Assembly: GCA_004299485.1 (NCBI GenBank)
Contig: SCQP01000001.1
Coordinates: 124,001-188,000, forward strand
DNA from: Acidobacteriota bacterium
GTDB lineage: Bacteria > Acidobacteriota > Terriglobia > Terriglobales > SCQP01
Direction of reading: 5' to 3'
Length of the DNA stretch: 64,000 nucleotides
Of the stretch, positions 1 to 64,000 are shown one piece after another. How positions within the stretch are numbered: position 1 is the first letter of the stretch; each line of letters starts with the position of its first letter. A program made the position numbers and the translations under genes. The notes under the pieces are model-generated. The model searched no databases. It was not told the origin of the DNA and saw only the letters and a program-made list of their open reading frames with translations.

Positions 1-1221
1 CGCGGGTGTGAGGCCAAACAGAACCGTAGCGACCAGGGCGACGAGGAAGGTAAACAGCAGCACTGCGGGGCTGAGGGAGGGGTGAAGGTGGTTGCCGAAC
101 CCGGCCGGACGCAGCGCCCAAAGCGCATTGCGCGCCAGATAGGCGAAACCGATGCCCACGGCGCCGCCGAGCAGGCCGAGCAGCAGGCATTCGGTCAGAA
201 GCTGCCGCAACAGCCTTCCCCGCCCTGCGCCGAGCGCCAGCCGGACGGCAAACTCACGGCTGCGCTGGGTGGCGCGGACGAGCAACAGGTTGGCCACGTT
301 GGCACAGGCGATCAGCAGCACCAGGCCGGCAATGGCAAACAGCAGTTCGCCGGCGAGCAGAAACGCGGGGCGGGCGTTGGGGTTGACGTTGCTATAGCTC
401 ATCGGCACCAGCGTCACCGTGCGGCCGGCATCATCGGTGGGATATTGCTGGGCCAGATGCGCTGCCAACCCCGCCATGGCGGCCTGCGCCTGCTGGAGGG
501 TGACGCCGGGCTTGAGCCGGGCGACCGCGGTGGCAAACAGCGCACGCCGCTGGTTGTACCAATTTTTCAATACGCCGGTCAACACCTGGTCGTGCATGGC
601 CAGGGGTATCCAGACATCCGGGCTGCCGAGGACCCCGACGTTTTGAAAACCACTGGGGGCGATACCGATGACGGTGAAAGGTAGACCGTTCAGGTCCACA
701 GAGCGGCCGATCAGGCCGGGAGCGGCGCCGAATTGGCGGACCCAGAGATTGTGGCTGAGGATAACGACGGGATGAGCACCGGGAACATCGTCTTCGTCGG
801 CGCGGAAATTGCGGCCGGGCGCGATGGACTCACCCAGGAGCGGAAAGAAATTGGCGTTCACCAGGGCGGCATTGAGTTGCTCGGCGTGGCCTTGGGTGGT
901 CCAGGACACGCCCGTGCGCACGTCCATGGACATGGCAGAAAAAACGGTGTTCTCGCGCTGGAGATCGCGCAGATTCACGTAGGAGTTGGGCAGGTAGCCC
1001 TGGGCGGCGTTGCGTGTGTCCTGCGTGAAGATCTCGACCGCACGCGAGGGATTCTGCACCGGTACGGGGCGCAGAAACACGGTATTGACGAGCGTAAAGA
1101 CCGTGGTGTTGACGCCGATGCCGAGTGCCAGGGACAAAATGGCGGCGATGGCAAAACCGGGGCGGTGCCAGAGCAGGCGCGCGCCGCCGCGCATATCCCG
1201 AATCCAGGAGGCGGTATCCAT
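1..1221 (-). CDS. ADOP-type (MacB/FtsX-like) ABC transporter permease, C-terminus beyond window
   Basis: An open frame of 407 codons runs from ATG at 1221 off the left edge. The N-terminus reads [18 protein letters not shown], followed by a first membrane segment containing [21 protein letters not shown], the usual start of acidobacterial duplicated orphan permeases. A periplasmic MacB-PCD-like part contains [16 protein letters not shown] second membrane block follows with [20 protein letters not shown] and [17 protein letters not shown], the FtsX-domain signature. Such proteins are about 800 aa with two FtsX domains, so roughly half is missing here. No ATPase gene is adjacent, which is normal for this orphan family. 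Substrate is unknown; a role in efflux or envelope stress is family-level inference. Confidence 0.9.
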
Positions 1222-1255
1222 GGTTGTCAATCTACTATGGTTGCCGCTCGACGGC

Positions 1256-1283
1256 AAAAAACGGCCCCGGACGAACCGGGGCC
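1256..1283 (-). terminator. Rho-independent terminator
   Basis: On the minus strand a perfect 8-bp stem GGCCCCGG/CCGGGGCC with a 5-nt loop is followed by G and then six T residues. It lies 37 bp after the stop of the DUF4142 gene and before the permease start, so it should separate the two transcription units. Confidence 0.85.
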
Positions 1284-1319
1284 GGCAAGCGTTGAGACTG
1301 TCACCAATCAGGGCTGGGG

Positions 1320-1940
1320 TTACCGCAAGCCGCCACCGGAGCCATTACCGCCGCCCTTCATTTCGGACTGCAGCTTGCGGGCTGCATCCAGATGCTTCTG
1401 CAGCACAGGAATGGAGCTCTGGACGACCTGCTTGAGCTGGGGATCGGTGATCTGCGGTTCCAGATGCTGCAAGCGCTTCACCGCCGATTCATGATCCCGG
1501 ATTTGAGCGGCGACATAGCTGCTGGCCGCCGGCCCGGGTTTTTCCTTGTCCCAGCGCCGATTCTCGCGTTGCTCCTGCTTTTTCATTGCCGAGCTTTCTC
1601 GGAGGCTGATCTTGGCCTGATCTGCAGCTTTCTGAAGCTGATCCTGCAGGTTCTTGTGGTCGTTGACCAGATCCTGCGCGTAGCTTTTGACGTTGGGGTT
1701 ATCGACGTGACCCTGAATCGTCTCGGCGCCGTCGATTTCTGTTTTGTTGATGGAGTTGAGCAGATCCGCGGCACGCTGATCGGCGCTCGCCATGGAACGG
1801 GAGGGGTGCGAAGCCGCCTGGCCCTGCTTGGGATGTTGCTGCGCCTGCTGGCCCGCCTGCCCCTGCGCGAGGCAGAACGGTACGGCCGCCATCAGCGCGC
1901 CGCTGAGAATGGAAGTTGCTAAGTGCTGGTGAAAGTGCAT
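1320..1940 (-). CDS. Exported DUF4142-domain protein
   Basis: The ATG at 1940 was chosen over one 57 bp upstream because GGAGGC stands 7 nt before it and because translation then starts with a clean signal peptide ([19 protein letters not shown], cleavage near LAQG). The mature part (about 180 aa) is the helical DUF4142 ferritin-like bundle, recognisable by [19 protein letters not shown] and [18 protein letters not shown]. The C-terminus is a Gly/Asn-rich tail. DUF4142 proteins are periplasmic or outer-membrane proteins of unknown function that are often linked to stress. The gene is monocistronic, with its own terminator downstream. Confidence 0.85.
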
Positions 1941-2009
1941 GGGTAGCCTCCGGAAACTGTGCCCGGTGAGATGGCCAGCCGCGGGCTGCGGATGCATCGG
2001 GAGCTCTGG

Positions 2010-2453
2010 TCAGCGTGGAGGCAGATGGCTCTGGAGGAACGCGAGAATAGGCAAATGTGATAGGAAAAACGGGTCGGCGGGCAAGGACCGCCATTCGGGG
2101 CGGCCTTCCCAGCTCGGGCGAGGCTCGCCTTCCGCACAGGCTGTAAACACGCTGATGCGGGAAGGGATATAGGCATGATCGGGATAGGTAAAGAGCCGTT
2201 GACAGGAGTGGATGCGCAGGCCGGTTTCTTCGCGCAATTCGCGGCGGAGAGTGTGCTCGGCGCTCTCGCCCGGCCAGGCGGTGCCACCCGGGAAGGCCCA
2301 GCCCAGACCATCGTTGCGCCACTGCAGCAGGTAGAGATCGCCACGGCGAATGACGGCTACCGAGCCTGGCAGCTCGCCAAAAATGGGCCAGCGCGCATAA
2401 CCGGCCACGAAAGCACGGGAGCAACAGCGGAATAAAGTGGCGCTAAATTCCAT
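2010..2453 (-). CDS. Nudix hydrolase
   Basis: The 147-aa protein has a complete Nudix box GX5EX7REUXEEXGU, seen as GTAWPGE (about residue 57) through RELREETGL. The box binds Mg2+ and cleaves nucleoside-diphosphate-linked substrates. The substrate cannot be told from sequence. It is the last gene of a tight minus-strand run (gatB, two small proteins, nudix) with spacings of 5, 4 and 14 bp, so it is probably cotranscribed with gatB. An alternative role as a housecleaning pyrophosphatase is equally possible. Confidence 0.9.
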   Translation of the reverse strand: MEFSATLFRCCSRAFVAGYARWPIFGELPGSVAVIRRGDLYLLQWRNDGLGWAFPGGTAWPGESAEHTLRRELREETGLRIHSCQRLFTYPDHAYIPSRISVFTACAEGEPRPSWEGRPEWRSLPADPFFLSHLPILAFLQSHLPPR

Positions 2454-2467
2454 CGCGCGCGGGCGCC

Positions 2468-2965
2468 TCAGCCGAAGAGAATGAACTTCAGACCGATAAG
2501 GATCTGATTGTCGCCGGGACGGTGAGGGTGGAAACTGACGCGACGGCGGAACTCTAGGTAAGGAATCCAGTCACCGAGCGACCAGCCCACACCGCCGCCG
2601 ACGGCGGTGTAACCGTGCAAGCCGAGGCCAAAGCGGCGGCCGACCGCAACCTCGCCCAGCACCAGCGGTCCCCAGCTCCCGGCGGGACGAAGCGAGGGAG
2701 AAAGCCAGAGCTCGAAGCCAGTGGCGATAGAGCCGCCGTTGTGATGCTGCTGGCGGTCAAAACCAAGCGAGGCCATGTTCCACAGAAACAGGGCGTGCGG
2801 CAGCGGTGGCAGCGCGATGGCAATGGAGCCGGCGACACGACCGACGGTATGCGCCTCGCCACGATTGGCATGCACGCCGAAGGAACCGCTGGCGACAATC
2901 TGCCCGGGGAGGGCGAGAGTGCAAGCAGCCAGACAGAGTGCGAGCAGGGGAAACCGGAAGCGCAT
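2468..2965 (-). CDS. Hypothetical exported protein, possible small beta-barrel
   Basis: The start at 2965 gives a signal peptide (MRFRFPLLALCLAACTLA, cleavage after LPGQ) and a 165-aa product. The mature part is rich in alternating hydrophobic/aromatic strands (AIALPPLPHALFLWNMASLGF, WSLGDWIPYLEFRRRVSF) and ends in an aromatic-flanked strand (ILIGLKFILFG), which resembles small outer-membrane barrels. No family was recognised. The start lies 4 bp after the preceding stop, so it is translated as part of the gatB operon. An upstream in-frame extension exists but overlaps the preceding gene. Confidence 0.65.
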   Translation of the reverse strand: MRFRFPLLALCLAACTLALPGQIVASGSFGVHANRGEAHTVGRVAGSIAIALPPLPHALFLWNMASLGFDRQQHHNGGSIATGFELWLSPSLRPAGSWGPLVLGEVAVGRRFGLGLHGYTAVGGGVGWSLGDWIPYLEFRRRVSFHPHRPGDNQILIGLKFILFG

Positions 2966-2969
2966 AGCT

Positions 2970-3239
2970 TCATCGTAGCTGACTGAAAGTCTCCAACTGC
3001 ACTGACTCACCAGGTTTGAGATAGGATTTGCGCCGGAACCAGTCTTCCAGCGCGGTCCGCAAGGCCTCCCTGGGGACCTGGGCGCCGGCCTCGAGCAGAC
3101 CTTCACCCGCCGGCAGTGTGTCGTCGAAGCGGCTCTCGCCGGTGAAGCTGCGCATGGCGAAACTGTCAAGATAGCGCAAGGGGCAAGGGCGTGCCCCGGC
3201 GGGGCCAGCCAGGAGGACTTTGAGCTTCTGGGCGTACAT
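2970..3239 (-). CDS. Small hypothetical protein downstream of gatB
   Basis: This 89-aa protein starts 5 bp after the gatB stop and ends 4 bp before the next start, so position and spacing support it as a real operon gene. It contains RSFTGESRFDDTLPAGEGLL and a charged C-terminal half with EDWFRRKSYLKPGESV. I see no signal peptide, membrane segment or catalytic motif and do not recognise a family. Confidence 0.6.
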   Translation of the reverse strand: MYAQKLKVLLAGPAGARPCPLRYLDSFAMRSFTGESRFDDTLPAGEGLLEAGAQVPREALRTALEDWFRRKSYLKPGESVQLETFSQLR

Positions 3240-3244
3240 CGGCG

Positions 3245-4711
<1,467 letters not shown>

Positions 4712-4740
4712 ACGAGTCTATTTTAGCGAACGCACGTATG

Positions 4741-4800
4741 CGCCGGCGCTTATCAGCAGTCGGCTGTCAGCAATCAGCGATCGGCAATCAGCTAGGGGAG
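4741..4800. repeat. Degenerate ATCAGC-type short repeats
   Basis: The 139-bp gap between gatB and the DUF3592 gene contains clustered variants of ATCAGC/GTCAGC (TTATCAGCAG, CTGTCAGCAA, AATCAGCGAT, AATCAGCTAG). Similar degenerate runs are common between genes in acidobacterial genomes. They probably contain no gene; the gatB promoter must also lie here but is not clear. Confidence 0.5.
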
Positions 4801-4850
4801 GAATCCGCAGGCGCGAGACGGATGGCCGGGCGGCTGCACGCAGGCCGACG

Positions 4851-5270
4851 CTAGGCGCCGGCGCGCTTACGCGCGCCGAGGCCGATCCAGCGCTCACAGG
4901 CGACGATGGAGTTGGCGGGCTGGGAGGGGTCGAACATGACCTGGACGGGGAGGCCGGGAATCCAGCTTTGAGGGTCGATCTCGCGCGGGACCAGATAGAG
5001 CGGCTGCGAGACTTCGTAGGTGACGCCACCAACTTCGTAGCGATAGATGAGAGTGGGGGGCTGGTTTTCACCAGCTTCGGCGGGAGCGGAAACCATGTCC
5101 AGGATTTCTCCGGCGGTGATGCGACCGATGGCGTGGACGTGCAGGCGGCGGGCGCACTCGATCTGCTCGGGCGTGAGGCGGCGGTGAAAGAGCAGCCACG
5201 ACGCGACTCCGGCGACGATGACGACACCGGCGGCGATCGCGACGGGAACGGCGTAGCTGGGGATGGTCAT
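4851..5270 (-). CDS. DUF3592-like membrane protein
   Basis: The 139-aa protein has one N-terminal membrane segment (residues about 7-27, VPVAIAAGVVIVAGVASWLL) and then a soluble domain with YRYEVGGVTYEVSQ and VQVMFDPSQPANSIV, the layout of DUF3592 proteins. The function of that family is unknown. The start codon overlaps the FAH gene stop in an ATGA, which indicates translational coupling; it is the last gene of a three-gene operon. Confidence 0.7.
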   Translation of the reverse strand: MTIPSYAVPVAIAAGVVIVAGVASWLLFHRRLTPEQIECARRLHVHAIGRITAGEILDMVSAPAEAGENQPPTLIYRYEVGGVTYEVSQPLYLVPREIDPQSWIPGLPVQVMFDPSQPANSIVACERWIGLGARKRAGA

Positions 5271-6073
5271 GCTGACGGCGCGGCAGCCACGGAGTTTTCC
5301 AGGCTGCCCACGCCGCTAATCGTAACGCGAACGCGATCTCCGGGCGACAGTTTGCTGACGCCGGAGGGGGTGCCGGTGGCCAGCACGTCACCGGGCTCGA
5401 GGGTCATGACGGCCGTAACGGCGGCAAGCAGGCGCGGCAGCGGGAACATGAAATCGCGGGTGTTGCCGTGCTGCAGCAGCTCGCCATTGACGCGGGTTTC
5501 GATCTCGAGGCCGTCCCAGGGGCGGTCGCCTTCCCGCGGCGCTTCGCTGACCCAGGGGCCAATGGGGCAGAAAGTGTCGAAGCCCTTGGCGCGGGTAAAG
5601 ACCGGATCGGACTTTTGCAGATCGCGGGCGGTGACGTCGTTGAGGCAGGTGTAGCCAAGGATGTAGGGGCGCGGATCGGCGCTGGCAGAAAAATGGGAAC
5701 AGCGGCGGCGGATGACCAGCGCCAGCTCGCCTTCGTACTCAACATGCTGCGACAGCACCGGCAGCAGGATGGTGCCACCGGGGGCAAGGAGCGCGGAAGG
5801 CGGCTTGAGGAAGAAGAGCGGCTCTTTTGGGACCTCGTTGCCGAGCTCGCGGGCGTGGGCGCTGAAGTTGCGGCCAATGCAGACGATTTTGCTGGGATCG
5901 CAGGGCGCCAGCAGCGGGGTCACGGAGAGCGGAAGGCGCTCGCGGCCGGCGACCGGCCGGCAGCCGTCCTCAAAGGGAGTGCCGGCGTAAGCCTGAATGT
6001 AGTCGCATTGCGCTTCGTGACGCAATTGGCCCCAGCAGATCTGTCCCTCCTGCAGGAATCGTACCCAAGGCAT
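5267..6073 (-). CDS. Fumarylacetoacetate hydrolase family protein
   Basis: The 268-aa protein has the FAH catalytic fold: KIVCIGRNFSAHARELG, FFLKPPSALLAPGG, YEGELALVI (metal-binding Glu), GYTCLNDVTARDLQ, and a C-terminal MTLEPGDVLATGTPSGV. Family members hydrolyse or decarboxylate acylpyruvates and 2-keto-3-deoxy acids using Mg2+; the exact substrate is not readable from sequence. It lies 14 bp downstream of the LolA-like gene and overlaps the DUF3592 gene by 4 bp. Confidence 0.93.
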   Translation of the reverse strand: MPWVRFLQEGQICWGQLRHEAQCDYIQAYAGTPFEDGCRPVAGRERLPLSVTPLLAPCDPSKIVCIGRNFSAHARELGNEVPKEPLFFLKPPSALLAPGGTILLPVLSQHVEYEGELALVIRRRCSHFSASADPRPYILGYTCLNDVTARDLQKSDPVFTRAKGFDTFCPIGPWVSEAPREGDRPWDGLEIETRVNGELLQHGNTRDFMFPLPRLLAAVTAVMTLEPGDVLATGTPSGVSKLSPGDRVRVTISGVGSLENSVAAAPSA

Positions 6074-6087
6074 GTGCTTGCTCTTTC

Positions 6088-7026
6088 CTAGTTTGGATTT
6101 CCGCCGCCGCCGGGCTTCTTTTTCGGCTTCTCCGGCTGCTTCTTGTCCTGCGGCAGTGTCTTCACCGACAGGATACGCGAGGAGGCGCCAAAACGCTTGT
6201 AGTTTGTGAACTGGATCACTTCGCGCATAGGGATGGGGGCCTGACCCTGACCGAAATTCAGCGTGCCTTCCATGCGCTCGTAGGCCGGGAACCAGTACTT
6301 GCCATCGACCTCTTTGCGCCAGACGGTGAAGGGCAGGTAAATATTGGTGGGATTACCGTGCTTGTCGTACTTGTTGGGCACAACCCGGCCAATGCTCTTC
6401 ACGATGCCCAGGGTCTGATCGTCGACGAAAATAATGCCGTCGAAGTAGCGCTGGCCCTTGACGAGCTTTTTGGGCTGGACACGGAACACGTAGGCGGTAA
6501 TTTCACCCACGGGCTGGTGATCCAGGTAGCTGATGTTGTAGTCCGGGAGCCGGTCGACGGGGAAGGTGTACATGTTCATGTTGAACATGTCGGTGAGGTC
6601 GCCCTCATCGAGGCCAAAGGCGGTGAGACTCGGCTGCGGGCAGTAGGTGCAGACAATCTGGCGGCCGCTGCCGGGGGTGTAAACGATATTGTTGGTCTGC
6701 TGGTAGGCGCCGCTGGGGCTGCCGTCGCTATCCAACTGTTGCACCAGGATGGACTCGGTGTAGGTGTAGTTATTGGCCAGCAGTTGCATGAAGGTCGCTT
6801 CGTTGGTGGTGAAGGACTGGATGATATTTTGAATCCGGGTTGGCGGCGGATCCGCCAGACGTTTATTGGCGGGCGCCAGCGTCCATTCGGGTTGGTTCGC
6901 GGTGGGACTCGGCGTAGCGCCGAGCACGAAAGTGCCGTCGGAATTTTGCTGCTGCGCGCCGGCGCCTGCCACCAGCAACAAGGCAATCGCAGCGGCCGCA
7001 CCTGCTTGCCACGCCCTCGATACCAT
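6088..7026 (-). CDS. Secreted LolA-like (outer-membrane lipoprotein-sorting-like) protein
   Basis: This is a 312-aa exported protein with a signal peptide (MVSRAWQAGAAAAIALLLVA, cleavage at AGA|QQ). The body looks like the half-barrel of LolA/LolB relatives: VQQLDSDGSPSGAYQQ, a hydrophobic strand run, and YFDGIIFVDDQTLGIVKSIG. It ends in a low-complexity basic KKPGGGGNPN tail. Acidobacteria carry many such proteins without a known client. It is the first gene of an operon with the FAH and DUF3592 genes and is divergent from the gene at 7105. Confidence 0.7.
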   Translation of the reverse strand: MVSRAWQAGAAAAIALLLVAGAGAQQQNSDGTFVLGATPSPTANQPEWTLAPANKRLADPPPTRIQNIIQSFTTNEATFMQLLANNYTYTESILVQQLDSDGSPSGAYQQTNNIVYTPGSGRQIVCTYCPQPSLTAFGLDEGDLTDMFNMNMYTFPVDRLPDYNISYLDHQPVGEITAYVFRVQPKKLVKGQRYFDGIIFVDDQTLGIVKSIGRVVPNKYDKHGNPTNIYLPFTVWRKEVDGKYWFPAYERMEGTLNFGQGQAPIPMREVIQFTNYKRFGASSRILSVKTLPQDKKQPEKPKKKPGGGGNPN

Positions 7027-7077
7027 AGGAACCTCTTAAGGTAATTGTACCTGTGCGTCCGCCGGAGCTGCCGGACC

Positions 7078-7083
7078 TATAAT
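7078..7083 (+). promoter_or_regulatory. Consensus -10 box upstream of the DUF4097-like gene
   Basis: A perfect TATAAT stands 21 bp before the ATG at 7105 in the 78-bp divergent region. No good -35 is present at 17 bp. On the other strand TACAAT at 7050-7045 could serve the divergent LolA-like gene. Confidence 0.4.
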
Positions 7084-7104
7084 CAGGGAAAGATTGGACT
7101 CTCT

Positions 7105-8019
7105 ATGCCCTCCTTGTTCCGGCGTGCGTGCCTGGTGTTTCCGCTACTGTTTCTCGGGTTGCTGAGCGCCGCCTGGGCGGGCGATAAGGCAACCTACATC
7201 CGGCCCATCGTCAAGAACGTGCCGGCGGCGAGCGTACACCAGATTGTGATCGAGAACCTGGTGGGGCCGATCAGCGTCGAAACCAGTCCTGGGGACTCGA
7301 TTTCGGTGGTGGTGCTGGTGCATTCCGCCGGTGCCGACGCCACGTTTGCGCAGGCGTTGTCGCAGCAGCTCACCTTCGCGATTAACAACATCAACGGCCA
7401 ATTGCGGATCATCGGCAACTATCCGCTCGATCATTTCCGGAACTATGGCTACCCGAAGATGAAAAGCGTCATCGGGATTCACGGCACCGACAGCAATATC
7501 TACCAGGGCAAAAAGGTATTCATTCGCGACGCCGGCAGCAGCAAGGCGGTGGTGCTGTGGGCGGAAATCCGGCTCACGACGCCGCCCAATGTGGCCGTCG
7601 TGATCCGGAATATCTACGGCAACCTGGCGCTGCATGGCGGAAATCCGGCGCCGGGCGGGGCCGCCGTGGATGCCTTCACCGACGTGGGCGATATTGACGT
7701 GTACCGGCCGCAGTGGCTGTCACTAAAACTGCAGAACGACTACGGCTCGGTGAAATTCACCGACGGCTTGGGCGTGACGCGCGACATTCACATCAAGACC
7801 GATGTGGGCGGCACCTACCTGGCCTTGCTGCCGAACGCGGACCCGGTGATCGTGGCGCATAAGGACCTGGGCTTCCTGCACAACGACGTGACGGACGCCA
7901 GCTTCAGCAAGGACGCGCAAGGGGATTCGGTGCTGAAGATGGGCGACGGTAAAGGCGCCACGGTCACGATTGATATGAGCGTCGGCAGCCTTCACCTGTC
8001 CAAAGCCGGGCAGAGCTGA
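7105..8019 (+). CDS. Secreted adhesin-like (DUF4097-like) protein
   Basis: The start at 7105 gives a signal peptide (MPSLFRRACLVFPLLFLGLL, cleavage at AWA|GD); the 304-aa product is exported. The mature part opens with IVIENLVGPISVETSPGDS, the typical entry strand of DUF4097-type right-handed beta-solenoid 'putative adhesin' domains, and continues with repeated short strands (IYGNLALHGG, VDAFTDVGDIDVY, LQNDYGSVKF). Function is unknown. It is divergent from the LolA-like gene. Confidence 0.65.
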   Translation: MPSLFRRACLVFPLLFLGLLSAAWAGDKATYIRPIVKNVPAASVHQIVIENLVGPISVETSPGDSISVVVLVHSAGADATFAQALSQQLTFAINNINGQLRIIGNYPLDHFRNYGYPKMKSVIGIHGTDSNIYQGKKVFIRDAGSSKAVVLWAEIRLTTPPNVAVVIRNIYGNLALHGGNPAPGGAAVDAFTDVGDIDVYRPQWLSLKLQNDYGSVKFTDGLGVTRDIHIKTDVGGTYLALLPNADPVIVAHKDLGFLHNDVTDASFSKDAQGDSVLKMGDGKGATVTIDMSVGSLHLSKAGQS

Positions 8020-8368
8020 GACTCCAGGACGGTGCTAATCTGCGAATAGCCAGGGGACGGCCCCCTCGCGAGGCCAGACCATGTCCAGCAGTGTTGGACC
8101 CGAAGCGAGCGCCAGGCGCGTTGTCATCGACTGCGATGGCTCTTCCGGACTGAATTTCGCCCACAACCCGGCGCGGCAGGCGGCTGTCCACGTCACCCTG
8201 CCCGACAAAAACCACGACCACTGGGCCGGACTGCAACCGGCAGGTTTCCCCGGCGCGTATGTGCTGGGAGACGATGCCAATATCCGCGCAATCGCGATCG
8301 TCCGACGGGCGGGCAAATTCTGTTCTCGAATGGGGCTGGAACTACCTTGGTGAGGAAAGGAGACCCTC
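8020..8368. other. Intergenic region without a supportable gene
   Basis: Open frames exist on both strands (a 90-codon plus-strand frame from 8081 and a longer minus-strand frame crossing into the dehydrogenase), but neither shows a recognised motif, signal peptide or good ribosome-binding site. I see no clear repeat or hairpin. Confidence 0.4.
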
Positions 8369-9859
8369 ATGGCAACAATGATCAGCAAAGGGACCCTGAA
8401 ACAGTACACGGGCTTTGATGGGCAATACATCGGCGGCTCGTGGCGGCTGGGGCGGCAGGGCGAAAAAGAAATCGACACCGATCCGTACACGGGAGAGACG
8501 CTCGCAGAGATCGCCATGGCGAACTACAGCGATCTCGACGAGGCCTACCAGTCGGCCGCCAAAGCGCAGGTCGCCTGGGCGGCGCGGCTGCCGGCGGAGC
8601 GGGCGGCAGTCATGATCCGCTCGCTGCAGATCATGGAAGCGCGCCACGAGGAGATCGTGGAGTGGCTGATCCGGGAATCGGGCAGCACGCGCAACAAGGC
8701 GGAGTTGGAGTGGCAGTTTGTTCACGCCATCACTCTCGAAGCCTCGTCGTTTCCGCACCGCGCCGAGGGCCGCATTCTCCCGCTCGATGAGCCGGGGAAG
8801 GAGAGCCGGGCTTACCGCCAGCCGCTGGGTGTGATCGGTGTGATCAGCCCGTGGAATTTCCCCATGTATTTATCGCATCGCTCAGTGGGTCCGGCGCTGG
8901 CGCTGGGCAATGGGGTGGTTCTCAAGCCTGCCGAAGATACGCCCGTCACCGGTGGGCTGTTGCTCGCGAAGATCTACGAGGAGGCCGGCCTGCCGCCGGG
9001 CCTGTTCAACGTGGTGATCGGCCCCATCGCCGAGATCGGCGATCCGTTCACGCTCCATCCGATTCCCAGACTCATTTCGTTCACGGGCTCGACGCGGGTG
9101 GGCCGGCACATCGGAGGGCTGGCCATGAGTGGTCCGCAGATGAAGCGGGTGGCTCTGGAACTCGGCGGGAACGCGCCCTGCGTCATCCTGGACGATGCCG
9201 ACGTGGAGCGCGCGGTGAAGGCCACGGTGGTCGGCCGATTTTTGCATCAAGGGCAAATCTGCATGAGTACGAACCGCATCATCGTCGACGCCAAGATACA
9301 CGACGAATTCGTGGAGCGGTTTACGGCACACGTGAAAGGCCTGAAGTATGGAGATCCTCACGATCCCGCCGTCTCGATCGGCCCCATCATCAACCAAAAG
9401 CAACTGAAAGGATTCCTGGCGCACATCGAGGGCGCGCGCGCCGCTGGGGCGCGTCAGGTCGTGGGCGGAGATCCCCAGGGCCAGGTGCTTCCGCCGCACG
9501 TCTTTGTAGACGTGAAAAACGATATGCAGGTCGCCCAGGACGAAACTTTCGGCCCGGTGGCGCCCATCATCAAAGTGAACGGAGATGCGGAAGCGTTACG
9601 GGCGGCGAACGGAACCCCATTTGGACTTTCCAGTGCGGTATTCACGCGCGATAAAGAACGCGGGGTGCGGTTCGCGCTGGGGATACAGGCCGGGATGACG
9701 CACGTCAACGATCACAGCGTCGACGACACCTCGACCGGTCCGTTTGGAGGCGAGAAGAACAGCGGGATCGGACGGTTTGGAGGCGAATGGATCCTGCACG
9801 AGTTCACAAGAGATCACTGGGTGACCCTGCGGCACACAGAAGGGATTTATCCGTTCTAG
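8369..9859 (+). CDS. NAD(P)+-dependent aldehyde dehydrogenase
   Basis: The 496-aa enzyme is a full-length ALDH. It has the substrate-channel PWNFPMYL, the cofactor loop SFTGSTRVG, the general base Glu264 in ALELGGNAP, the nucleophile Cys298 in HQGQICMSTNR, and the C-terminal FGPVAPI and GPFGGEKNSGIGR. The C298 context and overall pattern resemble the benzaldehyde/vanillin dehydrogenase branch, but the substrate is not certain. GGAGA lies 6 nt before the ATG. It appears monocistronic and convergent with the TonB receptor gene. Confidence 0.95.
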   Translation: MATMISKGTLKQYTGFDGQYIGGSWRLGRQGEKEIDTDPYTGETLAEIAMANYSDLDEAYQSAAKAQVAWAARLPAERAAVMIRSLQIMEARHEEIVEWLIRESGSTRNKAELEWQFVHAITLEASSFPHRAEGRILPLDEPGKESRAYRQPLGVIGVISPWNFPMYLSHRSVGPALALGNGVVLKPAEDTPVTGGLLLAKIYEEAGLPPGLFNVVIGPIAEIGDPFTLHPIPRLISFTGSTRVGRHIGGLAMSGPQMKRVALELGGNAPCVILDDADVERAVKATVVGRFLHQGQICMSTNRIIVDAKIHDEFVERFTAHVKGLKYGDPHDPAVSIGPIINQKQLKGFLAHIEGARAAGARQVVGGDPQGQVLPPHVFVDVKNDMQVAQDETFGPVAPIIKVNGDAEALRAANGTPFGLSSAVFTRDKERGVRFALGIQAGMTHVNDHSVDDTSTGPFGGEKNSGIGRFGGEWILHEFTRDHWVTLRHTEGIYPF

Positions 9860-9889
9860 CACGTAGACGACTGCGCCGGCCGGCGTCTG

Positions 9890-12091
9890 TCAGTAATGCA
9901 GGCGCCAGCGGAGCTGGACGTAAAACTGGCGCGGGTACTGCCAGTGCGTGCCACCGAAGGTGTTGCTGTTGTCGAGCAGGTAGCGGGCATTGGCGAGGTT
10001 GGTGAAGTTCAGACTGGCCGAAAGGCTCTCGCCGAATTGCTTGCCCATGGAAAGGCCAACCAGGGAGTTGGGCGGCAGGTGTGCCGGACCATCGCCATCC
10101 AGAAAACCGGAGCCGTAGGTGTAGACCACCGAGGCCCAGCTCTGCCAAGGCAGGTTGGTGGTGAGCACTGCATTTAAAGTGTTGCGCTGATCGTGGTCGA
10201 GGAGGAACCAGCCCGCAGGGGCGAACTTGATGAGTCCGCCAGTGACCGGGCCGCGGGCGCGGGCAATCTGATTGGAGTAGGCCACACGCAGGCGGGCGCG
10301 ATGGGCGATCTCGGGCGAGCGGAGGGTGACCTCGTTGCCGATGACGCGGGCGGCCGCGTCGGTGAGCGGAAGGAAAATGTCGGAACTTTCGAGCTCGTCG
10401 TGATCAAGGAAATGGGAAGCGTCGGTGCGGAAATGGTCGAAGTTCACGAACCAGCCGTGCAGCGGAACGCTTAAGCCGGCGTCCCATTGCTTGTCGCGCT
10501 CGCCTTGGAGCGGAACGAAGGCAAAGCCCTGCTGGAGAGTGAAGTTCAGCAGCGGGCCGGAAATGGTGTCGAGCGGCGGCTGCTGGTAATACTGCGCATA
10601 GTAGCCGTGCAGGGTGACCTGCGGGCCGCGGCGCCAGCTTGGCAACAGAAGCGAAGCCCCGACGCGGGGATCGGCTGCGGTTTCGGTGACCAGGCCACTG
10701 TAGCGGGTGAGGTGAACGCCGCCGTTCAGGCCCAGCCAGGGGGTGGCGTGCCAGCTATCTTCAAGGAAAGCGGCTTCGGAATCTGCAGAAGGGGTGAAGC
10801 GCTGCGCGCTGACCGCCGAGCCTGGATTGGCGCGCAGATTGAATAAGGTATCGTCGTGCTCGCCCCAGACTTCAAAGCCGCTGGTAAGAGTTTGGGCGCC
10901 TAAGGGGATGATAAGGCTGGTGAGATCGCCGTAGTAGAGCGAGCGGCGGTTGTCATTCAGGACAAACGGCGTGTCGGACGGCCCGCCGACGAAATTGGCG
11001 CGATTGAAGTGATAAAAGGGCGAGCTGGTGAGCACGATGCCGCGGGGCGACGTGTGGGTCCAGATCATGCCGATGAGAGTGTCGCGCTCGAGGTCACGAT
11101 CGGCGATGCCAGAGGCCTGCTGCGCAGGCGTGTTGGGGATTTGGTAGTTGTCGCCACGCAGCGAGGCGAGGACGTGGAGCTGATCCTCGTCAGAGGCGTT
11201 ATAGGTGACCGAAAGCAGGGCGCCGAGGCCGGCGGTATTGTCGTGCAGCACCTCCGGCGAAGGTGCGTAAAGGCCAAGCTGGGAGAAGTTGCCATCCAGG
11301 CTGGCGTAATACGCCGCCCTCTGCGTGTGGCTGCCGAAACTGAGCTGGTCATGGGTCTGGCCGAAGTTGCCGGCCGAGGCGGTGAGCTCGGCCTGGTTGT
11401 TGAGGTTGAAGCCGGAAGGCGTCATGGCGTCAAAAAAGCCGTAGCCGCGGCCGCCGTACTCGGCCGAGTAGCCACCGGTCTGCACCTGAAGTGAGGAAAT
11501 ATTGCCGGGATCGACGACCGGACCGACGTTGCTGGCGATGTTGGTATTGAGCACCGGAATGCCGTCGAGAAACCAGGATTCCTGGTGGCCGCCGCGCACG
11601 TGCAGCATGTTATGGACGACGTAGGCGCCGGGAACGAAGTCGGTAATCATGGCGAGGCTGTTGGCGCGATCGGCGCCGGGCGCGCGCTGGATTTGCAGGG
11701 CGGTGACGGTGGTTTGCGAGGTCGAGGTCTCACGGTTCAGTTGCACCGCTTTCGCCGAGACGGTAACCTGCTGCGACTGCGATTGGACGGCAAGCTCGAG
11801 GTGAAACACCGGGTTGCCGCTGGCGGTGACGGTGATCGACAGGCGCTTGGCGGCGAAGCCCTTGGAGGTTCCGACTAACGTATAGCCACCGGGGGCAACC
11901 GAGTCGAAGCTGAACTCGCCATTATCGTTGGTCGTAGTGGCACGGGCGGCGCTAGGGGATTCCAGCAGTACGGTGGCGTGCGCGACGGGACGATGTTCAG
12001 GATCGTGGACGATGCCTTGCATAGTGATCGACTGTGCCCAGATAGAAAACGGCAAGCTCAGGAATAACAGCACTAACGGAAATAACCGCAC
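9890..12091 (-). CDS. TonB-dependent receptor with N-terminal carboxypeptidase-regulatory-like domain
   Basis: The 733-aa outer-membrane protein has a signal peptide (ending SIWAQ), a CarboxypepD_reg-like domain (residues about 24-105, GIVHDPEHRPVAHATVLLES), a plug domain (NMLHVRGGHQESWFLDGIPV, LQVQTGGYSAEYGG) and a beta-barrel ending in the aromatic strand FYVQLRWRLHY. It imports a ligand using TonB energy. The gene 77 bp upstream encodes a small Met/His/Cys-rich exported protein, which hints at a metal (perhaps copper) ligand; that is inference only. Confidence 0.93.
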   Translation of the reverse strand: MRLFPLVLLFLSLPFSIWAQSITMQGIVHDPEHRPVAHATVLLESPSAARATTTNDNGEFSFDSVAPGGYTLVGTSKGFAAKRLSITVTASGNPVFHLELAVQSQSQQVTVSAKAVQLNRETSTSQTTVTALQIQRAPGADRANSLAMITDFVPGAYVVHNMLHVRGGHQESWFLDGIPVLNTNIASNVGPVVDPGNISSLQVQTGGYSAEYGGRGYGFFDAMTPSGFNLNNQAELTASAGNFGQTHDQLSFGSHTQRAAYYASLDGNFSQLGLYAPSPEVLHDNTAGLGALLSVTYNASDEDQLHVLASLRGDNYQIPNTPAQQASGIADRDLERDTLIGMIWTHTSPRGIVLTSSPFYHFNRANFVGGPSDTPFVLNDNRRSLYYGDLTSLIIPLGAQTLTSGFEVWGEHDDTLFNLRANPGSAVSAQRFTPSADSEAAFLEDSWHATPWLGLNGGVHLTRYSGLVTETAADPRVGASLLLPSWRRGPQVTLHGYYAQYYQQPPLDTISGPLLNFTLQQGFAFVPLQGERDKQWDAGLSVPLHGWFVNFDHFRTDASHFLDHDELESSDIFLPLTDAAARVIGNEVTLRSPEIAHRARLRVAYSNQIARARGPVTGGLIKFAPAGWFLLDHDQRNTLNAVLTTNLPWQSWASVVYTYGSGFLDGDGPAHLPPNSLVGLSMGKQFGESLSASLNFTNLANARYLLDNSNTFGGTHWQYPRQFYVQLRWRLHY

Positions 12092-12167
12092 GGATGCCCC
12101 CTTCTTTTATTGACGCGGGTGCGCTTGACAGCGCAGGAGCCAAAGTGAAATTCAGGGAAGGAGCAAG

Positions 12168-12515
12168 CTAAGCGAGCGGAATGTGGAAGATGGAGGGGGC
12201 AAAGCCGAAGAGATCGGCAGCGCCGAGGACGAACTGGAAACCGCGAGCGGAATGAATCGATGCGAGCCGCTGGACGGCGGTGGGCGGGTAGAGCGGAACC
12301 GAAGGCGCGGCCATCAACAAGGGTGCGGGGGCAACCGTGTGGCAGGATGCCTGCATATGGCAGTTGGCCATGTCCGGCATGGACGCTGCCTGGGACATGG
12401 GGCAGGCGTGCATCCACCAGCAGCAAATGGGGCGGCCGGCAATGCTATTGGCAAGGCTGAACACAGGCGCCAGCGCTAGCACTACCAGGGCCGCGATTTG
12501 AAGGGACCGCCTCAC
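12168..12515 (-). CDS. Small exported Met/His/Cys-rich protein, possible metal binder
   Basis: The 115-aa product begins with a signal-like segment (MRRSLQIAALVVLALAPVFS). It continues with a cluster of potential metal ligands, ICCWWMHACPMSQ then MPDMANCHMQASCH (about residues 30-60), followed by a Pro/Ala-rich region. No named family was recognised. It precedes the TonB receptor by 77 bp in the same direction and probably shares its transcript. A copper or heavy-metal sensing, scavenging or delivery role is inferred from composition and neighbour. Confidence 0.55.
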   Translation of the reverse strand: MRRSLQIAALVVLALAPVFSLANSIAGRPICCWWMHACPMSQAASMPDMANCHMQASCHTVAPAPLLMAAPSVPLYPPTAVQRLASIHSARGFQFVLGAADLFGFAPSIFHIPLA

Positions 12516-12634
12516 CCTTCAGTATGAGCGCGGGAGGACCGCAAAGGTTACGAAAACCAGCTACACTGGGAGTAACAAACGTGCGCTGCGCCACGGAATT
12601 CGTGTGCGTGGCGCTTCGCGTATACGAGGCATTC

Positions 12635-13111
12635 ATGAAAACCGAATCATTCCTGCGGGTAGCACGAAGCGGAGGCAGGGCGCGCGTGGACGCAGGGCAA
12701 TCGTTTCAACCGGGCGAAGTCCTGCTGGTCCTCCAGGGCAAGGTAGCGGAGCAACCCGACCGCTATTCGGTCCAGATCGGGGTGGACAAGCACTTAATGC
12801 CCGACGGCGAGGGCTGCGTCTGGATGTTCCTGAATCACTCCTGTGAGCCCAATGCAGCGGTAATGGGACGGAAACTGGTGGCCATCCGGGCGATTACCAG
12901 CGGCGAAGAGGTCACGTTCAACTACAACTGCAACGAATATGCGATGGATTCGCCCTTCCGCTGCCGCTGTGGGCATTGCGGGGGCGTACAGGTTCGCGGC
13001 TACCGGTATTTGAGCGCGGCCGAGCGCGTGAAGCTGGCGCCGTACGTGGCCGCGCACGTGCGCCGGGAGCAGCCCGAAGCGACCGGGGCCACTCTGGCTA
13101 CCCATGCCTGA
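12635..13111 (+). CDS. SET-domain protein, putative protein-lysine methyltransferase
   Basis: The ATG at 12635 gives a 158-aa SET protein. Motifs are FLNHSCEPNA (residues 66-74, SAM and substrate site), AITSGEEVTFNYN (residues 86-98, catalytic region) and a post-SET cysteine cluster CRCGHCGG (Cys110, 112, 115). SET enzymes transfer methyl from SAM to lysine side chains. The stop codon lies 8 bp inside the next gene (overlap ATGCCTGA), so the two are translationally coupled. This suggests that the methyltransferase acts on the NRPS, its lysine-like product or a partner protein, which is inference. Confidence 0.85.
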   Translation: MKTESFLRVARSGGRARVDAGQSFQPGEVLLVLQGKVAEQPDRYSVQIGVDKHLMPDGEGCVWMFLNHSCEPNAAVMGRKLVAIRAITSGEEVTFNYNCNEYAMDSPFRCRCGHCGGVQVRGYRYLSAAERVKLAPYVAAHVRREQPEATGATLATHA

Positions 13112-16100
13112 TCAGGAGCCACGACTCCTTCACGACATTTTTAACCGCATTGCGGACCAGCATGGGGACCGAATCGCGGTGGAGACGCCTCCCGAGGAAG
13201 CCGGAGGCAATCGGGTTTCGGTTACCTATCGCGAGTTGCGCGAGCAGGCGACCGCACTGGCAGCGCGGATTGCGGACTGCGCGGGCGCCGATGAGATAGT
13301 CGCGGTGCTGCTGGCGCGCAACGATCCATGCCTGTACGCGGCACAACTGGGCGTTTTGCAAGCGGGTGCGGCGTTTACCTGCCTCGATCCGGCGTTTCCG
13401 GACGCCCATATTGCCGCAGTGGCTGGGAACGCGGCGGCGATTATTACGGACGCCGGCGGACGGGAGCGGCTGGCGCGGCTGAGCACGAGTCTGCCGCCCA
13501 TCGTGGCGGTCGAGGGCGAAGGCGGCCCTGCGGTGATACGGCCTCGGAAGGAAGCCAGCGAGCGCAACCTTGCCTATGTGATCTACACCTCGGGGACGAC
13601 GGGCAAGCCGAAAGGGGTGATGGTGGAGCACCGGTCGATTGTGAACCTGGTGCTGGCCGACCTCGATTATTTCAACTTGCAGCCGGGCACGCGGGTGGCG
13701 CAGTGCTCGTCGCCCGCGTATGACTCCTCGATCGAGGAGACCTGGCTGGCGCTGGCGGCGGGTGCGACGCTGGTTCTGCTGGACGATACGACCATCCGGC
13801 TGGGGCCGGATTTGCCGGCGTGGCTGCGGCGCGAACGGATCAACGTGCTTTGCCCCCCGCCGACGCTGCTGCGGGCCATGGGCTGCCAGCGTCCGGACAA
13901 GGAATTGCCAGAACTGGAACTGCTGTACGTCGGCGGCGAGGCGCTACCGCAGGACATCGCTGACCGCTGGGCGCGCGGACGCTGGATGGAAAACGGCTAC
14001 GGGCCGACCGAATGCACGGTGACGTCGGTGCGGGCCCAGGTGCGGCCGGGCGAAGAGGTTGTTATCGGGCGGCCGGTAGCGAACTGCACGGCAGTTGTGC
14101 TGAACGAAGCCGGAGAGGAGGCGCCGGAGGGCGAGGCGGGCGAGTTGTGCCTGGGCGGCGCGTGCCTGGCGCGTGGCTACCGCGATCTGCCCGAACTTAC
14201 GGCGGAGAAATTCATTGAGCACGTGCAATTCGGGCGGATTTATCGCACCGGCGACCGTGCACGCCGGCGGGCAGACGGCATGCTGGAATGCCTGGGGCGG
14301 ATCGATGCGCAGACAAAGCTCCGCGGCTACCGGATCGAGCTGGAAGCCATTGAAGCCGTGCTGGGGCGCTGCGCCGGCGTGCGCGCCGCAGCCTGCAAAA
14401 TACAGGGCAACACGATTGCGGCGTTCCTTGTGCCGGAAAAAGCCGGCGTGCCGCCGGCAGCCCAGGCGCTGCGGCAGGCGGTCGCGGCGGAATTACCGGC
14501 GTATATGGTTCCGGGGCGGTTCGCATTTCTGAGTGCACTACCGACGACGGCTGGGGGCAAGCTGGACCGCGCGCAACTGCCGGATGCGGAGATCGCGGCG
14601 GGCGGGTCCAAACAGACGGTGCAACCGGGGAATGCGCGGGAGCGAGCGGCGGCGGAGGCGTTTGCGGCGGCACTGCAGCAGCCCGAAGGCGTAGGCCTCG
14701 ACGAGGACTTTTTTCTCGACCTGGGCGGGGATTCGCTCACCGCAGTAGATTGCATTGTGCGGCTGCGCACAGACGGCTGGAAGGCTACGGTGCGGGATCT
14801 TTACGCGGCGCGGAGCGTAGCCGCACTGGCGCGACGGATGACAGCGGCCGAGCCCGGAGATACGGTTGAGCCGGCGGTTTCGGGGGAAGCGCCTGCGCCG
14901 GGCGCGACGGTCGGGCCGGTGCTGTGCACACTCATGCAGGCGGTTTGGATTCTGGCAGAACTGGTGGTGGTCAGCGCCTTGGGCTACTGGGCCATGTTCA
15001 CCGCGCTGCCGTGGTTGTTCGAGCGCTGGCCGTTGTGGGAAGGCTTACTGCTGGCGGGCGTGGCGAGCGCCGCCGGCGCGCTGCTGTATGTGCCGCTGAG
15101 TGTGTGGGCGACGGCAGGGGTGAAGAAACTGCTGATCGGCGCGTACCGGCCCTTGCGTACGCCAATGTGGAGCGGGTATTACCTGCGGCACTGGATGGTG
15201 ACGCAGGCGGCGCGCAATATTCCCTGGGGCATGTTGCAGGGCACGAGCGTGCAGGCGTGGGCGTTGCGGCGGCTGGGTGCGCGCGTGGGGCAGAGGGTCT
15301 ATATTCATCGCGGCGTGACCTTAGCGCGTGGCGGCTGGGATTTGTTGAGCATCGGAAATGGCGCGACGCTGTGTCAGGGAGCCGAGCTGGGGCTGGCTGA
15401 TCTGGAGGCGGGTGAGCTGGAGATCGGCAGCATCACGATCGGCGCGGATGCCACGCTGGAGACGCGCGCGGGCATGGACCCGGGGACGAGCGTGGGCGAT
15501 GGCGCATCGCTGGGACCGCTGAGCTGGCTGCCGGCCGGAAGCGGCGTGCCGGCAGGGGAGCGCTGGGAAGGGACGCCGGCGGGGCGGGTGGGGAGAACGG
15601 GGGAAGCCCCGGAGGTTACAGGTGGGGAGTTGCCGCCGTTTGCACATGCCGTGCTGGTAATGGCCGGCCGCACCGCAAGGGTGCTGGCCAGCGCATTACC
15701 GCTGGTGATCGTCGCGGCGCTGCTGCCGGCGGCAGACGCCACGCGGCTGACGGACTGGATTTATGCGCCGCGCTTCGATGCGCCGTGGATTGCGGCAGCG
15801 GTAGGCATCGCAGCCGTGGCGCTGGTGCTAACGCTAGCGGCGCGCGCGCTGGCGGCACGGTGGCTGGGACGGCTGCCGCGTGGTCCGGTGAGCCTCTGGA
15901 GTTGGAGTGCGATCCGGCTGCATGCGACCGGACGGCTGCTCGAAGAGTCAGGACGATGGCTGGCGGGGACTCTCTTCTGGCCGCTGTGGCTGCGAGCGGC
16001 GGGGATGGGCGTGGGGCGGCGCTGCGAGATCAGCTCCATCCTCGATGTCGTGCCCGCAGCCGTGACGGTAGGCGATGCGTGCTTTTTCGCCGATGGCATT

Positions 16101-17060
16101 TATCTGGCGGGTCCGCGGCGGCATCGCGGCACGCTGACGATTCCGCGAACCTATCTGAGGGCGCGAACCTTCATCGGCAACCACGCCGTGATTCCTGCCG
16201 GTTACGAGTGGCCGGAGGCGATGTTTATCGGCGTGGCGACGGTGCCGGATGCGGCGCAGGTACGGCCGGACACAGCCTGGTTCGGGCAGCCGCCGATGGA
16301 GCTGCCGCGGCGCCCAGCGGTCGTCGACCCGCGATTCAGCGTCGCGCCCGGGCCGCTGCGTTTTGCCACGCGCGTGTTCTGGGAGGTGGCGCGGTTCGGG
16401 CTGCCGGCGCTGCCGCTGCTGCTGGCCGCGGGATGGGTTGCGGCCCTGGACAGCGTGAGTGGCGGGGCATGGCTGCTGGCATGTGGAATTTCGCCGGCAC
16501 TGTCGGTGGCGATGGCGCTCGCGGCGATGGCGGCCGTGTGCGCGGCGAAGTGGGGATTGCTGGGGCGCGTGAAACCGGGCACGCGGCAGTTCTGGTCGTG
16601 TTGGTGCGGCCGCTGGGACATTCTTTACATGGCTTGGGAGTATTGGGGCCAGCCAGTGCTGGCGCCGCTCGAAGGAACGCTGCTGCTAAACCAGTTCCTG
16701 CGGCGGATGGGCATGCGGATCGGACGGCGGGTGGCGCTCGGACCGGGCTTTGCGCAGGTCGTGGATCCCGACATGTTGCATTTTGAGGACGGCGCGACCG
16801 TGAACGGCAATATGCAGTCGCATACGTTCGAGGACCGGCTGCTCAAGATGGACACCGTCCGGGTGGGGCGCCGCGCGACCGTGGGCGACGGCGCGGTGGT
16901 GCTCTATGGCGCGAGCATCGGCACGGGGGCGCGGGTGCAGCCCCACGCGGTCATGATGAAGTACGACGAAGTGCCTCCGGCCGCGGTCTTCGGCGGCGCT
17001 CCGGCGCGGCCGATGGAAGCCAAGGTTACTCTCGAGGCCATGTCGGGCATCTCATCCTAG
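13104..17060 (+). CDS. Pls/PosA-type nonribosomal peptide synthetase (homopolyamino-acid synthetase-like)
   Basis: The 1318-aa protein has an adenylation domain (residues 1 to about 490; VIYTSGTTGKPKG about 159-171, ENGYGPTECTV, GGKLDR near 484) and a carrier domain with phosphopantetheine site LGGDSL (Ser544). Membrane segments alternate with three hexapeptide-rich (LbH-like) blocks from about 610 to the end, including NGNMQSHTFEDRLLKMD near 1234. There is no condensation or thioesterase domain. This is the layout of epsilon-poly-L-lysine synthetase (Pls) and its relatives, where the terminal domains join monomers iteratively. By eye alignment to GrsA the pocket reads D-S-E-C-L-V-G-V-T-K; the acidic third position also occurs in Lys and Orn codes, so a cationic monomer is plausible. 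It is coupled to a SET protein upstream and abuts a DUF6496 gene. Confidence 0.9.
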   Translation: MPDQEPRLLHDIFNRIADQHGDRIAVETPPEEAGGNRVSVTYRELREQATALAARIADCAGADEIVAVLLARNDPCLYAAQLGVLQAGAAFTCLDPAFPDAHIAAVAGNAAAIITDAGGRERLARLSTSLPPIVAVEGEGGPAVIRPRKEASERNLAYVIYTSGTTGKPKGVMVEHRSIVNLVLADLDYFNLQPGTRVAQCSSPAYDSSIEETWLALAAGATLVLLDDTTIRLGPDLPAWLRRERINVLCPPPTLLRAMGCQRPDKELPELELLYVGGEALPQDIADRWARGRWMENGYGPTECTVTSVRAQVRPGEEVVIGRPVANCTAVVLNEAGEEAPEGEAGELCLGGACLARGYRDLPELTAEKFIEHVQFGRIYRTGDRARRRADGMLECLGRIDAQTKLRGYRIELEAIEAVLGRCAGVRAAACKIQGNTIAAFLVPEKAGVPPAAQALRQAVAAELPAYMVPGRFAFLSALPTTAGGKLDRAQLPDAEIAAGGSKQTVQPGNARERAAAEAFAAALQQPEGVGLDEDFFLDLGGDSLTAVDCIVRLRTDGWKATVRDLYAARSVAALARRMTAAEPGDTVEPAVSGEAPAPGATVGPVLCTLMQAVWILAELVVVSALGYWAMFTALPWLFERWPLWEGLLLAGVASAAGALLYVPLSVWATAGVKKLLIGAYRPLRTPMWSGYYLRHWMVTQAARNIPWGMLQGTSVQAWALRRLGARVGQRVYIHRGVTLARGGWDLLSIGNGATLCQGAELGLADLEAGELEIGSITIGADATLETRAGMDPGTSVGDGASLGPLSWLPAGSGVPAGERWEGTPAGRVGRTGEAPEVTGGELPPFAHAVLVMAGRTARVLASALPLVIVAALLPAADATRLTDWIYAPRFDAPWIAAAVGIAAVALVLTLAARALAARWLGRLPRGPVSLWSWSAIRLHATGRLLEESGRWLAGTLFWPLWLRAAGMGVGRRCEISSILDVVPAAVTVGDACFFADGIYLAGPRRHRGTLTIPRTYLRARTFIGNHAVIPAGYEWPEAMFIGVATVPDAAQVRPDTAWFGQPPMELPRRPAVVDPRFSVAPGPLRFATRVFWEVARFGLPALPLLLAAGWVAALDSVSGGAWLLACGISPALSVAMALAAMAAVCAAKWGLLGRVKPGTRQFWSCWCGRWDILYMAWEYWGQPVLAPLEGTLLLNQFLRRMGMRIGRRVALGPGFAQVVDPDMLHFEDGATVNGNMQSHTFEDRLLKMDTVRVGRRATVGDGAVVLYGASIGTGARVQPHAVMMKYDEVPPAAVFGGAPARPMEAKVTLEAMSGISS

Positions 17061-17465
17061 ATGCCAAACAAAACCACCGTTCGCAAAGCTAAGCAGAACC
17101 TGCGCGCGGGTAAAAAGCCCTCGACCGCGGCGGGCGAGTTCGTGCATCAGGAAATCGAGCACGTGCGCCACGGCCAGCACGGTGCGCGCTCGCCCCAGCA
17201 GGCCATCGCCATTGGACTGAACGAAGCGCGCCGCGCCGGCATTCCGCTGAAACCGCCGAAACGCGGCAAAACGTCGGACAAAACGCGCCAGAGCGCCGAG
17301 CGCGCCTACAAGGAAGGCCAGAGCCAGCCCGGTAAGAAGGCGTCGCTCAAGCGATCGCGGGCGCGCGAGCGTGCGCTGCAACGCGAGCCCAAAAACACGG
17401 CCTCGCACAAGGCCCTCTCGAAGCAGGCGCGCTCGGCCGCACTTCGGCGCAAAAAGGCTGCCTGA
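17061..17465 (+). CDS. Small basic DUF6496-like protein
   Basis: The ATG follows the NRPS stop with no gap. The 134-aa product is extremely Lys/Arg-rich and contains STAAGEFVHQEIEHVRHG, QHGARSPQQAIAIGLNEARR and repeated KKA/KRSRAR tracts; this matches my recollection of DUF6496, a small family of unknown function. The composition resembles nucleic-acid-binding proteins. Adjacency to the SET and NRPS genes makes it a conceivable lysine-methylation substrate, but such genes also occur alone. Confidence 0.65.
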   Translation: MPNKTTVRKAKQNLRAGKKPSTAAGEFVHQEIEHVRHGQHGARSPQQAIAIGLNEARRAGIPLKPPKRGKTSDKTRQSAERAYKEGQSQPGKKASLKRSRARERALQREPKNTASHKALSKQARSAALRRKKAA

Positions 17466-17551
17466 GCGGTATTACGCCGCGCGCGGGGCGGAGGCGTGGG
17501 AGGAGGGTTCCGAGATAGCCGCCACGTTGGCGCTTCTACCCCGAGACCAGT

Positions 17552-18493
17552 ATGATGGCTGCTATGGCGGCGGTTCCCAGTCCCCTGGCGATGCAGGCTG
17601 CCGCGCTCTACCTGCGCGCCTATCTCCCGCCGACGCGGCTGGTCACAATGCCCGGGCTTCCCGCTCTGAAGCTGGAATGCGAACTGCCTACCGGCAGTTT
17701 CAAGCCGCGGGGCGCCCTGTTTTCGCTCTCTCGGCGGCTGAAGATGGGACCGGTCAGGGAAGTGATCGCCTCCAGTACGGGCAATCACGGCGCGGCAGTG
17801 GCGTGGGCAGCGAAAACGTTAGGCGTGCCGGCGACCATCTTTTTGCCCGCACATCCCAATCCGGTCAAACGCGACAACATTCGCGGTTTAGGTGCGCGCC
17901 TCGTCGAGGTCGCAGCGCCCGATATTTCCGGTGCCGCCGAAGCCGCCACGGAATACGCCCGGCGCGACGGCGTCTTTTACCTGAATGATGCCAGCGATCC
18001 TGACGTTCCTGCCGGCACGGCGACAATTGGCCTGGAAATGCTTGATCAGATGCCGGATATCGAAGCCGTTTTTGTTCCCATGGGCGACACAGCGCTGATC
18101 CGTGGAGTCGCCGCAGCCATTAAGCATCGGAAGCCGGGAGTCCGCATTACCGGCGTGCAGGCCGAGCGGGCGCCCTCGTATGCCCTGTCATGGAGAGCAG
18201 GCCATCCCATCGGCACCGACCGCTGCGACACCAGCGCCGGAGGCCTCGCTACACGCACGCCTCTACCGGAGAACGTGACCGCCATTCGTATGCTGGTCGA
18301 CGACGTGCGGCTGGTGTCCGAGCCGGCCATGCTTGCCGCCGTGCGTGTGCTCCACGCGCGCGCGGGCGTGCTGGCGGAGTTGTCTGGCGCGGCGGCGATG
18401 GCAGCATTTTTGCAGCAACCGGTTTCACGCGCCGCGGCGCTGGTCACCGGGGCCAATATCGCGCCGGAAATCCGCAGCCGGGCGGGGCTCTAA
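17552..18493 (+). CDS. PLP-dependent threonine/serine dehydratase
   Basis: The 313-aa enzyme has the fold-type II PLP motif ELPTGSFKPRGA (Schiff-base Lys), the phosphate/substrate loop SSTGNHGAAVAWAAK, and AGVLAELSGAAAMAA with TGANI at the C-terminus. It lacks the C-terminal ACT-like domain of biosynthetic IlvA, so it resembles catabolic threonine/serine dehydratases that give 2-ketobutyrate or pyruvate and ammonia. Several ATGs lie at 17552-17564; the first is used here. Serine racemase activity is an alternative. Confidence 0.88.
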   Translation: MMAAMAAVPSPLAMQAAALYLRAYLPPTRLVTMPGLPALKLECELPTGSFKPRGALFSLSRRLKMGPVREVIASSTGNHGAAVAWAAKTLGVPATIFLPAHPNPVKRDNIRGLGARLVEVAAPDISGAAEAATEYARRDGVFYLNDASDPDVPAGTATIGLEMLDQMPDIEAVFVPMGDTALIRGVAAAIKHRKPGVRITGVQAERAPSYALSWRAGHPIGTDRCDTSAGGLATRTPLPENVTAIRMLVDDVRLVSEPAMLAAVRVLHARAGVLAELSGAAAMAAFLQQPVSRAAALVTGANIAPEIRSRAGL

Positions 18494-18568
18494 AGGTGAC
18501 TCGCCAGAACCCGGTGTTGGAACCGCGCTGGTAAGCCTGCTATGCTCGCCATACGCCCGGGGTGAAAT

Positions 18569-21049
18569 ATGCCGCTGCAGGATCTAAAGGTCGCCGCGCG
18601 CACGCTGCGCAAAAATCCGGTCTTTACACTCGCCGCGGTGGTGACTATCGCGCTCGGCATCGGCGCCAGCACCGCCATCTTCAGTGTCACCAACGCCGTC
18701 CTGCTGCGGCCGCTGCCGTATAAGAACCCGGCGCAGTTGGTGGTTGCCTGCATGGACCTGCAGGCGCGCCACGTCCGCGACTTTCCTTTTTCCAACGAAG
18801 ACTTTATTGACATGCGCGATCAGACGACGAGCGCCTTTCAGGGCTTCGCGGGCGTCTTCACGGGGCGCGCGATCCTGCCGGCGCTCGACGGAACGCCTGA
18901 ACAAGTGCGCATCGCCGTCGTCACCACCAACTTCTTCCGGTTGACGGGCGCTCACCTCGCGCTCGGCCGCGATTTTACCGCCCAGGACGGCCTGCCTCAG
19001 CCGCCGCCTCCACCGCCGGGGGCGCAGGGCGCCCCGACGCCGCGCCTGCCCACGATGGCGATTGTGAGCTACAGCTACTTCGAGCGCCGCTTTGGCGGCA
19101 ATCCGGCGATTCTCGGTCATGTCATGCCCACGCAAGGCGGCCTCAAGCCGGTCATCGTCGGAGTGCTGGCGCCGCACTTCCAGCTCTACTTTCCCCCCGA
19201 AGCGCAGGTGCTGCCCGATCCGCAAATCTGGTTCGCCAACCGTCTAAGTTACAACAACCAAAACCGCGATTCAGTTTCGATCCATGCTATTGGGAGGCTG
19301 AAGCCAGGCGTCACCTTGCAGCAGGCGCAGGATGCCGTCAGCCGCGTCGCCGCAGTGGCGCGCCAACATTTTCTGATTGAGCGCACCGCCGGCTACGCGA
19401 TCCGGCTGGAGCCGCTGCTCGGCTACGTGACCTCGCAGGTGCGGCCGGCCATCGAGGCGCTGATGGGCGCAGCCATCTTCCTGCTGCTCATTGCCTGCGC
19501 CAACGTCGGCAACCTTCTACTGGTGCGGGCGTCGGTGCGCGAGCGCGAACTGGCGGTGCGGGCCGTGATGGGGGCGAGCCGCTGGCGCCTGATCCGCCAG
19601 ATGCTGATCGAGGCGCTGCTGCTCGCGGTGCTCGGCGCCGCTGGCGGCCTGTTGTTGGCCTGGGCGGGGATGCACGAACTGCTGGCCATCGCGCCCGCAA
19701 CCCTGCCTCGCCTGGCGTCGATCCGTATTGACGGCCCGGTGCTGCTATTTACGGCCATCGCGGCCCTGGTGGCGGCTGCAATTTTCGGAACGCTCTCCGC
19801 CTGGCGCGCGTCGCGTCCCGAAACTCTCGCCGTGCTCCGCGGCAGCGGCCGCACCGAGGGCCTGACCCACGCGGGCATGACGCGGCGCGTGGTCGCGGTG
19901 ATCGAGGTGGCGCTGGCATTTGTGCTGCTGATCGGGTCGGGCCTGATGTTCCGTAGTTTTCGCGACCTGGAGCACACGAACCCGGGGTTCGATCCGCAGG
20001 GATTGCTGACGTTCCAGATCCTGGGCGGCAGGGGCGGCAATCCCGCCGCGCGCGCCGCCGAAGTGCGCCAAACCGAGCAGGCACTGGAGGCGATTCCCGG
20101 CGTCCAAAGCGTCTCCGCCGCGCGCCCGCTGCCGCTGGCCGGCGGGTTTAGCCCGATTCGCTGGGGCAACCTCGATGCGGGCCAAAATGCCAGCCTGTAT
20201 CAGGCCACCGACTTTCAATTTGTGCTGCCCGGCTACTTCGAAGCCATGCACATACCGTTGCTCGCCGGCCGTACCTTTACCGAAGCCGACAACCAGCCCG
20301 GTCGCAACGTTGTGGTCGTAGACCAGGAACTGGCGCACAAAGCGTTTCCGCGTGGCGATGCCATCGGAAAACAAATTTTAATTCGGGTCGCCACGCCCCA
20401 GCCCGTCCCCGTCGAAATCATTGGCGTCGTCGCCCACACGCGCGACGAGTCGCTCGCAGTGCCCGGCCGCGAACAGGTGTATTTCACCGACGCCTATGTG
20501 GGCTCAGGGGTCGTTAATAATTGGGTGATCCGCGGCACCGGGAATGTGGCGGGCCTAAGCAACGAAGTGCGCGCCACAATCAAACGCCTGAACCCTAATG
20601 TACTCGTGACCGGGATTCAGCCGATGGATGCGCTGGTGGCCACAATGCAATCCAGCACGCGTTTCTCACTGCTGCTGATCGGTGTTTTCGCGGTCATCGC
20701 GCTGCTGCTCGCTGCGGTCGGTCTCTACGGCGTGCTGGCCACCGCGGTACGGCAACGAACCGCTGAATTCGGCGTGCGCATGGCTCTCGGCTCCGAGCCC
20801 GGCGGCATCTTCCGGCTGGTCGTGGGGCAGGGACTGCGCCTGACGGTGACCGGCATCATCGCGGGGCTGGTGGCCGCCGTGGCGCTCACCCGCCTGATCG
20901 GCAGTCTGCTCGTTGGTGTTACGCCGACCGATCCGGCAACGTTTGCCGCGATGGTGGTGCTGTTTTTCGTGATTGCCGCCCTCGCTTCGTGGCTGCCAGC
21001 CTGGCGCGCCTCGCGGCTCGACCCGAACGCCGCCCTGCGCGAGCAGTAA
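18569..21049 (+). CDS. ADOP-type (MacB/FtsX-like) ABC transporter permease
   Basis: The complete 826-aa permease has the N-terminal [20 protein letters not shown] and [20 protein letters not shown] signatures, a MacB-PCD-like periplasmic part, a first FtsX block ([40 protein letters not shown]), a second periplasmic part and a second FtsX block ([31 protein letters not shown]), ending in [13 protein letters not shown]. The duplicated layout and absence of an ATPase neighbour define the acidobacterial orphan class. A Pro-rich insert ([16 protein letters not shown], near residue 148) sits in the first periplasmic part. Substrate is unknown. It is a distant paralogue of the partial gene at 1-1221. 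Confidence 0.95.
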
Positions 21050-21144
21050 GGGATCAGCCGCTTTCAGGTGGCCGACACGATGGCCGTGTCGAAGTGCTGC
21101 CCGGTGACCTCGCTCAGTTTGGCGAACTCGCCTAGCCGGGGCAG

Positions 21145-21489
21145 TTACCGGGAGACGGGCCGGCGCCGCTGGATTTCATCCAAAGCCAGAGCGGAGTGCG
21201 CCACCGCCGCGCCCGCCCGCATCTCGGCGGCGACCCAGATGGCCTCCATGATTTCCGGCTCGGTGGCGCCAGCCGTCAGGGCGGCCGCGGTGTGGTGACG
21301 AATGCAATAGGGACACTGGGTGACGTGCGCCACAGCCACCGCGATCAACTGCTTGGTCTTGCCGGGCAGGGCGCCATCGGCGTAGGTCTGGCGGCTGAAG
21401 ACGCGCCACGCGGCCAACATCTCGGGCGCTGCGGCTTCGCGGGCCTTGCCAATTTCCGGCGTTGCTTCCGGATAGAGTGATTTTTCCAT
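21145..21489 (-). CDS. AhpD/carboxymuconolactone decarboxylase-family protein
   Basis: The 114-aa all-helical protein carries the CxxC redox motif in VTQCPYCIRHHTAAALTAGA (Cys and downstream His residues), the AhpD-like signature of the CMD family. Members act as thiol-dependent peroxidase partners or gamma-carboxymuconolactone decarboxylases; the CxxC with HH argues for the redox type. It is a lone minus-strand gene between the ADOP permease and the TPR gene. Confidence 0.9.
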   Translation of the reverse strand: MEKSLYPEATPEIGKAREAAAPEMLAAWRVFSRQTYADGALPGKTKQLIAVAVAHVTQCPYCIRHHTAAALTAGATEPEIMEAIWVAAEMRAGAAVAHSALALDEIQRRRPVSR

Positions 21490-21545
21490 GACGAGTTGTC
21501 CCCTTTACCCATGGTGCAACGTTTGCCGGCAAGGCTGCAAAGCTT

Positions 21546-21585
21546 TCAAGCGGGTGGCGTGGCGCAGCCACGCCGGGCCCCGTGC
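21546..21585. repeat. Short palindromic intergenic repeat, family D, copy 1
   Basis: A 40-bp segment with the hairpin core GGCGTGGC-GCA-GCCACGCC recurs in inverted orientation at 61827-61866 with two mismatches. Here it lies upstream of the TPR gene; the other copy interrupts a HEPN gene. Confidence 0.75.
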
Positions 21586-21630
21586 GAATCAATGTGTTAC
21601 TCTGGCGTCGCAAAGTCCCGGAGGTGTGCG

Positions 21631-22509
21631 ATGCGATTTTTTTTGCCGGCGCTGGTAGCGGCGGCCCTGCTCACCGGCGGCCCTGTAGCCGCCACAGCGC
21701 AAGCCGCGCCCGCGGCCGGCGCTTTCGAGGTAACCTCGCAACTCGGCCGCAAACTCTATGCTCTGCCCGATGACGCGGCCATACGGGCCGCGCAGCATGC
21801 GCTCGCCGCTGACCCTGGGAACCCCAAGCTGGTGCTGGCGCTCTCGCTCGCGCAGGCCAACCAGCGGCAGTATCGCGAGGCGATTGCGACCGACACGCGC
21901 GGGCTGCGGGCGGCGCCGCGTGACGCTTCCCTGCTGCTCGAGCGCGGCCACCGCGAGCTCGGCCTGCGGGAATTCCGCCTCGCGCAGCGAGATCTGGAGC
22001 GCGCCGTGCAGCTCGATCCCCGGCTGCTGCAGGCGCACTATCACCTCGCGCTGGCGCACTATTTCCAGGGGCAGTTCGCCGCCGCCGCTATGCAGTTCTT
22101 GCGTGCGCGCGATCTGGCGACGACCGACGACGACTTGATTGACTGCTCCAACTGGGCCTACGTCTCCCTGCGCCGCGCCCGCAAACCGCAGGCCGCTGCC
22201 CGCGTCCTGAAGCGGATCACCCCGGCGATGCGCAACCATGACACGCACATCGCCTTTTATCTGCGCCTGATCCGCTTCTACCAGGGCGCTCTGCCAGCCT
22301 CGCAGGTGCAGCCGCCCAAACCGAAAGATCCGAACGACACCGAGGCCGAACTGGCGTTCGATACGGTGACCTACGGCCTAGGCAACTGGGACCTCTACCA
22401 CGGCCAGCGCCGCGCGGCCCGCGCGCTGTTCCGGCAGGTGGTGACCGGCCAGGCCTGGAACGCCTGGGGCTTCATCGGCTCGGAAACCGAACTCGCGCGG
22501 GAAAAATAG
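21631..22509 (+). CDS. Exported tetratricopeptide-repeat protein
   Basis: The start at 21631 is preceded by GGAGG 7 nt upstream and gives a signal peptide (MRFFLPALVAAALLTGG, cleavage near TAQA). The 292-aa product has TPR units in the middle, e.g. NPKLVLALSLAQANQRQYRE, ERGHRELGLREFRLAQRDLE and LLQAHYHLALAHYFQGQFAA. It ends with RRAARALFRQVVTGQAWNAW, typical of TPR proteins that act as periplasmic scaffolds. No enzymatic domain was seen. Function is unknown beyond protein-protein interaction. Confidence 0.85.
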   Translation: MRFFLPALVAAALLTGGPVAATAQAAPAAGAFEVTSQLGRKLYALPDDAAIRAAQHALAADPGNPKLVLALSLAQANQRQYREAIATDTRGLRAAPRDASLLLERGHRELGLREFRLAQRDLERAVQLDPRLLQAHYHLALAHYFQGQFAAAAMQFLRARDLATTDDDLIDCSNWAYVSLRRARKPQAAARVLKRITPAMRNHDTHIAFYLRLIRFYQGALPASQVQPPKPKDPNDTEAELAFDTVTYGLGNWDLYHGQRRAARALFRQVVTGQAWNAWGFIGSETELAREK

Positions 22510-22616
22510 TCGATTGGATCCGTACGCCTCGGCAGCCGCGCTCGTTTGAGAACTGGCGCTCGGCCCCTGCCGCCACGGTCACCTGCCCGCTGCCGCTGCA
22601 ACCCACGGCGGGAAGC

Positions 22617-23040
22617 CTATGCGTTCCGCGCGGCGGGGCTTTTGGTCACGTTGACGGTGCCGGCCGCCAACGCCATGGGCGGCTGATCCGGAAACGTGGC
22701 AATGAGGGTCAACTGGCCGCCCGGCGCTTCCACCGTTCGCCGCAGCGTGGAGAGCGCGGCGCTCCAGGCGCGACACTTGCATTTGCTTGACTCCCAAAAC
22801 ATCCGCCAGTTTGGCTTGGCTGATTCTGCGGCTGTTGCGCATTTCCGCAAGGGTTGCGCGACGGTCAATCTTGCCCAGCAAGGCCTGCTCCCTGGTCTCG
22901 TTGTCACCGCTCACGAGCAGAATCCCGCGCCGTGCTGGATCGAACGCAAAAGCCACGCGCCAGACGCCGCGATCTGCACGCTCAAGGTGCCCCTGAACCG
23001 GGTTTGGCGCCGGCTGCGCATTTTTGGCTAAACCTTCTGG
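22617..23040 (-). pseudogene. Decayed HigB-HigA-like toxin-antitoxin locus
   Basis: Reading the minus strand, the frame from about 23040 gives HigB-type toxin sequence (DRGVWRVAFAFDPARRGILL then VSGDN) with no N-terminal half. It continues in the same frame, without a stop, into an antitoxin XRE domain (LAEMRNSRRISQAKLADVLG, VKQMQVSRLER). Just after this the frame shifts: the expected tail ALSTLRRTVEAPGGQLTLIA continues in another frame to 22617. So the toxin lost its start and its own stop, and the antitoxin has a frameshift. The locus should be inactive. Confidence 0.75.
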
Positions 23041-23102
23041 CCAATTACGGGTTCGGCCTCGCCAGCTTTACCATCCTTCGCGTGATACCCTGTGTCAGCC
23101 TC

Positions 23103-26100
23103 ATGCGCGTGGTCATTCATGTCGCTCTTGCCCTTGTGTGCGGGATGTCCGCCGCGGCCCAGACCGCCGTAGTGCGCGGCCGTGCGCTCGACGCCCTGGG
23201 GCAACCTATCGCGGGCGTGCACGTCGTGCTCTCGAGCAGCGGCCGGCGGGTTGCGTCCACCGAATCTTCTGCCGATGGACGCTTCCATCTGCCGGTGCCC
23301 CCGGGCGACTATGTCTTAACGGCGCACTGGGGCAGCCAGCAACTGCAGCGCACCAGGCTACGGCTGGCAGCGGGCCAGACAAGGCGCGTGCAACTGAAAT
23401 TTTCCCCTACGGCCGAGGCCCTGGCCCGGCCGGGTGCGGGCAGCGCCCAGAAACTGGCTGCGCACCAGGTGGCCAGCTTGCCGCTCGAGGAGCGCGATTC
23501 GTCAAAATTACTGCTGCTGGCTGCGGGCACGACTACCGCGTCGGGTACAGGTGGAAATTTCACCCAGCAGTATTCGGTGCATGGGCAGCGGGGCGAGGCA
23601 TCGGTGTTCGCGCTCGATGGTGCCGACACGACCGACCCGGAGCTGGGTGGGGCGACGATATCGGATTTCAACGTGGATGCGATCCGGTCAATCAACAGCC
23701 TGTCGGGCGTGCTTCCCGCATCCGTGGGCGAAGGGGCGGCCGGATACGTAAATGTCATCACCAAGTCGGGCACGAAGCAATTTCACGGCGACCTGTTCGA
23801 GTTTTTGCGGAATTCGGCTTTCGACGCACGCAATTTTTTCGACCGGCAGAGCGCGACCGCTCCCGGCCGCATTCCCCGGTTCCGGCGCAACGAATTCGGC
23901 GGCACGCTGGGAGGACCGCTGGCGGAGCGCACGTATTATTTCATCGAGTACCAGGGCCTGCGGCAGACACTGGGTACGACGCAGGTACTTTCTGTACCTT
24001 CCGCCGCCGAGCGAGAGGGCCTGGATACGACCGCTTATGCCGGCGATACCCTTGATGTGCCTGTGAGCCCCGCGATCAAGCCGATTCTGGCGCGCTATCC
24101 CTTGCCGAATGACCCGAGCGGACCTTTCGGGGCGCAGACGTTCGCAACGTCGTCCGACGTTACGACACGCAGCGACCAATACTCGTTGCGACTCGACCGG
24201 CAATGGACACGGCGCTCCCAGTTGTTCGCGCGCTACACCGTCGAGAACGTGCTGGGACCGACCACCAATCCCAACCAGACCGCGTTGGACCCGGCCTTTG
24301 CGCAATTGTTCAGCGAGCACTACCGCAGCGTGGCGCTGCACTATGCGCGCATCCTGAGCCCCGATTTCACGAGCGATACACTGGTGGGCTTTATCCGCAG
24401 CACGCCGGTGTATGCCTCGCTCGACACCAGCGATCCGGCGATGAATTTTGCAGACGGGCTCTTCCAATCTTTCAATGGGCTGGGCGGGGGATTCCGGGGT
24501 ATGTGGAGCAACCTGTTTCAGTTCCGTCAGAATTTTGCCGATCAGCATGGCAATCATATTTTTCAGTTTGGCGGCGAAGTGCGTTTCAACCGCGACACCT
24601 CGATATTCACCTTCAGCACCGACGGCAGCTACACCTTCGGCGCCGGCAGTGTCTATGCTCCGGTGGCCATCCGCTCGGCCAGCGGGAAGCACGACATTTC
24701 CGCCGGAGGGTTGCTTCCGGATACGCTTTCGGCGTTTTTGACGGCGACGCCATTCCAGTATTCCCAGAGTACGGCCGAACCTGGCTTTCCGCAGGGCAAC
24801 CGCCAGGGCGAGGCCGCTATTCACCGCGCCGCTTACAACGGCTACTTTCAAGATACCTGGCATGTGGCGCCGAAGCTCACCCTGACCTCCGGGCTGCGCT
24901 ACGAACTGGATACGCCCCTGACCGAGGCCCATGATGAGAATTCGGGGCCGCTGTTTACAGAGGGAGGCGAGCAGTGGCTCGCCAACCCGCAGCCGGTCTG
25001 GCATACCGACTGGAACGGATGGGGGCCGCGATTCAGCGCCGCCTGGCAAGCCGGCCGGACAACGCTCGTGCATGCGGGCGCGGGCATCGTCACCATTCTT
25101 TATTACCCGAACCCGGATACCGGCTCGTTCAACGGTTTTCCCTTTGCCGTCGAAACCGTAGCGACGGCTTCGCGCGGCGTGCCCGTCCCCTTCAGCCCGT
25201 CGGTGCAGACGGTGGCACTGCCGCTGCTGTATACGCCGGCGGGACAGCGCGTGTATCCGCCCAACTCCAGCTATGCGGCCCCGAACACCCCGATTGACGT
25301 AGACCGATTCGAGCGCCAGTTGGCGGCCCAGTTTCCGGGCGGCCAGGTGCGGCCGATTCAGTTGTACGGTCAGAGCCCGGATTTCGGCAACGGCTATATG
25401 GCGACCGAAGTCGTGGGCGTGGAGCACCGCTTGCGCGATTACAGCCTGAGCGCCAACTACGTGGGTGTTACCGGTGTTCATCTGATCGGCAATATCTTCC
25501 CCAACGGCTACAACGGAGCCGCCCCCGGCTTCGCCCCCTACACCCAGTTCGACGCCAGCGGACAGGTGAGCGGCGGGTTTGGCGAGGAGATCCTGTTCAG
25601 CAATCCGTTTCACTCCTCCTACAATGCCGGCGAGCTCGGGGTGCGAAAAGCGCCCGGTGCAGCCGGGCTCGGCTTTAACGCCAGCTTCACCTATAGTCAT
25701 GCGATTGATAATCAGGCCGGTCAAGGCGCTCCGCCGCAGGATCCCTACGAACCGGGACAAGAGCGCGGCAATTCGAATACCGACACGCCACTCGATTTGA
25801 GCGTTTCGGTCGCCGAACAGATTCCCGCCGCAGCGCTGCCGCATCCACTGGGGTGGCTTGCGGCCTGGCAGGTGGAGGCCATCGGACAGATGAGCAGCGG
25901 CACCCCGTTCTCGGTCGTCTCCGGCATTGAGCAGACTGGGTGGGGTAACAACAGCGATAACCGCCCGGACCAGACCGGCACGCCGGTGCTCTCGACCAGC
26001 CGCAGCGTGCGCGAGGACTACTTCGGACGCAGCGCCGAGAACGCGCGCTACTTCACGGTGCCGATCGGCATCGCCGGCGGCTCGGGTCCGTTCCAGGGAC

Positions 26101-26357
26101 GCGCGGGAACTCTCGGACGGAACACGTTCCGCGGTCCCGCCTACCGGGATTTGGACCTGGCGATTTTTCGCACCTTCGGGCTCGGCGGCAAACCCGAGCG
26201 CGCTCACCTGGAACTGCGCGGCGAGGCCTACAACGTGCTGAACGAGGTGAATTTCGCGTCTCCCAACCGCGTGCTGACCGGCGCCGGCTTTGGCCTCATT
26301 GACGCCACCAGGGGCAACTCACGCCAACTGCAGCTTTCCGCCAAGGTGATCTTTTAA
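23103..26357 (+). CDS. Oar-like TonB-dependent receptor with carboxypeptidase-regulatory-like domain
   Basis: The frame is open much further upstream, but ATG at 23103 gives the only good signal peptide (MRVVIHVALALVCGMSAAAQ). The 1084-aa protein has a CarboxypepD_reg-like domain (RGRALDALGQPIAGVHVVLS), a plug (YSVHGQRGEASVFALDGADT, GEGAAGYVNVITKSGTKQFH), FFDRQS and FGGTLGGPL elements typical of Oar/large acidobacterial receptors, and a barrel ending in RQLQLSAKVIF. It is an outer-membrane transporter or structural protein; the ligand is unknown. It starts just after the decayed HigBA locus and has no cotranscribed partner. Confidence 0.93.
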   Translation: MRVVIHVALALVCGMSAAAQTAVVRGRALDALGQPIAGVHVVLSSSGRRVASTESSADGRFHLPVPPGDYVLTAHWGSQQLQRTRLRLAAGQTRRVQLKFSPTAEALARPGAGSAQKLAAHQVASLPLEERDSSKLLLLAAGTTTASGTGGNFTQQYSVHGQRGEASVFALDGADTTDPELGGATISDFNVDAIRSINSLSGVLPASVGEGAAGYVNVITKSGTKQFHGDLFEFLRNSAFDARNFFDRQSATAPGRIPRFRRNEFGGTLGGPLAERTYYFIEYQGLRQTLGTTQVLSVPSAAEREGLDTTAYAGDTLDVPVSPAIKPILARYPLPNDPSGPFGAQTFATSSDVTTRSDQYSLRLDRQWTRRSQLFARYTVENVLGPTTNPNQTALDPAFAQLFSEHYRSVALHYARILSPDFTSDTLVGFIRSTPVYASLDTSDPAMNFADGLFQSFNGLGGGFRGMWSNLFQFRQNFADQHGNHIFQFGGEVRFNRDTSIFTFSTDGSYTFGAGSVYAPVAIRSASGKHDISAGGLLPDTLSAFLTATPFQYSQSTAEPGFPQGNRQGEAAIHRAAYNGYFQDTWHVAPKLTLTSGLRYELDTPLTEAHDENSGPLFTEGGEQWLANPQPVWHTDWNGWGPRFSAAWQAGRTTLVHAGAGIVTILYYPNPDTGSFNGFPFAVETVATASRGVPVPFSPSVQTVALPLLYTPAGQRVYPPNSSYAAPNTPIDVDRFERQLAAQFPGGQVRPIQLYGQSPDFGNGYMATEVVGVEHRLRDYSLSANYVGVTGVHLIGNIFPNGYNGAAPGFAPYTQFDASGQVSGGFGEEILFSNPFHSSYNAGELGVRKAPGAAGLGFNASFTYSHAIDNQAGQGAPPQDPYEPGQERGNSNTDTPLDLSVSVAEQIPAAALPHPLGWLAAWQVEAIGQMSSGTPFSVVSGIEQTGWGNNSDNRPDQTGTPVLSTSRSVREDYFGRSAENARYFTVPIGIAGGSGPFQGRAGTLGRNTFRGPAYRDLDLAIFRTFGLGGKPERAHLELRGEAYNVLNEVNFASPNRVLTGAGFGLIDATRGNSRQLQLSAKVIF

Positions 26358-27099
26358 CGGCTGCGTGGCCCGCCGATGCGGCTCGGCACGGGGCGACTCG
26401 CGCCGCCTTGAGCCGGGACTGGGGCAAGCCTGCCTCTGGCACGTTTGCTGTTTCCCATTGCTCGGCGCGCCCTCGCCGCAGATACGGGCAGCGGCACGCT
26501 GGCCCCCGGTTCCCAAATGAGCCGACCTCGATCACGGTACAATCGGACTCGCGCGATCGCGCTGGAATGGCCAGTGTTTACAGGGGTCTTCTTCAGCTGG
26601 TCCACTCGCACCATCGCGCACGAAAATACACGGTTTGAGGTCAAGCGGCACAAAAACCGGCACCGAAAACAGTTGGGGTTATCTGGGCGGCCGGTGGCCA
26701 CGCCAAGGACGGGCCTTCGCACGTCGCCAATGCGAACATTCGAACCAAACTTGCTTGCCTCATGTTTGGCAGCAGCCGCCTCATTCAATACTGCGTTGCA
26801 TGCCCGTCTGTACGCGAAAATCGCATCCACGCCGATCCGGAGGGCGCCGCCGACAGCCGGTTGGACCGTCCTGGCAGGAAATCGCCTATTTTGAGGAACT
26901 GCCTAGCTCATGGTACGGCATGGCTGCTCGCCGATACCCGCGCCGGACCTCGCGGCAGCCGGTCAGACTGACGCAGCCGGGCAAGCGGCGGCTGCCCCGG
27001 CTAGTGCCGCTAAAACTGCCACTGGCACTTGGGACGGCTTGGCGGGTGCTGCCGCTGGTGCGGCGCAAGTTGCTGTGCAATAATCACTTACACGGTCGT
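26358..27099. other. 742-bp region without a recognised gene
   Basis: Between the receptor gene and tRNA-Leu, open frames on both strands lack family motifs and convincing starts. Base composition from about 26530 to 26900 is less GC-rich than the flanks, which would fit decayed foreign DNA next to a tRNA. No integrase or tRNA 3'-end duplicate was seen. Confidence 0.4.
27076..27084 (+). promoter_or_regulatory. Extended -10 element for tRNA-Leu
   Basis: TGCAATAAT fits the TGn-extended -10 pattern 16 bp before the tRNA. tRNA-Lys (TGGTAAACT) and tRNA-Pro (TGCTATAAT) in this window have the same arrangement. Confidence 0.45.
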
Positions 27100-27187
27100 G
27101 CTGGAGTGGCGGAACTGGCAGACGCAGCAGACTCAAAATCTGCCGAGGCTTGTCCTCTTGGGGGTTCGATTCCCCCCTCCAGCACCA
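27100..27187 (+). tRNA. tRNA-Leu (CAA)
   Basis: The 88-nt gene folds as a class II tRNA. The acceptor stem is GCTGGAG/CTCCAGC, the anticodon loop CTCAAAA gives anticodon CAA, the long variable arm is GAGGCTTGTCCTC-like, the T loop is GTTCGAT, and discriminator A is followed by an encoded CCA. Confidence 0.95.
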
Positions 27188-27251
27188 TTTTAAAATTGGG
27201 CTTTTAGCGCCGCGCTCACCGGTCCCCGCCGGTTGGCGAAATGCTGGGTGC

Positions 27252-27522
27252 GTGAAGAGGGTGACAGTTACCATTCCGGATGAGCTGGCGGCGGCGTTGG
27301 AACGCCACAGGAGCGCCCAGGAAAATCCGCAGGCGCTGGCGCTCCGTGGTGCAGAGCGCGCTACGGAGTTTCTTGCGGCAGTCCGGTTACTTGCGTGCGC
27401 CCGGACCGCTGCGCATCCGGCCTGCGACGCCGGACAGTGGACGCCGCGACATCGGCGAGAAGCACGATCAGTACCTGGCCGATGCATTTGGCGCTTGCCG
27501 ATACCGGGCCTCTGTGCTTTAA
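27252..27522 (+). pseudogene. Frameshifted RHH (CopG-like) antitoxin
   Basis: From GTG at 27252 the first frame reads VKRVTVTIPDELAAALERHR, the start of a ribbon-helix-helix antitoxin. Around 27340 the homology moves to another frame: VVQSALRSFLRQSGYL, then SGRRDIGEKHDQYLADAFG, as expected for this antitoxin family. A single-base indel therefore breaks the gene. Its last codons run into the inverted-repeat element, which supplies the TAA stop at 27520-27522. No PIN or other toxin follows. Confidence 0.7.
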
Positions 27523-27634
27523 AGCAGTTCCAGCCTTGGTGTAACCCGCTCCGAGGTAGAACGAGCGGCGTTCCCTGATGTCAACGCCGCAAACGCGCGG
27601 TCTGCCGGGCTATAGCTAGTCTGGAACTGCTTTA
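27520..27634. mobile_element. 115-bp nested inverted-repeat element, copy E1 (MITE-like)
   Basis: The ends are exact inverted repeats TAAAGCAGTTCCAG, extended imperfectly to about 30 bp. Inside is an 8-bp hairpin GCGGCGTT/AACGCCGC (27565-27572, 27583-27590) with loop CCCTGATGTC (reverse complement GACATCAGGG). The element at 53668-53784 is homologous along its whole length in opposite orientation. Both ends carry TA, which would suit IS630/Tc1-type TA-target insertion. It lies between convergent genes and supplies a stop codon to each: TAA at 27520-27522 (+) and TAA at 27634-27632 (-). It could act as a bidirectional terminator. Confidence 0.75.
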
Positions 27635-29308
27635 GCCGCCGGGAACCACGGGGGGCGGGGCGCCGCAGGTCGACTTCTGGGTCAGGCACGGCCATTTGAC
27701 GCCGAGCTGGTCCAGGTACGTCGGGTAACGATCCTGCCGGTAATACAGCTTTTCCATGAGCGGGCGCAGCCTCCGCATCAGCGCGTCGTGCATGGCAAGA
27801 TCCGGGGTTGCCTCCGGCGGCAAAAAGGAGCGGTACACAACCGGTCTGGGCGCGCCGTAAGCCTTCATGGCCAGAACCGGCTGCACCGCTTCAAAATAAT
27901 GCCGGGCGCTTTGCACGAGGCGCGGGTTCAGGTAAAGGTCGAGCGCGGTCATCGCCAGCACTTTGGCGTCCACGCTGGCGCCTCCGTAGGCAATCGGCGT
28001 AGCTTCGGCCAATGCCGCCTTCCAGTTGTGAAAGGGAACTTCCGGGATATTGGCCGGGAACATGAGCCGGACGGTGGGGACGGTCCACATCACATCGCCA
28101 ATATCATCCGACGGCCCGCCGAGCGGGTTGACCACGCCCGTGCCCAGCTTATCAATGTGGGTCGAGAGCCCGATAGGCGGCTTGCCAATCAGGGTTTGCA
28201 CCGCTTTGGCATAGAGCTGGTCGGCGGCGGTCCAGGCGGGCATGCCCACGGCCTGGATGTTTTTGTACATGTCTTCGGCCAGCGGCTGATTGCCCCACGA
28301 GGGCCAGGCCGTGCCGATCACGTTGACATCCACCGTGGTTCCGAACATGGCCGCCGCCGCTTTGGCCACGCGGTTGGCGGTGGCCAGGTTCTGGCGCACC
28401 ATCTCGGGCGTCACTTCGCGTAAGTAATACCAGTCCTCGGTGAGGTCCGGGACTACATTGGGCTCGTCGCCGCCGTTGACCAGAACATTCTGCGTGCGCG
28501 AGGCGGGATGGAAGAACTGCCGCATGTAGTTCATGCCGTTGTCAAACATCTCGGCGGACGCCAACGCGCTTTTGCCGTCCCAGGGATCGGCGGCCGCATG
28601 CGCGGTCTTGCCGTGAAAGGTGTACTGGACGGAAACCGCGGCCGTCCCGCCGCTGCGCCCATAGGAGGTCCCCAGACCGGAGGACACGTGGGTCGACAAG
28701 ACGGCGTCCACATGATCGAACACCCCGGCGCGGACATACCAGGCCTTGCCGGCCAGGATTTCTTCGGCAATGCCAGGCCATACCTGCACGGTGCCGGAGA
28801 TATGGTGCTGCTGCATGACCGACTGGAGCGCCAGAGCGGCAACGACCATGCCCGCCAAACCGGTGTTATGCCCCTCGGACTGACCGTTGCCGCCCACGAT
28901 CATGGGCTGCTGCTTGAGTACGCCGGGCATTTGCGACAGACCTGGCAGCCCGTCTTCGTCGTTGTTTAACGACACGGTGGGGTGCCCGCTGCCATTACTC
29001 CAACTCGCCAGCCACGCGGTCGGAATGCCTGCGATTCGCCGCTGGATGCTGAACCCGTGGCGTTGCAGGATGCCGGTGAGATAGATGCCGGTCTGGACTT
29101 CGTTATAGCCAATTTCCTGGAACGAAAAGGTGGAATCCACGATCTGCTGGATCAGTTTGGCGTGCGCATTGACGTAGCCCTGGGCTTCGGCTTTGACGCT
29201 GCCGATGTTAGGGGCTTGCGCGCCTGCCGCCGCAGACAGCAGCAGCGATGCCAGCACCAGGGCCGCCGCTCCGGAAAACAATCTGAAATTCGGTCGTTGG
29301 GCAAACAT
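27632..29308 (-). CDS. Exported M20-family amidohydrolase (AbgB-like)
   Basis: ATG at 29308 gives a signal peptide (MFAQRPNFRLFSGAAALVLA, cleavage at AGA|QA). The mature enzyme (about 530 aa) has the M20 di-metal layout seen in AbgB-like aminobenzoyl-glutamate hydrolases and aminoacylases: YNEVQTGIYLTGILQRHGF, EGHNTGLAGMVVAALALQ (metal His), GIAEEILAGKAWYVRAGVFD (catalytic Glu pair), STHVSSGLG and the dimerisation motif FHGKTAHAAADPWDGKSAL. A C-terminal extension is rich in Pro and Cys. It probably cleaves N-acyl amino acids or peptides in the periplasm. The stop codon lies in the E1 repeat. Confidence 0.9.
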   Translation of the reverse strand: MFAQRPNFRLFSGAAALVLASLLLSAAAGAQAPNIGSVKAEAQGYVNAHAKLIQQIVDSTFSFQEIGYNEVQTGIYLTGILQRHGFSIQRRIAGIPTAWLASWSNGSGHPTVSLNNDEDGLPGLSQMPGVLKQQPMIVGGNGQSEGHNTGLAGMVVAALALQSVMQQHHISGTVQVWPGIAEEILAGKAWYVRAGVFDHVDAVLSTHVSSGLGTSYGRSGGTAAVSVQYTFHGKTAHAAADPWDGKSALASAEMFDNGMNYMRQFFHPASRTQNVLVNGGDEPNVVPDLTEDWYYLREVTPEMVRQNLATANRVAKAAAAMFGTTVDVNVIGTAWPSWGNQPLAEDMYKNIQAVGMPAWTAADQLYAKAVQTLIGKPPIGLSTHIDKLGTGVVNPLGGPSDDIGDVMWTVPTVRLMFPANIPEVPFHNWKAALAEATPIAYGGASVDAKVLAMTALDLYLNPRLVQSARHYFEAVQPVLAMKAYGAPRPVVYRSFLPPEATPDLAMHDALMRRLRPLMEKLYYRQDRYPTYLDQLGVKWPCLTQKSTCGAPPPVVPGG

Positions 29309-29414
29309 ACCGGCACGATACCGCCCTTGCTGCCTCTCAGCAAGCGGAATCATTGACTGGCAGGGGGCACGCTTGCGCTGCCGCTGGGGATCCGGTGCCA
29401 CGCGGGCCGAAGAG

Positions 29415-29509
29415 GAAGTGGCCCGGCCACAGCGGACTTGCGTCCGCCCCCCGTTGCCACCCCAAGCCGCGTGCGGCTTGGGGGCACCGGCGTTGGTCGA
29501 GCTGTGGCC
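29415..29509. repeat. Palindromic intergenic repeat, family B, copy 1
   Basis: A 95-bp segment is homologous, inverted, to 53040-53134; the 57-bp core (29453-29509) differs at only four positions. It contains the near-perfect palindrome CCCCAAGCCGC-GT-GCGGCTTGGGG. The rest of the 418-bp gap 29309-29726 holds no recognised gene. Confidence 0.8.
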
Positions 29510-29726
29510 GAAATTCGCTCCCCGGCAACGCACGCCCGCTGGTGCTCAGGGCGTGTCCAACTTGCTGCGTAAAGCTGCCGGCGGGGCCTGGAAAAATCGA
29601 CTGCCTGCTTCCATAAATGGTCCAAAAATGGAATTTGCGATTCCTGATTTTTGCATGGAAGATCTGGCCTTGGCCCGGGGGCGAAGGCTGCGGTATGCTG
29701 ACGGGCGGAACGGGAGGACACAACCA

Positions 29727-31844
29727 ATGAGGCGGAGACAGAGTTGGGCGGGGGTGGTGCTGCTCGCGGTGGCGGGCTGGCTGCTGGCGGCGCCGGCGAG
29801 GGCGCAGTTCACGATGGAGCAGGCGCTGAGCTATCCGTATCCGTATGGGCTGACGACGGCGGCCAACGGCGAGCACGTGGCGTGGGTGTTCGATGCGCAC
29901 GGGGCGCGGAATGTGTGGGTGGCGGATGGTCCCGGTTTCGCCGCCCGTGAGGTCACGCATTACGCGGGCGATGAGGGCATGCCCATCGCCAGCCTGCGGC
30001 TGACGCCGGATGGAAAGACCGTGGTCTATGCGCGGGGCAGCGAAACCAATGCGCAGGGCGAGGTCGCCAATCCGACCAGCGACGTGACCCAGCCGGAACA
30101 GCAGGTGTGGGCGGCCGACAGCAATGGCGGCACGCCGCGGCTGCTGGGGACGATGAATTGCGGCTTTGAGGGCTGCGAGGATATTCAGATTTCGCCCGAT
30201 GGGCGCTGGGCGGTGTGGCCGGCGCGCGGCGCTTTGTGGCTGGCGCCGGTTTCGGGTGCGCAAAAGGCGCGGAAGCTGGCGTACATTCGCGGCAACGTGT
30301 CCGACCCACAGTGGTCGCCCGACGGCAAGGCGATTGCGTTCGTCAGCAACCGGGGCACGCACGCGCTGGTTGGGATTTACCGCTTCGGGCAGTCCACGCT
30401 GGAGTATGTGGCGCCAAGCGTATTCCACGATATGATGCCGCGCTGGTCGCCGGACGGAAAACAGATTGCTTTTATCCGGCTGCTGCGCACGCACACCGGC
30501 GGGTTCTGGGAGCGGCAGCCGCAGCCCTGGACGATCTGGGCTTGGACTGCAGCGACGCGCAAGGCCAAAGAAATTTGGCGCAGCACCGATGGCCGCGACG
30601 GTTCCCTGCCAGGCGAGTGGGAAGATGCCGCATTTCAGTTTGCCGGCAATAGACAAATCGTATTCGCCTCGAGCGAAGACGGCTGGATGCATCTGTATGC
30701 CGTTCCGGCCGCAGGAGGCGCCGCGCGACTGCTAACGCCGGGGCACTATTCCATTGCGCCGGCGCCGGTCACGCTGACCGACGGCGGTGCCGCGCTGCTG
30801 TACGCCTCGAACGATGGCGACGTGGACCGGCGGCACGTCTGGCGGGTGAACGTTGCCGGCGGGGAGCCGGTGGCGCTGACGCGCGGAGCATCGCTGGAAT
30901 GGACGCCGGTTGCGACGGGCGACGGGCGCGACATCTTTTTCCTGGGGTCCACGGCAACGCAACCGGCCATGCCCTATCGGCTGACGGCGAGCGGCAAAGT
31001 CATGCTGGCCGCTTCGGAGCTGCCGGCGGATTACCCTTCGGCGCAGTTGGTGACGCCGCAAGACGTGGTGTTCTCCAGCGCCGATGGCCTCGTGATCCAC
31101 GGGCAGCTATTTATTCCGCATCACCATAGCGCGCACAGCCCGGCGCTGGTGTTCATGCACGGCGGGCCGCCGCGGCAGATGATGCTGGGCTATCATCCCA
31201 TGGACGCCTACAACTTCATGTATGCCGCGAACGAATACCTCGCCAGCCGCGGTTTTGTGGTGCTGTCGGTGAACTACCGGCTGAGCATTATGTATGGCCG
31301 GGCGTTTGCCGATCCGCCGCATGCCGGACCGCTGGGCGCCAGCGAGTACCAGGACATTGTGGCGGGTGCGCGCTACCTGCAAAAACTGCCCTATGTCGAT
31401 GCCCAGAAAATCGGATTGTGGGGCGGCTCCTACGGTGGCTACCTGACGGCGCTGGGGCTGGCGCGCAACTCGGATATTTTCAAAGCGGGGGTGGATTATG
31501 CGGGTGTGCACGACTGGCGGCTCATGCTGGGCGCGCAAGTGCCGCCGGCGGTGCGCCGGGTCGCCTACGAGGCGTCCCCGGTGGCCTCGATTGCCGCCTG
31601 GAAGTCGCCGGTGCTGCTGATTCAGGCCGACGATGACCGCAACGTGCGCTTTGCGCAGACAGTCGATCTGGTGCATTTGCTACGGGCACACCGATTGCCG
31701 TACGAATTGATCGTGTTTCCGGATGGCATCCACGATTCCCTGCTCTGGCGCACCTGGGTGCGGACGTTTGCCGCCACGGCGTCGTTCTTCCAGCGCACGC
31801 TGCAGGAAGGCCAGACAATCATGACCATTCTATCATATAAATAA
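29727..31844 (+). CDS. Exported S9-family (prolyl oligopeptidase/acylaminoacyl) peptidase
   Basis: ATG at 29727 with GGAGG 9 nt upstream gives a signal peptide (VVLLAVAGWLLAAPARAQ). The 705-aa protein has an N-terminal seven-bladed WD/TolB-like propeller (ISPDGRWAVWPARG, DPQWSPDGKAIAFVSNRG, MMPRWSPDGKQIAFIRLL). The C-terminal alpha/beta-hydrolase domain has nucleophile Ser568 in GLWGGSYGGYLTA, the acid in QADDDRNV and His669 in PDGIHDSLLW. It is a periplasmic peptidase for short or N-capped peptides. Confidence 0.94.
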   Translation: MRRRQSWAGVVLLAVAGWLLAAPARAQFTMEQALSYPYPYGLTTAANGEHVAWVFDAHGARNVWVADGPGFAAREVTHYAGDEGMPIASLRLTPDGKTVVYARGSETNAQGEVANPTSDVTQPEQQVWAADSNGGTPRLLGTMNCGFEGCEDIQISPDGRWAVWPARGALWLAPVSGAQKARKLAYIRGNVSDPQWSPDGKAIAFVSNRGTHALVGIYRFGQSTLEYVAPSVFHDMMPRWSPDGKQIAFIRLLRTHTGGFWERQPQPWTIWAWTAATRKAKEIWRSTDGRDGSLPGEWEDAAFQFAGNRQIVFASSEDGWMHLYAVPAAGGAARLLTPGHYSIAPAPVTLTDGGAALLYASNDGDVDRRHVWRVNVAGGEPVALTRGASLEWTPVATGDGRDIFFLGSTATQPAMPYRLTASGKVMLAASELPADYPSAQLVTPQDVVFSSADGLVIHGQLFIPHHHSAHSPALVFMHGGPPRQMMLGYHPMDAYNFMYAANEYLASRGFVVLSVNYRLSIMYGRAFADPPHAGPLGASEYQDIVAGARYLQKLPYVDAQKIGLWGGSYGGYLTALGLARNSDIFKAGVDYAGVHDWRLMLGAQVPPAVRRVAYEASPVASIAAWKSPVLLIQADDDRNVRFAQTVDLVHLLRAHRLPYELIVFPDGIHDSLLWRTWVRTFAATASFFQRTLQEGQTIMTILSYK

Positions 31845-31998
31845 CCCTGGTTTTGGTCACTTTGAGCTTTAGTGATTCTGCATCTGTGTTAGAGTTGACT
31901 CGCCCAAAATCCCAGTGTGTGGGGGACACACGGGCACAGGTTGCGCCAGGCAGCGACAGAGCCCGGCGAAAATACGGATTTCGCGGAGATCGACTATT

Positions 31999-33612
31999 AT
32001 GCGCAAACTTTCGGGAATTTCGCTGGCGACCGCTCTGGCGTTCGCTACTATGCTCACCATGTCGGCCTGCGGCGGGGCCAACACGACGCCGGTACCTTCG
32101 AGTCCCGGTTCCTCGTCCTTTAATGGCCCTGGGCCGGCGGGCAACGCGGTGGTTACGGCGGGATCGGCGGCAATGAACGCCAGTCCAGCGGCGGCGCCGG
32201 GGATGCCGAACGTGCTGACCGCGCAGGTGACGATCGGCTCGATCACGGCGGTCAACGCCAACGGCAGCACCACGGCCATCATGACGAAACCGGCGATGGT
32301 GGAGCTGACGCATCTGGGTACCAGCAGCACGCTGGTGAATGTGAACCCGCTGCCGCAGGGGACTTACAACAGCGTGACGTTCACGATTACTGCTGCGCAA
32401 GTCACCTACCTCAAGGCAGGGGTGGTGACCGTGGCCAGCACGGTGGCACCCAGCGGCGGCACAGCCAACCTAACGATCCCGCCCACGAGCGCGTCGCTGA
32501 CGGAGACGTTCGGCACGGCGGTGGACGTGAACTGGCAGAATGCCTCGCAGCTCGCCCTGGAATTTGACCTGGCGCAATCGCTGAGCGTGAACAACAGCAC
32601 CGGGATGGTGACCTTCGCGCCCTCCACCACGGCGACCTCGCCCACAGCCAGCGTGACCCTAACGCAAGTGGCAGGATCGACGCCGGTCGTACTGCATGTG
32701 AACGGGACCGTGACCGCGACCGACGCCACGAACAACAGCCTGGTCCTAATGACCGACAGCGGCTTCAGCGAAACCGTGTTTACCAATAGCACGACGGTGG
32801 GCGCGGCCGTTTCGAGTCTCAACACCGGGGCGGCGGTGCGGACGGATGCGACCATCAATGCCGATGGCTCACTCACGGCGCTGACGCTGGAGACGGCAGA
32901 CAACGGGCTGGCGGAAACGATTCCGTCGGGCAGCAAGGCGACGGCGGCGGCGGGTACGGTGGACGAAGGGGTGGTGACCTCGCCGGCGGCCGGCAGCGCG
33001 ACCTCGACTTCGTTCACGATGGTGGTAACCAACAGCACGAATCCCTCGCTCGTAGGCCAACTGATCACGGTGGATATCAATCCGGGAGCGATCACGACCG
33101 TCATCGCGGCGGATCCGGCCGCGGCCTATGCCGGACAAAGCGCCAAATTCACGTTTGACGCAACCCAGCTATTTGCGGGCCAGGCGGTGTGGGTAGCGGG
33201 TAACACGGACGCAACGAGCACCAAGACCAACACCATCGTGGATGCAACCAACGTGATGCAGTCGCCGGTCAGCCTGGATGCGACCACAGCCGCGGTAAAA
33301 GCGACGGTCGGAACCGATGGGACCACGGACACCGCCTTCCTCTTCCCCCTGGCGGCTTCCTTCTCCGGTCTGCCCAGTGGCACGGCCGTGGCGGGCACGG
33401 CGGTGACGTGCGCCGCGGTCGGGTCGGGCGCGCCGCCAAGTCCGTGCACGGCGGCGAACCTGGAGGGTCCGTACCTGTCTTCGACCACGCAGATTCTGAA
33501 AACGCCGGCCGGCAACACCGTCGGCGCGCGCGGTTATCTCACCCAAACGGGCGGGATCAACAGCCTGGCCATCATCAGTGCTTACGATGCGGCGGCACTG
33601 CCGAAACCCTGA
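31999..33612 (+). CDS. Lipoprotein with DUF4382 and DUF5666-like repeats
   Basis: The start at 31999 gives a lipoprotein signal (ATALAFATMLTMSAC, lipobox MSAC). The 537-aa product continues with a DUF4382-like domain (TKPAMVELTHLGTSSTLVNV, QGTYNSVTFTITAAQVTYLK) and then DUF5666-like beta repeats (VLHVNGTVTATDATNNSLVL, GAAVRTDATINADGSLTALT). It is Thr/Ala-rich. It is a close structural paralogue of the lipoprotein at 34189 and lies on the other side of a single cupin gene. Function is unknown; surface-exposed beta-sandwich proteins are likely. Confidence 0.8.
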   Translation: MRKLSGISLATALAFATMLTMSACGGANTTPVPSSPGSSSFNGPGPAGNAVVTAGSAAMNASPAAAPGMPNVLTAQVTIGSITAVNANGSTTAIMTKPAMVELTHLGTSSTLVNVNPLPQGTYNSVTFTITAAQVTYLKAGVVTVASTVAPSGGTANLTIPPTSASLTETFGTAVDVNWQNASQLALEFDLAQSLSVNNSTGMVTFAPSTTATSPTASVTLTQVAGSTPVVLHVNGTVTATDATNNSLVLMTDSGFSETVFTNSTTVGAAVSSLNTGAAVRTDATINADGSLTALTLETADNGLAETIPSGSKATAAAGTVDEGVVTSPAAGSATSTSFTMVVTNSTNPSLVGQLITVDINPGAITTVIAADPAAAYAGQSAKFTFDATQLFAGQAVWVAGNTDATSTKTNTIVDATNVMQSPVSLDATTAAVKATVGTDGTTDTAFLFPLAASFSGLPSGTAVAGTAVTCAAVGSGAPPSPCTAANLEGPYLSSTTQILKTPAGNTVGARGYLTQTGGINSLAIISAYDAAALPKP

Positions 33613-33640
33613 TTCAGCGCAGCCAGAAACCTCCAACCCA

Positions 33641-33671
33641 AGCCCGCCGGCGCAAACCGGCGGGCTTTTTT
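33641..33671 (+). terminator. Rho-independent terminator
   Basis: A 10-bp stem AGCCCGCCGG/CCGGCGGGCT with loop CGCAAA is followed by a T tract. It ends the first DUF4382 lipoprotein transcript and abuts the stop of the convergent cupin gene. Confidence 0.9.
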
Positions 33672-33674
33672 GTT

Positions 33675-34046
33675 TTATTTCGAGCCGCGCAGATAGGCGT
33701 CGTCTTTGGTGATCCAGTCCTGGCGGGGCGGGGTGAAGACGTCCACGTCGACAGTGTCTTCGAGCGCCACGGCGGCATGGGGCAGGTGGGGAGGAATGCA
33801 GAGCACTTCGCCGGCGCGGACGACCAGCTCGCGGCCGTCGATGGAGAACTGTAGCGCGCCCTCGAGAATCCAGGTCACCTGCTCGTTGGCGTGACTATGG
33901 CGGGGGACCTCAGCGCCTTTTTTCAGCAGAATACGGGCGAGCATGATCTGGTCGCCAACCACGAAATGGCGCTGGATGAGGGGGTTGAGGGTTTCCAGTT
34001 CCAAATCGGTCCAGCGGGTATGCAGGGGTTGGGTCGCAGCAGACAT
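33675..34046 (-). CDS. Small cupin-domain protein
   Basis: ATG at 34046 is preceded by GGAGGA at suitable spacing; an upstream in-frame ATG is less likely. The 123-aa product is one cupin barrel with motif 1 EVPRHSHANEQVTWILEG (two His and Glu metal ligands) and motif 2 GEVLCIPPHLPHAAVA (third His). Such stand-alone cupins bind a metal and are often dioxygenases, isomerases or sensors; substrate unknown. Confidence 0.92.
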   Translation of the reverse strand: MSAATQPLHTRWTDLELETLNPLIQRHFVVGDQIMLARILLKKGAEVPRHSHANEQVTWILEGALQFSIDGRELVVRAGEVLCIPPHLPHAAVALEDTVDVDVFTPPRQDWITKDDAYLRGSK

Positions 34047-34050
34047 TTTG

Positions 34051-34067
34051 TTTCCTCCCGGAGGAAA
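34051..34067 (-). promoter_or_regulatory. Palindrome embedding the cupin Shine-Dalgarno
   Basis: The 17-bp sequence TTTCCTCC-x-GGAGGAAA lies directly upstream of the cupin start, and its 3' arm in the mRNA is the ribosome-binding site GGAGGA. A short hairpin here could mask the site, or the palindrome could be an operator. Confidence 0.45.
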
Positions 34068-34188
34068 TTTTACCTCGCCTGGCGGCAATCCCGGCGGGCA
34101 ATCACTTGTAAATCAATGAGTTGCTGAGTGGCAGGGAACGTGCACTGGATGGACTCGTGTGTCGCTATGGGCAACTGGAGGGGACTCT

Positions 34189-35610
34189 ATGCACAAATAC
34201 AGTATTTCCATAATGGCCATTTTCGTGGCCGCGGGCCTGCTGGCCGGCTGCGGTGGCAGCGGGGCTCTGAGCACGACGGGCAGCAGCAGTGCGGCGGGCG
34301 CCAGCCCGACGGTAGTTACCGTGGGGGATGCGCCGATGAGTAGCGTACTGGCGGCGCTGGTGACGATTTCCGGCGTGACGTTTACCAGCGCCAGCGGCAG
34401 CGTGTCGCTGCTGCAGCAGCCGCGCACCGTGGAGCTCACCCATCTGGGCGGCATCCGCGCGCCCCTGGAGCTGAAGCCGCTGGCGGCGGGCACCTACACC
34501 AGCATGAGTATTACGGTCAGCGCGGCGACCATTACCTACATCGATCCCACAACGGGGCAGCCGGTAACCGCGAAAGCGACTATTCCCGCGGCGGCGGCAA
34601 CGGATACCATCACGCTGAATCCGCCGCTGCAGGTGAGCGCACAAGGGGCGACCGATGTGCGCTTCGATTTCGACCTGCAAAGTTCACTCGACCTGACCGG
34701 CAGTACGGTGACCTTCACGCCCAAAATTGGCGGGGCTGCAACCAGCGTGGAGAGTGAAGATGACGATCAGCGGAGTGTACATGTGGATGGAACGGTAAGC
34801 GCGGTAGACACGACGGCCAACACGATCGCGATCAAAGCCGGCGATAGCGGGCTGAACGTCACCCTGCACGTCACCAGCGATACAGAATTTGACGACAATG
34901 TGTCGCTCGCGACCCTCCAGGTGGGCACGCAGATTGATACCGTCGACCGGCTGAACGTGGACGGCTCGCTGACGGCGTTGAAGATCGAAGACACGGACGG
35001 CGGCACGGAAGAAAACCAGCAGGGCGATATCGACGGCGGCATCGTGACCGCCGTGACACGCGACAGCCAGAATCAGTTGACCAGCTTCACGATGGTGATC
35101 CGCGACAGCCTGGACTTCGATACGCTGGGGCAGACGCTGACCGTGGAAGTGAACAGCGGCACCGTCTTCAAGGACAGCATGATGGCGCAGGCGGCGGGGC
35201 TAGCGAGCTACGACCAGAGCTCAATCTTCGTGGGCCAGGGCGTCTGGGTGGCGGGCACGGCAGTGCAGACGGCCAGCAGTACGGTGCTGGCGACCGAAAT
35301 CCGGCCGGCGGCGGTGAGTCCGTTCGGGCTGACCTCGGCGGCGGTGCAGGCGGCAGCGAATGGCGGCTTCACCATAACCCTGCTGCTCGACAACCAGACC
35401 AGCTTTGATAAATTTGCGGGGCTGACGACGCTGACCGTCGAAACGAACGCCAGCACGGAGTTCGACGGCAATGGCCTGACCAGTACGACGGTGGCTAGCC
35501 TGCCGGCGGGCACGCCGCTGGTGGCGCGGGGCTATCTGGCCGCGGTCAGTTCTGCCAGCGGCAGTAGCGACGTGCTGTTCTGCACCTTCTTGCGCGAGGA
35601 AAGCCACTAG
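34189..35610 (+). CDS. Lipoprotein with DUF4382 and DUF5666-like repeats, paralogue
   Basis: ATG at 34189 follows GGAGGGGACTCT and gives a lipobox (IFVAAGLLAGC). The 473-aa protein has a DUF4382-like domain (PRTVELTHLGGIRAPLELKP, AAGTYTSMSITVSAATITY) and then DUF5666-like repeats (RSVHVDGTVSAVDTTANTIA, DTVDRLNVDGSLTALK). The VELTHLG segment is shared with the paralogue at 31999, so a duplication flanking the cupin gene is likely. Unknown function, probably exposed to the periplasm or the outside. Confidence 0.8.
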   Translation: MHKYSISIMAIFVAAGLLAGCGGSGALSTTGSSSAAGASPTVVTVGDAPMSSVLAALVTISGVTFTSASGSVSLLQQPRTVELTHLGGIRAPLELKPLAAGTYTSMSITVSAATITYIDPTTGQPVTAKATIPAAAATDTITLNPPLQVSAQGATDVRFDFDLQSSLDLTGSTVTFTPKIGGAATSVESEDDDQRSVHVDGTVSAVDTTANTIAIKAGDSGLNVTLHVTSDTEFDDNVSLATLQVGTQIDTVDRLNVDGSLTALKIEDTDGGTEENQQGDIDGGIVTAVTRDSQNQLTSFTMVIRDSLDFDTLGQTLTVEVNSGTVFKDSMMAQAAGLASYDQSSIFVGQGVWVAGTAVQTASSTVLATEIRPAAVSPFGLTSAAVQAAANGGFTITLLLDNQTSFDKFAGLTTLTVETNASTEFDGNGLTSTTVASLPAGTPLVARGYLAAVSSASGSSDVLFCTFLREESH

Positions 35611-35635
35611 GGAGAAGTGCTTCCGCGTGTAAGGC

Positions 35636-35670
35636 AGCCCGGCGCTCGTCCCCAGAGCGCCGGGCTTGTT
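35636..35670 (+). terminator. Rho-independent terminator
   Basis: A 12-bp stem AGCCCGGCGCTC/GAGCGCCGGGCT with a 7-nt loop is followed by TTGTT. It ends the second DUF4382 lipoprotein transcript. Confidence 0.8.
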
Positions 35671-35797
35671 CTGCGGCTCGCGCCGCTTTTATCGGGGCTG
35701 CGCCCCGGGCCTTCCGATCGTCGGCCTCCCTCTGTCTCCGGCGCGAGTTGCCGGATGAAGCGGCATTGGGCTACACTGCCTGCCATTGGTATAACCC

Positions 35798-37858
35798 ATG
35801 CGCAAACCGACTGCTCCTTCCCTGCTCGCGCTGGCTGCAGTTCTGGCGCTCGGCGCCTGCTCGAAATCCAGGCCTGCGGCGACCACGGCGGCCTCCAGCA
35901 GTCCGGCGAGCGTGGTGATGACGGATCTCGATACGAGCGTGAACCCCTGCCAGAACTTCTATCAGTACGCCTGCGGAAACTGGATGAAGAACAACCCGAT
36001 TCCGGCAGATGAGTCAAGCTGGGGTACGTTCAATACGCTGGCGGATCACAACCAGGAGGTGTTGCACACCATCCTGAACCAAGCGAGCGCCAATCCCAGC
36101 GCCGATACGGATGCACCGACGCGCGAGGTGGGCACCTACTACCAGGCCTGCATGAACCAGGACGCCATCAATGCCACGGGCGCGAAGCCGCTGGCGGCCG
36201 GCCTGCACGCCATCGACACCATGACGAGCGCGCAGCAGCTTGCGACCGAAGTGGGGCGGCTACAGTCGCAGGGCGTGAACGCCCTGTTCCGCTTCGGCTC
36301 GACGCAAGATGCCAAAAACGCCAGCGCCGACGTGATTGCCGATGCCGACCAGGGCGGCCTGGGGCTGCCCAACCGGGGCTACTATGTGCGGCAGGACGCG
36401 CGCTCCAGGGCGCTGCGCCAGCAGTATCAGGATCATGTGGCGCAAATGTTCGTGCTGCTGGGCGACACGCACGCCACCGCAGCGGCGGAAGCGGCAACGG
36501 TGCTGGCGATTGAGACCAGGCTGGCGCAGGCTTCGATCACCGACGTGCAGCGCCGCGATCCCAACGCCACGTACCACAAAATGAGCGTGGCGCGTTTTGA
36601 GTCGCTGGCGCCGTACTTCGACTGGAAGGCGTTCCTCGCCACGACCGGTTCGCCGAACTTCAGCGAAGTCAACGTGGACGTGCCCGCCTACTTCCGCGCA
36701 CTCAATACCGACCTGCGCGCACTGCCGCTCAGCGCCTGGAAAACCTATCTGCGCTGGCATCTGGTCCACGCGGCGGCGCCTTCGCTTTCCGAGCCGTTCG
36801 TGGACGCCAATTTCGCATTCTTTGGCACAGCGATGCGCGGCGTGACGGCGCAACAGCCGCGCTGGAAGCGGTGCGTGGCCTCGACCGACCGGCATTTGGG
36901 CGACGCGCTCGGCCAGCTTTACGTGAAAGCGGCCTTCAGCCCACAAGCCAAGGCGCACATGACACAGATGGTGGAAAACCTGAAGGCCGCCCTAGGCCAG
37001 GACATCGACGGCCTGCAATGGATGTCGGCGGCGACCAAGAAGCAGGCGCTGGTCAAGCTGCACGCCATCGTCGACAAAGTGGGCTATCCCAACCAGTGGC
37101 TGGATTACACTTCGATTGAACTTTCGCCGGCCAACTACTACGCAGATGTGGCCAACACGACGGCGTTTCAGTACCACCGCCAGTTGAACAAGATTGGCAA
37201 ACCGGTGGACCGCAGCGAGTGGCAGATGACGCCACCGACGGTAAACGCCTACTACACCCCGCTGTGGAACCAGATTGTGTTTCCCGCCGGGATTCTACAG
37301 CCGCCGTTTTTCAGCCAGACGCGCGATGACGCGGTCAACTACGGCGGAGTGGGCGCGGTGATGGGCCATGAGATGACGCATGGCTTTGACGACGAAGGCA
37401 GCCAGTTTGACGCCCACGGCAACCTGCACAACTGGTGGACGCCGGCAGACAAAAAAGCGTTCGAGGAGCGCACGGCATGTCTGGTGCGGGAGTACACCAG
37501 CTTCAGCCCGATTGCAGGCGTGCATCTCGATGGCAAACTGACGCTGGGCGAAAACACCGCCGACAACGGCGGCGTGCGCGTGGCGTACATGGCCATGGAA
37601 AAGGCTCTGGGCAGCCAGCCCGACGCGAGGGTCGATGGATTCACGCGCGAGCAGCGGTTCTTCTTAGGCTACGCGCAGATCTGGTGCGAGAATGTGCGGC
37701 CGAAGGCGGCGCGGATGGCGGCGAATGTGGATCCGCACTCACCGGGCAACTTCCGGGTGGACGGGGTCGTGCAAAACATGCCGGAGTTCGCGGCGGCATT
37801 TCACTGTGGGCCGCAGGCTCCCATGACGGGGGGACCTACGGCCTGCCGTGTTTGGTGA
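35798..37858 (+). CDS. Lipoprotein M13-family (neprilysin-like) metallopeptidase
   Basis: The 686-aa protein has a lipoprotein signal (SLLALAAVLALGAC) and the M13 N-terminal domain (NPCQNFYQYACGNWMKNNPI). The catalytic domain has VNAYYTP substrate-binding and zinc motif HEMTH (His524, Glu525, His528) in VMGHEMTHGFDDEGSQF, followed by the third ligand in LTLGENTADNGGV and the terminal CRVW. It cleaves short peptides in the periplasm. Its 3' end overlaps the convergent LolA-like gene by 23 bp. A paralogue of its N-terminal part is encoded at 38574. Confidence 0.96.
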   Translation: MRKPTAPSLLALAAVLALGACSKSRPAATTAASSSPASVVMTDLDTSVNPCQNFYQYACGNWMKNNPIPADESSWGTFNTLADHNQEVLHTILNQASANPSADTDAPTREVGTYYQACMNQDAINATGAKPLAAGLHAIDTMTSAQQLATEVGRLQSQGVNALFRFGSTQDAKNASADVIADADQGGLGLPNRGYYVRQDARSRALRQQYQDHVAQMFVLLGDTHATAAAEAATVLAIETRLAQASITDVQRRDPNATYHKMSVARFESLAPYFDWKAFLATTGSPNFSEVNVDVPAYFRALNTDLRALPLSAWKTYLRWHLVHAAAPSLSEPFVDANFAFFGTAMRGVTAQQPRWKRCVASTDRHLGDALGQLYVKAAFSPQAKAHMTQMVENLKAALGQDIDGLQWMSAATKKQALVKLHAIVDKVGYPNQWLDYTSIELSPANYYADVANTTAFQYHRQLNKIGKPVDRSEWQMTPPTVNAYYTPLWNQIVFPAGILQPPFFSQTRDDAVNYGGVGAVMGHEMTHGFDDEGSQFDAHGNLHNWWTPADKKAFEERTACLVREYTSFSPIAGVHLDGKLTLGENTADNGGVRVAYMAMEKALGSQPDARVDGFTREQRFFLGYAQIWCENVRPKAARMAANVDPHSPGNFRVDGVVQNMPEFAAAFHCGPQAPMTGGPTACRVW

Positions 37859-38558
37859 CCCCTGGCTTGGAGGCGGCGGGCATCTGGAAGCGGGCGGCGG
37901 GAATGGGCGTATTGAAGGCAGTGTGCTGAATCACAAGCGTGGTTGGATGCGGGCTAGTGGGGCCGCCGATCAGCTTGGTCGGCAGCAGCAGGCCGCCGGT
38001 ACGCTGGTAATCGGCAACTTCCTCGACACCACCGGGGTAAGTTTCCTGAAAGCTGAGCCAGGTGAGCGAGTCAATGGAGTAGGTGAACACGTCGCCGGTG
38101 GCGAGGGCGAAGCTGACGATGTAATAGCGATGGCCCGCGCGCGTGCCCGTGCCCACCAGATGCGGCTGGGCATTGGGGTTGGGCAGCAAGTCGGCGCCGT
38201 TTAGCGCCTGATCGCGCACGCGCCACGCCGCAGCGCCATGCAGAACGATGGCAGCGGTCGAGCCGGGGTTCATCTGCCAGGCACGTGTGCCATCGTAAGC
38301 CTCGATCATTTTACCGGCGGGCAGCAGAATCTCAATGCGGATGCGGGCGGGCTGGGTGGTCAGCCAGACGGACATGGGCGCGCTTTGGCCCGAACCGAAC
38401 TGCAGAATTCCCGTAAAGCTGAGGCTGTGGATGGCGGCAAAGCCTTGGGCGCCGCCGCGCGCCTCGAGATTATGGTCGACAACCTGGCGTGCGGTCATCT
38501 GCGCTGCGGCCGTCAGGCTGCAGAGTGCAATTACCAGCGCCAGACCCGGCCTCGGCAT
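37836..38558 (-). CDS. Exported LolA-like protein
   Basis: The 240-aa product has a short signal peptide (MPRPGLALVIALCSLTAAAQ). The body reads RQVVDHNLEARGGAQGFAAI, PARIRIEILLPAGKMIEAYD and DSLTWLSFQETYPGGVEEVA, the pattern of lipoprotein-sorting (LolA/MucD-like half-barrel) proteins. Function is unknown. It is convergent with and overlaps the M13 gene, and its start is only 15 bp from the divergent start at 38574. Confidence 0.7.
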   Translation of the reverse strand: MPRPGLALVIALCSLTAAAQMTARQVVDHNLEARGGAQGFAAIHSLSFTGILQFGSGQSAPMSVWLTTQPARIRIEILLPAGKMIEAYDGTRAWQMNPGSTAAIVLHGAAAWRVRDQALNGADLLPNPNAQPHLVGTGTRAGHRYYIVSFALATGDVFTYSIDSLTWLSFQETYPGGVEEVADYQRTGGLLLPTKLIGGPTSPHPTTLVIQHTAFNTPIPAARFQMPAASKPGVTKHGRP

Positions 38559-38573
38559 GCCATGATTCTAACA

Positions 38574-39446
38574 ATGAGTAGGACTTTAGGGATCATCCTG
38601 GGCCTTGCGGTCATGTTGGCGTCGCAGGTGCCCCCACGCCACAAATATCAGGAAGCCTGCCTGAACGTGGCGCAGCTTGAACAGCTTGGCACGCAGCCGC
38701 TGGCCCAGTACTTGGGGTCGATTGCAGCGTTGCAAAATCCGCATCAGGTGGCGCTGGCGGTGGGCGCGCTGCACCGCTATGGCGCGTTTGCCGCCTTCCG
38801 TGTGGGCCAGGAGCCGGTGCCGGACCGGCTGCGGGATTATGCGACGCAGAGCTATGCGCAAAAGCTGTTTGAACTTCTGGGCGATCCGGCGCAGGAAGCG
38901 GCAGAAGAGGCCCGCACGGCAATTAATATGGAAGTCAGCCTGACGCCGCCGCCCGCTGCTGCGCCGCCGCGAGCACTGCATCTGGCCGAGCTGCGGCGCC
39001 TGGCGCCAAATTTCGATTGGCACGCCTATTGGGCCACGCTGGGCGCGCCGGAGAACGGCACACTCGCCGCCTCGCCGGATGCCCTGCGGCAACTGAACGG
39101 CCGCATCCTGCTGGCTACGATGGAAGAGTGGAAAAGCTACCTGCGTTGGTGCTGGCTGCGGGCGACAGCGGCGCTGCTGACGCCACCCTTCGTGGAGGCG
39201 CACTTTGGTTTTGCCACTGCTCACCCGGCGCCGGCGCGGCCGGCGCTATGCACGGCAGCGGCAGCCGCATTTCCGGCCACGGCGTTTGCCGATGTACCGC
39301 TGACGCGCGACGACTACTTCGGCGACACGCTGCACCTGCGCGCCTGGAAAGTGCGGCAGCGATGGCTGCGGGGCGCTGTGGTAAACTCAACTTCTGCGCT
39401 CACGCCCTCGGGCGCGGCGCCGTCCACGCCAAGCAGGGGCCGGTAG
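38574..39446 (+). CDS. Stand-alone homologue of the M13 peptidase N-terminal domain, no catalytic domain
   Basis: The 290-aa protein begins with a hydrophobic export-like segment (LGIILGLAVMLASQV). It matches the helical N-terminal domain of the neighbouring M13 peptidase: compare LAPNFDWHAYWATLG with LAPYFDWKAFLATTG, EEWKSYLRWCWLRAT with SAWKTYLRWHLVHAA, and PPFVEAHFGFA with EPFVDANFAFF. The zinc motif HExxH and everything after it are absent. Its last codons run into tRNA-Lys, whose GGTAG supplies the stop. It is either a truncated pseudogene or a non-catalytic partner or decoy. A diverged sequence with an intact reading frame argues against recent decay. Confidence 0.7.
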   Translation: MSRTLGIILGLAVMLASQVPPRHKYQEACLNVAQLEQLGTQPLAQYLGSIAALQNPHQVALAVGALHRYGAFAAFRVGQEPVPDRLRDYATQSYAQKLFELLGDPAQEAAEEARTAINMEVSLTPPPAAAPPRALHLAELRRLAPNFDWHAYWATLGAPENGTLAASPDALRQLNGRILLATMEEWKSYLRWCWLRATAALLTPPFVEAHFGFATAHPAPARPALCTAAAAAFPATAFADVPLTRDDYFGDTLHLRAWKVRQRWLRGAVVNSTSALTPSGAAPSTPSRGR

Positions 39447-39512
39447 CTCAATTGGCAGAGCAAGTGACTCTTAATCACTAGGTTGAAGGTTCGATTCCTT
39501 CCCGGCTCACCA
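39437..39512 (+). tRNA. tRNA-Lys (CTT)
   Basis: The 76-nt gene has acceptor GGGCCGG/CCGGCTC, D arm AGCTC..GAGC, anticodon loop CTCTTAA giving CTT, T arm GAAGG TTCGATT CCTTC, discriminator A and encoded CCA. An extended -10 TGGTAAACT lies at 39379-39387. Its first 10 nt overlap the end of the M13N-like gene. Confidence 0.95.
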
Positions 39513-39656
39513 TTTTCTGGCGCAGCACGCGCGCGACTGCCAAGCTCGCCACTATCACCTGGTAGAGACGCACCGCCAAAGATGCGAAAACTATGCGGCT
39601 TCGACCCGCGTATCGGAGCTGCTATGAGCGGCAAGTAACAACCGCCCCCGGGCGAG

Positions 39657-39685
39657 TTGACCACCCCTGATGGGTGTGGCATAAT
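39657..39685 (+). promoter_or_regulatory. Sigma-70 promoter of the AraC-family gene with operator-like palindrome
   Basis: TTGACC and CATAAT are separated by exactly 17 bp, and the GTG start lies 14 bp after the -10 box, so the leader is very short. The spacer contains the inverted repeat CACCC-CTGAT-GGGTG, a plausible repressor or autoregulatory site. Confidence 0.65.
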
Positions 39686-39699
39686 CCACAACGGTCATC

Positions 39700-40521
39700 G
39701 TGACTGCTGCTGCGATCGCTTTTAGCGCTCCTTTTCACGGCGCCACCCTCCGCCGACGGCGCTTCGCACTGTTCCAGGTCACTGAAACGGCCTATCCCGC
39801 CGATCTCTGCATCCCGCTGCACGCCCACGCCGCAGCTTACCTGGGGATAACCGTCCGTGGCGCCGCGATCCAATGGTGCGGTCGCACCGAGCGTGAAGCC
39901 AAGGCCTGGGCCTTGACCTGGCACCCCGCCGGCGAGATTCACCAGGACCGCTTCGGCAATTCCGGTGCCGTCGGGCTGAGCGTCGAGCTGCGGCCGGAGC
40001 TGGTCTTGCGTCTCGGTGAGGCCGGCGCGGACCTCAGCCGCGGCCTGCATCTATGCGATGGACAAAGCGCTTCGCTGGGAGCGCGCTTTTTCGAGGAGTT
40101 CCGCCGGGACGATGATCTTTGCGGCCTGGCGCTGGAGGGCATCCTGCTGGAAACCCTCACCTCGCTGCAGCGCCGCCGCTTGGGCGCCGAAAACACCCCG
40201 CCACCCTGGCTGCTGCGGGTGCGGCAACTGATTCGCGAACGCGCACATGAGCATTGGACCCTGTGCTCGCTCGCGGCCGCCGCCGAAGTCCATCCCGTTC
40301 ATTTCTCCCGCAGCTTCCGCCGTTTCCAGCGATGTTCGATCGCCTCCTTTATCCGCCGGGCTCGGATCGAGCGCGCCTGTGACGCGCTGCAGTCCGGCCG
40401 TGGCTCGCTGGGTGAGATCGCCGTGGCCTGTGGCTTTTGCGACCAAAGCCAATTCAGCAAAGCGTTCAAAACCGAGACCGGGCTCACCCCGCGCCAATAC
40501 CAGTTACTCGCCCGCCGCTGA
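39700..40521 (+). CDS. AraC-family transcriptional regulator
   Basis: Translation from GTG at 39700 gives 273 aa. The N-terminal half is cupin-like (CIPLHAHAAAYLGITVRGAA, TWHPAGEIHQDRF), a ligand-sensing part. The C-terminal half is the double HTH: HWTLCSLAAAAEVHPVHFSR and SLGEIAVACGFCDQSQFSKA, ending KTETGLTPRQYQLL. It is 96 bp upstream of the large receptor gene in the same direction, and direct repeats before that receptor's promoter make it the likely regulator. After the stop there is a short AGCGTT-GAAA-AACGCT hairpin. Confidence 0.92.
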   Translation: MTAAAIAFSAPFHGATLRRRRFALFQVTETAYPADLCIPLHAHAAAYLGITVRGAAIQWCGRTEREAKAWALTWHPAGEIHQDRFGNSGAVGLSVELRPELVLRLGEAGADLSRGLHLCDGQSASLGARFFEEFRRDDDLCGLALEGILLETLTSLQRRRLGAENTPPPWLLRVRQLIRERAHEHWTLCSLAAAAEVHPVHFSRSFRRFQRCSIASFIRRARIERACDALQSGRGSLGEIAVACGFCDQSQFSKAFKTETGLTPRQYQLLARR

Positions 40522-40533
40522 GCGTTGAAAAAC

Positions 40534-40595
40534 GCTAAGTCCTAACCAAAAGGCTAAGAACACACAATCTTTTCACTCCCTCCGCTGCCTATAAT
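40534..40595 (+). promoter_or_regulatory. Promoter of the large receptor gene with paired GCTAAG sites
   Basis: A perfect -10 TATAAT (40590-40595) lacks a good -35 (ATCTTT at 17 bp). Immediately upstream are two direct repeats GCTAAG at 40534-40539 and 40553-40558, 19 bp apart. A weak -35 with tandem sites fits activation by an AraC-type protein, here the gene at 39700; this is inference. Confidence 0.5.
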
Positions 40596-40617
40596 CCCGG
40601 AAATGGAGGTGACTCAC

Positions 40618-43600
40618 ATGCGCTCTCGCTCCCTGACCATCCTGCCGGCGCTGCTCCTCTGCGCCGCTTTCGCCTTCGCCCAAGGCACCACCTCGACGGC
40701 GACCGGCGTGGTCACCGATCCCACCGGGGCGATCGTACCCGGCGCCACGGTCGTACTCACCAACCAGGGCACCAGCTACGCCCGCACGGTGCAGACCACC
40801 TCCGCCGGCCTCTATGTCTTCGATGCCATCCCCGTGGGCGACTACTCCATTTCCGTTGCCAAGACCGGGTTCCGCACCTTCCGCTCGCGTAATAACGTCG
40901 TCACCATCGGCCAGCCGATGACCGTCAACGTCAAATTGCGGGTGGGGACTGCCTCGCAGGAGGTCTCCGTCAATGCCAGCGCCGAGCTGGTGCAGACCAG
41001 CTCCTCCGGAAATTTCGGCAACATTGTCAATCAGCGCACCATTCAACAATTGCCCATCGTGGGCACGCGCGGGCGCAATCCATTGGATTTGGACGTCTTT
41101 CAACCCGGTGTGATCACTGGCGGCAACACCGGCGGGGGCGTGAATGTCAATGGCAGCCGCGGCCGCGCTTGGAATTTCACCTTGGACGGCATCGCCATCA
41201 ACGAGGCTTCGGCTCCGGGCTCGAACTATTCGCCGGTGAACACCAATCCCGATTCCATCGGTGAGTTCCGCGTCATCACCAGCAACCTCACCGCCCAGTA
41301 CGGTAGCGTCAGCGGCGGACAAGTGGCGATGATTACGCGCCAGGGCACCAACCAATTCCATGGCGAGGGCTTCTGGCTCTACCAGACGCCGGGCCTGAAC
41401 GCCAATAACTATTTCAACAATCTGGCTGGACTGGGCCGCTCGGACTTCGTGCAGAACATCTACGGCTTCAGCGTTGGCGGACCGATCATCAAGAACCGCA
41501 CCTTTTTCTTCACCAACCTGCAACTGTTGCACGCCCACGAATCAGAGTTCGAGTCCAGCCCGGTCTTCACCTCCCAGGCGCGTCAGGGGTTGTTCCGCTA
41601 CGTTCCCAATAGCCAGAACACTCCCTACGGACAGGCCGGCGCTTCCGTAAATGCCGACGGCAGCGTTGCCAGCGGCGTCCAAGTCAACACCTACAACGTC
41701 GCTACGGAAAATCCCGGTGGACTGGCGCTGGACCCAACCCTCCAAAAAATCATCGGCCTGACGCCGCTGCCCAATGACTTTTCCAGCGGCGATGGCCTTA
41801 ACATTGCCGGCTTCGACTGGACGCCGAACGAAACCCAATCCAACGCCGACTGGACGCTCCGCGTCGATCAAATCCTGAACACCAAAAACGCCCTCTTCCT
41901 CCGCTGGTATCAGAGCCACGACAACACCATCGCCGACATCGTCAATGGCGGACTGCCGCCGTTTCCCAAATCCCCGAATGTGGTCAACACCTACCGCGAG
42001 CCCAAGAGCCTGGCGCTCGGCTGGACCGCCAGCTTCTCGCCCAACTTGACCAATCAGCTCGTCGCCGGCTTCACCCATTACATTTTCAACTTTGCCAATC
42101 CCGATCCCAACTTCCGCAGCAACCCTCCCTACGACCTGGCCATTGTCAGCAATCCGTTGCAAAACTACGTCGGCAACGCACGCGCCATCTCCACCCCCCA
42201 GCTCAACGACGATCTGACCTGGCTGCACGGCGCGCACACGATCCAGACCGGCGTACACCTCGAATACGTGGTCCATATCGACGACCGCGGCTCGATCGGG
42301 GGATGGGATGCCGAGCCGTACATCAATTTCGATCCCGGCATTAACACCGTCAGCAGTTCGGCTTTCAAGCTTCCGTCCGACATCAATAAGAGCACCGATC
42401 TCGGCAACCTCAAAACGACGATCAATGACCTTCTGGGACGGGTTGGGACGATGGGACAGGGATTTGTTTCCAACCAGAGCGGCAGCGCATACCAGCCCGG
42501 CGGTTCGATCTTCAACTTCGAGGCAGAATACCCCCAGTACGAGTTCTACGGCCAGGATGCCTGGCGCCTGAACCCCAATCTGGTCCTCGACTACGGTCTG
42601 CGCTGGGATGTTATGCTGGCGCCCCACGATCCGCGCCACCGCATCCTCCGCCCCAATCAAAGTTTCACCGTCGGCGCCGCCCCGACCAACACGCTCGCCT
42701 GGGCCCCCGGCCCGCTCTACAAGAACTCCAACACTCTGCTCGCCCCTACGGTCGGCTTCGCTTGGGATCCGTTTGGCCACGGCACCACCTCGGTCCGCGC
42801 GCACTATGGTCTTTACTATGACCCGATAAACACTTTCTCCATATCTTCAGGCGTGTTCGAACATCTCGTCGGCCTTAATTACGGTGTCACCAACGATAGC
42901 TTCGGCGAATCCGGCGGCCTGCTGCGCAACGGATTGCCCGCGCTCGCCCCGCCTGCGGGTCTGACGCCGGAGCAGTTGCGTCAGCCCCCGGCGTTCTCCC
43001 GCAGCAGCGTGACGGCCATGGATCCGAACTGGCACCCCGCGCAGGTGAGCGAGTGGGGCCTGAGCGTCGAACATGAGCTCCCACAGCATATGGTGCTTAC
43101 CGTGCAATTCATCGGCAAGCACGCCGTGCATTTGTATGGCGGCTATAACGCCAACCAAGTCAACGTCACCAGCAATGGCTTCCTCCAGGCCTTCAAAACC
43201 GTGCAGTCCGGCGGCGATAGCTCTCTGATGGACCAACTTCTCAGCGCCGACCCGCATGTTGCGAAGGGCCAGACCGGCTCGCAATATGTCCGCGACGCCT
43301 ACTCCGGCGATTTCGCGCTCAATTCCGTGGGCGCTCTCGCGGATTCGCTGAGCAAATTTGAGGTGAAAGGTATGGGGTTGGCCCAGGCCAGCGGCCTCAG
43401 CCCCTATTTCTTTCTGCCGCTGCCCCAGTTCGCGGGCGGCTTTGACGTCCTCGACAGCAACGATTGGTCCCACTACAACGCACTGCAAATTCAGATGCAG
43501 CGCCGCTTTGGCGGGCTCACCTTCCAGGCCTCCTATTCGTTAGCCAAGAGCATGGATACGCGCTCCTATGACCCGACCTTTACCCGGGTCAGGACCGGAC

Positions 43601-44244
43601 ACGCCCAGTCTGCCTCCAGCACGCCCTACGACATTTACAACCGCTCCCTGAACTATGCTCCTTCGGACTTTGATCAGCGCCATGCGTTGCAGGGAGACTG
43701 GGTTTGGAATCTCCCCTTCGGCGCGGGCCAGCGCTGGGGCAGCGGAGTCAATCCCTGGCTGCGGCATGTCATCGGTGGCTGGACCACAGCCGCAGTTCTC
43801 ACCTGGACCTCAGGCCGACCCTTCTCTGCCTACTCCGGCGCCTACACCTTCGATGGCGACGTACAGAGCTTCGCCAACTGCGCCGGCAGTTGCTCCGGTC
43901 TGGCCAGCCTGCACACCGATCCCAAGACGGGCAACCGGACCTTGTTTACCCCGCAGCAAATCGCGCAGTTCTCTACCCCGGCGTTAGGCCAACTGGGCAA
44001 CACGGGTCGCAATTTCTTCCGCCTTCCGGAACAGTTCGACTTGGATCTCGATCTCGCCAAAGAGTTCCATATCACCGAATCCCAGCGCCTGGAGATCCGC
44101 GCCGACGCCACCAATGTCACCAACCACCCTGGCTACGACCTGGCCGACAGCTCGACGATCACGAGTAGCGTTTTCGGCAGCGAGCTATACGGCGTAGCCA
44201 ACACCGAGCGCCGGATTCAATTGGGACTCAAGTATTATTTCTGA
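40618..44244 (+). CDS. Large Oar-like TonB-dependent receptor
   Basis: ATG at 40618 is preferred over 40603 because GGAGGTGA precedes it; a signal peptide follows (ALLLCAAFAFAQG). The 1208-aa protein has a CarboxypepD_reg domain (TGVVTDPTGAIVPGATVVLT), a plug with QLPIVGTRGRNPLDL, NGSRGRAWNFTLDGIAINEA and GGQVAMITRQGTNQFHG, and a long beta-barrel with FSVGGPIIKNRTFFFTNLQ, ending in RRIQLGLKYYF. Such receptors import large ligands or shape the outer membrane in acidobacteria. It follows an AraC regulator. Confidence 0.95.
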   Translation: MRSRSLTILPALLLCAAFAFAQGTTSTATGVVTDPTGAIVPGATVVLTNQGTSYARTVQTTSAGLYVFDAIPVGDYSISVAKTGFRTFRSRNNVVTIGQPMTVNVKLRVGTASQEVSVNASAELVQTSSSGNFGNIVNQRTIQQLPIVGTRGRNPLDLDVFQPGVITGGNTGGGVNVNGSRGRAWNFTLDGIAINEASAPGSNYSPVNTNPDSIGEFRVITSNLTAQYGSVSGGQVAMITRQGTNQFHGEGFWLYQTPGLNANNYFNNLAGLGRSDFVQNIYGFSVGGPIIKNRTFFFTNLQLLHAHESEFESSPVFTSQARQGLFRYVPNSQNTPYGQAGASVNADGSVASGVQVNTYNVATENPGGLALDPTLQKIIGLTPLPNDFSSGDGLNIAGFDWTPNETQSNADWTLRVDQILNTKNALFLRWYQSHDNTIADIVNGGLPPFPKSPNVVNTYREPKSLALGWTASFSPNLTNQLVAGFTHYIFNFANPDPNFRSNPPYDLAIVSNPLQNYVGNARAISTPQLNDDLTWLHGAHTIQTGVHLEYVVHIDDRGSIGGWDAEPYINFDPGINTVSSSAFKLPSDINKSTDLGNLKTTINDLLGRVGTMGQGFVSNQSGSAYQPGGSIFNFEAEYPQYEFYGQDAWRLNPNLVLDYGLRWDVMLAPHDPRHRILRPNQSFTVGAAPTNTLAWAPGPLYKNSNTLLAPTVGFAWDPFGHGTTSVRAHYGLYYDPINTFSISSGVFEHLVGLNYGVTNDSFGESGGLLRNGLPALAPPAGLTPEQLRQPPAFSRSSVTAMDPNWHPAQVSEWGLSVEHELPQHMVLTVQFIGKHAVHLYGGYNANQVNVTSNGFLQAFKTVQSGGDSSLMDQLLSADPHVAKGQTGSQYVRDAYSGDFALNSVGALADSLSKFEVKGMGLAQASGLSPYFFLPLPQFAGGFDVLDSNDWSHYNALQIQMQRRFGGLTFQASYSLAKSMDTRSYDPTFTRVRTGHAQSASSTPYDIYNRSLNYAPSDFDQRHALQGDWVWNLPFGAGQRWGSGVNPWLRHVIGGWTTAAVLTWTSGRPFSAYSGAYTFDGDVQSFANCAGSCSGLASLHTDPKTGNRTLFTPQQIAQFSTPALGQLGNTGRNFFRLPEQFDLDLDLAKEFHITESQRLEIRADATNVTNHPGYDLADSSTITSSVFGSELYGVANTERRIQLGLKYYF

Positions 44245-44273
44245 CACGAGGACTGTCGAGTCGGACCTGTTAT

Positions 44274-45488
44274 CTATAGGGGCGGGGCGCCGTCGTAGTG
44301 GAGGAAGCGTTCGAGGATAGTGTCGCCGGTTATGGCTTCCCCGCTCAAAGCCATGGCGAGGATTTCTCCGCCCAGGGCCTGTGGCGCAATCACCAGGTCG
44401 GGCTGAACTAAGCGGATGCGGCCCAGGTGCTGGCTGTCGTTGAGCGCGATGACCGTTTGGGCGGAGCCTTTGAGTTCCTTGACGGCCAGGACGGTAAAGG
44501 CGTTGTCGCTGTCGTCGGGACGCATGGCAAGCACGGCGCGGGCCTGGCGAGCGCTCGCTTTTTCGAGCACTTCGGTGCTGTTGGCATCGCCAACGATAGT
44601 ATCTTCGGCCAGCACTTCGCTCTCCGTGGGTGGCGTTTGCGGCGCGATGACGACCACCGACTGGTGGCGGCGCTTGAGCTCGCGGTAGGCGCTGATGGCC
44701 AGCGGCGTGAGGCCGACGACAACAAAATGATCGGTGCGATGCATACGAACTTCCTTGCGGTTGAGGATGCGATTGAAGCTGCCGCTCACCAGCGGACCGA
44801 CCACAGCCGTGATCGACGTGGCGAAGACGGCGATGCCGAGGACGATGATGGAGACGGTGAACAGCTTGGCGTGCAGCGTGTGCGGCGTGATGTCGCCGTA
44901 GCCGACCGTGCCCATGGTCACAATGGCGTAGTAAAGCGCCGTGACCGGGTCGTGAATGGGCGGATTGAATTGGTTGCCAAAATACAGCGCTCCGAAGACG
45001 GCGTACAGCAGCAGCAGCAGACTGCTGATAACGGCAAAAATCGTGCCGGCGGCGATGCTGCTGTGGCTGAAACTACCGTGCGCCAGAATCAGCAGCACCA
45101 AAAGCGCGACCAGATAGTCAAGCAACAGCACCTGGTGGATATGAGGAAATAACCACAGCGCCAGAATGGCGGCGACCGAGAGCACCAGCACCACGATCCA
45201 GGCAAAGCGGGAGCGTAAGGCGAGGCCGGCGGACATCACCAGTAAGCCAAACCCGATGATGAGCAGGATCAGACCGGAGGGCGCCACGTGCAGGAGGGAG
45301 CCGGGAAAGCCGACGAGCAGCCGTGCGGGCGAGGAGCGGTAGGCCACACCGAGCACCAGAATTCCGGCCAGGGCACAAAGCAGCGCCAAAGGTATATGAG
45401 GGAACCAGACATCGGCGCGCACAACCTTGCCCGCCTCGCGCAATACCCGGCGCAGCGAACGTTGCTGGGGCAAGAGGGTCAGGCTCAT
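44274..45488 (-). CDS. Potassium channel protein with TrkA-N (RCK) domain
   Basis: The 404-aa protein has several N-terminal hydrophobic segments, then a two-helix pore domain with K+ selectivity filter MGTVGYGDITP. The C-terminal cytosolic Rossmann/RCK domain begins at HFVVVGLTPLAISAYRELKR and includes EDTIVGDANSTEVLEKA. The layout resembles Kch-type bacterial channels. The glycine-rich nucleotide motif is altered (GLTPLA instead of GxGxxG), so NAD or ATP binding may be lost. Confidence 0.92.
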   Translation of the reverse strand: MSLTLLPQQRSLRRVLREAGKVVRADVWFPHIPLALLCALAGILVLGVAYRSSPARLLVGFPGSLLHVAPSGLILLIIGFGLLVMSAGLALRSRFAWIVVLVLSVAAILALWLFPHIHQVLLLDYLVALLVLLILAHGSFSHSSIAAGTIFAVISSLLLLLYAVFGALYFGNQFNPPIHDPVTALYYAIVTMGTVGYGDITPHTLHAKLFTVSIIVLGIAVFATSITAVVGPLVSGSFNRILNRKEVRMHRTDHFVVVGLTPLAISAYRELKRRHQSVVVIAPQTPPTESEVLAEDTIVGDANSTEVLEKASARQARAVLAMRPDDSDNAFTVLAVKELKGSAQTVIALNDSQHLGRIRLVQPDLVIAPQALGGEILAMALSGEAITGDTILERFLHYDGAPPL

Positions 45489-45514
45489 CGACAGGTCTCA
45501 GTGTAGCTTCTATT

Positions 45515-46030
45515 GATCGCGGGCACCCAGTGCGGCTCTGCCGCACGGCCCGCTCTCTAAGGCCGATAGCCCGCTGCGCTGGGGGCCCCTACGCCCCAGC
45601 TCCGCTTCGGACGACCGCGTGCTTCTGCGAGTGCGCCGTTTTCCTCGGCGGCCTGCCCTCTACTGACCGGCGCGGGGCCGATAGCACGCTGCGCTGGGGG
45701 GCCCTATGCCCCAGCTCCGCTTCGGACGTCCGCGTGCTTCTGCGAGTGCGCCGTTTTCCCCGGCGGCCTGCCCTCTACTGACCGGCGCGGGGCCGATAGC
45801 CCGCTGCTGCGCTGGGGGCCCCTATGCCCCAGCTCCGCTTGGCACGTCCGCGTGCTTCTGCGAGTGCGCCGTTTTCCCCGGCGGCCTGCCCTCTACTGAC
45901 TGACGCGGGGCCGAAGGCCCGCTGCGCCGGGGGGCCCCTACGCCCCAGCTCCGCTTCGGACGTCCGCGTGCTTCTGCGAGTGCGCCGTTTTCCCCGGTGG
46001 CCTGCCCTCTACTGACTGGCGCGGGGCCGC
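45515..46030. repeat. Tandem array of a 115-118 bp unit, family C
   Basis: Four head-to-tail copies are marked by CCCTCTACTG at 45656, 45771, 45889 and 46005 (periods 115, 118 and 116). Each unit contains a GCTGGGG..GCCCCAGC hairpin and GCGAGTGCGCCGTTTTCC. A distinct leader (45515-45580) begins the array; leader plus the first part of the unit recurs at 53576-53667. The block fills the space between the K+ channel and MFS genes. Just after it, before the MFS start, a run of CTGTAAG variants occurs. Confidence 0.85.
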
Positions 46031-46077
46031 CAGTTCGCTCGAACTGTAAGCTGTAAACTGTAAGCTGTAAGCTCCTC

Positions 46078-47361
46078 ATGTCCGACCCTCCATTGCCGGT
46101 GGCGGCGGAAACACCTAACGCCGCCTTACATTTCCGCGATTTCCGCTTATATCAAGCTGCGCGACTGGCGTCGGTGCTTTCTTCGGAAATGATCGCCGTG
46201 GCCGTGGGCTGGCAGGTGTATGAGATTACCCACCGCGCGCTCAGCCTGGGCTATGTCGGGCTGGCGCAGGTGCTGCCCAGCTTTGTACTGTTCCTGATTT
46301 CCGGCCACGCCGTGGACCGGTTCGACCGACGGGCCGTCATTCTTTGGGTGCAGGCGGGCTATGCGCTGGTGGCCGGCGCGCTGCTGTGGATCTCGCTGGC
46401 GCATTGGCACGCCGTGGGAGCGATCTACGCGGTGATGGTGTTTCAGGGCGTGGTCCGGGCTTTCGGCGGCCCGGCGGGACAGGCGCTGATGCCGGAGCTG
46501 GTGCCGGCGGAACATTTCGCCAACGCGGTGACGTGGGGCTCGACGGTATTCATGATGGCGACCATCGTTGGACCAGGATTGGGCGGACTGGTGTACGGCT
46601 GGACGCGGGGCGCGGCTTCCGTATACGCACTGGCCACGGCGGCGTATGTGATCTCGATGGCGCTGATGTTCGCTATCGCCACGCGGACCGGACGCATGGA
46701 GAAAAAGGCCGCGACGCTGGATACCCTGCTGGCCGGCTTCCGCTACGTAAAGCAGAACCAGGTAATTCTGGGCACGATTTCACTCGACCTGTTTGCCGTG
46801 CTGCTGGGCGGGGCGGTGGCGCTGCTGCCGATCTACGCCAGCGACATTTTGCACACGGGCGTGCGTGGCCTCGGACTGCTGCGCGCGGCGCCGTCGCTGG
46901 GGGCGATGGTCATGGCGATCATGCTGGCGTTTCATCCGCTGAGCAAGCGCGCGGGCAAGCGCATGCTGCTGGCGGTGGCACTCTTCGGCCTGACGATTGT
47001 CGGCTTCGGGCTGAGCCGGAATCTGGCGCTGTCGCTGGCGCTGCTGTTCGTCATGGGCGCGGCCGACATGGTGAGCGTGGTGGTGCGCCAGACCGTGGTG
47101 CAACTGCAAACGCCCTCCCACATGCGCGGCCGGGTGAGCGCCATCAACTCTCTGTTTATCGGCACCTCGAACCAGCTTGGCGAGTTTGAAAGCGGGCTGA
47201 CGGCGCAGTGGTGGGGTGCGGTGCCGGCAACGATTGTGGGCGGGCTGGGCACGCTGGCGGTGGTGGCGGGATGGTGGCGCGCGTTCCCGGCGCTGCGGAA
47301 TGTGGACAGCCTGCGCGAGCGGCCACCGGCGGCTCTGGAGAAGGCATCGCAGCAAAGATGA
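46078..47361 (+). CDS. MFS transporter (EntS-like exporter family)
   Basis: The 427-aa protein has about 12 hydrophobic segments, MFS loop motif DRFDRRAVILW after the second helix, and the start LHFRDFRLYQAARLASVLSS seen in EntS/MFS_3-type exporters. It probably exports small molecules by proton antiport; the substrate is unknown. The stop overlaps the next gene in ATGA, so the pair is translationally coupled. Confidence 0.9.
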   Translation: MSDPPLPVAAETPNAALHFRDFRLYQAARLASVLSSEMIAVAVGWQVYEITHRALSLGYVGLAQVLPSFVLFLISGHAVDRFDRRAVILWVQAGYALVAGALLWISLAHWHAVGAIYAVMVFQGVVRAFGGPAGQALMPELVPAEHFANAVTWGSTVFMMATIVGPGLGGLVYGWTRGAASVYALATAAYVISMALMFAIATRTGRMEKKAATLDTLLAGFRYVKQNQVILGTISLDLFAVLLGGAVALLPIYASDILHTGVRGLGLLRAAPSLGAMVMAIMLAFHPLSKRAGKRMLLAVALFGLTIVGFGLSRNLALSLALLFVMGAADMVSVVVRQTVVQLQTPSHMRGRVSAINSLFIGTSNQLGEFESGLTAQWWGAVPATIVGGLGTLAVVAGWWRAFPALRNVDSLRERPPAALEKASQQR

Positions 47362-48266
47362 AAGCCGCACGCATTCACGAATTTGGCGACAGTCAACATT
47401 TATATCTGGACGACACACCGCGCCCCAGCCCAGGATCGGGCGAGGTGCTGGTCGAGGTTCGCAGTGCCGGGGTCAATCCGGTGGACTGGAAGATCCGCGA
47501 AGGCAAGGTGTCGCGGAGCTTCTCGCTGCCAATTACGGCGGGGCAGGACTTTGCCGGCACCATCCTGGAAGCGACGAGCGAAACGGCCGCGTTCAAGCCG
47601 GGCGAGCGCGTCTATGGCTTCGCCCTGGGTACCTACGCTGAATTTGCGATCGCCAAAGTGGACGAAATCGCCCACTTGCCCGAGAGTTTGCCGTTCGAGA
47701 CGGCGGCGGCGCTGCCAACGCCGGGATCGACGGCGATGCAAATCCTGCGCGAGGCGGGCGTGGTGGAAGGCTCACGCGTGCTGATCCATGGCGCCGCCGG
47801 CGGCGTAGGCTCTCTGGCGGTGCAACTGGCGCGGCGACAGGGGGCGCAGGTGGCCGCTACCACCCTCGGGCGTGACGTTGCATATGTTGGCGGACTGGGC
47901 GCCGATCCGGTTATCGATAACCAGTCGCAGCGCTTTGAGAGCGTGGTTCACGCCCTGGATGCCGTCATCGATCTGGTGGGCGGCGAGCTGCAGGAACGCT
48001 CCTACCAGGTGCTGAGGCGCGGAGGCGTGCTCGCTTCCACAGTTGGCATTGCCGACGCAGCGGCGGCGGAGCGACTGGGCGTGCGTACGCTTGCCTTCTT
48101 CATGCGCCGCAAGGCCGCCGACCTGGTGAGGCTGGCACAACTGGCGGCGGGTGGAGCGCTGCGGGTCCGGGTTGCGCAGGTGCTTCCCTTCCCCGAGGCC
48201 CGGCGGGCGCAGGATTTGAGCCAGCATGGGCACCCGGACGGCAAAGTGCTGCTGCGCGTGGGCTAA
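47358..48266 (+). CDS. Zinc-independent NADP-dependent quinone oxidoreductase (MDR family)
   Basis: The 302-aa enzyme starts MKAARIHEFGDSQHLYL and has the GroES-like domain (VEVRSAGVNPVDWKIREG) and a Rossmann fold with RVLIHGAAGGVGSLAVQLAR. It lacks the catalytic zinc cysteine ladder, typical of QOR-like enzymes that reduce quinones or enones. The start codon lies in the stop of the MFS gene, which suggests a joint role in handling a toxic electrophile. Confidence 0.93.
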   Translation: MKAARIHEFGDSQHLYLDDTPRPSPGSGEVLVEVRSAGVNPVDWKIREGKVSRSFSLPITAGQDFAGTILEATSETAAFKPGERVYGFALGTYAEFAIAKVDEIAHLPESLPFETAAALPTPGSTAMQILREAGVVEGSRVLIHGAAGGVGSLAVQLARRQGAQVAATTLGRDVAYVGGLGADPVIDNQSQRFESVVHALDAVIDLVGGELQERSYQVLRRGGVLASTVGIADAAAAERLGVRTLAFFMRRKAADLVRLAQLAAGGALRVRVAQVLPFPEARRAQDLSQHGHPDGKVLLRVG

Positions 48267-48280
48267 GTTATTCTGAAGCC

Positions 48281-48586
48281 ATGCACGCCATCATCGAGGC
48301 CAACCGAAAGGCCCTGGAAGAGCTGTGCCGGCAGTATCACGTGCGCAGCCTGTCGTTGTTTGGCTCGGCACTGGGCGATGAATTCGAGCCGGGCCGCAGC
48401 GACGTGGATTTTGCGGTTCAGTTCGAGCCGTTGGCTCCGGGAGAATGGCTGCGCACTTACTTTGGGCTGGTCTGGGCGCTGGAACGGCTGTTCGGGACCA
48501 AGGTCGATCTGACCGAACTCGATGCGGTTCGCAACCCCTATTTCCGAAATGAATTGATGAGAACTCGACAGCCAATTTATGGCTAA
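48281..48586 (+). CDS. mntA: MntA-like minimal nucleotidyltransferase antitoxin
   Basis: The 101-aa protein has the MNT signature GSALGDEFEPGRSDVDFAV (GS-x-D-x-D, metal-binding aspartates) and a third strand KVDLTELDAV. In MntA-HepT systems such enzymes AMPylate the toxin's tyrosine and silence it. It overlaps the HEPN gene by 8 bp. The pair lies between a quinone reductase and a CoA-lyase gene. Confidence 0.85.
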   Translation: MHAIIEANRKALEELCRQYHVRSLSLFGSALGDEFEPGRSDVDFAVQFEPLAPGEWLRTYFGLVWALERLFGTKVDLTELDAVRNPYFRNELMRTRQPIYG

Positions 48587-48935
48587 GGAACTCCGGATGT
48601 ACGTTCTGGATGCACTCGATGCATGCGCGCGCATCTTCGAGTACACCGCCGAGCGTGATCTGGAGAGCTTTCTCGCGGACTCCCAGCTCCGCTCGGCGGT
48701 CGAGCGACAGTTTATTACCGTAGGTGAGGCACTGCAGAGGGCAGCGGAACTGGCGGCCGACGCTGATGCACGCATCGGCGAACTGCGTGAAATTGTCGGG
48801 TTCCGCCACGTCCTGGTACATGGGTACAGTCGCGTCGAGGCAAAGCGAGTCTGGGACGTTCTGACGGGTGATCTCCCGGGGATCCGGAGCGAATTGGAAG
48901 CGTGGCTGCGGGAGCTGGACCCTGATTTAAGATAG
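48579..48935 (+). CDS. hepT: HepT-like HEPN (DUF86) toxin, intact
   Basis: The 118-aa helical protein carries the complete RX4HXY motif in IVGFRHVLVHGYSRVEAKR: Arg, His and Tyr are all present. HEPN proteins of this type are ribonucleases, and the tyrosine is the AMPylation target of MntA. It contrasts with the two other HepT-like genes in the window, which stop at that Tyr. Confidence 0.85.
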   Translation: MAKELRMYVLDALDACARIFEYTAERDLESFLADSQLRSAVERQFITVGEALQRAAELAADADARIGELREIVGFRHVLVHGYSRVEAKRVWDVLTGDLPGIRSELEAWLRELDPDLR

Positions 48936-48942
48936 TCACTGT

Positions 48943-49911
48943 ATGGGCATCCCGGAACGGCTGGAACGAACGGCGCTGTTTGTACCGGCGACAAACTGGC
49001 ACCGCATTGAAAAGGCCGCGGCCTCGGAGGCCGATGCGGTCTGCATCGATCTGGAAGACGCCGTGCCGGCGGAGCAGAAAGCCGCAAGCCGCGCGAATGT
49101 CATCCGGGCGCTGCGCGAGCTCGACTTTGGACGGCGGATCCGGATGTTCCGCATCAATGGACTCGACACCCCGTTCGCCTATCGCGACCTGATTGAGGTG
49201 GTCGAAGCAGCCGGCGACCGGCTCGATTTGGTGATGCTTCCGAAAGCCGGCTCGGCCGGGGACATTGAGTTTGTGGACCGGCTGTTGACGCAGATCGAGC
49301 AGAGTAAAGGTTGGGCGCGGCGCATCGGGATTGAAGCCCAGATTGAGACGGCGCGCGGATTCATGTACTGCCGCGAAATCGCCGCAGCCTCGCGGCGCCT
49401 CGAAGCATTGATTTTCGGGCCGGGCGACTTTGCCGCCTCGATGGGGATACCGTCGAGCGGCATCGGCGATTTCGACGAGCACGACGCCCTCTACCCCGGC
49501 CACCGCTTCCATGCGCCCATGGCCGCCATTGTGGGCGCGGCCCGCGGCAATCTGCGTGGCGTCGCCTTGCGGGCGATTGACGGACCGTACGCGGCCTTCA
49601 AGGACGAACCGGGCTTTAATCTCTCCTGCCGGATTGCGCTGGCCATGGGCTTTGACGGCAAGCAGCTCATTCACCCCGCGCAAATCCCCATCGCCCGGAG
49701 CATCTTTACCCCCAAACCGGAAGCGGCGGCGCACGCGGCACGCGTGGTGGCGGCGTATGAGGCTGCGGCGGCCGAGGGGCGCGGAGCGGCGAGCCTCGAT
49801 GGCGAGATGATTGACGCCGCGAACCTGCGGCTGGCGCAAGTCGTAGCCGCGCGGGCAAAACGCTGCCGCGAAGCGGATGCAGTCTCAGGAAAGGAAAGTC
49901 ATGCCCGATAA
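48943..49911 (+). CDS. CoA ester lyase (HpcH/HpaI, malyl-CoA/beta-methylmalyl-CoA lyase-like)
   Basis: The 322-aa protein starts ERTALFVPATNWHRIEKAA and contains ADAVCIDLEDAVPAEQK (metal Asp/Glu), VMLPKAGSAGDIEFVD, IGIEAQIETARGFMYCREIA, FGPGDFAASMG and GFDGKQLIHPAQI, the citrate-lyase beta/malyl-CoA lyase signature. It should cleave a malyl-type CoA ester to an acyl-CoA and glyoxylate. It overlaps the MaoC gene by 11 bp. This pair resembles mcl plus mesaconyl-CoA hydratase, so methylmalyl-CoA/propionyl-CoA plus glyoxylate is the best guess for the substrate. Confidence 0.9.
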   Translation: MGIPERLERTALFVPATNWHRIEKAAASEADAVCIDLEDAVPAEQKAASRANVIRALRELDFGRRIRMFRINGLDTPFAYRDLIEVVEAAGDRLDLVMLPKAGSAGDIEFVDRLLTQIEQSKGWARRIGIEAQIETARGFMYCREIAAASRRLEALIFGPGDFAASMGIPSSGIGDFDEHDALYPGHRFHAPMAAIVGAARGNLRGVALRAIDGPYAAFKDEPGFNLSCRIALAMGFDGKQLIHPAQIPIARSIFTPKPEAAAHAARVVAAYEAAAAEGRGAASLDGEMIDAANLRLAQVVAARAKRCREADAVSGKESHAR

Positions 49912-50515
49912 CGATAAGCACGATGCGCGCAGCACCGGGCTGGGGCTCGGGGGCCCCCAGCCCAGTGCGAGCACAAGCGGGACGCGCGGTGAAGCCGCGC
50001 AGGGGCCCGCGCCAATCGAAGCCAGCGCGGGGCGCTGCTATGAGGATTTTGAAGTGGGCGCGATCTTGCGCCACCCATTGGGCCGTACGGTCAGCCAGAC
50101 CGACAACACCTGGTTTACACTGCTGACGGCGAACACCAACCCTATCCATTTTGATACCTATTACGCAGCCCAGACTGAATTCAAGCGGCCGCTGGTGAAT
50201 TCCTGTTTCACGCTGGCCCTGGTGGTGGGCCTTTCGGTCAACGACGTTTCGCGCAATGCGGTCAATTTGGGCTGGGATGAAGTGCGGCTGCCTGCACCGG
50301 TATTTGAAGGCGATACGATTTACGCCCGAACGGAAGTGTTGAGCAAGCGGGAGTCCAAATCACGGCCGCATCAGGGGCTGGTTGAAATCAAGACGATTGG
50401 CTACAAGCAGGATGGGACGGTTGTACTCACCTACCGGCGCACGATTCTGGTGTACAAGCGCGGTCACGCGCCCCGCATCCCGCAGCCGGTAATTGCAACA
50501 TCGGCGAGCCGGTAA
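49901..50515 (+). CDS. MaoC-like hydratase (mesaconyl-CoA hydratase-like)
   Basis: ATG at 49901 with GGAAAG upstream gives 204 aa. The hot-dog domain starts at CYEDFEVGAILRHP and has the hydratase motif TANTNPIHFDTYYA (Asn/His active site) and RPLVNSCFTLALVVGLSV. The first about 40 residues are a Gly/Ser/Thr/Pro-rich, repeat-like extension that such enzymes usually lack. It is translationally coupled to the lyase gene. The likely reaction is hydration of mesaconyl-CoA or a similar enoyl-CoA. Confidence 0.88.
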   Translation: MPDNDKHDARSTGLGLGGPQPSASTSGTRGEAAQGPAPIEASAGRCYEDFEVGAILRHPLGRTVSQTDNTWFTLLTANTNPIHFDTYYAAQTEFKRPLVNSCFTLALVVGLSVNDVSRNAVNLGWDEVRLPAPVFEGDTIYARTEVLSKRESKSRPHQGLVEIKTIGYKQDGTVVLTYRRTILVYKRGHAPRIPQPVIATSASR

Positions 50516-50540
50516 GCGAAGCTGCATCATCTTTTACAAC

Positions 50541-53003
50541 ATGAGACTGCGGTCTGCGTCCGAGTGGATGGCGGTGTCGGCGGGCGTGCTGGGCACACTG
50601 GTGCTCGTGGGCTACGCGATGCGGTCGACGGTGCTGGCGCAGTTGCAGCCCTGGCACAACGCGACCATTGTCCCCGGCAGCGCCATCAGCTTGATTTTGG
50701 GCGCGCTGGCACTGCTGTTCGTCAAGCGCTGGCGAACGATCTTCGCCCTGCTGCTGCTGGCGCTGAACCTGGAAATGCTGCTGGAGATCGCCTTCGGGTT
50801 GAACCTGCGGCTGAAGCTGGCGGAGAACTACCTCTGGCTGCAAGGGCCTGGGGTAGTACCGGACCGGATATCGCTGCTGGTCAATATCGGCTTTCTGTTG
50901 CTGGGCGTGGCCGTATTGCTGCTGCTGTGGGCGCCCCGGCGCAGCGCCTGGGTATTGCGCTGGTTGACCTGGCTGGTGGTGGCCATCGGCATTGCGAGCG
51001 TGCTGACGCCATATCTGCGGCTCGACCTGATTTATGAGTTCCATGCCCTCACGCGTCCGGCGCAGCTCAGCGGCCTCGGCATGCTTCTGCTGGGCTTGGC
51101 GCTGTGGCTAGCCTGTCGTGACTGCCGCTGGAACCGCCCGGCGGCGGGCTATGAACAGGCCAGCCGCATTCTTTCAGCGGCCACGCTGGCGCTGGTGGTG
51201 GTGCTGGCGGTCGCGGCCTTCAGCGGCCTGCTGATGATGCGGCGTCTGGCCGAGCGCGGCGCGATGGATAACCTTACGCTGCGGCGCGACGAACGCATCA
51301 ACTATGTGCGGCTGCTGATTCAGGAAGCTGTGGCACGGGGCCGGGCGTACGCGCAGGATGCAGCCCTGGTGGCAGCGGTGCAGCATCCGAACGGCGCCAT
51401 GGCGCGGCTTCGACCGCCGCAGGACTTCAGCTCGGTAACGGTGTATCGCGGTCAGCGGAAGCTGTGGGAGTATGGGACGCCGGTGCAAAGTCCGGAGGCA
51501 AGCGTGCCGCTGCCGCTGAGTTCCCCGGCCAAGCTGCTCTGGGAGGGGGAGTTCTTTCTGCGCCAGCGCCTGCCGGTGATGGCGCCGAACCAGCAGAACC
51601 AGGTGTTAGGCACGGTGGTGATTGAACAGCCGCGCCCGCTACTGGGAACCATCGGGATGGAGAGCGCGGCATTTGGTTCCAGCGGCGAAGTGGCACTCTG
51701 CGGGCTGCCCTCGCTCGACAGCGCCACGCTTGCGTGTTTTCCGACCCGTCTCCGCCAGCAGCCGTATCAACGGCCGGATAGCGATAGCGGCGATGGGTCG
51801 GCGCATCCGATGGCACTCGCTCTCGCCGGCAAGGCGGGCATCGTGGACACAATCGATTATCGGGGCGTACGCGTGCTGGCCGCCTATGCACCCGTGCCCG
51901 GCATGGGACTCGCGCTGATGGTAAAAATGGACACTCAGGAACTGTACGCTCCCATACGCGATGAGATCAACATTCTGGGACCGGTGTTGCTGCTGCTGGC
52001 GGTACTCGGCATTCAACTGCTGCGCTGGAGGGTGCAGCCGGTGGTGAGCGCGCTGGTAGCCAGCCGGAATCAGGTCGCCAGCAGTGAGGCCCGCTTCCGC
52101 GCGGCGGCGGAGAGCGGCATGGATCCGTTCTATATCTTTGAAACGGTGCGCTCCGCGGTTACCGGCGGGATTTCGAACTTCCGCCTGATTTACGCCAATC
52201 AGCCCGGCGAGACGTTTGCCGGAATCGAGCCTGGGCGCGGAGAAATCCTGGGCCTGGCGTCGGTGCCACAGTTGCAAGCTACCGGCGATGTGCTGTCGAA
52301 ATTGCAAGCGGTGGTGATGCGCCGCCAGCATTGGGTAGAGGAATTCGCCGTGCCTGGCCGCAAGACCGCAAACGGACCCCAATGGCTGTATTTGCAGGCG
52401 GTTCCGCTCGGCGACGGCGTGGCCGTCACCCTCCGCGACATCAGCGAGCGCAAATGGGAGGAGGACCGGCTGCGGGTGATGGCGCAGACCGACGCGCTCA
52501 CCGGTCTGGCCAACCGGGACGCGTTTCGCAAGCGGCTGGCACACGCCATGGCCAGCTCGCGCCGGCTGCGGCGGCAGGCGCTGCTGGCCGTGCTTTACCT
52601 GGATATAGATTATTTCAAGGACATCAACGATACTTACGGCCATACCTTCGGTGACCGCATCCTGCAGGCATTTGCCGCGCGGCTGCAGCGCTCGGTGCGC
52701 AGCGCGGATACGGTGGCGCGGCCGGGAGGCGATGAGTTCGCCATCCTGCTGGAAAACATGGAAAGCACGCAGGATGCCGAGCGCGTAGTGGCGGCCATCT
52801 TCGCCGCGCTCGAGGATCCCATCCACATCGGTAGTCACCAGGTCCGGATCTCCACCAGCATCGGCCTGACCTACTACCGTGGCGAAGCCTGTGATCTGGA
52901 AGAACTGGTGCAGCAGGCCGATGCCGCCCTCTACATGGCGAAGCGCAGCGGCAAGAACACTTGGCGGCAATTTGCCGAACGCGGCAACTTGGAGACGCCC
53001 TGA
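50541..53003 (+). CDS. Membrane-bound GGDEF diguanylate cyclase with PAS-like domain
   Basis: ATG at 50541 gives 820 aa. There are several N-terminal membrane helices (first about 230 residues), an extracytoplasmic sensor region to about 475, a further helix (NILGPVLLLLAVLGIQLL), a PAS-like part (SEARFRAAAESGMDPFYIF through VTLRDISERKWEEDRLRV) and a GGDEF domain beginning TDALTGLANRDAFRK. The active site is RPGGDEFAIL (G729-F733). The inhibitory site RSAD lies exactly five residues upstream, so product feedback is expected. It synthesises c-di-GMP in response to an unknown signal. Confidence 0.95.
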   Translation: MRLRSASEWMAVSAGVLGTLVLVGYAMRSTVLAQLQPWHNATIVPGSAISLILGALALLFVKRWRTIFALLLLALNLEMLLEIAFGLNLRLKLAENYLWLQGPGVVPDRISLLVNIGFLLLGVAVLLLLWAPRRSAWVLRWLTWLVVAIGIASVLTPYLRLDLIYEFHALTRPAQLSGLGMLLLGLALWLACRDCRWNRPAAGYEQASRILSAATLALVVVLAVAAFSGLLMMRRLAERGAMDNLTLRRDERINYVRLLIQEAVARGRAYAQDAALVAAVQHPNGAMARLRPPQDFSSVTVYRGQRKLWEYGTPVQSPEASVPLPLSSPAKLLWEGEFFLRQRLPVMAPNQQNQVLGTVVIEQPRPLLGTIGMESAAFGSSGEVALCGLPSLDSATLACFPTRLRQQPYQRPDSDSGDGSAHPMALALAGKAGIVDTIDYRGVRVLAAYAPVPGMGLALMVKMDTQELYAPIRDEINILGPVLLLLAVLGIQLLRWRVQPVVSALVASRNQVASSEARFRAAAESGMDPFYIFETVRSAVTGGISNFRLIYANQPGETFAGIEPGRGEILGLASVPQLQATGDVLSKLQAVVMRRQHWVEEFAVPGRKTANGPQWLYLQAVPLGDGVAVTLRDISERKWEEDRLRVMAQTDALTGLANRDAFRKRLAHAMASSRRLRRQALLAVLYLDIDYFKDINDTYGHTFGDRILQAFAARLQRSVRSADTVARPGGDEFAILLENMESTQDAERVVAAIFAALEDPIHIGSHQVRISTSIGLTYYRGEACDLEELVQQADAALYMAKRSGKNTWRQFAERGNLETP

Positions 53004-53039
53004 TCGCCAGCCGGCGTCCGGTACAGGGGGGCGACGCTG

Positions 53040-53134
53040 GGCCACAGCCCGACCATCGCCGGGGCCCCCAAGCCGCACGCGGCTTGGGGTGGCAGCGGGA
53101 GGGCGGCTCCAATAAGAGGTGGCCGTGCCACTTG
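53040..53134. repeat. Palindromic intergenic repeat, family B, copy 2
   Basis: This 95-bp segment is the inverted homologue of 29415-29509. The 57-bp core 53040-53096 has four differences and contains CCCCAAGCCGC-AC-GCGGCTTGGGG. Confidence 0.8.
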
Positions 53135-53204
53135 ACCGCAGGATTCGGCCAGCCGGGCAGGGGAAAGTACCGTTCAGACCAGCAACCTGCTAAACTAGGA
53201 GTGC

Positions 53205-53573
53205 ATGGAACGCAAGCAGCACACCATCGCCATCCACCATCGTCATGCGAACGAAGAAGGCGTAGTGGACACTATTACCGAGTCCGTGCCGGTCGATGAG
53301 CTGGAATCGGGGCTGAAGCGCGCCAACCAGGTCCTGGCGAATAGCCAATGCCGCAACTGGGGCTGCCGCATCGAGTTGGACGATCAGGTCATTGTCTATA
53401 CACTGGTGCGCGATAATAGCCCGCTGCCGGGACCGGTGCGCTTTTGCAAGCTGGATGCGCTGGCGCTGGCCAAAGAACGCAACGCCTCGTTGAGCTTTGA
53501 GACCACCTGGCGGGTCAACCGTGACCTTCAGCCGTCCAACCGCCCCGTGAACCGCCGCGCCCGCGGGCGCTAA
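53205..53573 (+). CDS. Hypothetical protein
   Basis: The 122-aa product is hydrophilic, without signal peptide or membrane segment. It contains IAIHHRHANEEGVVDTITES, two close cysteines in NSQCRNWGCRIELDD, and a basic tail RRARGR. No family was recognised. It begins after a family B repeat and ends just before a family C repeat, so it is monocistronic. Confidence 0.55.
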   Translation: MERKQHTIAIHHRHANEEGVVDTITESVPVDELESGLKRANQVLANSQCRNWGCRIELDDQVIVYTLVRDNSPLPGPVRFCKLDALALAKERNASLSFETTWRVNRDLQPSNRPVNRRARGR

Positions 53574-53575
53574 TT

Positions 53576-53667
53576 AATCGCGGGCACCCAGCGCGGCTGC
53601 GCCGCGCGGCCCGCTCTCTACGGCCGACAGCCCGCTGCGCCGGGGGCCCCTACGCCCCGGCTTCGCT
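53576..53667. repeat. Family C repeat, truncated copy
   Basis: ATCGCGGGCACCCAGCGCGG through GCCCCGGCTTCGCT matches the leader and first unit part of the tandem array at 45515 with few changes. It ends exactly where the nested inverted-repeat element E2 begins, as if E2 had inserted into it. Confidence 0.75.
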
Positions 53668-53784
53668 TAAAGCAGTTTTAGCATCGCTGTAGCCCGTGTC
53701 AACCATACCGCATGCGGCTTTGACAACAGGAAAAGCCGCACGTACTCCGCCGGAGCAGGGTACACCGACGCTAAAACTGCTTTA
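53668..53784. mobile_element. 117-bp nested inverted-repeat element, copy E2 (MITE-like)
   Basis: The terminal inverted repeats TAAAGCAGTTTTAGC are exact over 15 bp and extend imperfectly to about 30 bp. The inner hairpin GCGGCTTT/AAAGCCGC (53714-53721, 53732-53739) has loop GACAACAGGA. Relative to E1 the outer stem changed CC/GG to TT/AA and the inner stem G-C to T-A, each change being matched on the partner strand, while the loop stayed GACAWCAGGR. It too lies between convergent genes. Confidence 0.75.
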
Positions 53785-53795
53785 GGACAATCCAT

Positions 53796-54446
53796 TCACC
53801 GCCGAACCGTCGCAACCTGGGTCGAGAGGATGCGGTCCAGCAGCGGAAAATCCTTGCGCAGGTAAGCAGCGCCCTGCTGGGTGATCTTGTCCTGATTAGG
53901 GCCGTGGCCGCGCGGTGGGCCGTCACCGTAGCCGGCATAGAGGGCATCGACGACATCCATGCCGGAGATCACTTTGCCGAACGGGGCAAAGCCCATTTTG
54001 TCGAGCCGCGCGTTATTGCCGTAGTTGATGTAGACCTGCGTGGTGCGGGTGTTGGGGCCGCCGGTGGCGTAAGTAATCATGCCGCGCGTGTTGCTCTGGG
54101 TCACGGGATCGTCGGGGATATTGGCGTTGTTCCAGACGGCGGCAATTTTAGGCTCGGGGCTGATGCCCCACTGCACCACGAACTTCGGCACCACGCGAAA
54201 AAACGCGCAGTCATCATAGAAGCCGTGCCGCGCGAGGTAGTAGAAGCGGTCGGCGCCGCGCGGAGCCCAGGCGCGATGCACTTCGACCACAAACGCCCCG
54301 CGGGTGGTGCGGAAGGTGACGGTGTAGAGAGCGGGCGCGGCGTGCTCGGACTGCGGCACATGCAAGAGCGCATGTTGCGGCTGCAGGAAGCAGCCGGACA
54401 ACATTAGCGTCAGGGCGAACGCGAGCGAAGCGCCGAACTTTTTCAT
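53796..54446 (-). CDS. Lipoprotein peptidyl-prolyl cis-trans isomerase (cyclophilin)
   Basis: ATG at 54446 gives a lipoprotein signal (SLAFALTLMLSGC). The 216-aa protein is a cyclophilin: VTFRTTRGAFVVEVHRAWAP, FYDDCAFFRVVPKFVVQWGI, MITYATGGPNTRTTQVYINY and FAPFGKVISGMDVVD. It folds exported proteins in the periplasm. The usual catalytic FFR element is present. The gene is divergent from the DinB gene (26-bp gap). Confidence 0.93.
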   Translation of the reverse strand: MKKFGASLAFALTLMLSGCFLQPQHALLHVPQSEHAAPALYTVTFRTTRGAFVVEVHRAWAPRGADRFYYLARHGFYDDCAFFRVVPKFVVQWGISPEPKIAAVWNNANIPDDPVTQSNTRGMITYATGGPNTRTTQVYINYGNNARLDKMGFAPFGKVISGMDVVDALYAGYGDGPPRGHGPNQDKITQQGAAYLRKDFPLLDRILSTQVATVRR

Positions 54447-54472
54447 GGTGCACATTATGGCATCATCGAGGA

Positions 54473-55009
54473 ATGACAGGCACCAGTGCGATCCCCACGC
54501 TTGAGGAAACCCACGAAACTGTCCGGCTGCTGGAGCGCTCACGCGACGAGCTGGTCGCGCACTGCGCCGCGCTTTCGCCCACCGATTGGGCGCGCAGCGA
54601 TGGTCCCGGCCGCTGGACGCAGGCAGGCATTCTGGAGCATCTGCTGATCGTCGAGCGCGGCATCCAAAAACGCATGGAGGCCATACTGGCCGGCCCGGCG
54701 GACCCCGATTGGGAGGCGCACACCACCGCCAAGGATGCCGTGGCCCCGGAAGTGGCCCAGGTTACCGAGCGCGTGATGGCGCCCGAACGGTTGCATCCAA
54801 CGGGGAAGGCGGCACCGGCCGAATCGCTGGCCGCGTTTCAAGCAGCGCGGGCGCAGACGATTGCGCTGGCGCAGCAGCCGGGCGTGCCCTTCAAGCAATA
54901 CACGTTCGAGCACCCGGCGCTGGGCCTGCTGAACGGCTTTCAGGTGCTGCGCGTGACGGCCTACCACACCCTGCGCCACCTTGGCCAAATGCGCGGATGT
55001 AGCGCCTGA
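54473..55009 (+). CDS. DinB-like (DinB_2) protein
   Basis: The 178-aa four-helix protein has the metal-ligand pattern of DinB/YfiT proteins: WTQAGILEHLLIVERGI (first His), KQYTFEHPALGLLNGFQ, and VTAYHTLRHLGQMRG with the HxxxH pair near the C-terminus. These bind divalent metal and include thiol-S-transferases. It overlaps nothing; the promoter of tRNA-Pro starts right after its stop. Confidence 0.88.
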   Translation: MTGTSAIPTLEETHETVRLLERSRDELVAHCAALSPTDWARSDGPGRWTQAGILEHLLIVERGIQKRMEAILAGPADPDWEAHTTAKDAVAPEVAQVTERVMAPERLHPTGKAAPAESLAAFQAARAQTIALAQQPGVPFKQYTFEHPALGLLNGFQVLRVTAYHTLRHLGQMRGCSA

Positions 55010-55014
55010 CCGCT

Positions 55015-55023
55015 TGCTATAAT
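55015..55023 (+). promoter_or_regulatory. Extended -10 promoter of tRNA-Pro
   Basis: TGCTATAAT is a perfect TGn-extended -10 element 12 bp before the tRNA. It lies just past the DinB stop codon. Confidence 0.6.
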
Positions 55024-55035
55024 TAAGTCCGGCGT

Positions 55036-55113
<78 letters not shown>

Positions 55114-55328
55114 CATTCCATAAAGGTTGCGGCGTTCCGCTGCCCTGCCCGCAAAAGCCGCTGTAGATGATTTTGTAGCTGTGGAAGCCTTCAGGCTCAA
55201 CCATTCGCAGAATTCCCTGGTACCGCGATCAAACGTCGCAGTGAAGTTGGGGAGCGCTGGTGAGCTCGACAGCGTAGCGCCCGCACTTCATGTTTGGTGT
55301 AAGAGATTGAGGCGCTGCACCGTGAAGC

Positions 55329-58058
55329 CTATAGGGAATGCGTCGGTGTGCCGCCAAGCCTTTCAAGATCGGCGACACCTGGCGTTATAGCCCACGCGAG
55401 AAAATCTGTGGGAGGCAGGTTGCCCGATACAACCCGCAAGATCCCTTCGATGAACGCCGCATGCTCAATAAGGGTGATGTCTCTTGCGCCCGCAGCCTTT
55501 TTCTTTGACGACTCGTCGAAAGCAGGTTTCCCCAACGTTACGCGGCAGAACGCAGCCTCGTAATCGGCAGCCTTCTGCATCACCGCCCAAGCATCCTCCT
55601 TCTTGACCAGCGCCGGGTTGCGAGTGCTTGTCTTGCATTCGAGCAGAATCCTGAATTCTAGGTGCCGAATCATGATGTCCGGCACATTCCGCCGACTACC
55701 GTCGTCAAGTTGGTCAACGGTCCAATCCGTTGCCCGGCGCATAAGGGCGATGACCGCTTCTTCGTATGCAGTTCCAGTCGCGCGGTTGCATTCGTCAACG
55801 AGGGCACCCATGCCCATCTTCTCGGCCACATGCTGATGTTGAGCCTGAAGGCGATTTGTGCCGAGCCCGTCCGTGCCGCATATCGCCTCCACGAGGGCGT
55901 TTGCACGTTGTGCGCTCTGAAGCAAACGGGCAAGGAGATCAATAGGAGCCTCGAGTACCTTGTGAAAGGTCTCGATGCCTGCAGACAGCAGCGCCATTGC
56001 CCGCTGCCGCCCCAATCCCGGGACACGGTGGCGTTCAGAAACTCGAATGACGTCCAACGCCTCGGCAGGCGCCCCCCAACGGACCCGACGAGCCAACGCC
56101 GCGATCTGATTGCTTACCCCTTGAAGGCATCGGAGCTCGGGCGCGCAGGATATCTTGTGAACGCCATCTAGCACCCATGCAACATCGCCCGCCAAGCGAT
56201 GAATGTTACCGGCCGAGACTGCAGTCGCCTGACTGATCTGCTTTTCCGGAATGCCCTCTTTGAAAAGTTGTATCGCGTGAGCACACTGCGCGAGCTTAGT
56301 ATCAGTGTCGTCAATCGTCGCCCACGGTGCTGCGTGGTGCCAAAACCCGACCGAATCGTACAAGGTTCGGCGTGGAAACGGAAGGAACCGTGTCGCCAAT
56401 TCTCCCTGAAACTCCTGACAAGCGCATGCGACATAAATGAGCCCGTCGCTTCGATCATCAAAAGAGCGCTCAAGCTCGGCTGCAGACGCACGCAGAATAT
56501 TTACGAACGTAATGGCGCTGTCTGGCTGCAGTCCCGACTGTGCCACCGCTTTGCCCAACGGTGTAGCTGAAACCGCTCCGCCGCCGCGATCCACAACCAG
56601 CTGGTGATCAATGAGCCATCTCACCGCCTTGTCGATCATTCCCGGTAGACTTGTGAATCTCCCCGGTGTGCGCTGTGAATAGAGGAGTGTGGACTCAAAA
56701 AATGCAATCGCATCTGCCGCCGTCTGAACGATTCGCGATGCGAATATCGAAAGCAGGGTCTTACGGATACTGATATTCCCAAGCTGCGAAACGATGTTGT
56801 CGTCTTCAGGCCGAACAAGTACCTTTGCGTGCTCGAGCTCCACAGCATTCGTAGGGAGGAGCACCGCATAGCCATCCACGTGAATCCCAAGTCGGCCGGC
56901 ACGCCCGGACATGTTACGGTAGTCGGTTCTTGAGAGGCGACCATCGCGATGCTGATATGTTATTTTCGGAAAAACGACCGTTCGGAACGGGAAATTGACT
57001 CCTGCGGCAAGTGTCGACGTCGCAAAGCAAACCTCAAAGTGGTTCTTCTTAAAGCCATCTTCGATGATCTGGCGCTCATGGGAGGAAAGATCGGCTGAAT
57101 GGAACGCGACTCTGCGTTCGGCGCCAGTGCGCAGCAATGCCGAAGAATCCGTAGGCTCTGTGAAAAGATCCAACTGTTCCGCCACCGCAACGCCAGCTGC
57201 GGTTACTTGCCGCGATTCAGCAAACTCCCTCGCGAAATCGGTAGACTCTCGGCGAGTCTCGGTGAACACAAGAATGGGTCCGCGTCCCGAAGCAAGAATG
57301 CTGCGAACTACGGCGAATGTGTCTCGCAGCGCCGGGCCAGCAGCTATTTCCCGAACGTCAGCTTCACCAAACGTTGCACACCAGCGGCGAGTACCCATCC
57401 AAATTTCCTGGTGCAATGGGACGACTCGTTCCGTGCTTCGAATGACGTCACAGCCTAACCATTCAGCCAGTTCCTCGGGATTCGAGATTGTTGCCGTCAG
57501 CGCCACGAACTGCGCAGGAGCACGTTGGCGCAAGACGGTACATAACACTTCAATATCGGGGCCTCGCTTTTCTTCGCCGATGATTTGAAGTTCGTCAGCT
57601 ACGATCAGAGAGCCCGCAGGCCGGATTTCGCCGGTCAGAAGGAGGCCGAGCGCTTTCTCGTAGGTCGCGACGAGCACCTGAGCATTTGCTGCGCCGTCAG
57701 ACCTGTCGCCAGTGCTCAGGCCGACGGACGCAATTGGCCTCGCAGCCTTTTCGCCAAGCCGTGAATCAAAGTCGGCAAACTTCTGCTCCGCAAGCGCTCG
57801 GTGAGAGACGAGGTATACAGCCCTGTGACCCCGTCGAATCGCGGCCAGCAATGCCATCTCCGCTACAAGTGTCTTGCCGGAGGAGGTCGGCGAGCACACG
57901 ACCATACTCTTCTCATCAAGAATTCCCGCTTCGACAGCTTCGCGCTGAATGTCGGTAAGCGACGTGATTCCCCACGCGACGAGGAACTCTCGAGCCCAGC
58001 CGTCAAGCCGTGCAGGGAAATCGTCTCTTGATGCTGCTTCTTGGCCTTTCACATGCAT
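55329..58058 (-). CDS. Ski2/Hel308-like DEAD-box helicase fused to PD-(D/E)XK nuclease
   Basis: With ATG at 58058 (AAGG at -9 to -6) the product is 909 aa; upstream ATGs at 58130 and 58178 are possible. SF2 motifs are CSPTSSGKT (Walker A, about 55-63), SLIVADELQII (motif II as DELQ, 155-158), LTATISN, PILVFTETRRE, FATSTLAAGVNFPFRTVVFP and YRNMSGRAGRLG (motif VI, 380-391). A later part has a helix-hairpin-helix-like segment (HRVPGLGRQRAMALLSAG). The C-terminal nuclease core is VPDIMIR (Asp794) and LLECKTS (Glu807, Lys809). It likely unwinds and cuts foreign nucleic acid. It is divergent from the small-gene trio within the tRNA-Pro island. Confidence 0.88.
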   Translation of the reverse strand: MHVKGQEAASRDDFPARLDGWAREFLVAWGITSLTDIQREAVEAGILDEKSMVVCSPTSSGKTLVAEMALLAAIRRGHRAVYLVSHRALAEQKFADFDSRLGEKAARPIASVGLSTGDRSDGAANAQVLVATYEKALGLLLTGEIRPAGSLIVADELQIIGEEKRGPDIEVLCTVLRQRAPAQFVALTATISNPEELAEWLGCDVIRSTERVVPLHQEIWMGTRRWCATFGEADVREIAAGPALRDTFAVVRSILASGRGPILVFTETRRESTDFAREFAESRQVTAAGVAVAEQLDLFTEPTDSSALLRTGAERRVAFHSADLSSHERQIIEDGFKKNHFEVCFATSTLAAGVNFPFRTVVFPKITYQHRDGRLSRTDYRNMSGRAGRLGIHVDGYAVLLPTNAVELEHAKVLVRPEDDNIVSQLGNISIRKTLLSIFASRIVQTAADAIAFFESTLLYSQRTPGRFTSLPGMIDKAVRWLIDHQLVVDRGGGAVSATPLGKAVAQSGLQPDSAITFVNILRASAAELERSFDDRSDGLIYVACACQEFQGELATRFLPFPRRTLYDSVGFWHHAAPWATIDDTDTKLAQCAHAIQLFKEGIPEKQISQATAVSAGNIHRLAGDVAWVLDGVHKISCAPELRCLQGVSNQIAALARRVRWGAPAEALDVIRVSERHRVPGLGRQRAMALLSAGIETFHKVLEAPIDLLARLLQSAQRANALVEAICGTDGLGTNRLQAQHQHVAEKMGMGALVDECNRATGTAYEEAVIALMRRATDWTVDQLDDGSRRNVPDIMIRHLEFRILLECKTSTRNPALVKKEDAWAVMQKAADYEAAFCRVTLGKPAFDESSKKKAAGARDITLIEHAAFIEGILRVVSGNLPPTDFLAWAITPGVADLERLGGTPTHSL

Positions 58059-58175
58059 GCGCCTTGTGAGTCCTGCACCGTGCGGCCTTCGGAATTGCTT
58101 GTCCGAAAACTGACTGCAGCTTGCTCGCATTCTAGATTGTAGTGCACGGAATACGGCATTATGGCGTTGATAGGC

Positions 58176-58197
58176 CATGATGGGCACATGATGGGCA
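58176..58197. promoter_or_regulatory. Tandem 11-bp repeat in the divergent control region
   Basis: CATGATGGGCA occurs twice without spacer. The 309-bp region between the helicase start and the trio start must contain both promoters, so this tandem repeat is a candidate operator, perhaps for one of the small HTH-like proteins. Nothing else was recognised in this gap. Confidence 0.4.
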
Positions 58198-58367
58198 GCG
58201 GTCATCATCCTCGAGCAACCTCCGGCAGCAGATGAAATATGGCTGCATGGTGCGATACAGATCCCAATTTTCCTTTGCCTACGGAGCATCCAGCTACGCC
58301 TGGTGGCACACCTTGACACCGCAGCAGTGCACGACGATAATAGCCAATACCATCAAATAGTAGGACT

Positions 58368-58739
58368 ATGGCGAAAGCGACAATCAAATCAAATAAGGGC
58401 GCGTTGATCACGATCGAAGGTACTGAAAGTGAGGTGTCGAGCATTCTCACAATGCTCGAGCGGAGCGCCACCGCGGGCCACGCTAAAGCGGCAATTGGCA
58501 AGGAGCAGGCCACAAAGAAGGATCAGAAAAAGCGAGCTGCCGCTTCGGACCTCGTCGTTGATCTCAAGGAAGAGGGATTTTTTGAAAAGCCGCGCGGCCT
58601 CGGCGACATTTCAAAGGCTCTCGAAGAGAAGGGTTATCTGTATCCCTTGACCACGCTGTCGGGCGTCGTTTTGGGTCTCGTTCAGCGCAGGCTGCTTGGA
58701 AGAAAAAAGGTCGATGGAAAGTGGGTCTATGGAAAATAG
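58368..58739 (+). CDS. Small island protein with winged-helix-like C-terminus
   Basis: The 123-aa protein has a charged, Lys/Ala-rich N-terminal and middle part (KEQATKKDQKKRAAASDLV). The C-terminal about 60 residues, EGFFEKPRGLGDISKALEEK then YLYPLTTLSGVVLGLVQRRL and a basic wing GRKKVDGKWVYGK, look like a winged helix. It is the first gene of three on the plus strand; the next starts 18 bp after its stop. Function is unknown; nucleic-acid binding or regulation of the locus is inferred. Confidence 0.7.
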   Translation: MAKATIKSNKGALITIEGTESEVSSILTMLERSATAGHAKAAIGKEQATKKDQKKRAAASDLVVDLKEEGFFEKPRGLGDISKALEEKGYLYPLTTLSGVVLGLVQRRLLGRKKVDGKWVYGK

Positions 58740-58757
58740 CCCACAATCGGAGCGCAG

Positions 58758-59324
58758 ATGGCAAAAAAGCAAATGAAATTGACCGATGTTGTCACGAAGA
58801 TCGTAGACACGTTGGAGCCGCTTTCTTCCGACGATCGGAAGAAGGTATTGAGGTCAGCTCTTGCATTGCTCGATGAAGCCGTCTCGGCATCGACTGGCGG
58901 TTCTGATGCCGAAGATGATTGGGGTGGCTCTGGTCCCGGCGAGCTTGGGCTTCGCGTAAAGAGTTGGATGAAGCAGAACCAGTTGACTTCTGCGCAAATC
59001 GCAGAGACGTTCCACCTTGAGGACGATGCGGCGCAGTTCATTGGCGAGGCGCAAGGGAAGAGCGCCAAAGAACAGACTTTTAACGCCTACATTCTCGCGG
59101 GGCTTGCCGCATTCCTTGTTTCCGGCGAAACAAAGTTCACGGAGAAGGATGCAGTCGAGCTGTGCAAGAAGCTGGGCTGCCACAACACCGCAAACCATGC
59201 CGCCTATTTGAAAAACCACGGCAATGAATTTACAGGAACCAAGGCGAAGGGGTGGACCCTGACGACCCCTGGGTTGCGGCGCGCTGCGGAGTTGGTGAAG
59301 ACCATCGCCAAGACAGAGGGATAA
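58758..59324 (+). CDS. Island protein with helix-turn-helix-like domains
   Basis: The 188-aa protein is hydrophilic, with an N-terminal helical part (TDVVTKIVDTLEPLSSDDRK), a DSDAEDDW-like acidic linker, and then LRVKSWMKQNQLTSAQIAET and FTEKDAVELCKKLGCHNTAN, followed by GWTLTTPGLRRAAELVKTI, which is typical of small helix-turn-helix modules. No catalytic motif was seen. Its TAA stop is followed directly by the ATG of the HEPN-like gene with no gap. Unknown function; adaptor or sensor is a guess from context. Confidence 0.7.
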   Translation: MAKKQMKLTDVVTKIVDTLEPLSSDDRKKVLRSALALLDEAVSASTGGSDAEDDWGGSGPGELGLRVKSWMKQNQLTSAQIAETFHLEDDAAQFIGEAQGKSAKEQTFNAYILAGLAAFLVSGETKFTEKDAVELCKKLGCHNTANHAAYLKNHGNEFTGTKAKGWTLTTPGLRRAAELVKTIAKTEG

Positions 59325-60137
59325 ATGGAAAGGGCGAAGGTATTTGCAGGGATTCCATCTGGCTTGCGCGAGCCGTTGCTCAAAAGCTACGAGGAGATCG
59401 CGGCGAATTACGCGAATCGGAGGTGGGAGCCGTCCGAGCTGAACGGCGGCAAGCTATGCGAAGTCGTTTACACGATCATCGAGGGTGCACTCAAGGGTGC
59501 CTTTCCGACCAAGCCATCGAAGCCATCGAACATGCCTCAAGCCTGCAGAAATCTGGAAAGCATCTCGGGAACTCCGCTGCCCGTTGGTGATCGCAGCCTC
59601 CGAATTCTGATTCCCCGCGCATTGCCTGCTCTTTACGAAGTCCGCAATAACCGTGGCGTTGGTCACGTCGGTGGCGATGTTGATCCGAATTTCATGGACG
59701 CTACCTTTGTGTTCGGCACGGCGAGCTGGATCATGGCTGAGCTCGTCCGAGTGTTTCATCAAGTTGATACTGGCGAGGCGCAAGAGACCGTCAACGCGCT
59801 CGTCGAGCGGAAGCATCCGCTTGTTTGGGAAGTGGGCGACAAAAAGCGGGTTCTCAGCCCAAAGATGAGCAAGACTGACCAGACTCTTGTTTTGCTCTAT
59901 GGCGAGCCCGGTTGGGTGTCGGAAGCTGACCTACTTCAGTGGGTAGAGCACAGCAATCCTGCGGTCTACGGCCGCGATGTCCTCAAGCGCCTCCACAAGA
60001 ATCGGCTAGTCGAGTACGACCAGGAGCAGAAGCGAGCGCATATTTCATCTCTGGGCGTTGCGGAAGTCGATGAACGGATACTCAAGGCGCAGCCGGCCAC
60101 TAGCAAGAAGACGCGCCACAAAAAGCGGTCACGCTGA
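59325..60137 (+). CDS. HEPN/Abi-C-like protein with winged-helix C-terminus, candidate RNase effector
   Basis: The 270-aa protein has an N-terminal helical domain containing LPALYEVRNNRGVGH, i.e. Arg107-Asn108 through His114. This is the RN...GxGH arrangement of abortive-infection C-terminal (Abi_C) and other HEPN domains, which cleave RNA or mediate dimerisation. A second part, LLYGEPGWVSEADLLQWVEH then GRDVLKRLHKNRLVEYD, is winged-helix-like. The C-terminus is basic (KKTRHKKRSR). It ends the trio operon divergent from the helicase-nuclease. An RNase effector role is inferred; the catalytic motif spacing (Rx6H) is at the edge of the HEPN pattern. Confidence 0.65.
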   Translation: MERAKVFAGIPSGLREPLLKSYEEIAANYANRRWEPSELNGGKLCEVVYTIIEGALKGAFPTKPSKPSNMPQACRNLESISGTPLPVGDRSLRILIPRALPALYEVRNNRGVGHVGGDVDPNFMDATFVFGTASWIMAELVRVFHQVDTGEAQETVNALVERKHPLVWEVGDKKRVLSPKMSKTDQTLVLLYGEPGWVSEADLLQWVEHSNPAVYGRDVLKRLHKNRLVEYDQEQKRAHISSLGVAEVDERILKAQPATSKKTRHKKRSR

Positions 60138-60279
60138 AGATGGCCGTCGCTCGAGGGAACAATGCCCGCTTTCGACAATCGCGACTCGATATATGTTCTG
60201 TAGCTGGCTGTGAATTCAATTGGCGGCTACGATGCTACCTTCGAGGCGCCGTGCACCCCGCTTCAAAACGTTCAGGGCG

Positions 60280-61035
60280 TTAGTGGTCGAGTTGAACGCC
60301 CCAGAACTTCAGCACTTCTAAAACTTCGTCGCGCGGAAAATGTTTGAGTCCGCGATCCTCGATGAGGTTCTTTATTCGTTGTTTCTGCTTTGCGATCTTC
60401 TCCTCAATGCAACCCGTGAGAGGAGCAGTCCCCTGGGGCAGAACGTTGGGCCGCTCGGGCGCTGGCCAGGTCCTTGGATATCCATCGGGAACCCAGCCGG
60501 ATCGCACCCTGGCAGATTTTTCCGCAACTGCCGGGTGATCGCAGGCCCATCCATACAATTGAAAAGCGCAGACGCGCAGCATGTCTTTGACTTCCGGGAG
60601 GGCGTCCGTGAAGCCCTTTAGCGGCGTCGGCAACCAGATCATGTTTGCAAGGCATGAATAATAGCGTGGGTCCTGGACAACCTCGCTCCGCTGAGCGTAC
60701 GAGGAATCGTCGTATCCCCAGATGTGGCAGACCGTCCAATTTTTGGGCCTTGGATTCGTCACGCCGAGCGCGGCCTGTAATGCCTTGAGTGCCGCGACAT
60801 TCCCTTCGACTTTTTCGGCGGTGACGCCGGTAGCCTTTCGCGTGTTTGTGTAACGGCGATTCCACTCCGCGTTGTAAAGCGAACGTCCGCGAGCCATGTA
60901 AGGCGCCCAGACCGGCAAGCGACGAAAGGTCTCGGGGTTCACCCAGAGCGCCGTGCGTTCAATGAGCTCAACGACGACTGGGATGTCGCCGCGAAGCGCT
61001 TCGTTTCCGTCGGGTATGACGAATTCGTTTCTCAT
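60280..61035 (-). CDS. Island protein of unknown function, possibly HNH-like
   Basis: The 251-aa protein contains KNWTVCHIWGYDDSS and YYSCLANMIWLPTPLKGFTD. This recalls the His...Asn spacing of HNH nucleases (an H-I-W/P strand followed by the N-containing helix), but the final metal-binding His is not visible. The N-terminus has VELIERTALWVNPETFRRLP; the C-terminus has a Lys-rich helix (EEKIAKQKQRIKNLIEDRG). It is convergent with the trio. Restriction-like function is a weak inference. Confidence 0.55.
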   Translation of the reverse strand: MRNEFVIPDGNEALRGDIPVVVELIERTALWVNPETFRRLPVWAPYMARGRSLYNAEWNRRYTNTRKATGVTAEKVEGNVAALKALQAALGVTNPRPKNWTVCHIWGYDDSSYAQRSEVVQDPRYYSCLANMIWLPTPLKGFTDALPEVKDMLRVCAFQLYGWACDHPAVAEKSARVRSGWVPDGYPRTWPAPERPNVLPQGTAPLTGCIEEKIAKQKQRIKNLIEDRGLKHFPRDEVLEVLKFWGVQLDH

Positions 61036-61328
61036 CTTCGGCTACCAGCGCTGTACCAACCCGCGCCACCGCCGCCGCCGAAATGCAGGCGCCGATCGCT
61101 GTGCTCTGGGGCCATTCTGCCACTTGCTGTGGGGAAACCGAACAACTTTACATGAGCCCGCCGGATCTGTACGGGGGTTGCTGCGCTGAAAACCTCGATC
61201 AACTCTCTGTCGGTGTTACGGCCTGGGATTATGCGCGCCGTGTAGGTGATTTCGTAGCTGCCGAAGCACCCCGCTTCAATACGCTTCAACCAAATTCGAC
61301 AAGCGCGCCCCAACGCCTTCAACATCAA
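61032..61328 (-). CDS. Doubtful small ORF overlapping the HNH-like gene
   Basis: A 98-codon frame ends in an ATGA overlap with the start of the next gene, the usual sign of coupling. It reads KRIEAGCFGSYEITYTARII and ends with a GGGGGAG run. Its first 30 bp lie in a 50-bp repeat that also occurs at 62260-62309. No family was recognised, and it may be decayed DNA. Confidence 0.3.
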   Translation of the reverse strand: MMLKALGRACRIWLKRIEAGCFGSYEITYTARIIPGRNTDRELIEVFSAATPVQIRRAHVKLFGFPTASGRMAPEHSDRRLHFGGGGGAGWYSAGSRR

Positions 61329-61345
61329 TGACTTGGAATCTACAA
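61296..61345. repeat. 50-bp direct repeat, copy 1
   Basis: This segment matches 62260-62309 at 42 of 50 positions; the strongest part is ATCAATSACTTGGAATCTAC (61324-61343). The two copies lie 964 bp apart and bracket the att copy, the MNT gene and the interrupted HEPN gene. Confidence 0.7.
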
Positions 61346-61378
61346 AAAAACGGTAGAATTCGAGAAGGCCCGAATTGG

Positions 61379-61425
<47 letters not shown>

Positions 61426-61436
61426 CTTTTACGCGC

Positions 61437-61751
61437 ATGATCCCGAGCGCCCATCCCGCGTCGCCGCCGGTTAGCGCAGCGCGACTTGACGAGATCTGCC
61501 GTCGCTACCAGGTACGTGAGCTTTCGGTCTTCGGCTCGGTAGCGCGGGGAGAGGACCGGGACGAAAGCGACATCGACCTCCTGGTCGAGTTTCTGCCCGG
61601 AGCGACTCCCGACCTGGTCGACTTCGCAGGGCTCATGCAGGAGCTGTCGGCAGCCTTTGGCAGGCATGTAGATTTGGTCTCCAAGCATAGCCTTAGCGCG
61701 CGAATTCGTCCCTCAGTGTTAGCCGACGCCCGGCCTCTGTATGCGGTCTGA
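61437..61751 (+). CDS. MntA-like minimal nucleotidyltransferase
   Basis: The 104-aa protein has VFGSVARGEDRDESDIDLLV (GS...D-x-D) and HVDLVSKHSL, the MNT antitoxin fold. It overlaps the start of a HEPN gene by 11 bp. Since that toxin is broken, this antitoxin is orphaned. It starts 12 bp after the island's right attachment repeat, so it lies just outside the island. Confidence 0.85.
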   Translation: MIPSAHPASPPVSAARLDEICRRYQVRELSVFGSVARGEDRDESDIDLLVEFLPGATPDLVDFAGLMQELSAAFGRHVDLVSKHSLSARIRPSVLADARPLYAV

Positions 61752-62172
61752 CGCGGCATTGCTTGCCGACATTCTCGATGCAGCGGGCCACGTTGCGAGC
61801 TTTATCGCCGGACTAAACGTTGGTTGGCGCGGGGCCTGGCGTGGCTGCGCCACGCCACCCGCTTGACGCTCGGCCGGGCCGGGGCCCCTGGAGTCCCAGT
61901 CCGGCGGGTTCCGTGAATCGGAGCTGGTTCGGAGCGCGGTCGTGCAGAAGCTCTCTGTCATCGGCGAAGCTGCCAGCCGATTATCAAAGGATTTCCGGGA
62001 CCGTCAAGCCGGGATACCGTGGCCCCAAGTGATCGCGTTTCGGGACCTCCTGATTCACGCCTAGTTCAGCGTCGACTGGGATATCGTCTGGCGCACCGCT
62101 GTCGTCCGATGCCCGCAACCACGCGGTCAGATCGCCACGATCGCGGCCTCGGGAAACGACACTGCCGGCTAA
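61741..62172 (+). pseudogene. HepT-like HEPN toxin broken by a repeat insertion and a stop at the motif Tyr
   Basis: ATG at 61741 reads MRSDAALLADILDAAGHVAS then FIAGLN. The family D repeat follows, with an in-frame TGA at 61864-61866. HEPN homology resumes in the same frame at 61909: FRESELVRSAVVQKLSVIGE then IPWPQVIAFRDLLIHA. The next codon is TAG (62062-62064), exactly where RX4HXY needs Tyr; after it the frame continues with the expected FSVDWDIVWRTAV to TAA at 62170. Confidence 0.85.
61827..61866. repeat. Short palindromic repeat, family D, copy 2 (inside the HEPN gene)
   Basis: Inverted copy of 21546-21585 with two mismatches; core GGCGTGGCTGCGCCACGCC. It falls between two conserved parts of the HEPN gene and brings a stop codon, so it arrived after the toxin gene. 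Confidence 0.75.
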
Positions 62173-62181
62173 TGTGAGCGG

Positions 62182-62280
62182 CCTCCCGCCCTGCACACCA
62201 GCGACAGGTAGGCGCTGGCCAGATCCATGCACACCACCCGCACCTCGGCTTTGGAAGGATCGACGGGCGAGCCGCAACGC
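62182..62280 (-). pseudogene. Transposase fragment (ISL3-like)
   Basis: The minus-strand frame reads RCGSPVDPSKAEVRVVCMDL then ASAYLSLVCRAGG and stops. The VVCMDLASAY block resembles the first catalytic Asp region of ISL3-family transposases. Only about 33 codons remain. No inverted repeats could be assigned. Confidence 0.6.
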
Positions 62281-62309
62281 CCTAACCATCAATCACTTGG
62301 AATCTACAA
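62260..62309. repeat. 50-bp direct repeat, copy 2
   Basis: Diverged copy (84%) of 61296-61345; it overlaps the beginning of the transposase fragment on the minus strand. Confidence 0.7.
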
Positions 62310-62393
62310 GAAAGAGGAATATCCAGTGATCTGCCCACTTTTTCTAATCAGGCGCAATCGGAGGCGCGCCGGGCTTCCGGGGATCGGTAGCGC

Positions 62394-63332
62394 TCACCCA
62401 ATGCGGTCGCTCCCTACCTCGGCGGGAGGCGTGGCACCGTAGCTGCACTCCATCATTAGCGCCTTCGTTGCAACCCATTTCAGCGCGGGCACATACAGGC
62501 GATCTTCACCTTCGGGACACAGCAGCACGAGCACTAGGACGCCTTCGGGGTGATCGATATACACGGAATATTCGGGCCCCCGATACCCCGCGCCGACCCG
62601 GCCTATCCTGAAAATTGTGTCCTCGGGGGTTCGACCCGCCCAGCTCTCTCGCTTGATCGGCGTGAGCCGCTCAAACGACGCCCCAGGGCACTCGGCCAGC
62701 ACCGCGACCTCATGTCGCGACGCAATTGCCTCCATGGTTGGCTCCGGTTTTGTCTTGAGAACAATGTTTCCATACAAGAACGCACCGTGTCGCATCGCGG
62801 ATTCTCGGCTGTGCCCAAGTAAATACATGGAAAATTGGAACGAGTTCGGTGCTGTCTGGTTATCGACGACCCAGCCGCTAGGCGGGCTGCAAAGGGCAGC
62901 AACCGAACCTTTCCAGAGGAGCGCGCAGCCGATGTGTTGAAATTCAGAGAGTCGCTCGGCGTCGATTATTTTCAATTCGATATCCCTTGACGCTTTTTCG
63001 GCTCGCCGGTACGCAGATTTTGTGTAGCCCGCGGCAGATACAAGCACGCCTTTGCTGATTCGTACGTCCTCCAGCGTGCCGAGGAACCGATCTACGTCGC
63101 TTACCGTGACTTTACGCCGGTGGTGCTTGCAGTCTACAGCGATCGTCAACTCGAATGGGCCGCATGCCTTGCGGACGAGGACATCGACCTGTCGCTGGCG
63201 GCCGGACACTATTCCAGGCAGCCGGATGTCTCGTTCCACTTTTGCGCCCGGGATTAGACGGCTCAGTGTGCTGAATACGTAGGTTTCGTATTCCTGCCAG
63301 CTGACTTCGAATCGCTTCACACTCGCTCCCAT
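62394..63332 (-). CDS. Mrr-like restriction endonuclease (PD-(D/E)XK)
   Basis: ATG at 63332 follows GGGGGAT and gives 312 aa; a start at 63392 is possible. The N-terminal about 110 residues have the Mrr_cat layout: SWQEYETYVFSTLSRLIPGA, RQRQVDVLVRK (Asp50), LTIAVDCKHHRRKVTVSDVD (Asp67, Lys69) and GVLVSAAGYTKSAYRRAEKA. The rest, about 190 aa, is of unknown fold and may sense modified DNA or another signal. Type IV or Mrr-like restriction is the best guess. It lies in the region of decayed toxin-antitoxin genes. Confidence 0.8.
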   Translation of the reverse strand: MGASVKRFEVSWQEYETYVFSTLSRLIPGAKVERDIRLPGIVSGRQRQVDVLVRKACGPFELTIAVDCKHHRRKVTVSDVDRFLGTLEDVRISKGVLVSAAGYTKSAYRRAEKASRDIELKIIDAERLSEFQHIGCALLWKGSVAALCSPPSGWVVDNQTAPNSFQFSMYLLGHSRESAMRHGAFLYGNIVLKTKPEPTMEAIASRHEVAVLAECPGASFERLTPIKRESWAGRTPEDTIFRIGRVGAGYRGPEYSVYIDHPEGVLVLVLLCPEGEDRLYVPALKWVATKALMMECSYGATPPAEVGSDRIG

Positions 63333-63501
63333 AACGATCCCCCAGGAACCATACAAGCGAGGGTACAACGTTGCGCTCGCGACGCGGGCCACGTTATCGA
63401 CGACGCCGCCCGGGGGCGTCTACCTGGTACATTTCGCCGGAGCGGCGTCGGCCCCCCACTCTGCAGGCTTAATAAAATGGCGGCCGGGCGCGCGCCCCTC
63501 G

Positions 63502-63681
63502 GTGAAGCCGTGTTTGCGGGGCGGCGAAGCCGCCAAGCCCGTCTCTCCTGAGATACGCGCTAAGCTGGCTGCCCTGAATTGGGAGGCGATTTGCGGCATG
63601 CGCGACATGCTGATCCACGATTAAGTAGCCGATCTGGATGACGTGCGGTTCAACCACAAAGTGCCTTGGCGCATGCAGTAG
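63502..63681 (+). pseudogene. Second HepT-like HEPN remnant stopping at the motif Tyr
   Basis: The plus-strand frame reads GGEAAKPVSPEIRAKLAALN then WEAICGMRDMLIHD. The next codon is TAA (63622-63624), again exactly at the Tyr of RX4HXY, and the frame continues VADLDDVRFNHKVPW to TAG at 63679-63681. The N-terminal half is not recognisable upstream and no MNT partner is nearby. The region 63333-63500 holds nothing else that I recognise. Confidence 0.75.
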
Positions 63682-63903
63682 TTTTCGAAGTCCCGAAAAC
63701 CGCACTCTTGGCGGCTCATGGGATCCATTTAGTCGTGAAAGCCATCGGTGATGCCGTCGTTGCGGCTAAGGAGCCGCATCGTGGCGATTTTCTCCAACCA
63801 TGCAAGGTCCTCGCACTCCCGAACCGGCCCCGCGCGCTAGCTTGCGCAATAGGCCGCGCCGGCGCTTGATAGACTTGGGGGAATTTCACCCAAGGGGCGA
63901 CTC

Positions 63904-64000
63904 ATGCGCTTCGCCATGCTCATTTATGAGACGCCGGAGGCGTTCGCGTCACGCGCCCACAACGATCCCGAGCCGTACCGCGCCGCCTGGCGCCTTTACC
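63904..64000 (+). CDS. YciI-like (YCII-related) protein, 5' end only
   Basis: ATG at 63904 after GGGGCGAC begins MRFAMLIYETPEAFASRAHN, the opening strand and helix of YCII/DGPF-domain proteins, small ferredoxin-fold proteins of mostly unknown function, sometimes next to ECF sigma factors. The gene runs off the window. Confidence 0.65.
   Translation, partial: MRFAMLIYETPEAFASRAHNDPEPYRAAWRLY

Follow-up and report, generated by a model that had tools for sequence, protein, structure and literature searches.

We found that a gene for a SET-domain methyltransferase overlaps the start of a gene for a Pls/PosA-type (CHPA) synthetase in the 64,000-nucleotide stretch of acidobacterial DNA analyzed here (the window) and that the same two genes are neighbors in six bacterial phyla. 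Because they are conserved neighbors across these phyla and co-occur perfectly in one actinobacterial family, SET and Pls are supported as a functional unit. We consider it fairly probable that the genes form a two-gene, translationally coupled cassette for a methylated cationic polyamide, in which SET would act on the building block. Few monomers are known for the antimicrobial cationic polymers that Pls-type synthetases produce. Within the open-access literature, we found neither SET-Pls pairs nor methylated polyamino acids, and no Pls that we found there is described with a SET partner gene; as far as that literature reaches, a SET partner of Pls is previously undescribed. The pair suggests that methylated charged polymers may be made by a route not yet described.

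The first-pass annotation of this DNA had reported an 8-bp overlap between the SET and Pls genes, and this overlap was confirmed (Table 1). The same overlap occurs in a second locus (L090), and 4-nt ATGA or GTGA overlaps were found at the SET-Pls junctions of many other pairs.

Table 1. Features of the SET-Pls locus, in window coordinates.
Feature	Coordinates	Strand	Remarks
SET-domain methyltransferase gene	12635..13111	+	158 aa; Pfam SET 33.2 bits, cut-off 22.4
SET stop/Pls start overlap, 8 nt (translational coupling)	13104..13111	+	Pls ATG 13104, SET TGA 13109-13111
Pls/PosA-type (CHPA) NRPS-like synthetase gene	13104..17060	+	1318 aa; AMP-binding, PP-binding, Hexapep, and TIGR02353 matches
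Adenylation domain, ~residues 14-493	13143..14583	+	Pfam AMP-binding 14-359, AMP-binding_C 416-486
Thiolation (carrier) domain, residues 518-578, GGDS phosphopantetheine site	14655..14837	+	Pfam PP-binding
C-terminal membrane domain, three repeats of TM-helix pair plus left-handed beta-helix (acyltransferase-like)	14901..17060	+	TIGR02353 616-1301
Very basic DUF6496-like ORF, 134 aa	17061..17465	+	Starts directly after Pls stop; pI 11.8, 26% K+R

The very basic gene that had been noted with zero gap to the Pls gene was also there. Its DUF6496 assignment is borderline, as its Pfam score is 23.5 bits, just below the gathering cut-off of 24.0. In the neighborhoods of the clade loci, we found no DUF6496-like homologue beside any other Pls, and this lack of conservation ruled the gene out as a third component. 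The earlier proposal that the lysine-rich gene is part of the locus was thus given up, and the gene is probably incidental and outside the system.

We found that the synthetase has an adenylation (A) domain and a thiolation (T) domain followed by the TIGR02353 terminal domain, in line with the A-T and membrane-embedded terminal domains that the first-pass annotation had given for Pls. Searches with Pfam and NCBIfam profiles revealed no condensation or thioesterase domain in the protein. Hydropathy marked three hydrophobic segments (residues 600 to 671, 850 to 922, and 1095 to 1154). The C-terminal 707 residues, modeled with AF2 (pLDDT 80.4), show a transmembrane helix pair followed by a left-handed beta-helix, three times over, and both profile and fold searches matched these repeats to hexapeptide acyltransferases. 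The predicted three helix pairs and three soluble acyltransferase-like domains agree with the published architecture of Pls, in which three acetyltransferase-like domains in tandem accompany six transmembrane helices (PMC8117764). The window Pls thus shares with the Pls/PosA family the A-T module without condensation or thioesterase domain, the three membrane units, and an E239-type cationic pocket. It differs from that family in falling into a separate clade. TIGR02353 (NCBIfam) covers the whole terminal domain, but at 361.2 bits it scores under the curated cut-off of 423.1. Judged by sequence, the window Pls is a member of a divergent clade rather than a typical TIGR02353 protein. Its dN/dS against the nearest relative is ~0.25.

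Aligned to the standard ten positions, the A-domain code of the window Pls is DSECYGGVTK, with D235 and E239 of a cationic-type pocket, and not the Lys-type (DAESIGTVIK) or Orn-type (DMEHNGTVSK) code. Within Acidobacteriota, the DSECYGGVTK synthetases (45 to 53% identity) form a clade apart from the Lys-type and Orn-type enzymes. An A domain with exactly this code (Bdello_A) was cloned from the CHPA homologue OFZ39577.1 of a Bdellovibrionales bacterium; assayed as an isolated domain, it used L-Arg best of the substrates tested, though modestly, and none of four diamino acids, and the authors suggested a larger analogue as its true substrate (PMC10522769). From the code and this substrate profile together, lysine or ornithine is an unlikely monomer for the window Pls. 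Only part of the earlier claim of a cationic, lysyl-type product therefore stood: the pocket is of cationic type, whereas the lysine or ornithine monomer fits neither the code nor the use of L-Arg by Bdello_A (PMC10522769). A Bacteriovoracaceae relative (L138) has no SET gene upstream.

The code is the same in all readable SET-linked Pls proteins (34/34). It varies in 9 of the 47 Pls proteins that are not SET-linked, compared with 0/34 (Fisher p 0.009), and the variants are partly clustered on the tree. A SET-less subclade from Planctomycetota has drifted codes (DSESHGDVVK, DSASHGDVVK, DSECHGDVVK, DSEGYGGVTK, and DVESYGGVTK in L105, L142, L168, L117, and L164), and these possibly specify a different monomer.

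The product of the upstream gene carries the NHSC and FNYN motifs, the latter with the catalytic-type Tyr97, and a post-SET CxCxxC cysteine cluster. With its Pfam score, its SAM-binding and catalytic motifs, and its fold (AF2 model, pLDDT 90.6), it is a SET-domain methyltransferase, and it is the only Pfam SET match in the window's genome. An alignment of 32 pair-member SET proteins showed that Phe95, Tyr97, and four zinc cysteines are invariant, as are the family-specific residues Q47, H53, W63, and E101. The dN/dS of SET against its nearest relative is ~0.18. A scan of viral contigs found no relative of SET.

By both sequence and structure, the closest relatives of SET are BurB-like enzymes. 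BurB and MSMT are SET-domain methionine S-methyltransferases of dimethylsulfoniopropionate (DMSP) synthesis, and BurB acts on free methionine, which it holds mainly by main-chain contacts (PMC12542666). BurB was the top PDB match of the 32-member profile (68 bits, E 6.5e-18), ahead of Set2 (55.7 bits) and the other histone enzymes. It also ranked first by fold for the AF2 model in Foldseek, and VIA-align put it ahead with a Z of 14.5 against 12.1. The two enzymes have in common a compact SET fold, the Q and H of an RYSVQxG...H segment, a TE after the catalytic Tyr, and the post-SET cysteines. They differ in that identity is ~24%, the segment before the HSC motif is shorter in BurB, and the genomic partner is Pls for the pair SET and DMSP genes for BurB. 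Histone H3K36 and H3K4 methyltransferases (Set2, ASH1L, and MLL) share with SET the core domain, the NHSC motif, an F/Y-x-Y motif, and the post-SET zinc cysteines. Against the pair SET, however, they score at least 12 bits below BurB with a VIA Z at least 2 lower, and SET lacks extra histone-specific domains of their kind. These profile and model comparisons are best explained if SET, a compact SAM-dependent methyltransferase, belongs with small-molecule enzymes such as BurB rather than with histone enzymes.

In the profile alignment, the Q, H, and E of the pair SET proteins are also found in BurB, but F95 is not. The F-x-Y signature (F95 and Y97) is the one usual in lysine methyltransferases. 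Because F95 is Met in BurB and fits lysine-type SET proteins, the substrate is not readable from homology, and the likeness to BurB does not fix it.

Another genome (G010; L019 8044-11240 and L020 8169-8678) encodes a sister SET protein that is joined to a CxxCxxCC domain, and the genes after it encode two homocysteine S-methyltransferases (PF02574). This genome is without the Pls clade and has a second SET copy elsewhere. Homocysteine S-methyltransferases can use S-methylmethionine, and the neighborhood of the sister SET suggests S-methylmethionine metabolism.

The first-pass annotation had let its reading hang on a cationic A domain and on SET and Pls being neighbors in other genomes. The predicted pocket is cationic, as noted, and we found the genes adjacent elsewhere, so that neither condition refutes that reading. 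Overlapping pairs are present in two genomes of the same genus, with 76% (SET) and 72% (Pls) identity in one (G299) and 49% and 54% in the other (G298); more distant Acidobacteriota with the same code have no SET neighbor. Confinement of the pair to the genus (the phylum sample had given, beyond it, only distant members without SET) was overturned by a wider scan. We used an alignment restricted to the Pls C terminus to scan the GTDB genome collection, obtained 80 loci, and sought SET genes at these loci with a SET profile. In 35/80 loci, the gene immediately preceding Pls, in the same orientation, is SET, and one further pair (L162/L172) is split by a contig end, for a total of 36. The remaining 44 comprise 37 loci with upstream sequence and no SET and 7 that are unjudgeable or have a truncated Pls. 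SET-bearing loci span Acidobacteriota, Planctomycetota, Verrucomicrobiota, Actinomycetota, Armatimonadota, and Pseudomonadota, some of which are represented by only two metagenome bins each. Actinomycetota account for 12 of the SET-bearing loci, some from named strains of Lentzea, Kutzneria, Amycolatopsis, Planosporangium, and Actinocrispum.

We also searched from the SET side in the family of Lentzea terrae (249 genomes), with thresholds of E ≤ 1e-30 for SET and >970 bits for the close Pls clade. The 15 genomes with SET, from several genera, were the same 15 that have the close Pls clade, although kinship among the 249 genomes inflates the formal probability of this 15/15 co-occurrence. In all 15, SET and the Pls C terminus are on one contig and the same strand, at the spacing expected of adjacent genes (~1.8 to 1.9 kb). 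A further ~155 genomes of the family have only remote Pls proteins (≤365 bits) and no SET at E ≤ 1e-30. In Planctomycetota, the Pls clade is present in 5/6 SET genomes and in 9/203 genomes overall (Fisher p 3e-7). The pair's SET was the only strong copy of its family in 27/27 pair genomes tested. Distance matrices of SET and Pls were correlated (Mantel r 0.79, or 0.67 without near copies; p 2e-4).

Mapping the presence of SET on the Pls tree required 16 changes, at least 12 of them forced by well-supported branches. This pattern is consistent with an ancient pairing that was repeatedly lost or transferred. Among the 43 genomes without a neighboring SET, 27 had no SET match at E 1e-5, and their A-domain pocket is mostly the same. 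Since SET-less genomes keep this pocket, the clade does not strictly require SET, and its monomer may be independent of that enzyme. Two Holophagaceae genomes (L170 and L171) have a strong SET between recG and coaD, apart from Pls, and both carry the Pls clade.

We considered other genes as components of the system. A replacement partner in SET-less loci was rejected, as the upstream genes are mutually unrelated. Amino-acid permeases occur at 12 loci, but they are different permeases in different places and on different strands. Within the window's genus, two genomes (L087, 241-1659; L089, 1535-2944) have a PLP-dependent decarboxylase (PF00282, diaminobutyrate-decarboxylase-like) tail to tail with Pls; this gene is absent beside the window's Pls. 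It was also set aside as a component; close homologues are found nowhere beyond these two loci, with one distant match in a Lys-type locus (L056). In one locus (L048), a clade Pls without SET is followed, at a distance of ~1 kb, by an EgtB-like gene (judged by eye; 12147-13511) on the opposite strand.

The first-pass annotation had proposed methylation of the product or of a partner, and methylation of the polymer or its monomer is plausible; its further suggestion of self-protection gained no support. One order of events is that SET methylates a free amino acid, giving S-methylmethionine from Met as BurB does or an N-methylated lysine, and that the A domain selects the methylated onium, so that Pls polymerizes a permanently charged monomer. 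We regard this order as possible but doubtful. It is consistent with the closest fold and profile match being an enzyme of free Met (PMC12542666) and with Bdello_A, which rejects four diamino acids and takes Arg modestly, so that a larger cationic analogue may be the substrate (PMC10522769). E239 and the aromatic Y299 could hold an onium or guanidinium group, the pocket is constant in SET-linked Pls proteins and varies only among the others, and the G010 sister SET adjoins homocysteine S-methyltransferases. However, SET-less genomes with the same pocket would lack the monomer unless it is imported or otherwise made, and S-methylmethionine and trimethyllysine offer no side-chain amine of the kind that known family members use in isopeptide chemistry. 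It seems rather unlikely that the full extent of this idea holds, namely, that SET makes S-methylmethionine or N-methylated lysine, a methylated onium compound, and that the Pls clade selects this amino acid and polymerizes it into permanently charged sulfonium or ammonium homopolyamides in at least six phyla. Alternatively, the A domain may take Arg or another cationic amino acid in unmethylated form, with SET methylating it on the carrier or on the finished polymer as an optional decoration. The patchiness of SET on a Pls tree with a nearly constant pocket speaks for such late methylation, as do SET-less Pls genes that stand alone without a replacement partner. Yet BurB, the nearest solved relative, works on a free amino acid, we know of no SET enzyme that methylates arginine, and an obligate pair, as seen in the actinobacterial family, is unusual for an optional decoration. 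We can give late methylation only tentative credence.

SET enzymes are mostly protein lysine methyltransferases, and the F-x-Y signature is of that kind. SET could accordingly be a protein lysine methyltransferase with a regulatory or protective function, its target being Pls itself or a basic protein (the DUF6496-like product, for instance). Translational coupling would make sense if SET modified the protein encoded next to it, and histone enzymes are the next best PDB matches. A protein substrate is nevertheless unlikely, given that the best sequence and fold match is a small-molecule enzyme, that the DUF6496-like gene is unconserved beside other pairs, and that SET-less Pls proteins exist. 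That the genes are chance neighbors with no functional relation is extremely improbable: many genomes do have Pls without SET, but recurrence in six phyla, 15/15 co-occurrence with adjacency, correlated divergence, and repeated gene overlap refute it.

In the reading that we prefer, a coupled SET-Pls cassette for a methylated cationic polyamide, the substrate that the A domain adenylates would be a large cationic amino acid, either similar to Arg or an onium analogue, and the T domain would carry it. The membrane-embedded C-terminal domain would join the residues into an oligo- or polyamide. Most likely, SET would methylate the building block, whether free or tethered to the carrier or the polymer, and a methylated cationic chain (homopolymer or oligomer) would result. 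By analogy with known CHPAs, the role of this product is probably antimicrobial or surface active.

A conserved, coupled SET gene that is absent where only other Pls types occur is a direct clue to the substrate or to a modification of the product. This bears on the DSECYGGVTK clade, whose true substrate was left open by the one study that assayed such an A domain (PMC10522769). The pair also points to a likely small-molecule role for bacterial SET proteins, which are usually read as protein lysine methylases. If the onium reading is true, the products would be a new class of homopolyamides, and SET would have a biosynthetic role in nonribosomal peptide assembly. Culturable actinobacteria (Lentzea, Kutzneria, and Amycolatopsis) carry the pair.

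Other Pls proteins of Acidobacteriota (L054-L061) have the Lys-type code DAESIGTVIK, the Orn-type code DMEHNGTVSK, and a further code, DGESVSAVNK. Judging from these codes, cationic homopolymers may be common in Acidobacteriota.

Follow-up and report, generated by a model that had tools for sequence, protein, structure and literature searches.

A probable miniature transposon of acidobacteria with a constant core, different terminal repeats and insertion on stop codons

Two nested inverted repeats, E1 and E2, lie within a 64,000-nucleotide stretch of the genome of an uncultured acidobacterium (contig SCQP01000001.1, positions 124,001 to 188,000; hereafter, the window), and they raise the question of whether the paired changes in their stems reflect selection on a folded molecule or the workings of a mobile element. 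The original prediction described two copies with a fixed loop, took the paired changes as a sign of selection on a folded form, and named an IS630-type miniature inverted-repeat transposable element (MITE) as an alternative. We find that E1 and E2 are very probably copies of a lineage-restricted MITE that is moved in trans by TA-inserting transposases.

E1 is a complete copy of 115 bp at positions 27520–27634, lying on the minus strand when the orientation of the element is set by its core, and E2 is a complete copy of 117 bp at positions 53668–53784 on the plus strand. In E1, the terminal inverted repeat (TIR) at the right end of the element (27520–27533), which starts with TAA, pairs with the TIR at its left end (27621–27634), and the inner hairpin (27565–27590, minus strand) consists of a stem formed by 27565–27572 with 27583–27590 and a 10-nt loop at 27573–27582. 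In E2, the left TIR (53668–53682) pairs with the right TIR (53770–53784), and the inner hairpin (53713–53740, plus strand) has a stem formed by 53713–53721 with 53732–53740 around a 10-nt loop at 53722–53731. As predicted, the two are end-to-end homologous nested inverted repeats in opposite orientations, and both sit between convergent genes. The outer arms are paired over 14–15 bp, with TA at both termini of each copy; end-to-end alignment confirmed that they differ between E1 and E2 by paired changes, and the inner stem and loop of the two copies are as first described. Compared with dinucleotide shuffles, the fold of E1 has a z-score of about −4.5 to −4.8 and that of E2 is stronger, at about −7; as RNA of either strand, the two range from −4.5 to −7.1.

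The count of two copies was too low. The search with a covariance model that the original prediction had called for, carried out with a model of the inner core, found about 31 dispersed core-bearing copies in the 3.3-Mb genome (E < 0.01), with covariation on 29 copies. A pattern derived from the arms recovered the copies in this genome that have E1/E2-like arms, while the reversed control pattern gave no matches. The predicted loop, GACAWCAGGR, fits E1 and E2; across the family, the loop reads CANCARG and occurs in 10-nt and 7-nt versions. Beyond the core-bearing copies, the genome contains further debris in the form of deleted copies and solo ends: a 68-bp copy (L020) has lost the core by internal deletion, and at G000:C10:26382-26555 (L025) a complete copy directly adjoins the solo, core-less end of another, perhaps as a nested insertion. 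Such an internal deletion and such solo ends are expected of mobile-element debris. The family has the general features of a MITE, being short, devoid of a transposase gene, bounded by TIRs and present in many dispersed copies.

As far as sampled, the family appears to be confined to one taxonomic family. The inner-core covariance model matched 18 places in the genus mates G001–G003 and gave three weak matches in a genome of another genus, G007. In that genome (L064, L068 and L071), a core-like hairpin lies between GCCCGAGTTCGTC arms within a larger dispersed repeat of ~290 bp; these copies were excluded from the statistics. Among 84,980 species genomes, an exact core pattern occurred in only three acidobacterial MAGs (YF1.bin113, clean14 and clean356), and among 396 genomes of the phylum, a stem pattern found, apart from the home genome, a single hairpin, which has an A/T loop and looks unrelated. 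No match to the element was found in phages and plasmids. In viral contigs, the exact core was absent, and the stem pattern gave five hairpins, all lacking the TIRs of the family. One IMG/VR viral contig (L197:580-760) has a perfect palindrome of nested form, in which other arms enclose a TGCGGCTTTT stem; it is at most a candidate relative of the family. No description of this element was found among open-licence papers that mention both acidobacteria and MITEs, so that an earlier report is possible.

The elements share a general layout consisting of a TIR of ~15 bp, a spacer, an inner inverted repeat with a short loop, a second spacer and the other TIR, with a length of 112–127 bp in this genus. 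The TIRs themselves are of several types. Most copies in the home genome end, as E1 and E2 do, in TARAGC followed by six variable bases and AG, whereas two (L053 and L056) end in TAGTGTCCTGAGTCAGA instead, and the ends of copies in genus mates also include TAGAACCTGTCTCATAAT, TAGAACTGGTTTCAT or TAGTGTAGTGCGTC. The cores of different TIR types agree at 29 of 32 bases and at 26 of 29, and their best 30-nt stretch has 27 identities, whereas shuffles reach no more than 19. Conservation of the inner stem and loop extends to their sequence and is not limited to pairing. In almost every copy measured, the core stem starts at a distance of 43–48 nt from either end; L070 has 52 nt on one side. G008, a genome of another genus, carries 13 elements (L202–L214) of 152–191 bp with TAGAACC ends; their stem, TGCGGCTTTTC/GAAAAGCCGCA, is the same, lies ~47 nt from either end and encloses a loop that is longer. 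In these elements with IS5-type ends, the loop varies in length and holds a further palindrome (TTGCCGGCTATGCCGGCAA).

The autonomous partner of the TAGTGTCC TIR type is IS630: L053 and L056 have exactly the same TIR, CTAGTGTCCTGAGTCAGA, as an intact 1162-bp IS630 element in G001. The partner of the TAGAACC type is IS5, with near-identical ends: G009 and G010 contain such elements, 858 and 898 bp long, whose termini resemble TAGAACC(A/G)GTCTCA and whose two overlapping frames match IS5-family transposase. Judged by these matches, a single core goes with the ends of two transposase families that are unrelated to each other, IS630 and IS5. No transposase with ends of the TARAGC type, to which E1 and E2 belong, was found, and the home genome contained no IS630 or DDE_Tnp_1 transposases. 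The pattern TARAGCANNNNYAG, used for partner transposons, was too loose, with counts near those of the control outside the home genome, and a PDB search with the IS630 transposase gave no match. Of the IS630-type alternative, the MITE and the TA targets, which have the form YTAR, are borne out; IS630 ends are present only in the sister type of L053 and L056, which shares the TIRs of an intact IS630 element, while no partner was found for the TIR type of E1 itself.

Across 29 copies, 95.5% of the alignment cells pair, compared with 83% after shuffling, which ignores the relatedness of the copies, and at most 47% with slid partners. Double changes occur in 13 of 24 pairs, three of them in the inner stem, and the two arms differ at 1.1 of 14 bases within a copy, compared with 5.0 between copies. 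On a tree built from the interior only, which is small, poorly supported in places and includes the core, the six variable arm columns require 29 changes on the left, 29 on the right and 31 jointly, so that arm changes are almost always joint, although they come in blocks and hence represent fewer events than the columns suggest. Spacer changes on this tree are nearly independent (82 and 110, versus 167 jointly). The paired changes of the original prediction are therefore real, but the outer pairs are TIRs, for which causes other than selection on a fold suffice: matched transposase ends, or template switching, can account for covariation of the outer arms with no need for a folded RNA. The outer arms would change together because both ends must suit one transposase; alternatively, template switching may copy the sequence of one arm into the other.

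The second of these causes, in which a quasi-palindrome has its two arms made to match by template switching between them and no selection acts on pairing, is a documented process known to mimic compensatory change (PMC8794818). Multi-base blocks (TTTT, AAAT, AACC and TTCC) that are paired at once point to it, and as the general explanation of the covariation it is possible, if somewhat doubtful: similar spacers have not been homogenised, and template switching alone cannot yield whole unrelated TIRs that match IS630 and IS5 ends. A structured RNA, either a small RNA or a 3′ UTR hairpin, selected for its fold and only secondarily mobile, would agree with the strong folds of E1 and E2, the paired changes in the arms and at three positions of the inner stem, the conserved loop and the frequent placement at the 3′ ends of genes. 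We nevertheless consider it unlikely, given that the copies are scattered, non-syntenic and in some cases inside genes, that unrelated terminal sequences matching transposon ends are tolerated, and that covariation is absent from the spacers separating arms and core; an Rfam search of the window at two thresholds returned tRNAs only, with no match at E1, and no promoter or terminator signature was seen near E1.

For a MITE mobilised in trans, the constancy of the core goes beyond what transposition alone explains. Three double-changed pairs together with a conserved loop, beyond the function of a TIR, make some constraint on the core likely, and to this extent the argument of the original prediction stands. 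Without being a TIR, the inner hairpin is kept 43–52 nt from both ends under unrelated TIRs, which makes it the best candidate for a functional site. Since it is carried between unrelated TIRs of the TARAGC, IS630 and IS5 types, it probably serves the element itself as a cis-acting site. Neither the matching of TIRs nor template switching explains the inner stem and loop. As a tentative suggestion that may well prove wrong, we propose that the core is an independent cis-acting module that has switched between transposases, having been fitted with IS630 TIRs, IS5 TIRs and those of one or more further types. In a step that all these transposon types share, its conserved stem and loop would be recognised, either as RNA or by a host factor.

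Nearly all copies in the home genome are flanked as Y-TA ... TA-R, and most have TA at both ends. Comparison of the E1 site with the genus mates showed only a tRNA-Leu in common, with no synteny, and no empty site was found for E1 or E2. Two other copies lie in frame within genes, one in a membrane-protein gene (L037:1469-1584) and one in a TonB-dependent receptor gene (L058:1469-1584). The L037 insert is absent from the orthologues in G001, G002, G003, G004, G007 and G009, which align at the protein level on both sides of it. The two in-frame copies encode a common 38-residue peptide (KQNQHR.GPA..TAC.FD..KSRT), and the net insertion is 114 bp, a multiple of three. Specialisation for in-frame insertion into proteins, as in the Rickettsia palindromic elements, could draw on this peptide and on this length but is very improbable, as only 2 of the 29 copies in the home genome are in frame and the others are intergenic or on stop codons.

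Placement on stop codons is common. In 12 of the 27 copies outside genes, a flanking gene stops exactly at the terminal TAA or TAG, whereas 14.3% (21 of 147) of non-coding YTAR sites in the same loci are stop codons (binomial P = 1.5e-4; Fisher P = 8e-4; gene ends were taken from a codon-usage gene caller written for this analysis). The same placement was seen for 4 of 11 copies in the genus mates and 3 of 13 elements in G008. At L048, the CobO protein reaches exactly to the final position of its family models, and its native end has thus been kept. At E1, two genes end on the opposite TAAs of the element: TAA at 27632–27634 (minus strand) is the stop codon of an M20-like peptidase gene at 27632–29533, and TAA at 27520–27522 (plus strand) closes the upstream plus-strand frame, the weaker side of the two, as this gene appears frameshifted. 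In this upstream frame (27250–27522), the N-terminal part resembles a ribbon-helix-helix protein, and a frameshift seems to interrupt the gene.

These placements would follow from the ends and the target of the element. Transposases acting in trans would insert it at TA, nearly always within YTAR, and the insertion would duplicate the TA. Since the target is YTAR and each end reads TAR inward, a TAA or TAG stop at the target would be regenerated at the same codon. The element could in this way land harmlessly on stop codons, even on a stop common to two convergent genes, as at E1, where a stop codon presumably stood before the insertion.

Several known repeats resemble this family in part. RUP, a 107-bp repeat of Streptococcus pneumoniae with IS630-Spn1 as its proposed mover, is similar in its size, its TA termini and its TIRs resembling those of an IS630 element (PMC2229807), but it has one TIR type, whereas the E1 family has one core under IS630, IS5 and unassigned TIRs, with copies on stop codons. 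The ERIC/IRU repeats of enterobacteria, which are ~127 bp long and palindromic, have TA termini and often lie at the 3′ ends of genes, some with open frames (PMC2229807, PMC10969869), share all of these features with the E1 family but come from a different phylum, and no sequence relation was seen in this comparison, which was by description rather than by alignment. BOX repeats of Streptococcus pneumoniae likewise provide stop codons for genes, with 36 annotated genes having a BOX-supplied stop and no good evidence of truncation (PMC3049150); BOX is modular (boxA/B/C), whereas in the E1 family it is the TAR at the terminus that re-creates the stop within a YTAR target. Rickettsia palindromic elements are also short palindromic repeats that can sit in frame and share a peptide, but they lie mostly in frame in genes. 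The length and the TA/TIR structure of the E1 family do not suggest REP/BIME elements, which have hairpin units of 20–40 bp and a Y1 RAYT transposase.

Bacterial MITEs are commonly regarded as what deletion has left of a single insertion sequence. What is noteworthy in the E1 family is a constant core with exchanged ends, together with insertion on stop codons with TAR restored. That one core persists under ends belonging to unrelated transposases suggests that a non-autonomous element can survive its mobilising enzyme and take up another in its place. For the discovery of structured RNAs, the family calls for caution, as transposon ends can give strong covariation. The combination of a YTAR target with TAR termini may offer a simple route to a harmless transposon, one that would restore stop codons, including the common stop of convergent genes.
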